Assembly (NCBI GenBank): GCA_002691025.1
Contig: NZGT01000112.1
Coordinates: 32,885 to 83,694, forward strand
Reading direction: 5' to 3'
DNA: 50,810 nucleotides
Origin: Spirochaeta sp.
GTDB lineage: Bacteria; Myxococcota_A; UBA9160; UBA4427
Below are positions 1 through 50,810 of this stretch, one piece after another; position 1 is the stretch's first letter, and every line of letters begins with the position of its first letter. The notes beneath the pieces are model-generated. The model worked only from the letters and a program-made list of their open reading frames with translations, ran no database searches and was not told the DNA's origin. The translations under genes were made by a program, and so were the position numbers.

Positions 1-287
1 ACGGCGTAGTCGCCTTTGCTGGACCTCTGGGCATCTACGGAGGCTGCGTCATCATCGATCATGGACTGGGCGTGGCTTCTCTATACGGACACCTTTCGGA
101 AATCCAGGTGGAGAAAGGGGAGTCCGTCGAAATCGGCCAGACATTGGGCCGATCGGGCAGCACGGGATTGGCGGGAGGAGATCACCTGCACTTCGCCATC
201 CTGGTGGGGGAGGACTATGTCGATCCCCTGGAATGGTGGGATCCCAAATGGCTACGAAGCCATATCGGCGTCCGGCTCGAAAACTAG
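1..287 (+). CDS. M23 (LytM) peptidase, C-terminal fragment
   Basis: This is the 3' end of a gene that starts outside the window; the reading frame is open from base 3 to the TAG ending at 287. The 94 visible residues are the end of a LytM/M23 zinc-peptidase fold. They include a Tyr-Gly-His-Leu stretch (the catalytic His of the YGHL motif) and a late GDHLHF motif carrying the catalytic and zinc-binding histidines. A Val-Asp-Pro-Leu segment follows, as is usual at the end of this domain. Family members cut peptidoglycan cross-links in the periplasm or are inactive activators of amidases. The upstream HxxxD half of the metal site is outside the window, so activity cannot be judged. The sfsA gene follows on the same strand. 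Confidence 0.85.
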   Translation, partial: GVVAFAGPLGIYGGCVIIDHGLGVASLYGHLSEIQVEKGESVEIGQTLGRSGSTGLAGGDHLHFAILVGEDYVDPLEWWDPKWLRSHIGVRLEN

Positions 288-298
288 AATCAACCCGA

Positions 299-997
299 GT
301 GGCTCTTGCGGCGGACCTGAGGGGTCGCCTGCTACGTCGCTACAAACGTTTTCTGGCCGACATAGAACTGGATTCGGGCGAGATCGTAACCGTCCACTGC
401 CCCAATCCGGGCTCCATGAGGGGCACTTCGAAGCCGGGCTCGGCCGTGCGATGCTCCACCAGTGAAAATCCAAAACGCAAGCTCAAGCACACCCTCGAAA
501 TGATCCGGGTGGGTCGCATCTGGGTGGGTCTTCACACCCTGCGCGCCAACCAAATCGCGGCCGAAGCACTGGAGACGGGAACCATTCCCGCACTGCGAGG
601 TTACCCGATTGTTCAACGAGAAATTTCCACCGGGCAATCCCGATTGGATTTCTGCCTGGAAGGACACCCCCAGGATCCAAGAAGAGCCTGGGTCGAAGTC
701 AAGAGCGTCACCATGGCCGAGGGGTCTACGGCCCTCTTCCCCGATTCGGTGAGCGCACGTGCCAAGCGGCACCTGGAAACGCTGGCTACCCGAGTCGAAG
801 CGGGAGACCGAGCCGTCCTCCTCTATGTGGTGCAACGTGCGGACTGCCTGCGTGTCAAAGCCGCGGACGAGATCGATCCCGAATATGCAAAAGCCCTGAG
901 GGAGGCCGCCCGGGTCGGGGTCGAAATCCACGCTGTGCGAGCTCGAGTGCGTGCTACGGAAATCCGATTGGAACGAACCCTCCCGGTCATGGTATGA
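299..997 (+). CDS. sfsA: SfsA family DNA/RNA nuclease
   Basis: This is the sugar fermentation stimulation protein family, a PD-(D/E)xK-type nucleic-acid-binding fold. Seen in the sequence: the RRYKRFLADIEL opening, the conserved VHCPNPGSM block, RLDF, and VEVKSVTM, whose Asp, Glu and Lys would form the metal-dependent nuclease centre. The frame is open further upstream, with ATG codons at 233 and 248, but those starts lie inside the preceding M23 gene. GTG at 299 gives about 232 residues, close to the usual family length, and places the conserved RYKRF block about 13 residues from the start. The start is therefore a judgement; the product is clear. The gene ends 7 bases before mutY and is probably co-transcribed with it. 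Confidence 0.88.
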   Translation: MALAADLRGRLLRRYKRFLADIELDSGEIVTVHCPNPGSMRGTSKPGSAVRCSTSENPKRKLKHTLEMIRVGRIWVGLHTLRANQIAAEALETGTIPALRGYPIVQREISTGQSRLDFCLEGHPQDPRRAWVEVKSVTMAEGSTALFPDSVSARAKRHLETLATRVEAGDRAVLLYVVQRADCLRVKAADEIDPEYAKALREAARVGVEIHAVRARVRATEIRLERTLPVMV

Positions 998-1004
998 ACC
1001 CGGT

Positions 1005-2147
1005 ATGACCGCCGCACCCGAAATCACTTCAGCTCGACTCCGGACCATGCGAAGTCGTCTGCTCAGCTGGTATCTCGAAAATCGACGAGACCTGCCCTGG
1101 CGTCGGAGTCGGGATCCTTTTGCAATCTGGATTTCAGAATCCATGCTTCAGCAGACTCGGGTGGAAACCGTCATCCCCTACTACGAACGTTTTCTATCCC
1201 GGTTTCCCGACGTCGAAACCCTGGCCGACTCGGACATTGAAGATGTATACGGGCTCTGGGCTGGGCTTGGATACTACTCACGAGCCCGAAACCTTCACGC
1301 CGCAGCCAAAATGGTCGTCGAGGAGTATGGGGGAAACCTGCCCGATCACGTCGACGAGCTTCGCCGTCTCAAAGGGGTCGGTCGCTATACGGCCGGGGCC
1401 CTGGCCTCCATCGCATTTGATCGCGAAGAGCCCCTGGTGGATGGAAATGTCATCCGCGTCCTCACACGGTGGCTTGGATGGAGAGACGATGTCAGCAAGA
1501 AAAGCGTAGTCGATGGACTGTGGGAACTCGCGGGGCGACTCGTTCAAGGTCCCCAGCCGGGCGACCTGAATCAGGCCCTCATGGAGCTCGGCGCCACAAT
1601 CTGTATTCCGCGAAGCCCGAAGTGCCCGGAGTGCCCGATCCGCCGAAGCTGCGAAGCGCGAAAAATGGGAGATCCCGAGTCCATTCCGGTCAAGCCCCGG
1701 AAACAGCGGGTCCTGGCCATGCGTGGCGTCGCGGCCTGGATCGAGCGGAAGGGAAGAGTCCTGGTTGTACGACGGGAGGAAGGCGGCCTCCTGGGCGGCA
1801 TGTGGGAATTACCCGGTGGTACCCTCGAGGCCCGAGAACCTTTGGAAAGCGGGCTCAGGCGATGCCTTCAGGAAACGCTCTCCCTTGAAGTCGGCCACCT
1901 TGAAGCGCAAGGCCAGATCGAACATCTATTCAGTCACCGAAAACTGAAGCTCGACCTCTACCGAGCCCATGACGCCAGAGGCCGAGTCCACCGCACAGGC
2001 CTGGCCGAGCACCGTTGGGTTGCTCCTTCTTCCATCGAAAAGCTGCCTCACGGCGGACCCACCCGAAAAGCCCTGGCCTTGCTCGGCCAAGGCTCCGAGC
2101 AGAGTCCCCGGCAATCCCTCCGTACCCATCAGAGCCAGCAGAACTGA
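1005..2147 (+). CDS. mutY: A/G-specific adenine glycosylase MutY
   Basis: MutY removes adenine mispaired with 8-oxoguanine in base-excision repair. The 380-residue protein is full length. It has the catalytic Glu in ESMLQQTRVET (about residue 45), the helix-hairpin-helix LKGVGRYTAGA, and the catalytic Asp in VDGNVIRVLTR (about residue 146). The [4Fe-4S] ligands follow in a C-X6-C-X2-C-X5-C pattern (about residues 200-216). A C-terminal NUDIX-like domain (from about residue 237, with GGMWELPGGTLE) is the part that recognises 8-oxoG. The ATG at 1005 is chosen over an in-frame codon at 951 that would overlap sfsA. The gene overlaps no neighbour and precedes the Smr gene by 11 bases. Confidence 0.96.
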   Translation: MTAAPEITSARLRTMRSRLLSWYLENRRDLPWRRSRDPFAIWISESMLQQTRVETVIPYYERFLSRFPDVETLADSDIEDVYGLWAGLGYYSRARNLHAAAKMVVEEYGGNLPDHVDELRRLKGVGRYTAGALASIAFDREEPLVDGNVIRVLTRWLGWRDDVSKKSVVDGLWELAGRLVQGPQPGDLNQALMELGATICIPRSPKCPECPIRRSCEARKMGDPESIPVKPRKQRVLAMRGVAAWIERKGRVLVVRREEGGLLGGMWELPGGTLEAREPLESGLRRCLQETLSLEVGHLEAQGQIEHLFSHRKLKLDLYRAHDARGRVHRTGLAEHRWVAPSSIEKLPHGGPTRKALALLGQGSEQSPRQSLRTHQSQQN

Positions 2148-2158
2148 AAGGCTCTCTC

Positions 2159-2740
2159 ATGACACAACGCCGAAAGAAACCGGAAAGCCCGAAGGCCGAA
2201 CATGGGAATGAGAAGGGCGGAGAAACCTCCTTCGCGGACCTGATCGAAGAGATCGACGACATTGAGCGCCTCGGGGATGACGATCGGAAAGGCCCCTACC
2301 GAACCGCGCCCTCGCCCCACCCAGGACTCCCATCGGGCGAACCGGACGCAGAGCCCATGCAATTCCCCAAGGATCGCGAGCCACTTCTCGCGCGCCGCGC
2401 GCACCTGAGCCCCCATCGCTTCCATCGTCTCTGCGCGGGACGGATTCCACCCGACGAAACACTGGACTTGCATGGATACGATCGGAATTCGGCACGAGAA
2501 GCCCTCTTCGAAACACTCCAGTCGGCCGCCACCAGACAAGCCGAATGTGTCCTCGTGATTCATGGAAAGGGCCATCGGTCGGAAGGCGGAGAATCGATCC
2601 TGAAAGATTCCATGCCCGACTGGCTGACGGATTCCAGCCTGCGAAGCTGCGTCCTCGGATTTGCCCCAGCCCTACCGCGCGATGGCGGTACCGGAGCGGT
2701 CTACGTACTGCTCTCGAAAAAGACCGGCGAAGATTCGTAG
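2159..2740 (+). CDS. Smr/MutS2-type domain protein
   Basis: A 193-residue protein with a low-complexity, charged N-terminal half (Lys/Glu/Asp/Pro rich) and a C-terminal Smr domain from about residue 100. The domain shows the LDLHG motif followed by a helix (NSAREALFETL) and the HGKG loop (VIHGKGHRS). Stand-alone Smr proteins are nicking endonucleases or RNA-binding proteins; in MutS2 the domain acts in recombination suppression or ribosome rescue. Its place after mutY fits a DNA-repair operon, but that is context only. The ATG at 2159 is used because longer in-frame starts lie within mutY. Confidence 0.85.
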   Translation: MTQRRKKPESPKAEHGNEKGGETSFADLIEEIDDIERLGDDDRKGPYRTAPSPHPGLPSGEPDAEPMQFPKDREPLLARRAHLSPHRFHRLCAGRIPPDETLDLHGYDRNSAREALFETLQSAATRQAECVLVIHGKGHRSEGGESILKDSMPDWLTDSSLRSCVLGFAPALPRDGGTGAVYVLLSKKTGEDS

Positions 2741-2773
2741 CACCGGCTCGTGAGTGTGGCACGCTTGTCCTGG

Positions 2774-4117
2774 ATGACGGAAGAAGTCTCGCCCACTGAA
2801 CAGGATACAATCCGGAGCATTGCGGAAGCCGCTCTCGATGCGGGAGGGCGAGCCCTTGTTGTCGGAGGATCAGTTCGCGACGGCCTTCTGGGACGAACAT
2901 CACGTGACGTCGACGTTGAAGTCCTCGGCCTCGATCTGAACCAACTTGAATCGATCCTGGAACGCTTTGGTCGGACATACCGGGTGGGCCGGGAGTTCCA
3001 GGTCCTGAAGCTGAAATCAATGGATGTCGATTTTTCCGTCCCCGAGAGTCCCGATCTCGGTTTCGAAGACGCTGCGCGCAGGCGAGACCTGACCATCAAC
3101 AGCATGGCGATGGACCCCATAAGCCAGGAGATCCTCGACCCTCATTCCGGTCGCGCCGATCTGGAAGAAGGACGGCTGCGAGCCACCGATGTCCAACGTT
3201 TTGGAGAGGATCCCCTGCGAGCGCTTCGGGTCATGAGATTGACAAGCGAATTGGATATGGAGATCGACCCGGCGCTGATGGAATTGTGCGGGGAGCAGGA
3301 CCTGGAGTCGGTCGCACCGGAACGGGTCTTCTCTGAATTTTCAAGACTTCTCGAAAAAACCCATCGCCCCTCCAAAGGACTGGCCTTTCTCGAAGAATCC
3401 GGGCTTCTGCGTTTCTTCCCAGAACTCGATCGTTTGCGCGGCGTTCCCCAGGACCCGGAGTGGCATCCCGAAGGCGATGTCTGGACACACACGCTTCTGT
3501 CTGTCGATCAAGCCGCCCAGATCAGGCAAGCCAACGAAGAGGACCGACCCCTGATGTGGGCCGCTCTTTGCCATGATCTCGGAAAAGCCGAAAGAACCCG
3601 GCTCGAAGCGGGACGGGTCCGCTCCCTGGGCCACGACACGGAGGGCGCCGAAGTGAGCCAGAAATTCCTGACCCGACTGCAGGCTTCGTCGCTCCTCATC
3701 GAACAGGTGAGCCTCCTGGTCCGACATCACCTCGCGCCCGCTCTCTATGTCGCCCAGGAAGCAGGCCCTCGAGGCTATCGACGATTGGCGCGCCGACTGG
3801 CGCAAGGTCACGTGAACCTCCATCTACTGGAGAGGCTGGCCCGCGCCGATCACTTCGGTCGAACCACCGAAGATGCCCGGGCTCGATCCTTTCCGGCTGG
3901 AAGAGAATTCCTTGAAAAAGCGGAATCCTTTTCGGTCGACAAGGGCCCGATGCCCGACGTCGTCCAGGGCCGTCACCTCATCGCACGAGGATTGCATCCG
4001 GGACGGAAATTCGGCGAGATCCTCGATCAATGCCGAGCCATCCAGGATGAAAGTGGGGAGCGGAACCCGGACACGATCCTCGATCAGGTGCTCTCCCCGG
4101 ATCTTCCAGCCTCCTGA
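2774..4117 (+). CDS. cca: CCA-adding tRNA nucleotidyltransferase with HD domain
   Basis: This enzyme builds or repairs the 3' CCA end of tRNAs. The N-terminal class II nucleotidyltransferase head contains GGSVRD, followed by the metal-binding DVDVE carboxylates and the RRRDLTINSMA motif. A second domain binds tRNA. The C-terminal half carries an HD phosphohydrolase motif (HDLGKAE), as in the E. coli-type multifunctional enzyme, which can also have phosphatase or phosphodiesterase activity. The start is uncertain: ATG 2774 (447 aa) is used, and GTG 2750 in the same frame would add eight residues. Neither has a strong Shine-Dalgarno sequence. This is the last gene of the sfsA-mutY-Smr-cca run, and it is convergent with the SET gene (10-base gap). 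Confidence 0.93.
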   Translation: MTEEVSPTEQDTIRSIAEAALDAGGRALVVGGSVRDGLLGRTSRDVDVEVLGLDLNQLESILERFGRTYRVGREFQVLKLKSMDVDFSVPESPDLGFEDAARRRDLTINSMAMDPISQEILDPHSGRADLEEGRLRATDVQRFGEDPLRALRVMRLTSELDMEIDPALMELCGEQDLESVAPERVFSEFSRLLEKTHRPSKGLAFLEESGLLRFFPELDRLRGVPQDPEWHPEGDVWTHTLLSVDQAAQIRQANEEDRPLMWAALCHDLGKAERTRLEAGRVRSLGHDTEGAEVSQKFLTRLQASSLLIEQVSLLVRHHLAPALYVAQEAGPRGYRRLARRLAQGHVNLHLLERLARADHFGRTTEDARARSFPAGREFLEKAESFSVDKGPMPDVVQGRHLIARGLHPGRKFGEILDQCRAIQDESGERNPDTILDQVLSPDLPAS

Positions 4118-4127
4118 ACCGCTCTTT

Positions 4128-4448
4128 CTATTCTTTCCAGTCCTCACCGTAGTCGATCATGATTTCACGGCTGGGCTGGATATTCCTGAGCGCAAAAAGG
4201 TCCAGGCCGATGAATTCAGCATTCGGGTCGGAGTCGTGATTCAGGAACCGGAGTTCGTTCCTTCCTTCGATGCCCGTCTGCTTGCCATCCTCATCGGTCA
4301 CCCAGAGCACATGGATGCCATCCTGGTTCGTCTCTACTCCCCGGAAGGTTCCGATATAGGAACCGGTCCGAAAGCGACGGACCGCATAGACCCCTTGCCC
4401 GTGAATCGGACTTGCTTTGACTTTGATGCCACTGTGCTCGCCGACCAT
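4128..4448 (-). CDS. small SET-domain protein
   Basis: A 106-residue protein consisting of little more than a SET domain, the fold of lysine methyltransferases. Visible motifs are GQGVYAVRRF and GSYIGTFRGVE near the start, RFLNHDSDPNAEF (the NHS-like AdoMet-binding pseudoknot strand) and the C-terminal IDYGEDW. Together these make the pseudoknot that binds AdoMet and substrate lysine. Bacterial SET proteins may methylate ribosomal or nucleoid proteins; the substrate here is unknown. No pre-SET or post-SET cysteines are present. The gene is divergent from the O-methyltransferase gene (161-base gap) and convergent with cca. Confidence 0.82.
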   Translation of the reverse strand: MVGEHSGIKVKASPIHGQGVYAVRRFRTGSYIGTFRGVETNQDGIHVLWVTDEDGKQTGIEGRNELRFLNHDSDPNAEFIGLDLFALRNIQPSREIMIDYGEDWKE

Positions 4449-4609
4449 GATCTCAACTCCGAAGCCACATGGAAAACCGCGCCCCTGGGCGCCAACATGG
4501 AAAAAGAAGTCTGAAATACTATCTTGGCTTCAAGAAAAAACACGGGGCCTCCATTCTTACCCCATCTCACCGAAAGAAGAGCCGACTTCAACTTGAAAAG
4601 AGAAGATTC

Positions 4610-5272
4610 ATGACGACCGAGCCGAAATCCTTCTATCTTTCGAAAGAAATCCACCAATACCTTCTCGACCACGGAGGGGCGGCCGACCCCATTGGACAGC
4701 GCTTGATCGAGGAAACCCGCAAAATGGGTGGGGTTTCGATGATGCAGATCGCGCCCGAGCAGGGCGCCTTCATGCAACTCCTCGCCAGACTGGTTGGAGC
4801 TCGCAAGGCCATCGAAGTCGGCACCTTTACCGGCTTCTCCGCTCTTTGCCTCGCTCGGGGGATGGGAGAGGGAAGCCGATTGATCTGTTGCGACACCAGC
4901 GAAGAGTGGACGAGCGTGGGGCAACCTTATTGGAAAGAAGCCCAGGTGAGCGATCGGATCGATCTTCGAATCGGTCCCGCCATCGAAACCCTGCGAGCCA
5001 TCGAGGAGGATCAAGGCTTCGATCTCGCTTTTGTCGATGCCGACAAGTCATCCTACGTCGCCTACGGGGAGGAACTGCTTCGTCTCATTCGCCCCGGCGG
5101 ACTGATCATCGTGGACAACGTGCTGTGGGCGGGCGCCGTCGTCGATCACGACAACAAAGAAGACAACACACAGCACATACGGGCCTTCAACGACTGGGCG
5201 ACCGCCGAGGCTCGCTGCGAAAACGTCATGATACCTGTTGGCGACGGCCTTACGTTGATTCGGGTTCGCTGA
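4610..5272 (+). CDS. class I SAM-dependent O-methyltransferase
   Basis: A 220-residue O-methyltransferase of the caffeoyl-CoA/catechol type. The AdoMet-binding motif I is in KAIEVGTFTGFSALCLA. The acidic metal- and cofactor-binding stretch LAFVDADKSSY and the downstream PGGLIIVDNVLWAG are typical of the family. The bacterial enzymes are divalent-metal-dependent and their substrates vary, so the substrate cannot be assigned. The ATG at 4610 is chosen because the longer in-frame ORF upstream reads into sequence without family similarity. Its last 23 bases overlap the 3' end of the convergent pseudouridine synthase gene. Confidence 0.9.
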   Translation: MTTEPKSFYLSKEIHQYLLDHGGAADPIGQRLIEETRKMGGVSMMQIAPEQGAFMQLLARLVGARKAIEVGTFTGFSALCLARGMGEGSRLICCDTSEEWTSVGQPYWKEAQVSDRIDLRIGPAIETLRAIEEDQGFDLAFVDADKSSYVAYGEELLRLIRPGGLIIVDNVLWAGAVVDHDNKEDNTQHIRAFNDWATAEARCENVMIPVGDGLTLIRVR

Positions 5273-6260
5273 CGCCGGCTTCGCCTCGTGCAACACCCAG
5301 GGCTCGCTCGAAATCTTCCGGCGCTGGACACTCGGCCCCGATTTCCTCGAAACGGGCTCTCTGCGCATGAAGCATATGACGTTCGGCACCGAGTACACCG
5401 GGCGTAGCTCCATAGCGGAGATCACCCACCACTGGATGGCCGAAGTGGGACAGACTCGCTCGGATCTGATGAAGAAACCCCGTCCGCGGTCGGATTTCAA
5501 CGAGGCTCGTCGAACCGAAAACCTCAAGCACCTGAACCGCTTGACGAATCTCTCGAGCCCGACCTCGAGCCCGATCCGATTCCGTCGCAACGCGGACCCG
5601 AGCGGGGCGATGCCGGGAAACACAAAGCCAGAGACGCATCTCTTCATCGTGCTCAGACCAACGCGGCTTGCCTTCCACGAGAGCAAGATAGGTTTTCTCC
5701 ACACGATGTTCCGCAAAAGCCCGACGCAAGGTCCGCCAGACAGGCTCCTGCGTGGCCATCAAGAGGACGCCCGAAGTATCCACATCCAGACGATGCACGA
5801 CGCCGCTTCTGAGTCCTCCTTCCCCCACGCCCCGAATCTCAGGATCGAGCTCGGCCACGCAGGAGAGCACGGTCGCCGACTCCTCTTCATCCAGAGGATG
5901 GACTGGCATTCCAGCGGGTTTGGCCAGGGCAAGCCATCCCGACCCACGAGCCAGCTCTTCTGGAATCTCATCTCCGGGTCGGTTCAGATGGATTACCTGA
6001 TCTCGACCCGCTCGATAGACCCCCACCTCGATCAAACCCCGCGAGGGAAGAGACAAGCCTTTGTCACTCAAGCCCAGGGTCCGACCGTCCAGCGAAACCG
6101 CGCCGGAGTCCAGCAGGCGCCGCACCTGCGCTCGCGAGAGCGCCAATTCCGTCGCCAGGAAGAGGTCCAGCCTCGATCCCTGATTCGACTCGACGAGGTT
6201 CAGAAGCCGCGAAGGCGACTCGAGTTCCACGGATACAAGCCCTGAATCCTTCTTTTCCAT
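5250..6260 (-). CDS. RluA-family pseudouridine synthase
   Basis: A 336-residue RNA pseudouridine synthase. An S4-like RNA-binding segment (residues about 28-70, with RLDLFLATELALSRAQVRRLLDSG interrupted by variable residues) precedes the catalytic domain. The domain has LAKPAGMPVHP, the catalytic-Asp motif HRLDVDTSGV and RTGFLHQIRASL. The enzyme isomerises specific uridines in rRNA or tRNA; the site modified cannot be told from sequence. It is a second paralogue of the RluD-like enzyme at 31989-32972 and is more divergent from classical RluD. The ATG at 6260 follows a GAAGGG-type ribosome-binding site. Confidence 0.9.
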   Translation of the reverse strand: MEKKDSGLVSVELESPSRLLNLVESNQGSRLDLFLATELALSRAQVRRLLDSGAVSLDGRTLGLSDKGLSLPSRGLIEVGVYRAGRDQVIHLNRPGDEIPEELARGSGWLALAKPAGMPVHPLDEEESATVLSCVAELDPEIRGVGEGGLRSGVVHRLDVDTSGVLLMATQEPVWRTLRRAFAEHRVEKTYLALVEGKPRWSEHDEEMRLWLCVSRHRPARVRVATESDRARGRAREIRQAVQVLEVFGSTSLVEIRPRTGFLHQIRASLSHFGHPVVGDLRYGATPGVLGAERHMLHAQRARFEEIGAECPAPEDFERALGVARGEAGVSEPEST

Positions 6261-6458
6261 GATTGCCCTTCATCCAGCCGATTTCAGCCCCAGGTGAGTG
6301 TAGCGGGCTCCACTCGACAACCGATCCTCCCCTCGGTTACCCTTCGGCTCCTGCTCACGCCCCCAGAAGATCCGCACGGGAGATACCCCGACGGAAGCCG
6401 CGCGTGATCCTCGGCGCAAAGTCAATCTAGGCCCGTGTGGCCAGATCAGGTCGAATCC

Positions 6459-8087
6459 ATGAGTGAAAACAGCCCGAGACCCAGCCAGATCGCCATCATG
6501 GATACAACACTCCGTGACGGCGAACAGACACCGGATGTCTCGTATACGCCCGCCGAAAAACTGCAGCTGGCGCGCATCCTGCTTCTCGAGGCGGAGGTGG
6601 ACCGAATCGAGATCGCTTCAACCCGGGTTTCCGAGGGCGAGCGCGAGGCCGCTCGAAGTGTCACCCGGTGGGCCCGAAAAGCCCGCGTCATCAAACGCGT
6701 CGAGATGCTCGGATATTGCGATGGCAAGGCTTCCGTGGACTGGATCACCGAGGTCGGCGGAAAAGTCATGAACCTCCTGGTCAAGGGATCTGAAAAGCAT
6801 TGCCGAGGCCAACTGGGCCTGGCCCCGGAGCAACATCGCGAAAGGGTCGAGCAGACGGTGCGCTATGCCCGCCGCAAGCGCTTGACCGTCAATGTCTACC
6901 TTGAAGATTGGTCCAGTGGTGTTCGCGACTCCTTCGACTACGTCTTCTCGATGATCCAGCTGCTTCGCGAGCTCAGGGTCTCTCGAATCTACCTGGCCGA
7001 TACGCTGGGTATCCTGGCCCCCAATGATGTCACTCGATATGTCGGCCTGATGACCTCGACCTGGCCCAATATCGATTTCGAATACCATGGACACAACGAT
7101 TATGGGCTGGCCACCGCCAACTGCCTGGCCGCAGTGGCGGCCGGCGCGCGCGGTATCCACACCAGCGTCAATAGCATGGGGGAAAGGGCCGGAAATTCAT
7201 CGCTCACCGAAGTCGTCACTGCCATCCACGATCACAGTGAAATGCGCACAGCACTCAATGAAAGCCGATTGACAGATCTCGCCCGGATCGTGGAAACCTT
7301 CAGCGGAAAGGATCTCGCCGCCAATGCACCGATCGTGGGGCGTGATGTGTTCACCCAGACCGCCGGCATCCACGCCGATGGCGACGCCAAGGGCGACCTC
7401 TACCATAGCCGGCTTGAGCACACCCGATTCGGCCGAGCGCGCCGCTACGCACTGGGCAAACTTTCTGGCAAGGCTTCATTGGATCACAATCTCGAGCGCC
7501 TCGGCATCGAACTGCCTGCCTCCGACCATGCGATGGTGCTCGAACGCATCATCGAACTGGGTGACAAGAAGCATGTCGTCTCCCCTGAGGACCTTCCCTA
7601 CATCATCGCCGATGTCTTGAAGACGCCCGCAGACCAGATGCTCCAGATTACCCACTACCGTGTCCAGGTGGGTACAAACGAAGAGCCCAAGGCAGAAGTT
7701 TCCCTGAGCCATCTCGGCCAGGATGAAAAAGCGGAAGCCAGTGGCGACGGCGGATACGATGCATTCATGAATGCACTGAAGAAGGCGGCACGGAAGTTCG
7801 ATATCCCGGTTCCCCAACTCGCGGACTTCAAGGTCCGTATCCCGCCGGGCGGACGAACCGGTGCGCTTGTCGAGACCCAGGTGAGTTGGCGAACGGGCAA
7901 GGGGAATCCGAGCTTTCAATCCAACCTCGGAGAGACCTTTACCACCATCGGGGTCGACTCCGACCAGTTGGCCGCCGCCGTCATCGCCACGGAGAAGATG
8001 CTGAACCTGGTCATCCAGAACAGGAAGCCCGTAAAGAAGAGTGGGGCTCGCCGAGCCGCCAAGAAAAAGGCTCGGAAATCGCGCTAG
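6459..8087 (+). CDS. LeuA-family synthase (2-isopropylmalate or citramalate type)
   Basis: A 542-residue HMGL/DRE-TIM synthase. It has the DTTLRDGEQ signature near the start, a metal-binding HGHNDYG motif, NSMGERAGN, and a LeuA allosteric dimer domain near the C-terminus (PPGGRTGALVETQVSW). These enzymes condense acetyl-CoA with a 2-oxo acid: 2-oxoisovalerate for leucine, pyruvate for citramalate and isoleucine. From memory, the long linker with DLPYIIADVLK resembles the form common in Bacteroidetes, where the exact substrate is ambiguous, so neither leuA nor cimA is asserted. The last 18 residues are very basic (KKKARKSR end). The start could also be GTG 6435; ATG 6459 is preferred. The preceding 198 bases, shared with a divergent gene, show no recognisable leader peptide. 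Confidence 0.87.
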   Translation: MSENSPRPSQIAIMDTTLRDGEQTPDVSYTPAEKLQLARILLLEAEVDRIEIASTRVSEGEREAARSVTRWARKARVIKRVEMLGYCDGKASVDWITEVGGKVMNLLVKGSEKHCRGQLGLAPEQHRERVEQTVRYARRKRLTVNVYLEDWSSGVRDSFDYVFSMIQLLRELRVSRIYLADTLGILAPNDVTRYVGLMTSTWPNIDFEYHGHNDYGLATANCLAAVAAGARGIHTSVNSMGERAGNSSLTEVVTAIHDHSEMRTALNESRLTDLARIVETFSGKDLAANAPIVGRDVFTQTAGIHADGDAKGDLYHSRLEHTRFGRARRYALGKLSGKASLDHNLERLGIELPASDHAMVLERIIELGDKKHVVSPEDLPYIIADVLKTPADQMLQITHYRVQVGTNEEPKAEVSLSHLGQDEKAEASGDGGYDAFMNALKKAARKFDIPVPQLADFKVRIPPGGRTGALVETQVSWRTGKGNPSFQSNLGETFTTIGVDSDQLAAAVIATEKMLNLVIQNRKPVKKSGARRAAKKKARKSR

Positions 8088-8096
8088 GGCGGGACC

Positions 8097-9077
8097 ATGC
8101 AGAAAGCCAGATCGATCGTCTGCTTGTGCCTACTCGGCTTGATTTGGGTGGGCTGCAAATCCGTTGCCCAGAAGAAGGCCGAAGCCCCTTACGGACCCAC
8201 CGAAAGCGTCCTTGAAGTGGTGGCTGTACTCCGTCGCTACGTTCCCGACGACACCTACCGTTTTCCGCCCCCCACCGACTTCACGGGCCGGAACGCATAC
8301 CGTTCTACGCTTCTGAGAATGGAAAGCATCGAGAGTATCCACGCCAACGCGCTCCGCAGTGGCTACATGAAACCCGTGGTCCACTTTTCCAAAGGCCGAT
8401 CCCTGGAACGCCTCCGAGCCTACGATCTGGCGCAAAACCAATACCTCGAAGTGGAGAAGCTCGACTCACCACTCAAGGAGGAAGCCCAGCACAGCGCAGA
8501 AGTCTGTGGGCGTATCCATGAAGCGGTCCTGATCGGAATCCAGGACCCGAACCCGATGAACGAAGGGGAGAAGGTCTCCCAAGAGGCAGCCGACCAAACC
8601 CCCGAAGAAGTCACTCAGGCCCTGGAAGAGCGGGTGGCTCTCCTGGCCTTTCTGAAAGACGAGGAAAAAGGCTCTCATTACCAGTATGTGATCTCCGAAG
8701 AAATCGAGCGAGCCGACCAGACCCGAGCGGCCTGGTTCGTCAACAATCGGTACCGTATCCCCGACGGGCAACTTCGAGCCCTCGCGGAACTCCAAAGGGT
8801 GGTGCGACGTCACCCAGGAAGCAAGAACCGACTGGAGCATATGCTTGCACTCGCCGAACTCTATGATGATCTGGCCCACGAATATGTGGACGCGGTTCCG
8901 CCTGCCAGCCTCAACTTCGACCCCGCTCTCTTCCAGGACCTGGTGGATCCCGCAACCCAGATCTATGAGTCCGTGGCGGCCCACGACGGCACGACCCAGA
9001 AACTGGAAGCCGCCCGCAGACTTGAAGCCTTCCTGGCCTTCACCTTGACGGTAGACCGTGACCGATTCACACACTGA
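8097..9077 (+). CDS. putative lipoprotein, helical, function unknown
   Basis: Not recognised. The 326-residue product begins with a short basic stretch, a hydrophobic segment and a lipobox-like end (LIWVGC, Cys about residue 20), so it is probably a lipidated exported protein. The rest is hydrophilic and predicted mostly helical, with patterns such as KGRSLERLRAYDLAQNQYLE that resemble TPR-type helices. This would suit a scaffold in the periplasm or at the outer membrane. It starts 9 bases after the LeuA-family gene, and its 3' end overlaps the next gene by 20 bases, so the pair is very likely co-expressed. Confidence 0.72.
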   Translation: MQKARSIVCLCLLGLIWVGCKSVAQKKAEAPYGPTESVLEVVAVLRRYVPDDTYRFPPPTDFTGRNAYRSTLLRMESIESIHANALRSGYMKPVVHFSKGRSLERLRAYDLAQNQYLEVEKLDSPLKEEAQHSAEVCGRIHEAVLIGIQDPNPMNEGEKVSQEAADQTPEEVTQALEERVALLAFLKDEEKGSHYQYVISEEIERADQTRAAWFVNNRYRIPDGQLRALAELQRVVRRHPGSKNRLEHMLALAELYDDLAHEYVDAVPPASLNFDPALFQDLVDPATQIYESVAAHDGTTQKLEAARRLEAFLAFTLTVDRDRFTH

Positions 9078-11364
9078 GATCCTGAGAACACTCCGGCATT
9101 GGCTACTCGCCCTGATCCTGGGCCTGCCTCTCGGGGTCAGTTGCGCCCAGACGGCACCGCCCCTGGGAGACCCGATCCTTCTCCCCATGAAACGTTCCGT
9201 GGGCTGGCTCCCCGAACCCACCGACAAAGCCGGCGCCACGGCCGCCGCAGCCGCCCTGGCCAACAAGCCCAAACTGCTTGAAGAGCAGGTCGTCATCATT
9301 CGGGAAACCAACGACAGCCACAAAGGCGAAGATCTTGAAATCCTGAGCCAGGACCTGGTCCACTCCACCTTGGATGATCCGAGAGCCTACCGGGAAGCCA
9401 GCACAAAACTGACGAAAGGCTATGGGACAGACCATGCGGTACAAGCCCGACTCGATCAGGCGGTCGGCAACGACCCCCTGGACCTGGCTCGACAAAGACG
9501 TTGGGATACATGGGAAACCTACTGGGCTCGCACCTTCAACGCCGTAGCGAAAACCGTCGGCCAGTCCGTGACGAGTGGATTCATCCTGGCGCCGGTCCAA
9601 CTGGCGACCACAACCGGTCACTATCTCGCTTCTTTCTCCAACGATGAGCCGCTCTCGACTTCGGGTCGCCAGGAACTCGCACTCCACAAGGAATACCTGG
9701 CTCGTCACGGCGATGCCGACAACGCGGAAGACATCCAGAAAAGAGTGGACAAGAACCAGGAGCGGCTCGTCTCGACCATGCACAAGCGAAGACTGCGCGC
9801 CGCCCGATACGCGCGCAACTCCGGGAAGCACCGAGCCGCGATTCTCGAGTCGAAACGGGCGTTGGCGTGGGGCCACCATGAAGATGCAGTCGAGATCAAA
9901 CAGGTTTCGCAACAAAAGCTACAAGAGCAACTTCGACTTCTCGGCCAATCCCTCAAAGCCGCTGATCAAGATGGCTTCAATCACGGTGACGAATGGGACG
10001 TCAACCTGGCCACCGAACTGCTACTGACCTCATCGCGCAAAGAGCCTCTTTCAGAGGACACACTCGAAGTGCTGAAGAAACACGCCTACCAGGATGGACC
10101 CCGAAACGGAGAATCCCTCTACATCTACGCCATGGCCCAGAAAGAAGCCGGCTTCGAGGACCAGAGTTGGGCCACCCTCCAACACCTCTCCAAACAGGGT
10201 CACGGTGAAACACCCATGGCCCGACACGCCAGCCACTCACTCAACGACGCCTGGCAGAATCCCTACAGGGCTTATCGTTCCATGATCAGCGAACGAAACA
10301 ACGAGAAGTGGAAATGGCGCATTCTCGGTGGCTATGCCAACGGAACAAAGTACCCCAACCTGCCCCGTCCCGTAGCCTATACGCTCGAGGGGCCTGGAAT
10401 CGCCAGCACGGTCGCGACCTCGCCCGTCCGAATGATCTTTGCAAATCTGGGCAAGGAGCCGGACTTCCAGCGCCCGGCGGCTGTTCTTGGCTATCGCTAC
10501 CTCGAACTCAACCCACGAGGAACCCACAGTCGGGAAGTCATGATATGGCTCTTCAAGTATGAGCAAAAACGTGGAAATCATGCCGCTGCACTTCGTTTGG
10601 CCGATTTCATTCCTGGAACCGATCCAGAGAAGAGGAATGCACTCGCAGAAGCCGCCTCCAATCAAGCGCTCACCGCAGCCAATCGTTCCAAACGCCCCGA
10701 CTACCGCACCCATATACTCCGACAGACCTCGACCGAGTACCCCGACACCCAAGCCGGCGTGATCGCGGGCAAGGAGGTCAGGCTCGCGCTCGTCCACTCT
10801 TCACCGCAGAAGATCAGGATGACGCGTGACTTCCTCAAGCAGAACCCGCGCGTTTCCGGAGACACCGGGCTCGGACTGAACCCGAACATGATCAACGGTG
10901 AACTCGACGACGGAGAACTCCACCCATCGGGTGTCAGCATGCTCGGTGGACGAAGGCTCCAGTTCAACATGGTCCAACACGACAAAACAGGGGATGACCC
11001 GCCGGCCATCGTGAAAAAACAGGTCTCCCAGGACAGGATGGCGAAGCTCGCTTCCTCTCTGGAGGAAACCACCCAACGAAACCAGCTTCTGGATCAGGAT
11101 GATCTTCTTGACTCAGACGCAGATCGGGATCACTTCCTTGAACGAGCTCGGGTCGGCCTCACCGAGCAGAAGGACCATCGACCGAGTGCCCAGAGTACCT
11201 ACGTCTACAAGAGCATGAGAGAACGATACGGACTCGTACGGGGTCGGGACTCGATCCTGCCATTCGATCTGGTTGTCCAGGGCAATTTCCAGGACCTCGG
11301 ACTCGGCGCCTTCCCCCGATGGCGAGAGCCAGAACAAACACCCGACGCATTCCTCTATCGGTAG
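9058..11364 (+). CDS. large exported protein, TPR-like, function unknown
   Basis: Not recognised. It has 768 residues from GTG 9058, a start that overlaps the upstream lipoprotein gene by 20 bases. Residues about 14-30 are hydrophobic and end in LGVSCAQT, a signal peptide that may be a non-canonical lipobox. The mature part is rich in Lys, Arg, Glu and Gln, with helical segments such as RAAILESKRALAWGHHEDAVE. A mid-protein stretch (about residues 330-560) has TPR-like helix pairs (YIYAMAQKEAGFEDQSWATL). No catalytic motif is seen. With the upstream lipoprotein it may form an envelope complex; that is inference from overlap and shared style. It ends 2 bases before convergent glcF. Confidence 0.72.
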   Translation: MTDSHTEILRTLRHWLLALILGLPLGVSCAQTAPPLGDPILLPMKRSVGWLPEPTDKAGATAAAAALANKPKLLEEQVVIIRETNDSHKGEDLEILSQDLVHSTLDDPRAYREASTKLTKGYGTDHAVQARLDQAVGNDPLDLARQRRWDTWETYWARTFNAVAKTVGQSVTSGFILAPVQLATTTGHYLASFSNDEPLSTSGRQELALHKEYLARHGDADNAEDIQKRVDKNQERLVSTMHKRRLRAARYARNSGKHRAAILESKRALAWGHHEDAVEIKQVSQQKLQEQLRLLGQSLKAADQDGFNHGDEWDVNLATELLLTSSRKEPLSEDTLEVLKKHAYQDGPRNGESLYIYAMAQKEAGFEDQSWATLQHLSKQGHGETPMARHASHSLNDAWQNPYRAYRSMISERNNEKWKWRILGGYANGTKYPNLPRPVAYTLEGPGIASTVATSPVRMIFANLGKEPDFQRPAAVLGYRYLELNPRGTHSREVMIWLFKYEQKRGNHAAALRLADFIPGTDPEKRNALAEAASNQALTAANRSKRPDYRTHILRQTSTEYPDTQAGVIAGKEVRLALVHSSPQKIRMTRDFLKQNPRVSGDTGLGLNPNMINGELDDGELHPSGVSMLGGRRLQFNMVQHDKTGDDPPAIVKKQVSQDRMAKLASSLEETTQRNQLLDQDDLLDSDADRDHFLERARVGLTEQKDHRPSAQSTYVYKSMRERYGLVRGRDSILPFDLVVQGNFQDLGLGAFPRWREPEQTPDAFLYR

Positions 11365-11366
11365 TT

Positions 11367-12671
11367 TCAAGCTACCGGGGATTCGTCCGGGCCCAGGGCT
11401 TGATCGAGCAACTCGATGGGGTGGGCCACCTCGGCCTCCCAGCCCCTGGACGCCACACCGGATTGCAATTGCATCAGGCACCCGGGATTGCCAGTCAAGA
11501 TCCACTCTGGGGCCGCCGCCTCCAGGTCGTCCAGTTTCTGCTCGAGAACTGCATCCGCCATCTGCGCCTGCAACAGGTTGTAGGTACCGGCAGCGCCACA
11601 ACAGCGATCGGCGTTGGCATGCGGAACGAGTTCCAGGTCCGGGATCAAATCCAACAGACGCCGAGGAGCGGAAGCCACCCCCTGCGCATGCACCAGGTGG
11701 CAGGGGTCGTCATAGCAGACACGTGCCGGCAGACTTCGAAGAGGCTCGCGAAAGCCCACCTCATCCAGAAACTCGGCGACGTCTCTCGCCTTCCCCTCAA
11801 GCGATCCAGAACCCTCGGGCAACCAGTGATCCACCTCACGAAGCGCAGCCCCGCAGCCTGCAGAGTTCGTGATCAGGGCATCAAAGCCTTCCGTGTCTTC
11901 CCCACCAAAAGCCTGCTTGTTCTGTCTCGCCAGATCGCGGGCGGAAGCCAGATCACCCGAATGCGCATGAAGCGCCCCACAACAGACCTGATCACCCGGC
12001 ACCCAGACATCGAAACCGTTGGCCGCCAGTACACGCACGCTGGCCCGATTGATCCGCCCGAACAACTCAGGCATGACGCACCCCTCAAGAAAAGCCACGC
12101 GTCCACGTCGAGGGCTTTTGGCGGGCGTAAAGGCGGGCAGCCTTTCTCGCTCCGCCGAGGGCGGTATGGCCGGAAGAAGGCGCTGGGCACGGGAAAGGCC
12201 TCCGGGCAGGAAGGGCGCGGCGAGACGATCCAGGCGAAGGCGCTGCACCCACCCCAGCAATGAAACCAACCACTTGAGGCGACCCTTGTGAGCCAGTACA
12301 TGTCGTAGAGCAAAGCCCTCGACGCGAAACCCCAGCCCCTTTCGCAAACCGCTCTGAGCCACAATGGCCCGACCCTGCTCGAGCAAGGCGCCGTAGCGGA
12401 CACCGGATGGACATTTGGTTTCACAAGCCCTGCAGCCCAGACAAAGGTGCAATTCGTCTGCCACTGTCTGGGAAAGTTCGATCTCTCCTTCCGCCACTCC
12501 ACGCATCAAATGGACTCGACCCCGGGGAGAACTGGTCTCGCGACCGGTGACTCGATAGGTCGGGCAAGACGTCAGACACAAACCACAGTGGACGCAATCG
12601 AGCGTTCCGGAATAGATCTCCGAATCGACATCAAGAATCTGGATCGGCTCTGGACATTCGGCAGACGACAA
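11367..12671 (-). CDS. glcF: glycolate oxidase iron-sulfur subunit GlcF
   Basis: This is the electron-transfer subunit of the membrane-associated glycolate dehydrogenase, which oxidises glycolate to glyoxylate. Two [4Fe-4S] ferredoxin motifs (CVHCGLCLTSCP and CLGCRACETKCP) lie in the first 90 residues. Two cysteine-rich CCG modules follow (EGCVMPELF with DQVCCGALH; YDDPCHL with DRCCGAAG). Its 434 residues fit the family. The start is TTG at 12671, supported by AGGAAGAG five bases upstream; no ATG or GTG exists in frame before a stop. A gap of 226 bases separates it from glcE and holds no gene that I can support. Confidence 0.94.
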   Translation of the reverse strand: MSSAECPEPIQILDVDSEIYSGTLDCVHCGLCLTSCPTYRVTGRETSSPRGRVHLMRGVAEGEIELSQTVADELHLCLGCRACETKCPSGVRYGALLEQGRAIVAQSGLRKGLGFRVEGFALRHVLAHKGRLKWLVSLLGWVQRLRLDRLAAPFLPGGLSRAQRLLPAIPPSAERERLPAFTPAKSPRRGRVAFLEGCVMPELFGRINRASVRVLAANGFDVWVPGDQVCCGALHAHSGDLASARDLARQNKQAFGGEDTEGFDALITNSAGCGAALREVDHWLPEGSGSLEGKARDVAEFLDEVGFREPLRSLPARVCYDDPCHLVHAQGVASAPRRLLDLIPDLELVPHANADRCCGAAGTYNLLQAQMADAVLEQKLDDLEAAAPEWILTGNPGCLMQLQSGVASRGWEAEVAHPIELLDQALGPDESPVA

Positions 12672-12897
12672 AAGAACTCTTCCTGGATGTAATGACGTGG
12701 GAGCGCAGCCACCTGGCTGTCAATCCGAACCGGGTCGAAAATCAAATCGGAGTCGGTACCGGCCTGCTCCATGAACCGATACTTTGCCCGAAGAACCTTC
12801 CCATTCTACCCCGAAAAAGATGGATTCGTAGAGACAGTTCAAAACCGATGACGGAAAGTCCCTCGCCTTCGGGAAGCGGACCCTCAGCTTTGAGTGG

Positions 12898-14187
12898 CTA
12901 GAAGGATTTCACGAAACATCCCCGATTCAGAAGCGACAGGGGATCAAACTGCATCTTGAGTTCTCCCATCAGGTTCTGTGGGTCCTGCGTGTTGAAACCA
13001 GCCAGTTCATCCGGGCAAGGTGCGGGAAAAGACTCAATGACCCAATCCGCCCTCACCCGAGCCGCCACCCTTTCAATCAAAGCCAGGGGGTTCGGAAGAT
13101 CCTTCGTGACCCTCGAGGCCGTTGGATCATGAAACGCGTAGACGGTGGTGGGTTCGGGATAAGCCAGAACCTCGAAGCCAGCCTCATCCAGCAGGCGACA
13201 GGCTTCTTCCAGGCCGGAAGGCAGAAGATGAAGGCGCACTCGAAAGCCACCCGGGGAAGCCGGCCGATAAAGAGCCTTCAAGGAATCCAACGCCTGGGAC
13301 GAGAGGCTCTGGGCAGTGGCCTGGTCGGCCAACCACTCGCTGTCGTACCGGGTCACGGTTTCATCGCCCGCGCATTCCACCAGGAGTCGCCAGCAGGCTC
13401 CGGCCTTTGGGGGAGCCCCAAGCCCAGAAACACGAGTGGCCAGGGTTTCTGGAAGAAGAACCACGGCGCGAGCCGATGTCCGACGCGAGGCCTCAAGCGC
13501 AATCCGGAAGCTGGCCTCTCCGCCATCCAGGGAAAGCGCCATGCATTCGACGGACTCGACCTTCGGATGCAACCTGAGCCAGGCGCTCTCGATGATCGCA
13601 AGCGTCCCGAAGGACCCGACATAGAGCTTGGCCATGTCATAGCCCGTCACGTTCTTCACCACTCGAGCACCACAACGGGTTCGCTCACCCGTCGCCAGCG
13701 TCGTCTCAAGACCCAGCACATTGTCACGAACGGCGCCGAATCCAAGCCGGCGCGGTCCGGAGTTGGCTGTCGCCAGGGTTCCACCCAAGGTGGCCCCCAA
13801 GGCGCTGGCTTCCATGGGCAGGGTCCAGCCGGCTTCATCCGCGACTTGAACCAGATCTTCAAGAGGCGTGCCCGCATGGGCCCTCATGACTCCATCCGCT
13901 GCGTCGCATTCATCGATTCCAGAAATCGCTCGACAGGAAAGGCGGATCTGAGTGTCCTGGACTGCCTTGATCATATCGAGCCGAGTGCCCGCGCCCGTAA
14001 CCAGAACCGGCTCGGAGTGCGCTGACAGGACCTGCATCACCTGAGCGAGTCCGTCCACCGACTCTGGCTCCAGACCGAAACGGAGCGGCACATCGCCGGC
14101 GATCACCGGCGGATCAAAACGGGAGAAACCGGAACTGGAAAGTGCCTCCAGCTCAGAGATGACGATCGGCTCTGAAAGGTCCCTCAC
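12898..14187 (-). CDS. glcE: glycolate oxidase FAD-binding subunit GlcE
   Basis: This is the second flavin-type subunit of glycolate dehydrogenase. It has a PCMH-type FAD domain with VTGAGTRLD, GGTLATANSGPRRLGFG and VKNVTGYDMAKLYVGSFG, and ends in a short cap region. GTG 14187 is chosen: it overlaps the glcD stop as GTGA, a common coupling arrangement, and gives 429 residues. An in-frame GTG at 14238 would run 55 bases into glcD. GlcE works with GlcD and GlcF, all three present here in order D-E-F. Confidence 0.93.
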   Translation of the reverse strand: MRDLSEPIVISELEALSSSGFSRFDPPVIAGDVPLRFGLEPESVDGLAQVMQVLSAHSEPVLVTGAGTRLDMIKAVQDTQIRLSCRAISGIDECDAADGVMRAHAGTPLEDLVQVADEAGWTLPMEASALGATLGGTLATANSGPRRLGFGAVRDNVLGLETTLATGERTRCGARVVKNVTGYDMAKLYVGSFGTLAIIESAWLRLHPKVESVECMALSLDGGEASFRIALEASRRTSARAVVLLPETLATRVSGLGAPPKAGACWRLLVECAGDETVTRYDSEWLADQATAQSLSSQALDSLKALYRPASPGGFRVRLHLLPSGLEEACRLLDEAGFEVLAYPEPTTVYAFHDPTASRVTKDLPNPLALIERVAARVRADWVIESFPAPCPDELAGFNTQDPQNLMGELKMQFDPLSLLNRGCFVKSF

Positions 14188-15653
14188 CGGATCGGCACCG
14201 TGTCGTAGCCCCTTGCTTTGGGGTTCGCTTCCGTGCACGCGCGTGGAGTCGGAATCAACTTGCCTGGATTGCAGAAACCATCCGGATTGAATGCGTTGCG
14301 TAATCGCATCATGGCTGCGAGATCGGCGTCATCAAAAAGCAGACCCATATAATCCCGCTTCTCGATCCCTACACCGTGCTCCCCGGTCAGCACCCCGCCC
14401 ACCTTCACGCAAAGCTCCAACATCTCCTTGCCGGCCGCGAGGACCCTTTTCAACTCTTCCTCGTCCCGGCGGTCGTACGAGATATTCGGGTGCAGGTTGC
14501 CATCTCCCGCATGGAAGATATTCGAAAGGGTCAACGAATAGCGATCGCCAATCTCACATATGCCTTCCAACACCTCTGGAAGGCGCGCCCTGGGGACCAC
14601 TGCATCGTGGACATAGAGATCCGGAGCCAACCGCCCCATGGCTCCAAAAGCCCCCTTCCTGGCCCGCCAGAAATGAGTGCGCTCTTCCGGACTCCGCGCC
14701 ACGGAAACCTCTCGAGCGCCCTCCTGATCGGCCATCTTGCGGATCCGCAGCAACTGACCCGGCAACTCACACTCTGCCCCATCCAACTCAACGATCAAGA
14801 CAGCCCCGGCATCCACGGGAAGGCCGGCCGCATAGACACTGGCTTCAACAGCCACAACCGTTCTCTGGTCCACCACCTCAAGAGCGGCGGGCACCATGCC
14901 GGAACGAATCACCCGCCCGACCAGTCGACACGCCGAAGGCACATCGTCGAAAATCACAAGGGCCGTTTCCGTCGCTTCCGGAATCTCGGTCAACCGCACC
15001 GTCATCTCGGTCACGACACCCAGGGTGCCTTCACTGCCCACCACGGCTCCCACCAGATCGTAACCGGGTGAAAAACCGGAAGCAGAGCCCAACCGGGTAA
15101 TGGCTCCGTCTGGCAAAACCATTTCAAGCGCAAGAATATGGTTCGTGGTGGTCCCGTATTTCAGCGTGTGCGGCCCGCCCGAGTTTTCGGCAACGTTCCC
15201 CCCCACCGTGCAAGCCTGCTGACTGGACGGATCCGGGGCATAGAAAAGACCGAGGTGCTCCACTTCAGTGGACAGGTCTGCGTTTACCACTCCTGGCTGG
15301 ATCACGGCTTGTCTGTTGTATCCGTCCACGTTCAAAATGGAATTCATCCGCATACAGCTGATGATCACCGCGCCGTCGGAAGGCTGGGCCCCCCCGGAGA
15401 GTCCCGTCCCCGCGCCCCGCGGTACGAATTTTCGATTGGCTGCGCGACAGGCCTTGATGACGGCAGAAACCTCTTCCGTCGAACCCGGCAGGACCACCAC
15501 CGCGGGTGAACCCGGGTCCAGCGTCAGGGCATCGGTGCCATAAACGAAGAGTTCCGCGGGGTCCGACAAGCAATTCTCGACACCCACGATGTGTTGAAGT
15601 CGATCAACGAAAGCATCGTGGTCACTCTTTGAAGCGATCCCGGTTAAAGCCAT
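14184..15653 (-). CDS. glcD: glycolate oxidase subunit GlcD
   Basis: This is the main catalytic flavoprotein of glycolate (or D-2-hydroxyacid) dehydrogenase. It is a 489-residue FAD-binding PCMH/FAD-linked oxidase C family member. Visible blocks are PRGAGTGLSGGAQP, ACTVGGNVAENSGGPH, the FSPGYDLVGAVVGSEGTLG region, HAGDGNLHPN (metal/substrate-binding His residues of the C-terminal domain) and GVLTGEHGVGIEK. It is the first gene of glcDEF, with 38 bases between it and the upstream TPR-zincin gene on the same strand. The three subunits recover carbon from glycolate, for example from photorespiration products or algal exudates. Confidence 0.95.
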   Translation of the reverse strand: MALTGIASKSDHDAFVDRLQHIVGVENCLSDPAELFVYGTDALTLDPGSPAVVVLPGSTEEVSAVIKACRAANRKFVPRGAGTGLSGGAQPSDGAVIISCMRMNSILNVDGYNRQAVIQPGVVNADLSTEVEHLGLFYAPDPSSQQACTVGGNVAENSGGPHTLKYGTTTNHILALEMVLPDGAITRLGSASGFSPGYDLVGAVVGSEGTLGVVTEMTVRLTEIPEATETALVIFDDVPSACRLVGRVIRSGMVPAALEVVDQRTVVAVEASVYAAGLPVDAGAVLIVELDGAECELPGQLLRIRKMADQEGAREVSVARSPEERTHFWRARKGAFGAMGRLAPDLYVHDAVVPRARLPEVLEGICEIGDRYSLTLSNIFHAGDGNLHPNISYDRRDEEELKRVLAAGKEMLELCVKVGGVLTGEHGVGIEKRDYMGLLFDDADLAAMMRLRNAFNPDGFCNPGKLIPTPRACTEANPKARGYDTVPIR

Positions 15654-15691
15654 ATCAGAATTCCAGCGGACTCCGAGTCCAGCCCAAGAGG

Positions 15692-16783
15692 TTACGCAAG
15701 GCCCAGACGCTCAAGGTCATCTTCGTCAAGGCCAAGATAATGACCGATCTCATGACGTACCGTGATCTGGATTTGTTCGATCAACTCATCCTGGTTCCGA
15801 CAGACCTTCTCAAGATTGCACTTGAAGAGAATGACCCGGTCTAGATCCGAGACCTGCTCGGTACAACTGGCTTCTGTGCGGGGAACGCCCATGAAAAGAC
15901 CCAGGATCTGGGGCGAAACACGCTCTCCTCTCACAACGTCAAGAGAGGGAAACTCTTCTACCGTCAAGGGGACATCGGAGATGTACTCACGAACCGACGC
16001 AGGAAGGTTGTCCAAAGCCACCTGAATCGCACTCGAAAAGAACTCATCCGAAACCTGCAGGGGGATCGGAAACAAAAGTGGATCCAGTGCATTCGCCCGA
16101 GCAAAAGCCAACTGAGCCACACCGGCCGCCTCTTCCTGGCGAGAACGATTGCCCTCTTGGTCCGCCTCGAACTCCAACCTCTCCAGAACCAGACCCAGGC
16201 TGTAGGCCACGTGAGGAGAGTCCGGGTCAACCAGGCTGGCCCTCTCAAGAACGCGCCGGGACGCCTCGTAATTCCCCATCTCAAAGAGGACATGTCCCTC
16301 AAAGGCACTGTAGGTCGGATGATCTCCCATGGACTTGAGAGAACGCCGTATCAGGAAAACAGCCCCCTCGAGATCATCGAGATAGAAGAGCGATTTGCTC
16401 TTCAGGTAACAGATCTCGGCCTGAAAGGCGCTCTCCAGACGAGGCAGAGAGGCGTCACCCGCCAAAAGAGCGTCGCAAGCCTCAAGGGCCAGCCTGTACT
16501 CAGCCAACTCCTCAACAAGAATCTCGAGCCGGTTGAGATGAGCCGAGCTGAATTTGGAATCCGCCTCGATCGCCTGATCGAATTCATACAAGGACTCATC
16601 GATGCGGCCCTCATCCCAGAGAATCTCTCCACGCCCGTTATGCGCTTCTGCTCCGCCGGGATGGGCTTTCAGGGCTTCATCCAGCCAGGCCAAAGCCTCC
16701 TCGACTCGGCCACCGTGGGAGGCGTCCATGGCCTGATCCAGGCAATCCCAGTAGCGGTCTTTGTCATTTTGCATGGGTCTCAT
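15692..16783 (-). CDS. TPR protein fused to a minimal zincin metallopeptidase domain
   Basis: The 363-residue protein has two parts. Residues 1 to about 210 form tandem TPR-type helices (for example EEALAWLDEALKAHPGGAEAHNGRGE and the repeats that follow, with the A-G-Y/L pattern). The last 130 residues end in RHEIGHYLGLDEDDLERLG. HEIGH (344-348) is a zincin HExxH active site, and the pattern after it matches the small 'metallopeptidase family'/DUF1025 group, usually found as a stand-alone protein of about 110-130 residues. There is no signal peptide, so it is probably cytoplasmic. The substrate is unknown. ATG 16774 is an alternative start three codons later. Confidence 0.82.
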   Translation of the reverse strand: MRPMQNDKDRYWDCLDQAMDASHGGRVEEALAWLDEALKAHPGGAEAHNGRGEILWDEGRIDESLYEFDQAIEADSKFSSAHLNRLEILVEELAEYRLALEACDALLAGDASLPRLESAFQAEICYLKSKSLFYLDDLEGAVFLIRRSLKSMGDHPTYSAFEGHVLFEMGNYEASRRVLERASLVDPDSPHVAYSLGLVLERLEFEADQEGNRSRQEEAAGVAQLAFARANALDPLLFPIPLQVSDEFFSSAIQVALDNLPASVREYISDVPLTVEEFPSLDVVRGERVSPQILGLFMGVPRTEASCTEQVSDLDRVILFKCNLEKVCRNQDELIEQIQITVRHEIGHYLGLDEDDLERLGLA

Positions 16784-16899
16784 CCGATCCGAAGCGGATT
16801 TTGAAGCATAGCAAAGCCGCGTCGGCCAGAGGTCGCGCTACTCTTGCCACAAATCCGCCAGAGTCGCGCTTCGAACCGTCCGCCACCCAAGGAGAACCC

Positions 16900-17421
16900 A
16901 TGCGACACGAAACACATCTCGCCCATTTCATACTTGTCAGCCTGAGCCTCCTTCTCCTTACGGCCTGCGCCCCCACCGTACCCAAAGGGGCTTCCTTCAA
17001 ACCCCTCGCCCCACCTGACTCCAAGGACACCCTCATTTACGTCTTCCGCGACGATTCCCTTCGGGGCATCGGCGGTGTCGACATCGAGCTCGACGGCGAA
17101 AAGCTCGGAAACCTCCTGAACGGGGAATATCTCGCCTTCCTGGTCGATCCCGGCCAGCACTCGCTGAAAGCCAGAATGAAATGGCTTCAGATCATCCCTC
17201 GCTCCTGGAACTCTCTCGACTTCAATACCCGAGCCGGCGAAACCGTCTATCTCCGGGTCTGGGCCGCCTACCAGAGCACCCCAGGCCGCTCAGACAGCTA
17301 CGCGGACCCCACGGCCACCTCTTCTGACCAGAACGGCGAAGTGGGACTGTTCCTAGGCATTCAAAAGCCGGCTCTCGCTCGCGAAGAGCTCAAAAGCAGT
17401 CGACGCGCCGCCGGACATTAG
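16900..17421 (+). CDS. DUF2846-type lipoprotein
   Basis: A 173-residue lipoprotein. A hydrophobic leader ends in the lipobox LLLTAC (Cys about residue 19). The mature part has the DUF2846 pattern: IYVFRDDSLRG, then a beta-rich IELDGEKLGNLLNGEYLAFLVDPGQHSL and a late ETVYLRV strand. The family's function is not established. ATG 16900 sits behind a clear AAGGAGA ribosome-binding site, which decides it over the longer in-frame ORF. It is divergent from the TPR-zincin gene and shares the 116-base region between them. Confidence 0.85.
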   Translation: MRHETHLAHFILVSLSLLLLTACAPTVPKGASFKPLAPPDSKDTLIYVFRDDSLRGIGGVDIELDGEKLGNLLNGEYLAFLVDPGQHSLKARMKWLQIIPRSWNSLDFNTRAGETVYLRVWAAYQSTPGRSDSYADPTATSSDQNGEVGLFLGIQKPALAREELKSSRRAAGH

Positions 17422-17473
17422 CTCGACAGCCGCCCTCACAGCCTCAGCATGCGCTTGATGGCCAGAAGCGGAT

Positions 17474-17549
17474 TGGTGGGCCCTCTCGGATTTGAACCGA
17501 GGACCATCCAGTTATGAGCCGGGTGCTCTAACCACTGAGCTAAGGGCCC
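17474..17549 (-). tRNA. tRNA-Ile2 with CAU anticodon (lysidine type)
   Basis: A 76-base cloverleaf including the encoded CCA. The acceptor stem is GGGCCCT paired with AGGGCCC, with discriminator A. The D arm is GCTC/GAGC with loop AGTGGTTA. The anticodon loop is CTCATAA, and the T arm is CTCGG-TTCAAAT-CCGAG. The anticodon stem has one C.A mismatch at its outer end. CAU could mean Met, but the 5' half (CTTAGCTCAGTGGTTAGAGC after the first bases) closely follows E. coli ileX, and it lacks initiator features. I therefore assign tRNA-Ile2, whose C34 is changed to lysidine by TilS to read AUA. Confidence 0.85.
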
Positions 17550-17668
17550 GCCGTAGGGAATACTAACCCAAAAGCAGCCAGGCACTGAGGGGCGAGGCGG
17601 AAACAAGAATTCCGTCTGAGATGCTTTCTGCCATTGTCCTCGTCCCGACTTCTTGTCAGAATTCCGCC

Positions 17669-19018
17669 ATGACTGATTCCAAGCCGAACAAGGCCGTCGC
17701 GATCATCGGCGGAGCCACAGCGGGGGCTGAAGTCGCTTCCCGACTGGCAAGTCGAGGCATCCAGACCGTTGTCTTTGAACAGAACAAAAGACCCTTCGGA
17801 AAGATCGAAGATGGCCTTCCGCGATGGCACGAGGCCTTGCGGAAAAAAGAGTACGAGGCCATCCGCTCCAAACTCTCACTCCCCCTGGTGGAGTTCGTCC
17901 CCGAAACCCGGATCGGCGATGACATCCCCTTTGAGGATATCGTTGAAAACTGGGGCTTTGCCTCCGTGGTTCTTGCCAACGGAGCCTGGTGGGATCGCCC
18001 TCTCCCCATAGAAGGAGCCGAGGCCTACGTGAACAAGGGGCTCTTCTATCAGAACCCTTTTGTGATCGCATTCAATCACGCTCACGACGAAAAATGGTCG
18101 GGCGAAACGCCGGAGATCCAGGACGGCAGCATCGTGATCGGCGGAGGCCTTGCATCCATTGATGTGGCCAAGATCGTGACACTGACATGCACGCAAAGAA
18201 AACTCGCTGAACGCAACATCGACGTGGACCTCAATACCCTTGAAGTCAAAGGCATCCCCAAGATACTGGCCGCCCATGACCTCAGCTGGGAAGACCTGGG
18301 CCTTCAAGGTGCAACCATCTACTACAGGCGAAGAGTCGAGGATATGCCTCTAGTGGAAATCCCGACTGACGCCACTGAAGAGCGCATCGCCAAGCTGAAG
18401 AAGTCGCGTCAGACCATTCTCGATAAAGCAACCAAGAAGTACATGTTCCAGGTTGAACCCCTGTCCTCACCGGACGGCATGCTGATCGAAGATGGCAAAA
18501 TGGTGGGTCTGCGCTTCCGGCGAACGCGAGTGGAGGAAGGCCGGGTGCTCAGTACCGACGAGACCTTTGAACGCAGAACACCCGCTGTCATCAGCTCCAT
18601 CGGAAGCATTCCCGAGCCGATCCCGGGCATTGAGATGAAGGGGGAACTCTTTGACTTCAGCGACCGGGAGTTTGGTCGAATCGAGAGCTACCCCACCGTC
18701 TTTTCAGTCGGAAACGTAGTGACGGGAAAAGGCAATATCGTGGCTTCGCGAAAGCACGCCAAGCGCGTCTCCGAGAATGCCATTGAAATCTATCTGGGCG
18801 TAGGCGAACAAGAAAACGGCCGGGAAGATATGGAGATCACCCCTTCGGACGAGTTGGCCCGCACCGCGGAAATCGTAGGAAGCCACACGGATGCGCAAGC
18901 CATGCTGAGCGAGTCCGAGTACCAGGCCCTGATGGACCGTGTTGCGGAGCAACAAAAAAGGTCTGGCTACTCTGGCAGCCTTGAGGCCTGGGCCAAGGAA
19001 GCCGGGGAGCCCTGCTGA
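17669..19018 (+). CDS. ferredoxin-NADP reductase-like FAD/NAD(P) oxidoreductase
   Basis: A 449-residue two-dinucleotide-fold flavoprotein of the adrenodoxin reductase / glutamate synthase small subunit type. It opens with the FAD-binding AIIGGATAGAEVASRL and contains VVLANGAWWDRPLP, the second nucleotide fold IVIGGGLASIDVAK, and YPTVFSVGNVVTGKGNIVASRKHAKRV near the end. Family members pass electrons between NADPH and ferredoxins or glutamate synthase. No iron-sulfur motif is present, so its partner must be elsewhere. No close ribosome-binding site precedes ATG 17669. The tRNA gene lies 119 bases upstream on the other strand. Confidence 0.82.
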   Translation: MTDSKPNKAVAIIGGATAGAEVASRLASRGIQTVVFEQNKRPFGKIEDGLPRWHEALRKKEYEAIRSKLSLPLVEFVPETRIGDDIPFEDIVENWGFASVVLANGAWWDRPLPIEGAEAYVNKGLFYQNPFVIAFNHAHDEKWSGETPEIQDGSIVIGGGLASIDVAKIVTLTCTQRKLAERNIDVDLNTLEVKGIPKILAAHDLSWEDLGLQGATIYYRRRVEDMPLVEIPTDATEERIAKLKKSRQTILDKATKKYMFQVEPLSSPDGMLIEDGKMVGLRFRRTRVEEGRVLSTDETFERRTPAVISSIGSIPEPIPGIEMKGELFDFSDREFGRIESYPTVFSVGNVVTGKGNIVASRKHAKRVSENAIEIYLGVGEQENGREDMEITPSDELARTAEIVGSHTDAQAMLSESEYQALMDRVAEQQKRSGYSGSLEAWAKEAGEPC

Positions 19019-19086
19019 AACGGCCGCGCCAACGGATCAGGCCCAGCCAATCCCTCACCGCCTCGTGAGTGAGGATTACCGGGGGG

Positions 19087-19251
19087 CTACCGGACCACCC
19101 GTACCCGGGTAGCCTTCCCGTCCACGATGACCGTGACGGTCTCGCTGGTGACAACGCCCGCCGTTCCCTGCCATTTGGGCCCGGTATTGGGCGCACACGC
19201 CAGAAAGCACGCCAGGGAAATCGCGATAAGAACCATCTTCAGTGTCGACAC
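19087..19251 (-). CDS. small putative lipoprotein (54 aa)
   Basis: Read directly from the minus strand: GTG 19251 to TAG 19087, 54 codons, with AAGGAAG five bases before the start. The product starts MSTLKMVLIAISLACFLACA, a basic/hydrophobic signal ending in a lipobox-like FLAC. About 36 mature residues follow, with a beta-like repeat of Val and Thr (TSETVTVIVDGKATRVRVVR). An internal ATG at 19236 is an alternative start. It lies 144 bases downstream of rpoD on the same strand. Supporting evidence is the ribosome-binding site plus the signal and lipobox; family unknown. Confidence 0.6.
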   Translation of the reverse strand: MSTLKMVLIAISLACFLACAPNTGPKWQGTAGVVTSETVTVIVDGKATRVRVVR

Positions 19252-19395
19252 AGTCTTCCTTTCGGGCTCGATCTTCGGGTGATGGAGCGGAGGTCGAATC
19301 GGGCACCGTTCGCCCAGGACGTTCGGTCGGGGTCACGAACACCCGGACGGGAACGTCATGCACTTTGGTTGCGGCGCCTACCCGGGGAAACCCGC

Positions 19396-21099
19396 TTAGC
19401 GCTCAAGAAAACCCTTGAGGGCTCGACTGCGCGAGGGGTGACGAAGTTTGCGAAGCGCCTTGGCTTCAATCTGACGCACCCGCTCTCTCGTGACATCAAA
19501 ACCTTGACCCACTTCTTCGAGAGTGCAGTTGGCATCTCCCGTGAGTCCGAAGCGCAACTCAAGAACACGCGCCTCTCGAGGTGCCAGAGTGGCCAACATT
19601 TCCTTGGTCTGTGCAGCCAGATTGGAATGAATCACGGCATCCTGGGGATTCACCGCATTCGGGTCTTCGATGAAATCAGCCAATGAGCTGTCTTCCTCTT
19701 CTCCCACTGGCGTCTCAAGACTGATCGGTTCACGGGCAATCTTGAGAACCGACCTCACCTTCTCCACCGGCAGCTCCAGCTTTTCGGACAATTCCTCGGG
19801 CGCCGGCTCACGCCCCAACGACTGGACCAGATGGCGAGTCGTCCGAACGAGACGGTTGATGGTCTCGATCATATGGACCGGAATCCGGATCGTGCGCGAC
19901 TGGTCAGCAATGGCGCGAGTGATGGCCTGGCGAATCCACCATGTCGCATAGGTGGAGAACTTGTAACCCCGCTGATACTCGAACTTATCCACGGCCTTCA
20001 TCAAGCCGATATTGCCTTCCTGGATCAAGTCCAGGAACTGCAGGCCACGGTTTGTATATTTCTTGGCGATGGACACCACCAACCTGAGGTTGGCTTCGAT
20101 CATTTCGCTTTTCGCCTGCTGGGTCACGACCTCGGCGGCTCGACAAGCCACAAGAGACTCCGCCACCTGACTCTGATCCATCCGCAAGTCATGCGTAAAC
20201 CGATCACGCAGGGATTCAACCTCGTTCACTTCAGAGCGAACGGCATCAATCACCGCCAGGTCTCCGCCCAACTGCTCCAGAGCCTCCTTGCCCTGAGCAC
20301 TCCGCTTGCCGGCTTTCGCCAGAAGCTCAAAGAATTCGTCGGAACCCAAATCAAAGCCGCGCGCCAATGCGTTGATGCGTTCGTCCATGATCTGAAAGGA
20401 CTCCTCTGCTTCCTGCAGACATCCCTTGACTTCATTGAAGCAGCGAGCGGAAAAACGAGCCTCCCGAAGGCGAACGACGCACTCCGTCACCAGATCCCTG
20501 ACTTCTTCCGTCAACCGGGTGCGGGTCGTCTCTTTCGTTCTTGAATTCGCGATCGATTTTCGACGACGCTTGATCTCCGGATCGACTTTCATCAAGTGAT
20601 CAATGGCCTTGAGGAACCGGGTTCGCACCTGACTCTCTGAAGGCGCATCATCGCCCTCCAGCATATCGACGACGTCCGTGATCTCGAGCTCGCGGTCACG
20701 CACCTTCTGCCCCAGATCGGCCACGGCCCAGAGGCCAGAGCTACTCCCGATCACAGCCACTTCCTGATCGATGACACCGGCCTCGATCCGCTTTGCGATC
20801 TCCACCTCGCCCTCACGGGTCAACAAGGAGACCTGGCCCATATCGCGCAGATAGACTCGAACCGGATCACTCGAGGCAGCGCTCTTGGGCGATGCCTTCT
20901 TGGCTGCGGTCTTGGCCGGGTTCTTCTTCCGCGCAGCGGGACGAGCCTTGCGGGCGCCGGCTCGAGAGACAGGCGAAGCCTCCGATTCGGCCGCACACTC
21001 AGCCTTTTCACCGATATCGGCGTCGGTCTTTTTTTCGGAACGGGCTTCCGATCTGTCTTGACCAACTACTTTAAGGGGCGTTCGAGCATTTGAGGCCAT
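19396..21099 (-). CDS. rpoD: primary sigma factor RpoD (sigma-70)
   Basis: This is the housekeeping sigma factor. The 567 residues show region 1.2 ([21 protein letters not shown]), then a long non-conserved region. Region 2 follows ([44 protein letters not shown] split across 2.2-2.4), then region 3 and region 4.2 ([21 protein letters not shown]). It is the last gene of rpsU-dnaG-rpoD. Unusually, the first 78 residues are Ala/Lys/Arg/Pro/Ser rich ([20 protein letters not shown]), like a histone H1 tail, in place of a recognisable acidic region 1.1. The gap to dnaG is 71 bases. Confidence 0.97.
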
Positions 21100-21170
21100 G
21101 GGGGGTCTCCTCGGAATTCAGCATAGAGCAGCGCTCAGCAACAATACAGATTGGCTCTGGATCTTCTTCG

Positions 21171-22970
21171 CTAAGGCGGGGGGTGGTTTGTGTCTCGGTT
21201 AAGTGCCTTCCGGCGTTCTATCAGCTCCTGACGCTCAGCCAGAAGTTTTACATGATCCGAATCGGGCTCAGCGAGCCTTCGCTTGAGGTCCTGTTCTCTT
21301 ATCTCCAGATCTTTGATGCGATATCGATCCAACAACTGGATGAAAACCGTCTCCGGTGACAGATCCGTCGAGGGCAAGGATTCCTCGACCATCATTTCTC
21401 TCAGCATGCCCATCTGCTCAGAAGAGAGTCGCTCTTCCATCTGATCAAAATTCAGCACGCCTCGCTCATCCAGGATGCCAGAAGAACTCGCATCCACGAT
21501 TTCAATTATGAGTGCCTTCCAAGGGCCATCAGGTAACACACGATTTATGTCGAAAAGCCGATCCGGAGTCGCAAACTCCGGATTCTGGCTCAGAATCGAG
21601 CCAAGCAAGCGTAGATGCCTGTCCTCGGGGGATGTCCGCCTGGGTTGGAATTTTGCAGGAACGGAATCAGACTCTCTCCCTGAAGCCTGCCCCCGGCGTT
21701 CTTCACGTACCACGGACTCCACAGCACTGGCATCGGTGGACGTCGCCATGGCGAGCCGACGTGTGTACTCGCTTCGCTCCACCGGATCACTGATCGACGC
21801 CACCAGGCGGGCGACGTGCCGAACTGCATCCGCCTTATCGCCCGGTGTAGTACCCGCCAATCGCATGACCCGCTGAATCACCACGTCCACGGCATCCCGG
21901 GCTCGGTCTACGACAGCCCTGAGGGATTCGGCTCCCTTTTGAGCGAGATAGTCGTCGGGGTCACATCCATCGGGCAAAACCACGGCGCTCACCCGAAGGC
22001 CGGCGGGCAAAAGAACTTCAAGCGCTCGCTCCATCGCCTTCTGGCCGGGTTCATCTCCATCAAAGAGAAGGCTGACGCGTTTTGTACGGCGTTTGAGATC
22101 CTGGGCGTGGTCCGGCGTAAGCGCCGTCCCGCATGTCGCCACGGCTTCACCCAACCCGGCTCTCGCCAGTGCGATCGCGTCAAAATAACCTTCGCAGACG
22201 ATCACTCGCCCCGCGCGCCGCATGGGCTCAAGGGCATTGGGGTAGCCATAGAAAACCTTCCGCTTCTGGTACACGGGGCTTTCGTTGGTGTTCAGATACT
22301 TGGGCTCCTGATCCGGAAGCAGGGCACGCCCCCCGAAGCCAATCACCCGCCCCCGCACGTCCCGAATCGGGAAGATCACCCGGCCTCGAAGACGATCGTA
22401 ATGCCCCCCCGATGAGCGCGCGGACAACAGTCCCGCCGATTCGCCCGCATCGAGAGAAATCCGAGTCCGCTCAAAGTCCGAAACCAGGGTGTCCCAACGA
22501 TCGGGCGCAAAACCCAACTCAAACTGGGCAATCGTCTGCGCATCAAGACCCCGACCTTCGAGGTACTCCATGGCCAACTTACCCGTCGGAAGAGAGAGCT
22601 GTTCCTGAAAACAGCGAGAAGCCTGCTCCAAGGCCGCGAAGAGTTTCTCCGTCTCTCCTCTGTCGCGACGGTCCGTCTCAGGCACTTCAATCCCGAGCTC
22701 GGCGGCCAGGGTCCGGACGGCTTCAGGGAAAGTCAGGTTCTCGTGTTTCACGAGAAAGGTAATGACGTTCCCGCCTTCACCACAGCCAAAGCAGTGGAAG
22801 ATCTGGCGATCCATGTTGACGTTGAAGGAGGGCGTCTTCTCCTCGTGGAAGGGGCAAAGGCCCTTCCAGTTGCGCCCCGCTGGCTTGAGCTCAACGTAAC
22901 GATTGATCGTGCTGACGATGTCAGCGCGATCTCGTATATCTTGAATCGTGGCTTCCGGGATGAGACCCAA
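21171..22970 (-). CDS. dnaG: DNA primase DnaG
   Basis: DnaG makes RNA primers for lagging-strand and origin replication and is recruited by DnaB helicase. The 599-residue protein starts with the CHC2 zinc-binding domain (CPFHEEKTPSFNV, then FHCFGCGEGG). The core follows with GRVIFPIRDVRGRVIGFGGR and the Toprim acidic motifs (VICEGYFDAIAL and VSLLFDGDEPGQKA). A less conserved C-terminal helicase-interaction region completes it. It sits between rpsU and rpoD as in the classic macromolecular-synthesis operon. Confidence 0.96.
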   Translation of the reverse strand: MGLIPEATIQDIRDRADIVSTINRYVELKPAGRNWKGLCPFHEEKTPSFNVNMDRQIFHCFGCGEGGNVITFLVKHENLTFPEAVRTLAAELGIEVPETDRRDRGETEKLFAALEQASRCFQEQLSLPTGKLAMEYLEGRGLDAQTIAQFELGFAPDRWDTLVSDFERTRISLDAGESAGLLSARSSGGHYDRLRGRVIFPIRDVRGRVIGFGGRALLPDQEPKYLNTNESPVYQKRKVFYGYPNALEPMRRAGRVIVCEGYFDAIALARAGLGEAVATCGTALTPDHAQDLKRRTKRVSLLFDGDEPGQKAMERALEVLLPAGLRVSAVVLPDGCDPDDYLAQKGAESLRAVVDRARDAVDVVIQRVMRLAGTTPGDKADAVRHVARLVASISDPVERSEYTRRLAMATSTDASAVESVVREERRGQASGRESDSVPAKFQPRRTSPEDRHLRLLGSILSQNPEFATPDRLFDINRVLPDGPWKALIIEIVDASSSGILDERGVLNFDQMEERLSSEQMGMLREMMVEESLPSTDLSPETVFIQLLDRYRIKDLEIREQDLKRRLAEPDSDHVKLLAERQELIERRKALNRDTNHPPP

Positions 22971-23006
22971 TCGCTAACTCATTCCGTGAGCGTCACATCT
23001 GCCCCG

Positions 23007-23204
23007 CTAGGGGACCATGCGCCTCATCTTTTTAATCGCGCGCTTACGAGCCGCAGCCGCCTTCTTCTTCTTACGGATGCTGGGCTTGTCGTAATATTCC
23101 CGACGACGGAGCTCCGTCAGGATCCCTGCCTTCTCGCAGGCCTTCTTGAAACGACGCATGGCCTGTTCAATGGACTCGTTCTCTTTAACCTTGATCACCG
23201 ACAT
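23007..23204 (-). CDS. rpsU: 30S ribosomal protein S21
   Basis: A 65-residue S21: [19 protein letters not shown], then [22 protein letters not shown] and a Lys/Arg-rich tail ([19 protein letters not shown]). S21 helps base pairing between the mRNA and the 3' end of 16S rRNA. ATG 23204 is preceded by CCAGGAGTT, and the longer in-frame ORF upstream has no similarity to S21. It is the first gene of rpsU-dnaG-rpoD, with 36 bases to dnaG. Confidence 0.95.
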
Positions 23205-23599
23205 GGACTTTTCAACTCCTGGCGACACCCGCTCTTCCTCATGGAGACTGCGTTGTCGCACCGATAAATTCAGAAAATAATTTTGCAGAAGGCGTCTTGC
23301 CGCTCGGCGGCCGAAGATCACCCTCCAATCTCTTCGTCACTCTGGGCGCTCTCTATCCGCCAGACTGACCCCTACCCGTTCTCCCCATTTCTGCCGCATG
23401 CTCGCTACACGCTTCGTGCCCACTCACCGCAACGGCAATTACCTCTGGAGCCTTACCCAACCCGCTCAGTGCCATGAGCCGATTGTCGTTCTTTTCGTCA
23501 TTTTTCCCGCCCGCATCGCGGAAAAAGCCGATCGTGATCCCGGATCTCGTTCACATTCATGAACCGGGCCCCGTAACCTAGCGCAGGGGCTAGACCGAC
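23205..23599. other. intergenic region upstream of rpsU and downstream of hisF
   Basis: This 395-base stretch holds no ORF that I can support on either strand. It should contain the promoter of rpsU-dnaG-rpoD and the end of the hisF transcript. An AT-rich patch around 23262-23287 is the likeliest promoter location, but I see no convincing -35/-10 pair. A short inverted repeat (GTTCA/TGAAC, around 23549-23564) has no U-tract, so I do not call it a terminator. Confidence 0.4.
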
Positions 23600-24430
23600 T
23601 CAAGATAAAGGCTTTTGGGCCTCTGCGTGGTCTGAGGGTGGCCTCACCGAGATCCCCCGTGCCATCAGGTCCCGCTTGACCCGAGCCACCGTGGTCTCGC
23701 CAAAATGGAAGATCGACGCGGCCAAAGCAGCCTGGGCGCCCCCCTCTTCGGGGCCCCGGCCCAGGGCCGACGCGAGATCCGCTGCATTCCCGCCCCCCCC
23801 GGAGGCGATGACCGGAATTCCCACCGAATCGGAAACCGCTCGCAAAAGGCCAAGGTCGTACCCGCTCTTGGTTCCATCCCGGTCCATGCTGGTCAGGAGG
23901 ATCTCGCCCGCGCCGGACTCCGCCATCTTCTGAGCCCACTCCACCGCGTCGATTCCCGTCGGCCTGCGACCGCCATGCGTGTAGACCTCCCAGCGTCGAG
24001 GTGTGACCAGATCCCCTTCTTCTCGGACGGCCCGCGCATCGATGGCCAACACCAGGTTGGCACTCCCGATCTTCGCCGCCGCGTCACACACCAGATCCGG
24101 GTCATGGACGGCCGCAGTCATGATCGAGACTTTGTCCGCCCCCGCATTGAGGAGATCTCGTATGTCCTGCACCGATCGAACACCGCCCCCCACCGTCAGG
24201 GGCATGAAGACCGTCTCCGCCGTTCGTGACACCACATCGAGCAGGATTCCTCGCTCTTCATGGCTGGCGGTAATGTCAAGAAACGTAATCTCATCCGCCT
24301 CCTGCTCATCGTAGACCTGGGCCACCTGCACCGGGTCTCCACAGTCCACGTGGTCGACATACTGAACGCCTTTGACCACACGGCCCTGGTCCACATCAAG
24401 ACAGGGAATGATTCGTTTGAAGAGGCTCAT
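23600..24430 (-). CDS. hisF: imidazole glycerol phosphate synthase subunit HisF
   Basis: This is the cyclase half of IGP synthase in histidine biosynthesis, a (beta/alpha)8 barrel of 276 residues. It has the catalytic Asp in [15 protein letters not shown], the second in VLAIDARAV, and phosphate-binding loops TVGGGVRSV and VIASGGGG. It uses the ammonia delivered by HisH to turn PRFAR into IGP and AICAR. ATG 24430 overlaps the hisH stop as ATGA, so the two subunits are translationally coupled. hisA, normally between hisH and hisF, is absent. A short extra C-terminal tail (after RPPSD) is present. Confidence 0.96.
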
Positions 24431-25074
24431 CGACTCTTTTCCACCCAACGCGCATAGGCGTCCAGAAGACGTTTGCCTGATTGCTGGCTCTTTTCCGGAT
24501 GAAACTGCACCGCGAATACCGAATCGCGGGCAACCGCGGCTGCAAACTCTTCACCATACTCACAAACGCCGACCACCGAATCGGATTCCGAAGGAACCGG
24601 CCTGTAGGAGTGCACGAAATAGAAATCGTCTGACTCCGGGAGCTCCGCCACCATGGGATGATCGCCCCGGAAGTGAACCCGATTCCAGCCGATATGGGGC
24701 ACCAGAAGCCTCTCGGAGCCGGATCCCGATTCCGGGAACCTCTCCACGCGACCCTTGAAGTAACCCAATCCGGGCACGGTTCCGTGCTCGTCCCCTTCCT
24801 CGAAAAGCACCTGAAGGCCCAGGCAGAGTCCGAGGTAGGGTCGTCCCCTGGAAACCGCATTCAAAACGGCCTCATCCAATCCCTGCGACCGCAAGTGATC
24901 CAGTGCGTCTCGGAAAGCACCCGCGCCCGGCAACACGATGCCATCGGCTCCGTCCAGCTCGGCCGGTGAATCCGCCCGGACGACCTCAAGACCGCTGCGT
25001 TCAAGCGCCTTGGCGACACTTCGCAGATTGCCCGAGCCATAGTCCACCAACGCCACCTTGGCCGAACCCGTCAT
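24427..25074 (-). CDS. hisH: imidazole glycerol phosphate synthase glutaminase subunit HisH
   Basis: This is the glutaminase half of IGP synthase, a class I glutamine amidotransferase of 215 residues. The nucleophile Cys is in [12 protein letters not shown], the His/Glu pair in VQFHPEKSQ, and the oxyanion strand in [11 protein letters not shown]. It makes ammonia from glutamine for HisF, encoded immediately downstream. It is preceded by a 67-base gap after hisB. Confidence 0.96.
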
Positions 25075-25141
25075 GACGCAACGATCTCCGAACGACGAAA
25101 GCGGAGAAGGGCTTTACAGGAAAAAAGAACCGACATGGGAC

Positions 25142-25747
25142 CTAGAGCGCACCCTTCACAGTCGGAAGGCCGCCCTCTCGGGGGTCCACTGCCACCGCCA
25201 AACGCAGAGCACGCGCCACGCCCTTGAAAACCGCCTCGATGACGTGATGCGGACTGCGGCCATAGCTCTTCGTAATGTGCAGATCGATCCCTGCGTTCTG
25301 CGAGAACGCATAGAAGAAATCTTCACTGAGCAGAGCGTCGAAATCACCGATCTTGTGATTGGTGAGCTCCACGTCGTAACAGAAATACGGACGATTCGAG
25401 ATGTCCAATGCCACCTCGACCTTGCTCTCCGCCATCGGCAACACAAAAGACCCGAACCGGGAGATCCCCTCTGCGGAACCCAACGCTTCACGGAATGCCT
25501 GACCGAGAGTGATCCCGACATCCTCCACCGTGTGGTGATCATCAATCTCGACATCACCCTTGGCCTCGATCTCCAGATCAAAAAGAGCGTGCCGGGCAAA
25601 CGACTCGAGCATGTGATCGAGAAAGGGAACGCCGGTCTTGACCTGATATTGGCCCGACCCGTCGAGATCGAGTTGGATCCGAATCTCGGTCTCTTTGGTT
25701 TTGCGTTGAAGGCTTGCCGCTCTTTGTCGCACTGCACGGTCCGTCAT
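25142..25747 (-). CDS. hisB: imidazoleglycerol-phosphate dehydratase HisB
   Basis: Monofunctional IGPD, 201 residues, with no histidinol phosphatase domain. The manganese ligands are all visible: FLDHML, EIDDHHTVEDVGITLG and SPHHVIEAVFKG, plus HALFD near the start. It dehydrates IGP to imidazole acetol phosphate. It lies between the HisD-like gene and hisH, and its intact metal site contrasts with that neighbour. Confidence 0.96.
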   Translation of the reverse strand: MTDRAVRQRAASLQRKTKETEIRIQLDLDGSGQYQVKTGVPFLDHMLESFARHALFDLEIEAKGDVEIDDHHTVEDVGITLGQAFREALGSAEGISRFGSFVLPMAESKVEVALDISNRPYFCYDVELTNHKIGDFDALLSEDFFYAFSQNAGIDLHITKSYGRSPHHVIEAVFKGVARALRLAVAVDPREGGLPTVKGAL

Positions 25748-25798
25748 GGCCGATTCTCCACCGTTCCCCTTGGGGGTAGCTCTTCTCGGCCGCCCGAG

Positions 25799-27166
25799 CT
25801 AGAGCTCCGCCTCTCGGGCCACCTCACGCTCTCGGCGTGCCCGACGAATTCTTTTTAGCCGTAGCTCGACCGATGCGCCACGTGCCCCCAAACCATCGAG
25901 TTCCGACAAACGGATGGCATCATGGCCCAATTCTCTCAGTTTGGAAGCTTCAAACTGAACGAAATGGCTCTTTTTCAGAAAATCCTCCGCTCCCAGCGGC
26001 GAAGCGAAACGAGACGCTCCCCCCGAGGGTACGACGGAGCTCGGGCCAGCCAGAACTCCCCCTACTGCGGGTGGCGTGTAGTGACCCAGCAGGATCGTGC
26101 CCGCATTGTGAACGCCTCTGAGTACTTTGTCCGGATTCTCCACGGTGGCCGCCAGGTGTTCGGGCGCGTAGCGATCCGCAAGCTCGATGGACTCTGAGAG
26201 CGACCGGGTCACCACAAAGGCAAACCGCGAGGCCAGAGTCCTCTGCCACTTTTTCGAACCCGAAAGGGTCTTGAGCTGGGTCTGGATCTGGCTTTCCACC
26301 CGAGCGGGCAGGGCCTTGCAGTGCGTGATCAGGATCCCGCAGGCTCTCTCCCCCATCTGGGCATGCGCCAACAGGTCGGTCGCCAACCAAGCGGGCGTCG
26401 CCGTTTTATCGGCCACCACACAAAGCTCCGTCAACTCGGAATGAGTGAGGATCCCCGCGTCCACCTGGAGTTCGCTCTTGGCCATTTCAATCTCGGGCTC
26501 ACCCGGTGCCACCATTTTCTCCACCCGAGGCACTTGATCCGTCCCCCACGCGAAAGCCGCCATGGCTTCTACGCCCGACATCTTGAAGACCCGGTGGACC
26601 CCTGCGAGTCGCGCAGCCATGAGAATTTCAGCCCGCACCTCTCCGGTGGAATCCGGAGCCACCGCCAGTGAGATCTCCGGAACCTCTACCGCAGAAGCCG
26701 GCGCCGCATACATGATGATCTGGGAAGGTTCGAGTGCGACTTCAGAACTCGACACGAGGCCGACCCGCGAAAGAGGGCGGACCCTTTGTCCCATGAAGGC
26801 CCCGCCTTCCTCGCGCACTTCCCAACTCCCGGGAATCCGCTTGCGGTGGAAATCGCGAACCCGCATGGCGGCTTTCCCCAAAGCCGCCCGATCGGAGCCC
26901 GCCACAGCCTCACAGCCGCGATCCCACTCCTCGGAACTCACTTCCAGAGTTTTGAGAACCTGTTCGCAATTCAATGGAAGTAGCGCCAGAAGCGCTTTAT
27001 CGCCGGATCGACGCACTTTCTGGATCTTCCCTCGCGCCTTCTTGCTGGCACTCGGCGAGAGACTTCGCGGGGCTCGAGTGGATGCATCAGCCCATCGCTT
27101 TTCGAAATCTTCATCGGTGCTCGTGAAGATCGGCCACGATGCGTTCGTCGTTTTTGTCCTCGGCAC
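25799..27166 (-). CDS. hisD: HisD-fold protein lacking the zinc ligands (degenerate histidinol dehydrogenase)
   Basis: The 455-residue product aligns over its length with histidinol dehydrogenase (ILMAARLAGVHRVF, EAMAAFAWGTDQVPRVEK, DRYAPEHLA). It occupies the hisD place in the his cluster, before hisB. The acid-base Glu-His pair (PEH, 335-337) is kept. The zinc ligands known in E. coli HisD (Q259, H262, D360, H419) align with His268, Met271, Gly370 and Arg429. The glycine-rich cofactor loop is also replaced (SSSEVALEPSQ), and NHVLPT has become SSVVPS. So it is either non-catalytic, zinc-independent or repurposed. The start GTG 27166 has AGGAGG eight bases upstream; an in-frame GTG at 27205 is weaker. 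The reading frame is intact, so this is not a simple pseudogene. Confidence 0.85.
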   Translation of the reverse strand: MPRTKTTNASWPIFTSTDEDFEKRWADASTRAPRSLSPSASKKARGKIQKVRRSGDKALLALLPLNCEQVLKTLEVSSEEWDRGCEAVAGSDRAALGKAAMRVRDFHRKRIPGSWEVREEGGAFMGQRVRPLSRVGLVSSSEVALEPSQIIMYAAPASAVEVPEISLAVAPDSTGEVRAEILMAARLAGVHRVFKMSGVEAMAAFAWGTDQVPRVEKMVAPGEPEIEMAKSELQVDAGILTHSELTELCVVADKTATPAWLATDLLAHAQMGERACGILITHCKALPARVESQIQTQLKTLSGSKKWQRTLASRFAFVVTRSLSESIELADRYAPEHLAATVENPDKVLRGVHNAGTILLGHYTPPAVGGVLAGPSSVVPSGGASRFASPLGAEDFLKKSHFVQFEASKLRELGHDAIRLSELDGLGARGASVELRLKRIRRARREREVAREAEL

Positions 27167-27214
27167 TCTTCCCACCTCCTGCGAGTCGCGGAGGAGGGAG
27201 TCCACCTCGGCCCG

Positions 27215-28195
27215 CTAGGGGACATCCTCTTGCGAGTCGCCCCGGTTTGCTGATTGGCTTTCCAATGCGTTCGGTTCTTCTTCTTGTTGTACGGCCAGGG
27301 GGTCCGGACGGCGCGCGACCACAACGCGTTCACGGCCCGCGAGATCTCGCAAAGTCTCCACCTCACTCAACCCTGAATCAGCGAGCCATTGCGCCACTGT
27401 TTCCACCTGGGCCGGGTCCATTTCCAGAAGAACCCAACCTCCAGGCGAAAGTCTGGCCGCTACTTCAGCCGCCAAGGGCTTCAAGACCCGATAGCCATCC
27501 ATGCCTCCGAAAAGCGCCACCGCCGGCTCATGCTTGAGTTCGGCCGGAAGTTTCGCTGAATCCTTTTCCGCCACATACGGCGGGTTTGAAACAATGAGAT
27601 CAAAAAGCGGTTCGCTCACAGGCTCAAAGAGGCTTCCCTCCAAAAACACGACGGAGTCCCCCACCTGCAACTCTTCGGCATTCTCGTGTGCAATCTGTAG
27701 TGCCTCAGGGGAGACGTCCGTGGCTGTGATTTGAGCGGATGGACGCTCCAGTGCCAGGGAGAGGGCGATGGCACCACTCCCCGTCCCGATCTCCAGGACG
27801 CGATAGGGACGGTCCGAGTCGACCATCCGATCCAGCGCCGCCTCCACCAGGGTCTCCGTGTCGGGACGAGGCGTGAGAACGTCCGAAGTCACCCGGAAGC
27901 TCCGGGACCAGAACTCCTTCTCCCCCACCAGAATAGAAACGGGAACGCGTTCGCTTACACGGCGTGAAATCAGTTCGCGATACTGGGCTCGCTCGGCGGA
28001 CATGACGGGTTGCTCGAATTTCAAATAGAGGTCGAGCCTTCGGACCCCGAGCACGTGCGCCAGAAGCACTTCGGCGTCGAGCCTTGGCGTTGGAATCCCA
28101 TGGTCGTTGAAGTGACCGGTCGTCCAGCGAAGAAGAGCCAGAACCGTCCAGGTCTTTGATCGAGCGTCGTCGCTGACGCCGGCGTCCTTGGTCAT
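27215..28195 (-). CDS. prmC: peptide chain release factor glutamine methyltransferase PrmC
   Basis: PrmC (HemK) methylates the glutamine of the GGQ motif of release factors. The 326-residue protein has an N-terminal helical domain, [16 protein letters not shown] (motif I), [12 protein letters not shown] (catalytic NPPY) and a C-terminal extension of about 30 polar residues beyond the family's usual end. Its ATG at 28195 overlaps the prfA stop as ATGA, so enzyme and substrate are made together. Confidence 0.95.
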
Positions 28196-29271
28196 CCGCC
28201 TTCTCGATCGGCCTCTTCTTTGGCGGCGATATGGGACGCCACCGCATCGAGCAAGCCTGCCAATTCACCCTCCATCACAGCTTCAAGCTTGTGAAGCGTG
28301 ACCCCCGCCCGATGATCCGTCACTCGACTCTGCGGGAAATTGTAGGTGCGGATCTTCTCACTGCGTTCTCCGCTTCCCACCTGAGAGCGGCGCTGGCTGG
28401 CCCGCTCGTCGGCCGCCTTCTGTTGTTCGAAAGCGTAGAGGCGCGAGCGCAAAACCGTCATCGCCTTGGCTTTGTTCTTGTGCTGCGACTTCTCATCCTG
28501 ACACTGAACCACAACCCCCGTGGGGACATGTGTGATCCGCACCGCTGAATCGGTGGTATTGACGCTCTGCCCCCCGGGGCCGCTGGCGCGCATGACGTCG
28601 ATTCGAAGATCGTTGGGGTTGATGTCCAGATCCACTTCTTCGGCTTCCGGCATGACGGCCACCGTCACCGTCGAAGTGTGAATCCGACCCTGGGCCTCGG
28701 TGGTCGGCACACGTTGAACACGATGGACCCCGCGCTCCCACTTCAGTCGCGACCAGACCGCCTCACCGTCAAACAGGGCGATGATCTCCTTGAATCCGCC
28801 GCCGGCCGTCTCGGAAGAAGAAAGTGGATCGACCCGCCAGCCCAATTCATCCGCATAACGGCTGTACATCCGGAACAAATCTGCGGCAAAAAGAGCCGCC
28901 TCGTCTCCGCCCGTGCCTGCGCGAATCTCGAGAACGACATTCTTGTCATCATTCGGATCTCGAGGCCGCAACAAGTCAGCCAGTTTCTCATCCAGGACAA
29001 GATGCTCGGATTCCAACTCCTCGACTTCCGCTCGAGCCAACTCGGCCAACTCCGCATCGCTGTCGTCCAGCATGGCGCGAGAATCTTCAAGCTGCTCGAT
29101 GACTTCTCGATAGCGAAGCCCGACTTCAAGCAGCGGTCGCAGACCTCCTAGAGCCTTGGCCAACTTCTGGTACTCACCCGCCTGCCGAGCGATCTCGGGA
29201 TCAAGAAGCTGGGCTTCCAACTCTCTTGCTCTTTCCTCACTTTCAGCAATGCGGGCCAGATAATCAGCCAT
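28192..29271 (-). CDS. prfA: peptide chain release factor 1
   Basis: RF1 ends translation at UAA and UAG. The 359 residues include [12 protein letters not shown], whose PTT takes the place of the P-x-T stop-codon-reading tripeptide, and [12 protein letters not shown] with the GGQ that enters the peptidyl-transferase centre. The [15 protein letters not shown] segment is typical. It follows rho by 70 bases. In many deltaproteobacteria rpmE sits between rho and prfA; it is not here. Confidence 0.96.
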
Positions 29272-29341
29272 TCAGTCCATCCGATACACGATTTTTGTTG
29301 ATGTGGATCACCCAGGCCGAAATCCATGGCCCACGATTGTT

Positions 29342-30814
29342 TCAGGAGTTCATGGACTCAAGAAACTCCTCGTTGGTCTCCGTATCCTTGATCTTACCCA
29401 AAAGAAATTCCATTGAGTCTACGGGCGAAAGCGGCGCCAGCAATTTTCGCAGAATGTACATCCGATTCAGGCTCTTCTCATCCAGCAACAGCTCTTCTCG
29501 ACGAGTCGCAGAGCGGTTGATATCGATGGCTGGGTAGGTCCGACGATCCGCCAACTTCCGATCCAGCACAAGCTCACTGTTGCCTGTGCCCTTGAACTCC
29601 TCGAAAATCACTTCATCCATCTTGGATCCGGTCTCGATCAAGGCCGTACCGACGATGGTGAGACTGCCGCCTTCTTCGACATTTCGCGCCGAACCGAAAA
29701 AACGTTTCGGCTTCTGGAGTGCATTCGAATCCACGCCCCCGGAAAGAATCTTGCCCGAGTGGGGAATCACGGCATTGTGGGCCCGCGCCAACCGGGTAAT
29801 GGAATCGAGCAGGATCACCACATCCAGGCCGCGTTCCACCAGACGCTTGGCCTTCGCAATGACCATATCCGCCACTTCGACGTGACGAGACGCCGGCTCA
29901 TCGAAGGTGGAGGAAACCACTTCAGCTTTCACGGTGCGCTGCATGTCGGTGACTTCTTCGGGGCGCTCGTCGATCAGGAGTACGATCAGATAGGCGGATG
30001 GATGGTTCTCCGCGATGGCATTGGCGATATCCTTGATCACCATGGTCTTCCCCGCCTTGGGCGGAGAGGTGATCAGGGCTCGTTGACCGAGTCCAATGGG
30101 TGCGATGAGATCGATCACTCGAGTGGTGAGCCCTCCCGACTTCGATGCAAGCTTGAATTTGGACTCGGGATAGAGAGGCGTCAATTGGTCGAAAGGCACG
30201 CTTTCTCTCGCCGTATCGGGCGCTTCAAAATTGATCTTTTCCACCTTGAGCAGCGCGAAGTAACGCTCATTCTCGGAGGGTTGGCGAACCTGGCCCTCCA
30301 CCGTATCCCCCGTAGAGAGGCCAAAGCGACGAATCTGGGAAGGCGATACATAGATGTCTTCCGGACCCGCTTGATAGCTCTGGTCCGGTGAGCGCAGGAA
30401 GCCGAAACCGTCCGAAAGAATCTCCAAGACGCCCTGTGAAACAATCCGGACCCGTCTCTCGCTCTGGGCTCGAATCACCGCCAAGAAAAGTTCCTGCCGT
30501 CGCATCCCCGAGGCATTCTCGATCTCAAGATCGACTGCCATCTGGGTCAGGTCCGCCGCCGTCTGAGCCTTCACTTCCTGGATGTAGAGCCGCTCGGCGT
30601 TTTCATCCTCGACCATATTCGCCTCTTCGGCCGCCAAGGCTTCATCCGAAGGCAGATAATCCCTCTTCGAGGCGGGGCCCCCGCCCGAGTTGCCCTTTCG
30701 AGACCCGCCGGCCCGGGGGCGGCGAGAACGGCTGCGTCGACCTCGAGACCCGGAAGATCGAGAGGAAGAGGACCCGCTCGAATTTTCTTTCGATATTTTC
30801 TGTTCGCTACTCAC
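29342..30814 (-). CDS. rho: transcription termination factor Rho
   Basis: Hexameric RNA-dependent ATPase that ends untranslated transcripts. Seen: the Rho N-terminal and cold-shock RNA-binding domains ([30 protein letters not shown]), Walker A in [12 protein letters not shown], Walker B and Q-loop ([16 protein letters not shown]) and the R-loop region ([21 protein letters not shown] in two conserved parts). Residues about 12-48 form a Ser/Arg/Gly-rich insert ([17 protein letters not shown]). GTG 30814 is chosen because TGAGGA lies at the right distance; ATG 30826 is an in-frame alternative with poor spacing. The 5' leader is long and structured (see 30815-31323). Confidence 0.95.
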
Positions 30815-31210
30815 TGAAATCCTCATTCCTGGTCTGGACTGCCGCAAAACGGCCCGTATCCGAAGTGCCTGTACAAAAGAAGTATCCCCAAGGCGATCTG
30901 GGGGTCAGGATGAAGCCGGACTTCACCGGCAGCGCTGTCAGGGACACGCCGTCCAGGCTGGAGGGAAAAGGCTCATCGACTGGATTGGCCCATGAAACTT
31001 GATCTGGAACTTGATTTGAAGATTGCAAGGAAAGCCTGGGTCCCCCTGTCGGGGTCTCCGTTCGAAACGACGGGTTCGGATCGACACCGGCAGGGACTCT
31101 CAAGCCACTGCCTCAGTCGTCTCGTTTTATGCGATTGGCTCTACCGTGAGAATGCGAGAAGTCGCTTGGATGGAAGGGACACGAATGGAAGAAGGGCTTG
31201 AGTCGTGTGT

Positions 31211-31237
31211 GCGGTTTTCAGAATCGGATCAAACCGC
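31211..31237 (-). other. stem-loop 2 in rho leader
   Basis: A perfect 7-base inverted repeat, GCGGTTT and AAACCGC, with a 13-base loop. It has no U-tract after it on either strand, so it is not a standard intrinsic terminator. It lies 11 bases from stem-loop 1. Confidence 0.5.
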
Positions 31238-31248
31238 TTCGTCTGGAC

Positions 31249-31282
31249 CCCGTATGGACTCAGGAAATCAAGGCCATACGGG
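31249..31282 (-). other. stem-loop 1 at the 5' end of the rho leader
   Basis: A perfect 9-base inverted repeat, CCCGTATGG and CCATACGGG, with a 16-base loop, located about 6 bases after the predicted transcription start. A stem so close to the 5' end could protect the mRNA or bind a regulator. On the minus strand the stem and loop contain a five-codon open frame (ATG GCC TTG ATT TCC TGA) with no ribosome-binding site. Confidence 0.55.
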
Positions 31283-31294
31283 AAAGAGGAATCC

Positions 31295-31323
31295 AGCCTA
31301 TATCCTGAAAACCGGCCTGTCAA
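31295..31323 (-). promoter_or_regulatory. sigma-70-type promoter reading toward rho
   Basis: On the minus strand a perfect -35 box TTGACA (31323-31318) is followed by a 17-base spacer and a -10 box TAGGCT (31300-31295). The -35 overlaps the pgeF stop codon (TGA at 31322-31320), so rho transcription would begin right at the end of the upstream operon. The TSS is expected near 31288. Confidence 0.55.
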
Positions 31324-31979
31324 GAAGAGCCCGAGGCTGCGATCCAGTGAAGCATCCGCCCCGCCGACTCCCCATCCCGACGATAGGAATGGAACCCTTC
31401 CGGGCTACACAATGTGCAGCTATCCGGCACATGCCCGATCTGATCGCGTGGAAAGCCGGCCTTCAGCAGCACCTTTGTGACCACCTCTCCGAGATCGAGA
31501 TGGAAATGATCCGGTCGTGATGGTCGGCACGCTTCTTCAAGCCACTCCGCATAACGAGGCCGGAAAGCTTCCACAACCGGCCCATCGACTTCATAACAAC
31601 ACGAACCGATATGGGGACCTATCACCGCAACGCAATCGTGACCGGAAAATGACGCTTCGGCCGACAACGCCAACAGCGCCTCCTCCACGACGCCGGCGGC
31701 CAGGCCCCGCCAACCGGCGTGAATGGCGGACACGGCGCGTCCTTCATCGATCGCCACCAGGATCGGTACACAGTCCGCCGTCACAACACCGATAGCCAAG
31801 CCCGGCTGTCGACTGATGACGGCATCGGCATCCGACAGGGAGAGTCGACCTTGCTCGTCCACCACGGATACCTCGACCCCATGGACCTGGTGGGGCCGAA
31901 CTGTTTCGGGGAAGTGCTCCGGATCCGGAGCGGCCAGGGTGTGCTCGATCTTCCTCTCAGACAGAAGCCTATGCTTCAC
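31320..31979 (-). CDS. pgeF: laccase-domain peptidoglycan editing factor PgeF (YfiH family)
   Basis: A 219-residue member of the multicopper-oxidase-like laccase domain family (COG1496). Typical motifs are RPHQVHG, VVTADCVPIL, AIHAGWRGLA and IGPHIGSCCYEV, which carry the conserved His and Cys residues of the metal or substrate site. The E. coli member removes misincorporated L-Ser from peptidoglycan precursors; other members act on purine nucleosides. It starts 9 bases after rluD, the usual neighbour. Confidence 0.92.
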   Translation of the reverse strand: MKHRLLSERKIEHTLAAPDPEHFPETVRPHQVHGVEVSVVDEQGRLSLSDADAVISRQPGLAIGVVTADCVPILVAIDEGRAVSAIHAGWRGLAAGVVEEALLALSAEASFSGHDCVAVIGPHIGSCCYEVDGPVVEAFRPRYAEWLEEACRPSRPDHFHLDLGEVVTKVLLKAGFPRDQIGHVPDSCTLCSPEGFHSYRRDGESAGRMLHWIAASGSS

Positions 31980-31988
31980 GAAACACCT

Positions 31989-32972
31989 CTACCCGGAACT
32001 ACGATTCGACTTCGTCTTGAGAACATCCATCCACCGAGCGAGATCCTTCGGAAAAGGTGCCTCGAAACGAAGGCCCTCCCCGGTGCCCGGGTGGACAAAA
32101 CCCAGAACCGAAGCATGAAGGGCAGGGCGTGCCAAAGCAGGCAGCCCGGTTCGCCTCCCCTTACGAGCTCGACCATAGACCTCGTCCCCGTGAATGGGCA
32201 TGCCGATAGAAGCAAGATGAACCCGGATCTGATGGGTTCGACCGGTCTCCGGTCGAATCTCGAGAAGGGTCGTCGCATGTTCCGGAAAACGCTCGAGGGT
32301 CTTCCAGCGGGTCAAGGCCACTCGACCGGCACGGGAGCGGGTCGACATCTTCTTCCGGTCGCGAACATGACGACCAATGGGCCGATCCACGACCCCTTCC
32401 TGCATGCGAGAGGTTCCACGAACGAAAGCATGATAGACCCGTTCGATGGAATGGTCGCGGAATTGCACCGAGAGGCGATCATGCACGTCATCATTCTTGG
32501 CGGCCACCATCACGCCTGAGGTACCCCGATCCAATCGGTGCACGATTCCCGGACGAAAAACTCCCCCCACCCCTGCCAGTTCGCCACAGTGGTGGAGAAG
32601 GCCGTTGACCAGGGTTCCTGTTCGATGGCCTGGAGCGGGATGGACCACCAACCCGGCCGGCTTGTCGATGACGATGAGGTCCGGGTCTTCAAAAAGGATA
32701 TCGAGATCCATCGACTCGGGTTCAGGCTTTTCTGAAACGGGCACGGGCGGCGATACACGAAACTGGAAACCCGCTTGCACCTTCCGACTGGATCGGTCCA
32801 ACGTTTCTTGATTCATCCACACCCGACCCTGATCGATCCAGGTCGCGGCCCGAGAGCGAGGCACGCCGAGAAGCTGCGCCAACACGCGGTCAACACGCTG
32901 CCCACTGAACTCATCCCCCACGACGAAGACAAGCGGCTCGGCAGAACTCTCGGCCGTAGAGTCTTCTGTCAA
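31989..32972 (-). CDS. rluD: RluD-type 23S rRNA pseudouridine synthase
   Basis: A 327-residue pseudouridine synthase. It has an N-terminal S4 domain (QRVDRVLAQLLGVPRSRAA in two parts), then LIVIDKPAGLVVHPAPGH, the catalytic Asp in IVHRLDRGTSGVMV, and RPETGRTHQIRVHLAS. This motif set matches RluD, which modifies helix 69 of 23S rRNA. It lies directly before pgeF, a conserved pairing, and follows the HTH gene by 23 bases. Confidence 0.93.
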   Translation of the reverse strand: MTEDSTAESSAEPLVFVVGDEFSGQRVDRVLAQLLGVPRSRAATWIDQGRVWMNQETLDRSSRKVQAGFQFRVSPPVPVSEKPEPESMDLDILFEDPDLIVIDKPAGLVVHPAPGHRTGTLVNGLLHHCGELAGVGGVFRPGIVHRLDRGTSGVMVAAKNDDVHDRLSVQFRDHSIERVYHAFVRGTSRMQEGVVDRPIGRHVRDRKKMSTRSRAGRVALTRWKTLERFPEHATTLLEIRPETGRTHQIRVHLASIGMPIHGDEVYGRARKGRRTGLPALARPALHASVLGFVHPGTGEGLRFEAPFPKDLARWMDVLKTKSNRSSG

Positions 32973-32995
32973 AGCAGAAAGGCTCGAGCCAAAAC

Positions 32996-33667
32996 TCAGC
33001 GCCGACCCAGGAAACGACTCCGGCTCTGATCCGCACGGCTCACTTCGACTCGCGTCATGTAATCCGCAGCCACCTGGGTCGCCTCGAGTCCGATTGTCGT
33101 CGCGTAGGCCATGACGAAGCCGCGTATATAGACGTTCGCCGGAAGATCCTCGAAGTTCTGGTCTTCAATGTTCCTCAGGTTCGTCATGCTCACTTTGGTG
33201 ATCTCTGAAATCTCTTCAAGATCCACACCCGCTCTCAGCCGGGCCCGCCTCAATGTGGAACCATCAAAGCCGCCGCCTTCTACGTCGAACTCTTCGGCTT
33301 CCTCTCGGGCCTCGATCTCCATGCGGGGCTCACTGAAATCACGTTGTTCCTCCGCCTCCGGAAGGTCGACCTTCGGGGCCTCATCCACCGAACCCACAGG
33401 AAAGGACTCGACCTTGGCCGCTTCCTTTTCATCCAGAAGCAGATCATAGGCCGCACGCGTACTCTCATCCGAGAGGACGTGATAGGCCTCATCGATCCGC
33501 TCCAGAATGGCGCCCGCCTCCGCTTCGCCGAAGACCGAGTAGAGCGCAATCGAATCTCCCTCGTATGCGCTCCGGACAACACGATAGGCACGAGAAAGAT
33601 CCTGGCTCGTGGCGCTTCGCTTCGACTCAAGAACCTCGTAGTGATCCTGTTCCAGCAGTTCTCTCAA
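32996..33667 (-). CDS. J-domain-like plus RodZ-type HTH protein
   Basis: A 223-residue soluble protein. Residues about 8-78 look like a J-domain (DHYEVLESKRSATSQDLSRAY, then IDEAYHVLSDESTRAAYDLLL), but the HPD tripeptide that stimulates DnaK is absent; the loop reads AYEGDS. An acidic linker rich in Glu follows. Residues about 138-210 match the RodZ N-terminal helix-turn-helix (TLRRARLRAGVDLEEISEITK). No membrane segment or periplasmic part follows, unlike true RodZ. It sits between a ParA/MinD-like ATPase gene (25-base gap) and rluD, suggesting a shared operon. Confidence 0.82.
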   Translation of the reverse strand: MRELLEQDHYEVLESKRSATSQDLSRAYRVVRSAYEGDSIALYSVFGEAEAGAILERIDEAYHVLSDESTRAAYDLLLDEKEAAKVESFPVGSVDEAPKVDLPEAEEQRDFSEPRMEIEAREEAEEFDVEGGGFDGSTLRRARLRAGVDLEEISEITKVSMTNLRNIEDQNFEDLPANVYIRGFVMAYATTIGLEATQVAADYMTRVEVSRADQSRSRFLGRR

Positions 33668-33692
33668 AACAGTGCTCCAAGGGGATGGGAAA

Positions 33693-34697
33693 TCAAGAAG
33701 GCGATTCGATCAACTTTCGCGCAATTCGCTGCAGATACGAGGACGCCTCGGAGTCTTCCCGATATTCGATAAGCGGACGCCCTTCCAGAACCGATTTGCG
33801 TACGGAACCATCGTGATTCACGTAGCCAACATATTCGGCCTCGATCCCGAAATATTTCTTGCAGACACTGGCCACAGCAAAGCCCAGCTTGATGTCTTCT
33901 TTTCTCTCGACATCATTGATGATGATTCGGGGGCGAAAGCTCGACATGGTCTCCACCAGGCGGTGCCCTTCGATGGGATCAAGAATCTCGATCTCCCTCA
34001 TCAGATCCAGCGGACTCTGGATCCCGAGTTCATTGCGCTGGTCCATGGCCACCCGAATCAGATTGCGTGCCCCGTGGCCCAGAACCGCCAGGCGAAGACG
34101 ACGATAGAAAGCTGCGCGGAGAAACGCATACGCATTTTCCACCGAAGTCGGTTCAGGCTGGAGAACGAGCAACCCTTCGTCGGCCACCAGGAAATAGTCG
34201 AGTGTGGCGGTCTGACTGCCTGCGCCCAGGTCGATCAAGACGAAATCGCAATCAAGTTGGCGAACACTCCGCAAGAACTCCACTCGACGACGATGACCGG
34301 GTTGAGGCTGGTCGAGGTTGGCATGCGTGCCGGCAATCAACTGTAGATTGGGTTGCGGGGTTTCCAGGACCAGCTTGCCGAGATCATCTTCCCGACCGGC
34401 CACGAAATCCGGAAGGCCCACCCGCGTGGTCCTCACTCCAAGGCAGGTATGCAGGTTCGGACCCTCGAGGTCGGCGTCCACGGCCACGACCCGGTAGCCC
34501 GCACGGGCGAGTACGCTCGCCAGGTTGGCAGAGACAAAGCTCTTGCCCACACCGCCCTTCCCGCCGCCCACCGCAAGAATGCGGGTTTGTCGTTTGAGCG
34601 AAGGACCGGGTTCCCTTTGCTCGGGTTGCAGCACATCGACCGCCAAGGACTTCCCTCTCGCACCGGGGAGTCTCTTCGCCTGAATCGCGAAGATCAT
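33693..34697 (-). CDS. MinD/ParA-like P-loop ATPase
   Basis: A deviant-Walker ATPase of the MinD/FlhG group. The N-terminal extension precedes GGGKGGVGKSFVSANLAS (Walker A with the signature Lys), then VAVDADLEGPN (switch I Asp) and FVLIDLGAGSQTATLDYF (Walker B region). A later conserved block is PTSVENAYAFLR. Such proteins position cell structures (division site, flagella) or act as assembly factors; no flagellar genes are visible. No C-terminal amphipathic helix like that of MinD is obvious. The start is uncertain: ATG 34697 is used, and GTG 34757 is possible in frame. Confidence 0.85.
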   Translation of the reverse strand: MIFAIQAKRLPGARGKSLAVDVLQPEQREPGPSLKRQTRILAVGGGKGGVGKSFVSANLASVLARAGYRVVAVDADLEGPNLHTCLGVRTTRVGLPDFVAGREDDLGKLVLETPQPNLQLIAGTHANLDQPQPGHRRRVEFLRSVRQLDCDFVLIDLGAGSQTATLDYFLVADEGLLVLQPEPTSVENAYAFLRAAFYRRLRLAVLGHGARNLIRVAMDQRNELGIQSPLDLMREIEILDPIEGHRLVETMSSFRPRIIINDVERKEDIKLGFAVASVCKKYFGIEAEYVGYVNHDGSVRKSVLEGRPLIEYREDSEASSYLQRIARKLIESPS

Positions 34698-34788
34698 CGA
34701 GACCCAGACGCCCCCCTTTGCCGCCTGGACATTTTGCGAGGCGGTGACCCGCCGCACTCAGACAAATTACCCGATGGGACTGCCCGCT

Positions 34789-36210
34789 TCAATGCAACGC
34801 GGACAGGATCCCTTGGATGAGATCGTCTTCCTGGTCTTCGCCGATGGCCCGAAGGTCAAGAAGGATCCTCTGATCCCGAATCCGAGACAAAATGGGAACC
34901 GGGGCGTGACGCAGACGAGCCGCGAACTGACTCGCTGAGACCTGGGCCTTGATCGCGACAGCACAGCTCTGGATGTCGAACCCAGGCAGCGAACCGCCTC
35001 CCACGGGCACCGTCTCCTCCACCCACTCGACCCCCAGCGAACCGCCTCTTTCAGCCACCGCCGACTCCAGTCGCTCCGCCCAGCGCCGGGTTCGCGCCTC
35101 GTGATCCTTCTGGGAGAGCATCAGTTGCCGAAGCACTGGAATCGTGTCCGGCGCGGAGCCATCCAGCATGCGAGAAAGGGTGAAATCCAGCGCCGAAAGG
35201 GCCATTTTGTCGAGCCGAAGCGCACGGGCGAGTGGATTTTGTTTCATTAAAGCGATGGAATCTTTCTTGCCCAGGATCAAGCCCGCCTGCGGGCCTCCAA
35301 AGAGTTTGTCACCGGAAAAGCACACCACATCGGGACCCATCTGCAGACGACTGGGCACATGGGCTTCCGTGGGTACGCCCACGGACGAGAGATCCAGCAA
35401 GGAACCGCTTCCCAGATCCTCCACCACCGGAACGCCGTGCTCCGCTCCGATGGAAACCAGTTCGGCCAGTGACACTTCCTTCACAAAGCCCGTTTGCTCA
35501 AAATTGCTGCGATGCACCTTCAAGAGCATGCCGGTGCGAGGGCCAATCGCGGACGCATAGTCGTGGGCATGGGTTCGATTCGTCGAACCCACCTCCTTTA
35601 ATTCAACTCCAGCCTTTTTCATGACCTCCGGGACGCGAAAGGAGCCCCCGATCTCCACCAACTCGCCGCGCGACACCACGACCTCTTGGCCCGCGGCCAG
35701 GCTGTTGAGAGCCAACATGACGGCCGCCGCATTGTTGTTGCACACGTAGGCGCCCTCGGCGCCCGACAGATGGCAGAGTTTCTCGGTCACCGAAGCAATG
35801 CGGTTTCCTCTTTCTCCACTCTCCAGATCCAATTCCAGATTCGTGTATCCCATCGCGGCCTGAGCGGCGGCCTGAGCGGCTCCTTCCGCCATGGGAGCAC
35901 GGCCCAGATTGGTATGGAGAGTCACACCGGTGGCATTCAGAACGGGGCGAGGCCACTCCATGGCCCATTTCGCGGCGTGATCAAGAGCCGCATCCAGGCA
36001 TTGCTGCTCGATATCCGCTGGCTCCAGAGGAACCGCAGATTCCCCCCGGGACATCAACTGTTCCCTGACCTCGTCAATCGCCCGCTGGGCGGCCCGAGCG
36101 GGAATCCAATCGGCGATCTCAGGGGCGGCCCCTCGCACTCGATCCGTCAGCCGATTGACCGACGGAATTGCCCTGCGGGGGTCAGAGTTGACGTTTCGTG
36201 TCAGATCCAT
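34789..36210 (-). CDS. selA: L-seryl-tRNA(Sec) selenium transferase SelA
   Basis: SelA is a PLP enzyme that turns Ser-tRNA(Sec) into Sec-tRNA(Sec). The 473-residue protein shows NATGVTLHTNLGRAP, EGAYVCNNNAAAVML, and FSGDKLFGGPQAGLILG, which contains the PLP-binding lysine. It implies that the organism makes selenoproteins. selB, selD and the tRNA(Sec) gene are not in the window. The ATG at 36210 follows AAGG at suitable spacing; an in-frame GTG lies at 36228. It is followed by the ParA/MinD-like ATPase gene. Confidence 0.94.
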   Translation of the reverse strand: MDLTRNVNSDPRRAIPSVNRLTDRVRGAAPEIADWIPARAAQRAIDEVREQLMSRGESAVPLEPADIEQQCLDAALDHAAKWAMEWPRPVLNATGVTLHTNLGRAPMAEGAAQAAAQAAMGYTNLELDLESGERGNRIASVTEKLCHLSGAEGAYVCNNNAAAVMLALNSLAAGQEVVVSRGELVEIGGSFRVPEVMKKAGVELKEVGSTNRTHAHDYASAIGPRTGMLLKVHRSNFEQTGFVKEVSLAELVSIGAEHGVPVVEDLGSGSLLDLSSVGVPTEAHVPSRLQMGPDVVCFSGDKLFGGPQAGLILGKKDSIALMKQNPLARALRLDKMALSALDFTLSRMLDGSAPDTIPVLRQLMLSQKDHEARTRRWAERLESAVAERGGSLGVEWVEETVPVGGGSLPGFDIQSCAVAIKAQVSASQFAARLRHAPVPILSRIRDQRILLDLRAIGEDQEDDLIQGILSALH

Positions 36211-36903
36211 GACTTTACCTTGAGACACACATTACACGGAGGAAAGAGATCCGTCGTCCGGCAACGCAAAGAGCGGGCCGACTCATGATCGTAGGGCATG
36301 ATTGGGTTTGAGGTAAAAGCCCAAAAAAAGCCACACGCTTGGACTTGGAGCCATCTTTTATCTGGAAGAAGCAGCATATCCTCGCAACAAAGGGTTGGAA
36401 AGGCGACAACCTGCGCTGGATCTTCCCTATTCCAACTGGGTATTCGTCAAACACAAACTCGACTGCCCTCAGTTCGCAAATTCCAAGTACAAGACCGTTG
36501 AAAATCGCTGAGAGCCGGGAAGGACTCCGGCGGGGATTCAACAGGTTGAGATGAAATCGGCGAGACGGACGAATCCGATTGAGTGAATGGCGACGAGGCG
36601 TCGCTTCGGGGCATATCGGGATCCTGGATTCTCTTACCACCGTGAAATATCAAACAATTTCAACATCAAATACTGTGCGAGTCGCCTTATGGCTTGTTCC
36701 CGAATTCAGAAGAATCCACACATTCACACGCGGTTGCGTTTATACGACCCGCTTGCCTGAGAAAGCCCAGAGCCTCTCCTTGAGTGGGGCGGCGCATGAT
36801 TCTACGAGACGGAACGACTCGCCAACGCAAGAGCTGAAAGCCTGAATTCCATGATGACTTCCTCATAGGAGCCCGGCCCTTTCTCGCTCTGCTATTGGCA
36901 GAC
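36211..36903. other. long divergent intergenic region between selA and rng
   Basis: Nearly 700 bases without a gene I can support. The sequence is visibly more AT-rich than its neighbours, with runs such as AAAAAAAG near 36330 and AAATATCAAACAATTT near 36645. ORFs of about 70 codons exist on both strands but show no ribosome-binding site and no recognisable protein features. A weak promoter-like pair toward selA (TTTACC, 18-base spacer, TACGAT, minus strand around 36292-36321) is possible. No selC-like tRNA fold was found. Confidence 0.4.
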
Positions 36904-38976
36904 ATGCAAAATCAGATCATGATCAACGTGCATCCCGGGGAAACCCGAGTTGCGTTACTCGAAAACTCCTCATTCTCAGAACTTCACGTCGAACGAAAAG
37001 ACAGCGCCAGCGTTGTTGGAAATGTCGTCAAGGGTCGCGTGAGCCGGGTACTCCCCGGAATGCAAGCCGCCTTTGTCGACATCGGCCTTGAAAAAGCCGC
37101 CTTCCTCTACGTCGGCGACTACTTCGACAATACGGCGCCCGATGCCAAAGAGGAATCCCGCGGACGCGGACGTCATCGGCGTGGCAACGTTCCGGGCATC
37201 GAAACCGTGCTCTCCGAGGGCCAGGAAATCGTGGTCCAGATCGCGAAGGCCCCGATCGGTTCCAAGGGGGCCCGGATCACCTCGAATATTTCGATCCCCG
37301 GCCGCCACCTCGTCTTGACCCCCTGGTCGAAACGAATCGGCGTTTCCCGCCGGATCGGTTCCGACAAGGAGCGTCGGCGCCTGCGCGAGATCATCCAGCG
37401 CCTCAAACCCGACAATCTCGGATTCATCATCCGGACGGCGGGCGACGGGGTGCGAGAAGCCGACCTCGAAGCCGACATCCGCTACCTGCGCAGCACCTGG
37501 GAGAAAATCCAGAGCCGCCATGCGGAAACCATGGTTCCTCACGTGCTTCATTCGGAGCCGGACCTTCCGCTGCGGATCATTCGCGACGCGGCCGGCCCGG
37601 AAACCACCCGGATCGTGACCGACGACCTGGAGACCCACCAGGCCCTGGAGCACTTCGTCACCGAGTTCGTCGCCGAGCCACGGCCGACCGTTGAGCACTA
37701 CACAGGAAAGATCCCGCTCTTCGACGAAATGAAGCTGGAAGAGCAGATCCACGCCAACCTGGAAAGAAAAGTGCCGCTCAAATCAGGGGGCTCCCTGGTC
37801 ATCGATCAATGCGAAGCCCTTACGGCCATCGACGTCAATACCGGTGGATTCGTGGGCAAGCGCGATCTTGAGGAGACGGTTTTCAAGACCAACCTTGAAG
37901 CGGTCAAAGAAGTCGTGCACCAACTCCGCTTTCGGAATATCGGCGGGTTGATCATCATCGATCTCATCGACATGGAGTCCGCCGACCATAGAGAGAAGGT
38001 CTATCGAGCGCTTCGGGACGCCCTGAGATCAGACAAATCGAGAACCAATATCCTCAAGATCTCTGAGCTCGGACTGGTGGAGATGACCCGCAAACGAACA
38101 CGGGAAAATCTCGTCCAGGCGCTTTGCGAACCCTGCTCCAACTGTGAGGGGCGAGGCTATCTCCTTTCCGGCCAGACCGTGGCTCACAACATTCTTCGCG
38201 AAATCCGAAATGATCTCCCGAAGATCAGTGGTCGGAGGATTGCCATCTCGGTCAGCCCTCGTGTAGCCGAGCAACTTCTACGCATCGAAGAAAAACCCCT
38301 GGCCTCGCTTTCCGAAGATCTGGGCAAAGAGATCGAGATCCGAGCCCGGCCTGGACTCCATCAAGAACAATTCGAGGTGGAGGCGCTCGACGATGGGCCG
38401 CCGGTGGAAATCGAACTCCAGTGGCTGAGAGACCCGGCTGAAATCGCAGCGGAAGAGGAAAACCTCGCCAAGGCCCGCGAAGAATCCAAACAAAGCGGAA
38501 AATCCAAACGAAGCCGAGGCGGAAACAGACGCGGGCGAAAGCCGGGATCGTCCCGGGACAGTGCGGAGAACGAGAGCGCATCGCCCGAAAAGACCGCCAA
38601 GCCGGACGAGGCGAAAAAAGAGGAAGCCCCGACCGAGAACGCGGCCGACGCGAACCCCGCGGCCCCCGAGGAAGCTGAAAAAGTGGAAACGGAGTCTGCC
38701 GTGGCGGCCGAGGCCGCCGAGGCGAGTCCTGAGCCTGAGTCGGCCAAGGACGAGGCCCTCTCCACCGCCACAGCTTCTTCGGAGCCTGCACCGGCCCCTG
38801 AGACTAAGCCGGAAGAGCCCCTGGGGGCATCAGCCGAAGTCCAGGCGGACGAAAAACCCGCTGAAGCCAAGAAAGAAGCTGCGGCCGCTTCGGGCCCGCC
38901 GGAGGGCGAAGCCACAGAAGGAGAGCCGCAAGCGCTTGACGATACAGATGAATCGCGGATACTCCCGCGTTCCTAA
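36904..38976 (+). CDS. rng: ribonuclease E/G family endoribonuclease
   Basis: A 690-residue RNase G/E protein for rRNA maturation and mRNA decay. The N-terminal S1 domain is split in the family manner (GNVVKGRVSRVLPGMQAAFV, then FLYVGDYF). The catalytic domain has the metal-binding Asp residues in AIDVNTGGFVGKRDLE and LIIIDLIDM, and a Cys-x-x-Cys Zn-link (CSNCEGRGY). The last roughly 170 residues form a basic patch (SKRSRGGNRRGRK) followed by a Glu/Ala/Pro-rich disordered tail, so it looks like RNase G with an RNase E-like scaffold arm. ATG 36904 is used; TTG 36895 is in frame. It heads the rplU-rpmA-obg operon. Confidence 0.93.
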   Translation: MQNQIMINVHPGETRVALLENSSFSELHVERKDSASVVGNVVKGRVSRVLPGMQAAFVDIGLEKAAFLYVGDYFDNTAPDAKEESRGRGRHRRGNVPGIETVLSEGQEIVVQIAKAPIGSKGARITSNISIPGRHLVLTPWSKRIGVSRRIGSDKERRRLREIIQRLKPDNLGFIIRTAGDGVREADLEADIRYLRSTWEKIQSRHAETMVPHVLHSEPDLPLRIIRDAAGPETTRIVTDDLETHQALEHFVTEFVAEPRPTVEHYTGKIPLFDEMKLEEQIHANLERKVPLKSGGSLVIDQCEALTAIDVNTGGFVGKRDLEETVFKTNLEAVKEVVHQLRFRNIGGLIIIDLIDMESADHREKVYRALRDALRSDKSRTNILKISELGLVEMTRKRTRENLVQALCEPCSNCEGRGYLLSGQTVAHNILREIRNDLPKISGRRIAISVSPRVAEQLLRIEEKPLASLSEDLGKEIEIRARPGLHQEQFEVEALDDGPPVEIELQWLRDPAEIAAEEENLAKAREESKQSGKSKRSRGGNRRGRKPGSSRDSAENESASPEKTAKPDEAKKEEAPTENAADANPAAPEEAEKVETESAVAAEAAEASPEPESAKDEALSTATASSEPAPAPETKPEEPLGASAEVQADEKPAEAKKEAAAASGPPEGEATEGEPQALDDTDESRILPRS

Positions 38977-39002
38977 AGAAACGAATGAGGCAAACCAGAG
39001 TT

Positions 39003-39314
39003 ATGTACGCGGTAATCAGAACGGGCGGAAAACAAGTACGAGTTGAACCCGGAGAGCGTGTTCGGGTGGAAAAACTCGCTGGAGATCCGGGTGCGGAAAT
39101 CCAACTCGGTGATGTTCTTCTTGTCGGAGACGATGATTCAGTCACCGTAGGAACACCGGTGGTGGACGGGGCCAGCGTACGCGGCACCATCACCGCCCAA
39201 GCGAGACATCCCAAGATCCGTGTCTTCAAGATGAAGAGACGAAAGGGATACCGCCGCATGCAAGGGCATCGGCAGGATTACACTGAAGTTCAAGTCGATT
39301 CCATCGATCAATAA
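39003..39314 (+). CDS. rplU: 50S ribosomal protein L21
   Basis: A 103-residue L21: MYAVIRTGGKQVRVEPGERV, a beta-rich middle and the conserved RRKGYRRMQGHRQDYTEV end that binds 23S rRNA. The ATG at 39003 matches the family start; a few in-frame codons upstream are not conserved. It is 26 bases after rng and 58 bases before rpmA. Confidence 0.97.
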   Translation: MYAVIRTGGKQVRVEPGERVRVEKLAGDPGAEIQLGDVLLVGDDDSVTVGTPVVDGASVRGTITAQARHPKIRVFKMKRRKGYRRMQGHRQDYTEVQVDSIDQ

Positions 39315-39372
39315 TCGAATCGACATCCGGGCCTGATGATCGGCTCCGGAAATAAACAAAAGGACGTTCTCG

Positions 39373-39627
39373 ATGTCACATAAAAAAGGGCAGGGCAGTT
39401 CACGAAACGGACGCGACAGCAATGGCCAACGAAGAGGCGTAAAGATCTTCGCCGGTCAGACCGTCAACGCCGGCTCCATCCTTGTGCGTCAGCTGGGAAC
39501 TCGAATCCACCCGGGCAAGAACGTCGGCCTCGGTAAGGACTACACCCTGTTTGCCCTGACGCCCGGTGTCGTCCGTTATGCAAAATCAAAGGGCCGTCGC
39601 CTCGCGCACATCGACCTCGGAGAGTAG
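39373..39627 (+). CDS. rpmA: 50S ribosomal protein L27
   Basis: An 84-residue L27 with the start [20 protein letters not shown], the [17 protein letters not shown] core and a basic end. The N-terminus reaches the peptidyl-transferase centre. The second residue is Ser where E. coli has Ala. The usual partner rplU is directly upstream and the Obg GTPase downstream, with a 128-base gap in which I see no clear terminator. Confidence 0.97.
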
Positions 39628-39755
39628 ACGGGCCCGCTAGCCAGTATCACCGGCGAAAAGCCCCTCTCCTGAACGCCTTGCTGGACAGGACGCTGCCCCA
39701 GTCACCAATCCCGAATGGCTGATTGGTGTAGAGGGATCGCGCCGGGAGCGAATTC

Positions 39756-40832
39756 GTGAAGAGCGCTCAAGCTTTCGTCGACGAAGCCCAGATCACGGTA
39801 GAGTCCGGAGCCGGCGGAAATGGTCTCGTCGGTTTCCGCCGAGAGAAGTTTGTTGCCTTTGGGGGTCCCAACGGAGGCGACGGCGGTCACGGAGGCGACG
39901 TTGTCCTCGTCGCTGACCGGAATCTGTCTACCCTGCTGGAGTTTCAGCGGCGCCGTTCTCTCAAAGCCGAGCGCGGCCAGAACGGGGGGCCCAACGGGCG
40001 CACGGGAGCCCGCGGAGAGAACATCGAGATCCACCTGCCCATCGGTACCGTGGTGCGGCACCTCGAAGCCGAACCCGACTCCGAACCCCTGGTCGATCTG
40101 GCCGAGGATGGACAACGCTTCGTCGTGGCCCGAGGCGGAAACGGCGGCTTCGGCAATCAGCGCTTCAAGTCACCGACCCGTCAGGCGCCGGACTTCGCAC
40201 TCGATGGAAAGCCTGGAGAGTCCCATGAACTCAAGCTCTCTCTCAAATTATTGGCCGATATCGGTCTCGTCGGCTTTCCCAATGCCGGAAAGTCGACGCT
40301 GCTGAGAGCCATCTCCTCGGCCCAACCCAAGGTCGCTTCGTATCCCTTCACCACGCTGACCCCCTCGCTCGGAGTCGTCGAACTGGACCATGTCCGATTC
40401 GTGGTGGCCGACATCCCAGGCCTGATTCGAGGCGCCAGCGAAGGCGCCGGGCTGGGTCATCAATTTCTACGCCACGTGGAGCGCACGCGCGTCATCGTGC
40501 ACCTCCTCGATCTCGGAGCCTGCTTTCTTGAACAAAGGGATCTGCTCGCCGACTACGACGCCATCCGGCAGGAACTGAGTCTCTATCAACCCGATCTGCT
40601 GGACCGCAAAGAGATCGTGGTGTTGTCCAAGGTCGATCTCGCCCACGACGAAGAAATCGTAGAGCAGATCGAGGCCCAGCTCGCGACCCGAGGCATCGTC
40701 CCGCTGAGACTTTCCGCCGCCACCACCATGGGCAAGCGGGAACTGGTACGCAGTATGCTCTTGGCGGTGGAACAGGCCCGGGAAGAAGAAGACTCCAACC
40801 GCGAAGAAGGCGACGAGAGAGCCAATCCATGA
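39756..40832 (+). CDS. obg: Obg/CgtA GTPase
   Basis: An essential GTPase acting in 50S assembly and stress response; 358 residues. It has the glycine-rich Obg fold (FGGPNGGDGGHGGDVVL; GQNGGPNGRTGARGEN). The GTPase domain shows GFPNAGKSTLL (G1), ASYPFTTLTP (G2), VADIPGLI (G3) and a LSKVDLA (G4) motif. The C-terminal tail is short and acidic; there is no TGS domain. GTG 39756 is the start. Its last 4 bases overlap proB as ATGA. Confidence 0.96.
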   Translation: MKSAQAFVDEAQITVESGAGGNGLVGFRREKFVAFGGPNGGDGGHGGDVVLVADRNLSTLLEFQRRRSLKAERGQNGGPNGRTGARGENIEIHLPIGTVVRHLEAEPDSEPLVDLAEDGQRFVVARGGNGGFGNQRFKSPTRQAPDFALDGKPGESHELKLSLKLLADIGLVGFPNAGKSTLLRAISSAQPKVASYPFTTLTPSLGVVELDHVRFVVADIPGLIRGASEGAGLGHQFLRHVERTRVIVHLLDLGACFLEQRDLLADYDAIRQELSLYQPDLLDRKEIVVLSKVDLAHDEEIVEQIEAQLATRGIVPLRLSAATTMGKRELVRSMLLAVEQAREEEDSNREEGDERANP

Positions 40833-41965
40833 CTTCCGAAAACCTCCGAGACTGCCAGAAAGCGGCCAAACGGATCGTGGTGAAGGTGGGGAGCAGTACT
40901 CTCACGAACGCCGGCAAACCGCGTGCTCAAAAATTCGGAAAGCTGGCGGAGTCCATTTCGCAACTGATTGATGACGGGCGAGAAGTGGTGCTGGTGTCAT
41001 CGGGTGCGGTCGCCATGGGGAGTCAACGGCTTGGATGGGACCATGCCGGAAGGTCGATCCCCGAAAAGCAGGCCGCCGCCGCCGTGGGCCAGATCGGGCT
41101 CGTCGAGGTCTATCGACGCCGCTTTGCTTCCTTCGGGAAGGAAGTGGGACAAGTCCTGCTGACTCGCACTGGACTTGAAGACCGTGAGCGTTTTCTCAAT
41201 GCAAGACACACCCTGCAAGAGCTTTTGCGCCTGGGCACCGTCCCCATCGTCAATGAAAATGACACGGTGGCCACGGAGGAGATCCGCTTCGGGGACAACG
41301 ACAACCTATCGGCCACCATCGTCAATCTGGTCGGAGCGGACCTGCTTGTGATCCTGACCGACGTAGACGGCCTCTATGAAGAAAAGCCCGTGGCCGGCCA
41401 ACGCAAGCCCAAGCTCATCGAAGTCGTAGAGCACATCACGCCCGAGATCGAAGCTTCGGCAACGGGTACGGACAGCACGTTCGGTCAAGGCGGCATGATC
41501 AGTAAACTTCAAGCCGCTCGAAGCGCGGCTCGCTCCGGAGCGGCCACGGTCCTGTGTAACGGTCGCGGCCACGATGTCCTGCAACGGGTCGTCGCGGGGG
41601 ACGACATCGGAACGCTCTTCTTGCCCGGCGAACGGATATCAAGCCGGAAGCACTGGTTGGCCTTTACCGCAGGCACCCGAGGCTCGCTGGTCGTGGATCC
41701 CGGAGCCGCCCGGGCTCTGATGGCGGACGGCTCCAGCCTCCTGCCCGCCGGCATCCTGGCGGTGGAAGGGCGCTTCGGGATTGGCGACCCGGTCCTCTGC
41801 GTGAGCCAGGACGGAGAGGAGCTGGCACGAGGTCTGCCCGCATACAGCGCGGAGGAGATCAGGCAGATCAAGGGAATCACGGCCAAAGAGATTTCAACGG
41901 TGCTAGGCTACTCAAACGGCGACGCGATCATCCACCGGGACGATCTTGTGGCTCTCGACAGCTGA
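40829..41965 (+). CDS. proB: glutamate 5-kinase
   Basis: First enzyme of proline synthesis, phosphorylating glutamate; 378 residues. The amino-acid kinase domain has VVKVGSSTLTN, LVSSGAVAMG, NENDTVATEE and GTDSTFGQGGMISKL. A C-terminal PUA domain (about residues 280-370) is present, as in the E. coli form. ATG overlaps the obg stop. proA, usually adjacent in this gene order, is absent, so the next enzyme must be encoded elsewhere. Confidence 0.96.
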   Translation: MTSENLRDCQKAAKRIVVKVGSSTLTNAGKPRAQKFGKLAESISQLIDDGREVVLVSSGAVAMGSQRLGWDHAGRSIPEKQAAAAVGQIGLVEVYRRRFASFGKEVGQVLLTRTGLEDRERFLNARHTLQELLRLGTVPIVNENDTVATEEIRFGDNDNLSATIVNLVGADLLVILTDVDGLYEEKPVAGQRKPKLIEVVEHITPEIEASATGTDSTFGQGGMISKLQAARSAARSGAATVLCNGRGHDVLQRVVAGDDIGTLFLPGERISSRKHWLAFTAGTRGSLVVDPGAARALMADGSSLLPAGILAVEGRFGIGDPVLCVSQDGEELARGLPAYSAEEIRQIKGITAKEISTVLGYSNGDAIIHRDDLVALDS

Positions 41966-41996
41966 GCGATAGCAGAAACAGGCAGGCACGAAGCCG

Positions 41997-42686
41997 ATGG
42001 TTGGAATATTCGGAGGTACGTTCAACCCCATTCACCTCGGCCATCTCCGCGCCGCCGAGGAAGTCATGGAGAAGCTCGGGCTGGAACACATGATCTTCAT
42101 TCCCAGTGCGCGTCCTCCTCACAAGACCCACGAAAGCGAGATCATCGCTCCCGCGGCAGATCGTCTGGACTGGGTCCAGAGGGCCATCGCTTCAAATCAC
42201 CACTTCCGGGTCGATGCCATTGAAATGGAACGACCCGGACCTTCCTATCTCGTGGATACCTTGACCACTCTGCTGGAAAAACACTCTGCCCAGGACCTGG
42301 TCTTCATTCTCGGTCAAGATGCCTTCTCCGAGATGGGAGACTGGAAAGCGCCCGAACAGCTTTTCTCCATGGCCAATTTTGCTGTCCTTGTGCGACCTCC
42401 GGCTAGAGCCGGAACCCTCGAAGATTGGACCCCCGAGTGCGTACGCAGCGATTTTTCATTTTCCGACGACGGCCTTTCGGCGAGACACCGGACCACCGAG
42501 CGCTGGATTCGTCGTGTTTCCATCGAAGCGCTGGAGATCTCCTCCACACGAATCCGCCAAAGAGTGAGCGAAGGCGCCAGCCTTGAGAGCTGGGTACCCG
42601 AAACCATTCGTACGGCCATCGAAAACAGTCCGGTCTACAGCACGCCGTCACACCCGCACCAACCCAACCGCGAAAACCCTGTCTGA
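41997..42686 (+). CDS. nadD: nicotinate-nucleotide adenylyltransferase NadD
   Basis: Adenylates nicotinate mononucleotide in NAD synthesis. The 229-residue protein has the nucleotidyltransferase signature GIFGGTFNPIHLGHL at the start, FIPSARPPHK, a FILGQDAFSEM block and the ISSTRIR motif. It lies 31 bases after proB and 28 bases before rsfS, the standard neighbour. Confidence 0.96.
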   Translation: MVGIFGGTFNPIHLGHLRAAEEVMEKLGLEHMIFIPSARPPHKTHESEIIAPAADRLDWVQRAIASNHHFRVDAIEMERPGPSYLVDTLTTLLEKHSAQDLVFILGQDAFSEMGDWKAPEQLFSMANFAVLVRPPARAGTLEDWTPECVRSDFSFSDDGLSARHRTTERWIRRVSIEALEISSTRIRQRVSEGASLESWVPETIRTAIENSPVYSTPSHPHQPNRENPV

Positions 42687-42714
42687 CCCAGAACCCTCAA
42701 GAAGGAAAACGTCC

Positions 42715-43101
42715 GTGGATGCTCCCCAATCCGAAGAAGAAGATTTCATAGCCAAGACAAAGATCATCATGGAGGCTGCGGCCGAAATGAAAGCCGACCA
42801 GATTGTCGGCCTGGATATGCGCGAGGTCAGCTCCTTCGCAGACTCCTTCGTAATTGCCTCCGGTGGATCCGGTCGGCATGTCCGCTCCATCGCCGAAGCG
42901 ATCATCAAGACCATGGAGGAGTCCAATGATCGACCGCTCGGAGTGGAAGGGCTCGACGAAGGACGCTGGGTCCTGATCGATGCCAACGACGTGATCATCC
43001 ACGTCTTCGCGGCGGACTCGAGAGACGACTTCTCTCTCGAGAGGCTCTGGAGCGATGCGCCTTTGATCCCCTTCCAGCCCGAGGAAAGCCCCGAAAGCTG
43101 A
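42715..43101 (+). CDS. rsfS: ribosome silencing factor RsfS
   Basis: RsfS (Iojap family) binds L14 and blocks subunit joining under nutrient stress. The 128 residues include the core DQIVGLDMREVSSFADSFVIA and EGLDEGRWVLIDANDVIIHVF. GTG 42715 is chosen because AAGGA lies eight bases upstream and earlier in-frame codons fall within nadD. The pairing with nadD is conserved across many bacteria. Confidence 0.95.
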   Translation: MDAPQSEEEDFIAKTKIIMEAAAEMKADQIVGLDMREVSSFADSFVIASGGSGRHVRSIAEAIIKTMEESNDRPLGVEGLDEGRWVLIDANDVIIHVFAADSRDDFSLERLWSDAPLIPFQPEESPES

Positions 43102-43174
43102 GACCGCCCGGTTACGATTGCAGAAGACGCGAACTTCGCGATGATCGCTTCACCCGGTTCCGCTTGAAGCGACC

Positions 43175-43840
43175 ATGCCGTCTCAAAATTGGCTCGAGTT
43201 CCTCTTCCCTCCATCTTGCTCGGTCTGCGGCCAGGCGAGTGCCGACCTACTCTGCCCACCCTGCAAAAGAACCCTTCCCTGGCTGGAACCCACGGACGCG
43301 GCCCACCACGCATCTGGACCGCTGGACGGAATTATCGCGCCGGTGAAGTTCACGGACCCGGTGAGAAGCTGGATTCTTGCTTTCAAGTATCCGCCTCCCG
43401 GTCTATTCGGACAAAGCGCCTCCGCGACAGGCCTGGTTCTATGGCTGGCCCGAGCGGGGGCCGAACGCCTCACGGGAGCCACACCGGACTGCATCACTCC
43501 CGTCCCCTCCCACCCCCGCCGATTCCAGAAGAGAGGCTTTGAACCGTCCTATCGATTGGCTCTCGAAATGGCCCGCCATCGGGACATCAAGCTTGAGCCC
43601 CGACTTCTTTTCCGGGTTCGAGATACCCCTGCCCAAACCGGCCTCAAGTCGAGCCAGCGCGAAGCCAATGTCAAAAATGCCTTTGCGTGTCGAAGAAGGC
43701 ACCTGCCTCACAAGGCATGCATCTGGCTCGTCGACGACGTCGTCACCACGGGATCCACCCTCAGGAGTGCTGCACGTACGCTCAAACAAGCGGGGGCGGA
43801 AAAGGTGGTGGGCCTATGCGTCGCGCGCACCGGGGAGTGA
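43175..43840 (+). CDS. comF: ComF family phosphoribosyltransferase-like protein
   Basis: A 221-residue ComF/GntX family protein. It opens with a zinc-finger-like double CxxC (PPSCSVCGQ and LLCPPCKR), then a long linker and a type I phosphoribosyltransferase domain with the PRPP loop WLVDDVVTTGSTL. The KRGFEPSYRLA and QTGLKSSQREANVKNAF motifs are typical of ComF. In naturally competent bacteria ComF assists DNA uptake; elsewhere its role is unclear. It is convergent with the PAS-receiver gene (5-base gap). Confidence 0.9.
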   Translation: MPSQNWLEFLFPPSCSVCGQASADLLCPPCKRTLPWLEPTDAAHHASGPLDGIIAPVKFTDPVRSWILAFKYPPPGLFGQSASATGLVLWLARAGAERLTGATPDCITPVPSHPRRFQKRGFEPSYRLALEMARHRDIKLEPRLLFRVRDTPAQTGLKSSQREANVKNAFACRRRHLPHKACIWLVDDVVTTGSTLRSAARTLKQAGAEKVVGLCVARTGE

Positions 43841-43845
43841 GGGCT

Positions 43846-44931
43846 TCAGTCTCGTTCGTTGTCGCCCTGTTGTTGGACTGATTCGATGATGGCCTCGCGC
43901 AAGCGGGCCGGATCCACAGGCTTCTTGAAGATCACACCTCGGAGTCCCTTCATCCGACTCTGTTTGATGATGTGATCTTTGTCGTAATGAAAAGCCGTCA
44001 TCATCAAGACGGGCATATCGGGGTGATCTTCTTTGACCTTGAGATAGAGCTGGTGGCCGTCCATGTTCGGCATCACGACATCGGAGAGCATCAGATCAAA
44101 GGGGCGACCGGCCATGCATTGAAGGGCTTCTTCACCATCGTGTGCTGTTTGCACTCGACAACCGTCGGTCTCAAGGATCTCCTTCAGGGAATTGCAGATC
44201 CCCCGATCATCATCCACGACGAGGATTTCGAGTCCCTGCAAGCGCGGGTTGGCGCTGCCCAGACGGGTTTCCTTGCGTCGCAAGTCGACCATACGAGCCG
44301 GTCCCACATAGCTGATGGTCTCGTAGCTATCGGTTTGCACCATTTCGCCCAGTCGTCCCAGGATCTCACTGATCCGAGCCACTTCCCGGCGGACGGAATC
44401 CAGGCGCTCATTTTCCACCGAGCAGTCCCGATCTCCCGCCAGGCCGGAGATCTCACTTTCCAGCATTTCGAGTTGGTTCAGGATCACCGCCAGAGGGTTG
44501 TTGATCTCATGAGAAAGGCCAATGGCCACCTCGCCCAGCACCGCCAGCTGATCTTTGTGCAGGATTTCCCGTAGATCCTTCGCGTACCCGATGGTGCCTG
44601 ATTCATCGCCTTCGTCATCAAAGAGCAGCGTACCCGAGATGGCTACAGGGATTTCTTCCCCGGAGCGGGTCAAGAACGTGGTCGCGAAGCTTTCGATGAC
44701 GTCGGCTCCCGACTGCTCGGGATCTCGCATCGCCAGGGCGACGCGTTTCGCCTCCTCGAGACTGGGGTAGAAGTCACCGACAAACTGACCCAGGATTTCG
44801 TCTGAATCGTATCCAAGGCTCTTCGATGCACCGTCGTTGTAGTAAACGACCCGACCCTTGCGATCTGTCGCGACCACGATGTCCGTGGAGCGATCCGTGA
44901 GTCGCTCAAGCATCTCACGCGTCAACGGCAT
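43846..44931 (-). CDS. PAS-DHp-receiver protein without an ATPase domain
   Basis: A 361-residue two-component-type protein. Residues about 8-120 are a PAS domain (STDIVVATDRKGRVVYYNDG). Residues 125-200 form a DHp dimerisation helix pair with the H-box VAIGLSHEINNPLAVI (His141). Residues 234-352 are a receiver with acidic VVDDD, phospho-acceptor Asp284 in MLSDVVMPNMDG and Lys337 in FKKP. Between residues 200 and 232 there is no room for, and no trace of, the HATPase domain (no N, G1 or G2 box). It therefore cannot autophosphorylate alone. It may be phosphorylated by a partner kinase. No membrane segment is present, so it is cytoplasmic. The start could not be confirmed by a strong ribosome-binding site. 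Confidence 0.87.
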   Translation of the reverse strand: MPLTREMLERLTDRSTDIVVATDRKGRVVYYNDGASKSLGYDSDEILGQFVGDFYPSLEEAKRVALAMRDPEQSGADVIESFATTFLTRSGEEIPVAISGTLLFDDEGDESGTIGYAKDLREILHKDQLAVLGEVAIGLSHEINNPLAVILNQLEMLESEISGLAGDRDCSVENERLDSVRREVARISEILGRLGEMVQTDSYETISYVGPARMVDLRRKETRLGSANPRLQGLEILVVDDDRGICNSLKEILETDGCRVQTAHDGEEALQCMAGRPFDLMLSDVVMPNMDGHQLYLKVKEDHPDMPVLMMTAFHYDKDHIIKQSRMKGLRGVIFKKPVDPARLREAIIESVQQQGDNERD

Positions 44932-45032
44932 ATTCGACTTCTCAGTAGCAACTCGGGCCGGTTCATCATCTTCACTCTACAAGGGTCCGCACCTTGCCTT
45001 CATCCACATCCGCAACGTACCTTCAACTACAA

Positions 45033-45992
45033 CTACTCAAAACCCTGCTCGGCCAGCCAACGCTCGGAGTCGATCGCCGCCATGCATCCCGTACCCGCCG
45101 CCGTCACAGCCTGCCGATAGATCGGGTCTGCCACATCACCACAAGCAAAAACCCCTTCCACCGAGGTCCGCGTGGTCGCAGGGGTCAGCTTGATATATCC
45201 GCTCTCGTCAAGAGCGAGCTTGTCCTCGAAAAGACTTGTATTGGGTTGATGGCCGATGGCAATGAAGAGACCCTCCACAGCCAGGTCTCTCAACTCACCG
45301 GTCTCGGTATCCCGCAGTCTCACGCCGGTCACGAAATCATCCCCCAGCACCTCGGCGACTTCGGAATTCCATTCGAAGTCGATCTTCTCATGAGCCAGGG
45401 CCCGCTCCTGCATGATCTTCGACGCGCGCAACTCGGAGCGGCGATGAATCACCGTCACGCGGGTCGCAAAACGAGTGAGAAAGAGGGCTTCCTCCATGGC
45501 GGTATCTCCACCCCCCACCACGGCCAGAGGCTTCTCGCGAAAGAGAGCACCGTCGCAGGTCGCGCATGCGGAAACACCCAGGTTGGTCAAGCGGGTCTCT
45601 GACTCAAGGCCAAGCCAACGTGCAGAGGCTCCGGTGGCAATGATCAGGGAATCGGCCGTGAAAGAAGCTTCATCGGTTTCAACCTGGAAAGGGCGGGAAG
45701 ACGTGTCGACCCGGGTGGCGTCTTCGAAGATCAGTTCGGCTCCAAAACGCTCCGCCTGCTTCTGGAGATCTTCCATCATCCCGGGGCCCGTGATGCCCTC
45801 TGGATATCCGGGGTAGTTCTCGACATCGGTGGTGATCATGAGCTGACCCCCAAAAGCAAATCCGGCCAGGACCACCGGCGCCAGGCCGGCTCGCGCCGCA
45901 TAGATCGCGGCCGTGTATCCAGCCGGCCCACTTCCGACGATCAGGATCCGACAGTGACGCACGTCTTTGGCCGATGACTCCATATCGCTCAT
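45033..45992 (-). CDS. trxB: thioredoxin reductase
   Basis: An NADPH-dependent flavoprotein of 319 residues. It has FAD fold [20 protein letters not shown], the redox-active VSACATCDG (CATC), the NADPH fold [12 protein letters not shown], and [21 protein letters not shown] near the end. It reduces thioredoxin in the cytoplasm. The thioredoxin gene is not adjacent. An alternative start is three codons downstream. Confidence 0.95.
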
Positions 45993-46113
45993 TCACTTTG
46001 CTCCACAACGGCCACAAGAATTCGTGAGCCGACTCTTTTTCGATCCGTTCACGATTCTACGGGGCACCCTCGGTCATTGCCAGACCTGATCGGCCCTTGG
46101 CCCAGACACCCTC

Positions 46114-47460
46114 TTAGTAGCGCGCATAGGAGATCAAACGCTCAAGCGATCCGTTCCATTCATTCCGCCACCGATCCAGCATGACTTCCCCGGGGCTCTT
46201 CCCAGACTCAAGTATGCGCCTGAGGGGAGCGATGAAGTTCTGCTCGCCTCCCTCGATACCGCGCCGGGTCGAGATCCGGTCCAGACCCCCGGATGCAATC
46301 TCGAGCAATTGATCCGCAAGTGGCTTCACGGACTGACCGCCCAACTCAGCGCCGAGCCCTTTTCGAGCCACGGAAACCTGTCCCTCCACTCGTTCTTCGA
46401 AGGTAAACGAGGAAACCAGGTCCCAAGCCTGGTCGAGCGCATCCGCGTCATAGAGCAGGCCCTTCCAGATCGCCGGCAGCGCGCAGGTCAGCTCTCGAGG
46501 AACCGCATCCGCACCCCGAACCTCGATGATCTGCTTGAGGCGAACCTCCGGGAAAAGAGTGGTCAGGTGCATGTCCCAATCAGAAAGGAGAGCCCGGTGG
46601 CCCTCCAAGCCATTTTCCATGAAGCCCCGAAAGGTCAAACCCCCTGCCGGAATATAGTGTCCGTCCCGAATCAAGAAGAAGATGGGAACATCGAGGGCCC
46701 AATCGGTGTACCGCTCATACCCGAAGCCCGAATCGAAGACAAAGGGAAGGAGCCCACAGCGATCCGGATCCGTATCGGCCCAGATCGCCAAACGCTTGGT
46801 CACAAACCCGTTCTCGCCTCTCGCCGAAAAAGGCGAGTTGGCGAAGAGCGCAGAGACCAAGGGCGTACAACCCATGGCGGTCCGAACCTTGGCCACCATA
46901 TCCGCTTCATCGCTGAAATCGAAATTGGCCTGAACCGTGGCACTCAGATGCATCATCTCAAGACCGAGACTCCCCCGTGTAGGAAGGTAATCACGCATGA
47001 TCTGATACCGGGATTTCGGCATCACGGGTACATCGGACACCGGGTGAAGAGGATCCACGCCGAGCGAAAGCCAGACAATGCCGAGGTCCTCTGAAATCGC
47101 CTTCACTTGATCGACATGAGAATTGAACTCGGCGCAGGTTTCCTTGATGGTGGCCAGAGGAGCCCCGGACAACTCGAACTGACCTCCAGGCTCCAGGGTG
47201 ATGCTGGCCCCGCCTCGCTTGAGACCGATGATCTTGCTCCCCTCAAGGATCGGGACCCATTCGCCTTGCTTCGAAATCCTCTCAAGCAGGACGGCAATCC
47301 CTCTTTCGCCCTCATAGGGAACTCGCTCGAATGTATCTTCGTAAACGGCAATCTTTTCGTGTTCCGTCCCGATCACCCAATCCTCTTCGGGTGTCTCTCC
47401 CGCGTGAAAATAATTCACGCAGTCATCGAGGGATTGCAGGGCAGGGCTGGGGTCGACCAC
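46114..47460 (-). CDS. gshA: glutamate-cysteine ligase, plant/alphaproteobacterial type
   Basis: First enzyme of glutathione synthesis, GCS2-like/plant GSH1 family (448 residues) rather than the E. coli GshA type. Visible are VIGTEHEKIAVY, SITLEPGGQFELSG (metal/substrate Glu residues), LGLEMMHLSATVQANFDF and EVRGADAVPRELTCALPA. The gshB gene is not in the window. Glutathione with thioredoxin reductase nearby suggests a redox-defence neighbourhood, though they are separate genes with a 121-base gap. Confidence 0.93.
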   Translation of the reverse strand: MVDPSPALQSLDDCVNYFHAGETPEEDWVIGTEHEKIAVYEDTFERVPYEGERGIAVLLERISKQGEWVPILEGSKIIGLKRGGASITLEPGGQFELSGAPLATIKETCAEFNSHVDQVKAISEDLGIVWLSLGVDPLHPVSDVPVMPKSRYQIMRDYLPTRGSLGLEMMHLSATVQANFDFSDEADMVAKVRTAMGCTPLVSALFANSPFSARGENGFVTKRLAIWADTDPDRCGLLPFVFDSGFGYERYTDWALDVPIFFLIRDGHYIPAGGLTFRGFMENGLEGHRALLSDWDMHLTTLFPEVRLKQIIEVRGADAVPRELTCALPAIWKGLLYDADALDQAWDLVSSFTFEERVEGQVSVARKGLGAELGGQSVKPLADQLLEIASGGLDRISTRRGIEGGEQNFIAPLRRILESGKSPGEVMLDRWRNEWNGSLERLISYARY

Positions 47461-47483
47461 TTTTTATCTCCGGAACCTTCCAC

Positions 47484-48131
47484 TCAAGTTCTTGAACGGG
47501 CAGCCCCTTTTTCGTCGGAATCGGGAAACGGAGTAATAGGGTACATCTCGGGATGAAGAAACCGTATCAGCGCGCAGATCACCGCATGGCGACCATACTC
47601 ACTCCGAGTGAGTGCACCGAGGCTCAATCGGCCGATGTTGCCTACCGAAAGCCCGCTGGAGGTCTCGAAATCCTCACCCATCGCGTCCTTCCAGTAGCGG
47701 TCGAAAACGCCGCCAATGGGTTCACGGTCTTCCAGAGCGGGGGGGAGACAGGCGGATGGATAGGCGAAGCCTGAAGACAGTCCCACCGACTCCCGCTCAC
47801 CGTCGGTCAGCACAGCCGCTCCGATATTCATGACCTCCGAGCCGATTTCACTCAGAACCACCAGACCGTCCTCGATCCCAACGGCCAGATCACACGGACC
47901 TTGCCCATGCGCGGCTCGAGCACGATTGCGAGCTCCCGCCACGATCTCCTTCAACCCCACGGGTTGATCCGGTACACCACTCTCCACTGCATGACCCATG
48001 ATTTCGGGCTCGGGATCAAGACCAAAGGCCGCCAGGGCTCCACGCACGGCTTCCAATTTGGGACCGTTGCGCGTCCCCACCCGGACAAACCCGAAATGGA
48101 GTTGTGGCCTCGGTGTGATGGGATCGGTCAC
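47484..48131 (-). CDS. inosine/xanthosine triphosphatase-like protein (YjjX/DUF84)
   Basis: A 215-residue DUF84 protein, the YjjX family that hydrolyses ITP and XTP to prevent mis-incorporation. It carries the opening VGTRNGPKLEAVRGAL, GARNRARAAH, AVGIEDGLVV and the tail with GLSVGNIGRLSLG. GTG 48131 is chosen: it overlaps the upstream gene's stop as GTGA, while the longer in-frame ORF (to 48221) has no family similarity. It lies 23 bases before gshA. The exact substrate is inferred from family. Confidence 0.85.
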   Translation of the reverse strand: MTDPITPRPQLHFGFVRVGTRNGPKLEAVRGALAAFGLDPEPEIMGHAVESGVPDQPVGLKEIVAGARNRARAAHGQGPCDLAVGIEDGLVVLSEIGSEVMNIGAAVLTDGERESVGLSSGFAYPSACLPPALEDREPIGGVFDRYWKDAMGEDFETSSGLSVGNIGRLSLGALTRSEYGRHAVICALIRFLHPEMYPITPFPDSDEKGAARSRT

Positions 48132-48547
48132 GGGGTCGCGGCTTCCCGGATGAAAGCCTGGACAAATTCTTCCAGGGCGCCTTCGATTTCCCCCTCGGCA
48201 TTTGTCGGGAAAGACCGACACGGACCTTCTTGCTTACCGGCCTTGAAGGGCCCGACCAGGGTCATCTCACCTCGGCTCTTGACGGTCACAATCGCCCGGT
48301 GGCGACCGCGACCCAGATCAAACTGCACCGAATGCATATGCTTGTCGTCCACACGAGGCTCACTCAATACGACTTCCAGATGGGGCGCATTCGGGAGTAC
48401 CTGTGCGTGAAAAGTCTCCAGACCCGAGGCCAAACGACTGTGCCATTTCTTCGCACAGTCGAAGGCGTGACCCCGTTCATCGGAGTGCTCTCTTTCTCGT
48501 TCGACCAGCTCGCGGCCGAGCTCGGCCAAGCTTTCTTCCAGCGCCAA
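48128..48547 (-). CDS. conserved-looking protein of unknown function
   Basis: Not recognised. 139 residues from TTG 48547, which has a strong GGAGGAG seven bases upstream; an in-frame GTG at 48598 lacks one. The N-terminal half is a charged helix (ALEESLAELGRELVERER). The rest is mixed alpha/beta with a central SVQFDLGRGRHRAIVTVKSRGEM-type strand pattern and an acidic helical end. No signal peptide or membrane segment is seen. It is coupled to the YjjX-like gene by a GTGA overlap, which suggests related expression but not function. Confidence 0.72.
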   Translation of the reverse strand: MALEESLAELGRELVEREREHSDERGHAFDCAKKWHSRLASGLETFHAQVLPNAPHLEVVLSEPRVDDKHMHSVQFDLGRGRHRAIVTVKSRGEMTLVGPFKAGKQEGPCRSFPTNAEGEIEGALEEFVQAFIREAATP

Positions 48548-48688
48548 AAAACATCTCCTCCAATTCGAAAGAAAAGAGTGCCCAGGGATACTCGGCACAC
48601 TGCGTCGCCCTCGCCAGAGGCTAGCCTGCCTCGGGGATCAGAGCGCTACCCAAAAACAACCTCAACGAGAACCGCCAGGAGAGCTGGA

Positions 48689-50110
48689 CTAGAGAGCTTC
48701 TTCTGCAGCCAGGAGTTGGGAAACGCCGAGATGGGAAAGAAGTCGATCTCGACGAGAAGAAAACTCGGCCCAGCGAGTGCCATCAATCGGATCGCCCGCC
48801 GGACTGCTGATATCGAGGGGGTTCACGTAGCGACCGTTCTGTTGGACCCGGAAACAGACGTGCGGCCCTGTCGCCAATCCCGTCTGGCCCACATACCCGA
48901 TCAACTGCTTCTGGCTGACCTTGTCACCGACTTTGAGTCCGGACTCGAAGCGTGAAAGGTGTGCGTAGTAGGAAACGTAGCCGTTGCGATGCTTCACCTT
49001 CACCAGGTTGCCAGACGCACCGGCCCGGCCCCGGAAGATGATGGTTCCGTCGGCCACCGACCAGACCGGAGTCCCCGGCCGCGCCGCATAGTCGATTCCA
49101 CGGTGGGGCCGAACCACCTTGAGAATGGGGTGACGACGAGCCAGGCTGAACGAGGAACTGATGCGACTGAATTCAAGAGGCGCCTTGAGGAACGCGCGCT
49201 CAATCGCCTCACCGTCCGGTCGGTAGTAGCCCCCTTCAGATCCTTCCGCGGCAAAATACACCGCCTCATATTCGCCCACGCCACCGCGATAGCGAGCCGC
49301 CAGAATCCGGCCAGGCTTGACGTAGATCTGCTGGCCATCTTCATCGGTCCGATAGAGACGCTCGAAAAGGATCTGGAAATCGTCACCCGGTCTCACGTTG
49401 CGACTGAAATCAATATCCCAGGCGAAGATCTCAGCGAAGTCATTCGCCAATTGGATCTTCTCTCCCAGATCTACAAGAGCTTCGTAGAGCGAAGAGTTCA
49501 CGGTTCCGGTCACTTTCGAGAGCTGTGCCTGAAGCGGGGCGCTCTCCGCGCTTACCTGATACTGATCTCCATCCCAGTGCAGAACGAAACTCTTCTCAGG
49601 ACTCACCACGTACCGGAAATCGAGCACCATTCCTTGGGGATCCTGGGCGAGGCGATACCGATCGCCGGGCCGGGCATGTCGGAAATCGTAGATACGAGAG
49701 AGCTCGGAGGCCACGAGATGGATGGTCGCCGATGTGATGCCCTGTCGACGAAGCGAAACCGAAAGGGACTCGCCCTCGTTCAGGGTGCCCTTGGTCACGA
49801 CGGTCAAGGGAGGTGTCGCGCTCCAGCCTGTCGGCTCGGCCGAGTTCGCCGAACGAAGCGGAAGGCTCTCAATGGCCACGGGGGCATATTCGGCCACCGT
49901 GCTTGAAGACGATTCTTCCGGAGGCAAAGCCGGCCCGTGGGAAACGACTCGTCGATTCAGATCCGCCACCACACCCGTATCCCCGAGGCTCCCAATGGAG
50001 AACGCCGGCTCGCCGGCGAAAGCCGAAGCGGCCGAAAGAACCACGATGAGGCCAATCAGCGAATCGATCGCAGAACGAACGGATCTCATGCCGGAGGGAG
50101 GCTTGAGCAA
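48689..50110 (-). CDS. M23 (MepM-like) peptidoglycan peptidase with HxC motif
   Basis: A 473-residue exported protein: signal peptide (about residues 8-32, ending ASAFAGEP), a low-complexity Ser-rich linker, a LysM/OapA-like region (about 100-250) and a C-terminal LytM domain. The zinc site shows HRGID (H336, D340) and the YYAHLS His (H384). The normally invariant HxH reads HVC (H417, C419), so the second zinc-binding His is Cys. TTG 50110 is chosen because AGGAG lies six bases upstream; ATG 50089 has none. It probably remodels peptidoglycan in the periplasm, or is a regulator if inactive. Confidence 0.88.
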   Translation of the reverse strand: MLKPPSGMRSVRSAIDSLIGLIVVLSAASAFAGEPAFSIGSLGDTGVVADLNRRVVSHGPALPPEESSSSTVAEYAPVAIESLPLRSANSAEPTGWSATPPLTVVTKGTLNEGESLSVSLRRQGITSATIHLVASELSRIYDFRHARPGDRYRLAQDPQGMVLDFRYVVSPEKSFVLHWDGDQYQVSAESAPLQAQLSKVTGTVNSSLYEALVDLGEKIQLANDFAEIFAWDIDFSRNVRPGDDFQILFERLYRTDEDGQQIYVKPGRILAARYRGGVGEYEAVYFAAEGSEGGYYRPDGEAIERAFLKAPLEFSRISSSFSLARRHPILKVVRPHRGIDYAARPGTPVWSVADGTIIFRGRAGASGNLVKVKHRNGYVSYYAHLSRFESGLKVGDKVSQKQLIGYVGQTGLATGPHVCFRVQQNGRYVNPLDISSPAGDPIDGTRWAEFSSRRDRLLSHLGVSQLLAAEEAL

Positions 50111-50339
50111 GGGGGTCTCCTACTGGAACTGGATGGGGCCTATAATTAGCAGTTCGGACAGCTTGGTTACATGGTGAAGTGACATATTGAATTCCTTCTC
50201 AAGACGGCTTGTTTGGGGCAAAAAAGTGTGGCCTAAATCACCCACCCTGGGTGGTTTTGAGCGCTCACTTTCCTTGACTCCGGCGCCCGTGAAGGCTTTG
50301 ACCCATCATGGGATCGGACATTCAAAGGAGGCCCCCGCC

Positions 50340-50810
50340 GTGTGCAGGGCGATGAAAAAAAGGGGCTCACGAGGAGCCCGAAGCCTTCGAGCGGGCCCTT
50401 TGTTGGGCCTCCTCTGGCTCAGCGTGCTCAGCGAACCCGCCTGGGCGATCTGGCCCTTCACGGACCCGGAACCCCAGGGCACCGTGGCGACCCGAACCGC
50501 CGAACTGCTCTCGGGCATGATCCAGATCCCCACCGTCAATCCGCCCGGCAATGAGGCCGCTCTGGCTCGTTGGCTGCTGGCCCGGCTTCGCGCGGGAGGC
50601 ATTGAGACGAAGGTCATACCGATCCCCTCGCGCACGGAAAACGGCCCCTCGTCCCGGGCCGCTCTCTGGGCCCGGGTTCGGGGCACGGGCCAAAAACGGC
50701 CCCTCGTCCTGCTTTCACATCTGGATGTGGTGGCCGCGGATGCAACGCAGTGGGAAAGCGACCCCTTTTCGGGTGAGATCCGAGAGGGGTTTGTCTACGG
50801 CCGCGGTGCG
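50340..50810 (+). CDS. secreted M20 peptidase, N-terminal part
   Basis: The gene runs off the window edge. GTG 50340 has AAAGGAGG eight bases upstream; an in-frame ATG at 50352 is less well placed. The product begins with a basic/hydrophobic signal peptide (about residues 1-40, ending in EPAWA). It then reads as an M20 zinc exopeptidase: MIQIPTVNPPGNE, LLSHLDVV (His and Asp of the co-catalytic site) and the WESDPFSGEIREGFVYGRGA block of the family. About 157 codons are visible. It is divergent from the M23 gene, with 229 bases between. Confidence 0.87.
   Translation, partial: MCRAMKKRGSRGARSLRAGPLLGLLWLSVLSEPAWAIWPFTDPEPQGTVATRTAELLSGMIQIPTVNPPGNEAALARWLLARLRAGGIETKVIPIPSRTENGPSSRAALWARVRGTGQKRPLVLLSHLDVVAADATQWESDPFSGEIREGFVYGRGA

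Follow-up and report, generated by a model that had tools for sequence, protein, structure and literature searches.

A degenerate histidinol dehydrogenase in a conserved his cluster, probably displaced by an acquired second enzyme

The histidinol dehydrogenase (HisD) homologue encoded in the his cluster of the window, the whole stretch of 50,810 nucleotides analysed here, is very likely catalytically dead as a histidinol dehydrogenase, judging from the residues it has lost, and its zinc and cofactor sites have apparently been lost because an imported second enzyme took over. HisD is the enzyme that completes histidine synthesis. We assign a probability of roughly 0.8 to the reading that the protein is a HisD pseudoenzyme left behind by displacement, with the acquired second hisD doing the job. 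As befits a pseudoenzyme, it has lost cofactor-binding residues, is predicted to keep its fold and evolves under purifying selection, and the best reading is that it is not a new enzyme. No HisD pseudoenzyme was found in the open-access literature, which does not imply absence elsewhere.

The gene is encoded on the minus strand, a small correction to the sequence-only reading that preceded this analysis, and is surrounded by the following features.

25799 to 27166, minus strand: degenerate operon HisD, 455 amino acids from the GTG start (PF00815, TIGR00069, ligand positions H/M/G/R, AlphaFold, Foldseek)
27174 to 27180, minus strand: Shine-Dalgarno sequence AGGAGGT, seven bases before the GTG at 27166-27164 (sequence)
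25142 to 25747, minus strand: hisB, imidazoleglycerol-phosphate dehydratase (PF00475, NCBIfam HisB models)
24427 to 25074, minus strand: hisH (TIGR01855, 217 bits)
23600 to 24448, minus strand: hisF (TIGR00735, 334 bits)
27215 to 28195, minus strand: prmC, upstream neighbour of the degenerate hisD (PF17827, synteny)
28192 to 29271, minus strand: prfA (synteny across relatives)

The sequence-only reading had described an intact gene in the normal hisD position with a perfect Shine-Dalgarno sequence, and all three descriptions hold. The open reading frame (25799-27205, minus strand) has no internal stops, the ribosome-binding motif reads AGGAGGT from 27180 to 27174, and an alternative in-frame GTG is present at 27205. 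By sequence the protein is a HisD, exceeding the curated cut-offs of both PF00815 (320 bits; cut-off 27) and TIGR00069 (306 bits; cut-off 243.8). The window gene order prfA-prmC-hisD-hisB-hisH-hisF-rpsU belongs to a block conserved by synteny (rluD-yfiH-rho-prfA-prmC-hisD-hisB-hisH-hisF-rpsU-dnaG-rpoD), and the prmC-hisD-hisB slot is kept across the family. In trees, the window HisD clusters with the vertically inherited operon HisDs that occupy this same slot. An arginine-rich C-terminal tail, RIRRARRERE (25802-25850, minus strand), is common to canonical and damaged operon copies of the order and is missing from E. coli HisD. No hisA is found in the window his cluster at the hisF-hisH junction (23600-25074).

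Alignment of the window HisD with the E. coli and Brucella enzymes and 47 HisDs from relatives places the four E. coli zinc ligands, Q259, H262, D360 and H419, opposite H, M, G and R (residues 268, 271, 370 and 429, numbered from the 27166 start), in agreement with the earlier claim that all four had been lost. The catalytic pair E326-H327 is retained, also as claimed. In the Medicago and E. coli structures NAD+ is bound by Tyr130, the Gly133-Gly134 loop, Asn211 and the 233-237 loop, with Tyr130, Gly133, Gly134 and Asn211 contacting the NAD+ pyrophosphate and ribose (PMC5585171). The corresponding positions of the window protein (Y130/G133/G134/N211/S-T237) read V/S/E/E/T, within the canonical range only at 237, and the 233-237 loop reads H-S-E-L-T, so that the replacement of the cofactor loop first noticed by eye is borne out. 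The further changes relative to E. coli comprise Y130V, P132S, G133S, G134E, N211E, H367S and E414D. Of the 168 alignment columns that do not vary among 24 canonical operon HisDs, the window protein has lost 17/22 in the active site versus 27/146 elsewhere (odds ratio 15, p 9e-8). When each of the 24 canonical HisDs was left out in turn as a control, it had lost 0-1 of the roughly 22 invariant active-site columns.

These residues also bear on the suggestion of an NAD+-dependent dehydrogenase that needs no zinc or acts on a different substrate, which we consider highly unlikely. The retained Glu-His pair would suit such an enzyme and HpsN shows that the fold accepts other substrates, but the NAD+-binding residues Tyr130, Gly133, Gly134 and Asn211 are replaced and the HpsN motif is absent from the window protein. 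It is because the NAD+ loops have gone together with the zinc site that the zinc-free dehydrogenase proposed earlier is disfavoured.

Structure prediction is consistent with a protein that still folds as a HisD. AlphaFold run on 55 sequences modelled the window protein at pLDDT 88.4 (an earlier model from five sequences had reached pLDDT 64), and a Foldseek search with the model returned HisD structures on top, the best being 4g09 with a TM score of 0.88 and the best PDB matches all being HisD. As the input alignment consists of HisDs, the model shows fold compatibility rather than proof, and it is at this level that the HisD fold is predicted to be kept.

The window genome, G000, from a marine member of the Myxococcota, is a fragmented draft (183 contigs, 85% complete) in which HisG, HisI, HisB, HisH, HisF and a HisA were detected; the pathway is thus there and a dehydrogenase is needed. 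The only other HisD match in a whole-genome search is the first 86 codons of a gene adjoining sir2 at the edge of contig G000:C119. The best match of this N-terminus is the complete second hisD of the sister species G001, an orthologue in the same place after sir2 that keeps Q/H/D/H, the E-H pair, His367 and Glu414. A genome search for a second HisD with Q/H/D/H ligands, as the sequence-only reading had proposed, therefore yielded a second gene, although its own ligands are unreadable because the contig ends before that region. The idea of a pseudoenzyme with the real hisD elsewhere in the genome is supported by this truncated gene together with its complete orthologue. A tblastn search of plasmids found only HisD homologues below 60% identity.

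Such a draft could in principle mislead, and sequencing error or a chimeric contig was weighed as the source of the changes. The fragmentation and incompleteness of the assembly speak for it; however, the frame is intact, synteny is conserved and parallel damage is seen in nine other assemblies. With parallel losses in relatives and a reading frame under purifying selection, this explanation is extremely improbable.

Two other his genes of this genome are recorded here as separate observations. A eukaryotic-type HisA (TIGR02129, 359 bits; cut-off 229) is encoded at G000:C95:18079-18765 (L100:8014-8790, minus strand), and similar second HisA matches are present in G001, G003, G009, G011, G012 and G015; it seems that a second his enzyme, HisA, has been replaced as well. 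In addition, two HisG matches of near-equal score lie at G000:C108:10150-10605 and G000:C86:38466-38945, the latter beside HisI, and one of them may be a paralogue.

The survey of relatives covered 30 genomes of the family. These relatives are Myxococcota/'Deltaproteobacteria' metagenome-assembled genomes (MAGs) such as TMED88, OFTM73 and UBA4427, from the GTDB order UBA9160, and individual MAGs may be chimeric. Family genomes whose only HisD lies in the his cluster carry a canonical copy (529-556 bits), and those with a second HisD elsewhere carry an operon copy that is damaged (304-457 bits) or deleted. The sole exception is G015, whose 80% complete assembly has a damaged copy with no second HisD found and whose congener G009 has a second copy. 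The sequence-only reading had held that ligands kept by most relatives would point to error or decay; the premise is right for relatives with a single HisD, which keep them, but not for relatives with a second HisD, which do not. Nearly all of 50 further genomes of the order have one HisD, scoring 520-568 bits where complete; outside the family, only G066 has two HisD matches that are both near-complete (558 and 466 bits; G066:C327, G066:C322).

The second HisDs are of two kinds, one found beside sir2 in g1, g9 and g11 and elsewhere in g3, g4 and g12, and the other, unrelated to it, in genus g5. Some close relatives have gone further than the window genome. In G001, a 60-codon 3' remnant with in-frame stops is all that lies between prmC and hisB (L094:8480-8920), and in the four g11 genomes examined prmC stands directly beside hisB with no recognisable hisD. 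The scar and the deletion indicate that the operon HisD is dispensable in close relatives. In genus g5 the his cluster comprises hisD-hisB-hisA only, with hisH and hisF missing, and G005 has a divergent hisF and hisH on a separate contig (loci L040, L049 and L053 of g5, and L101).

On a species tree built from eight neighbouring genes, parsimony gives three origins of the pattern, three being too few for a formal association test, and the affected genomes as a single clade are rejected (p-AU 0.0025). The damaged copies cluster in the full HisD tree, which led us to weigh a single origin for them. We rejected it: once the active-site columns are removed, the grouping is weak (67/56) and a test does not reject placing g5 with G002 as the species tree does (p 0.49), and the host genomes do not form one clade.

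All ten damaged copies have changed NAD+ loops, with Asp or Glu at Asn211 in nine, and in all ten the losses concentrate on the active site (odds ratios 4.6-26). H327 is lost in five, and E326 and about 90 invariant columns are retained by all. The zinc-ligand positions read H-M-G-R in the window protein, H-S-A-H in G015, H-S-T-H in G012, Q-Q-D-H in g4, Q-R/K-D-P/A in g5 (where His327 has become Arg) and an intact Q-H-D-H in G003. This gradation suggests that the cofactor site may have been lost first and the zinc site later.

The retention of H419 in the copies of G003, G012, G015 and g4 raises the possibility that the operon protein pairs, as an inactive subunit, with the acquired HisD. HisD forms a domain-swapped dimer whose active site is shared (PMC5585171), and because His419 and Glu414 of one subunit complete the active site of the other, a functional subunit might be completed by a dead one. 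However, the window copy carries R and D at positions 419 and 414, position 419 is P or A in the g5 copies, the acquired HisDs share only about 26-29% identity with the window HisD, and relatives use the acquired copy alone. Such a partnership is hardly probable.

The displacement reading would order these events as follows. The ancestral, vertically inherited hisD would have sat in the his cluster when a second, canonical hisD was acquired, beside sir2 in this genus. The acquired HisD would then have taken over histidinol oxidation, and the operon copy, freed from catalysis, would have lost its NAD+ loops and zinc site while staying intact, folded and HisD-like under purifying selection. Its retention would most likely reflect either a non-catalytic, dispensable role or the need for a translated reading frame between prmC and the needed hisB-hisH-hisF to yield a protein that folds. 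In its own genus the operon hisD may be on its way out.

Measurements of selection argue for more than passive decay. Maximum-likelihood codon models gave omega values of 0.054-0.091 for damaged copies, which remain intact genes, and 0.034-0.042 for canonical ones, with 0.02-0.05 for the neighbouring hisB and 0.06-0.14 for prmC. On the G000 branch omega = 1 is rejected (2dlnL 75.5), although the omega of this branch is conditional because synonymous sites are saturated there. Neutral simulation at 0.43 substitutions per site led to an expectation of about 8 stops, against 0 in the window hisD. Low omega and the lack of stops together indicate that the protein remained folded over most of this period.

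Two accounts of why the protein is kept are both compatible with the displacement history. One is repurposing, in which the protein gained, independently in several lineages, a new function that selection actively maintains, as a regulator, scaffold or binding protein; we rate this as plausible, at somewhat under even odds. Strong purifying selection in three lineages, the recurrent acidic residue at Asn211, the columns that every damaged copy retains and the persistence of damaged copies across genera all favour it. Nevertheless, g11 has deleted the gene and G001 retains just a scar of it, and the amount of change in the window copy along its lineage, as read from trees, is about 2.7-3.4 times that of marker genes, versus about 0.9 in canonical copies. 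The zinc-site replacements differ by lineage, so no shared new site is visible. The repurposing suggested by the sequence-only reading is possible: the protein is under constraint, but no new active site was identified.

The other account is a passive relic without a role, in which stops and frameshifts are purged as polar on hisB-hisH-hisF and misfolding is costly. The tight spacing of the genes in the cluster, the scar in the sister species and the clean deletion in g11 fit a relic, and so does the pace at which the G000 and G015 copies have evolved, each having changed, when scaled to marker genes, about three times as fast as canonical copies. Yet in g4 and g5 the neighbouring prmC has a higher dN/dS than the 0.05-0.09 of the damaged copies, which is also lower than polarity alone should give. 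A relic is a reasonable candidate that falls a little short of an even chance. The broader generalisation is put forward tentatively: at least twice and probably three times in this family, replacement by an acquired HisD would have made the resident copy of the his cluster a conserved pseudoenzyme that has taken on a non-catalytic role, with the NAD+ site lost before the zinc site in parallel.

The family offers a natural series in the replacement of an essential biosynthetic enzyme, from the canonical enzyme through loss of the cofactor site and loss of the zinc site to scar and deletion. As every stage is found at the same genomic place, one can test directly in which order the sites are lost and what becomes of an enzyme once it is displaced. 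It also shows how profile annotation misleads, since a probably dead protein passes the TIGR00069 cut-off as a histidinol dehydrogenase; incomplete genomes combined with such annotation give a false picture of the histidine pathway.

Finally, the window protein can be set beside three known systems. HisZ, a histidyl-tRNA synthetase paralogue that lacks its catalytic activity, regulates HisG and is the required partner of short HisG; the likeness lies in a pseudoenzyme retained in the histidine pathway, but HisZ is required whereas the operon HisD copy is dispensable in close relatives. HpsN ((R)-DHPS / sulfopropanediol 3-dehydrogenase) is likewise a divergent superfamily member with the HisD fold, but it keeps its Zn2+ and NAD+ sites and the motif G-R-Y-A/S-H, where the aligned residues of the window protein are E-V-A-L-E. 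The closest comparison is HisD itself (PF00815, TIGR00069; E. coli 1kae, Medicago 5vld), which the window protein resembles in predicted fold (TM 0.83-0.88), length, place in the his cluster and the Glu-His pair, and from which it differs in the loss of all four zinc ligands and the three NAD+ loops.
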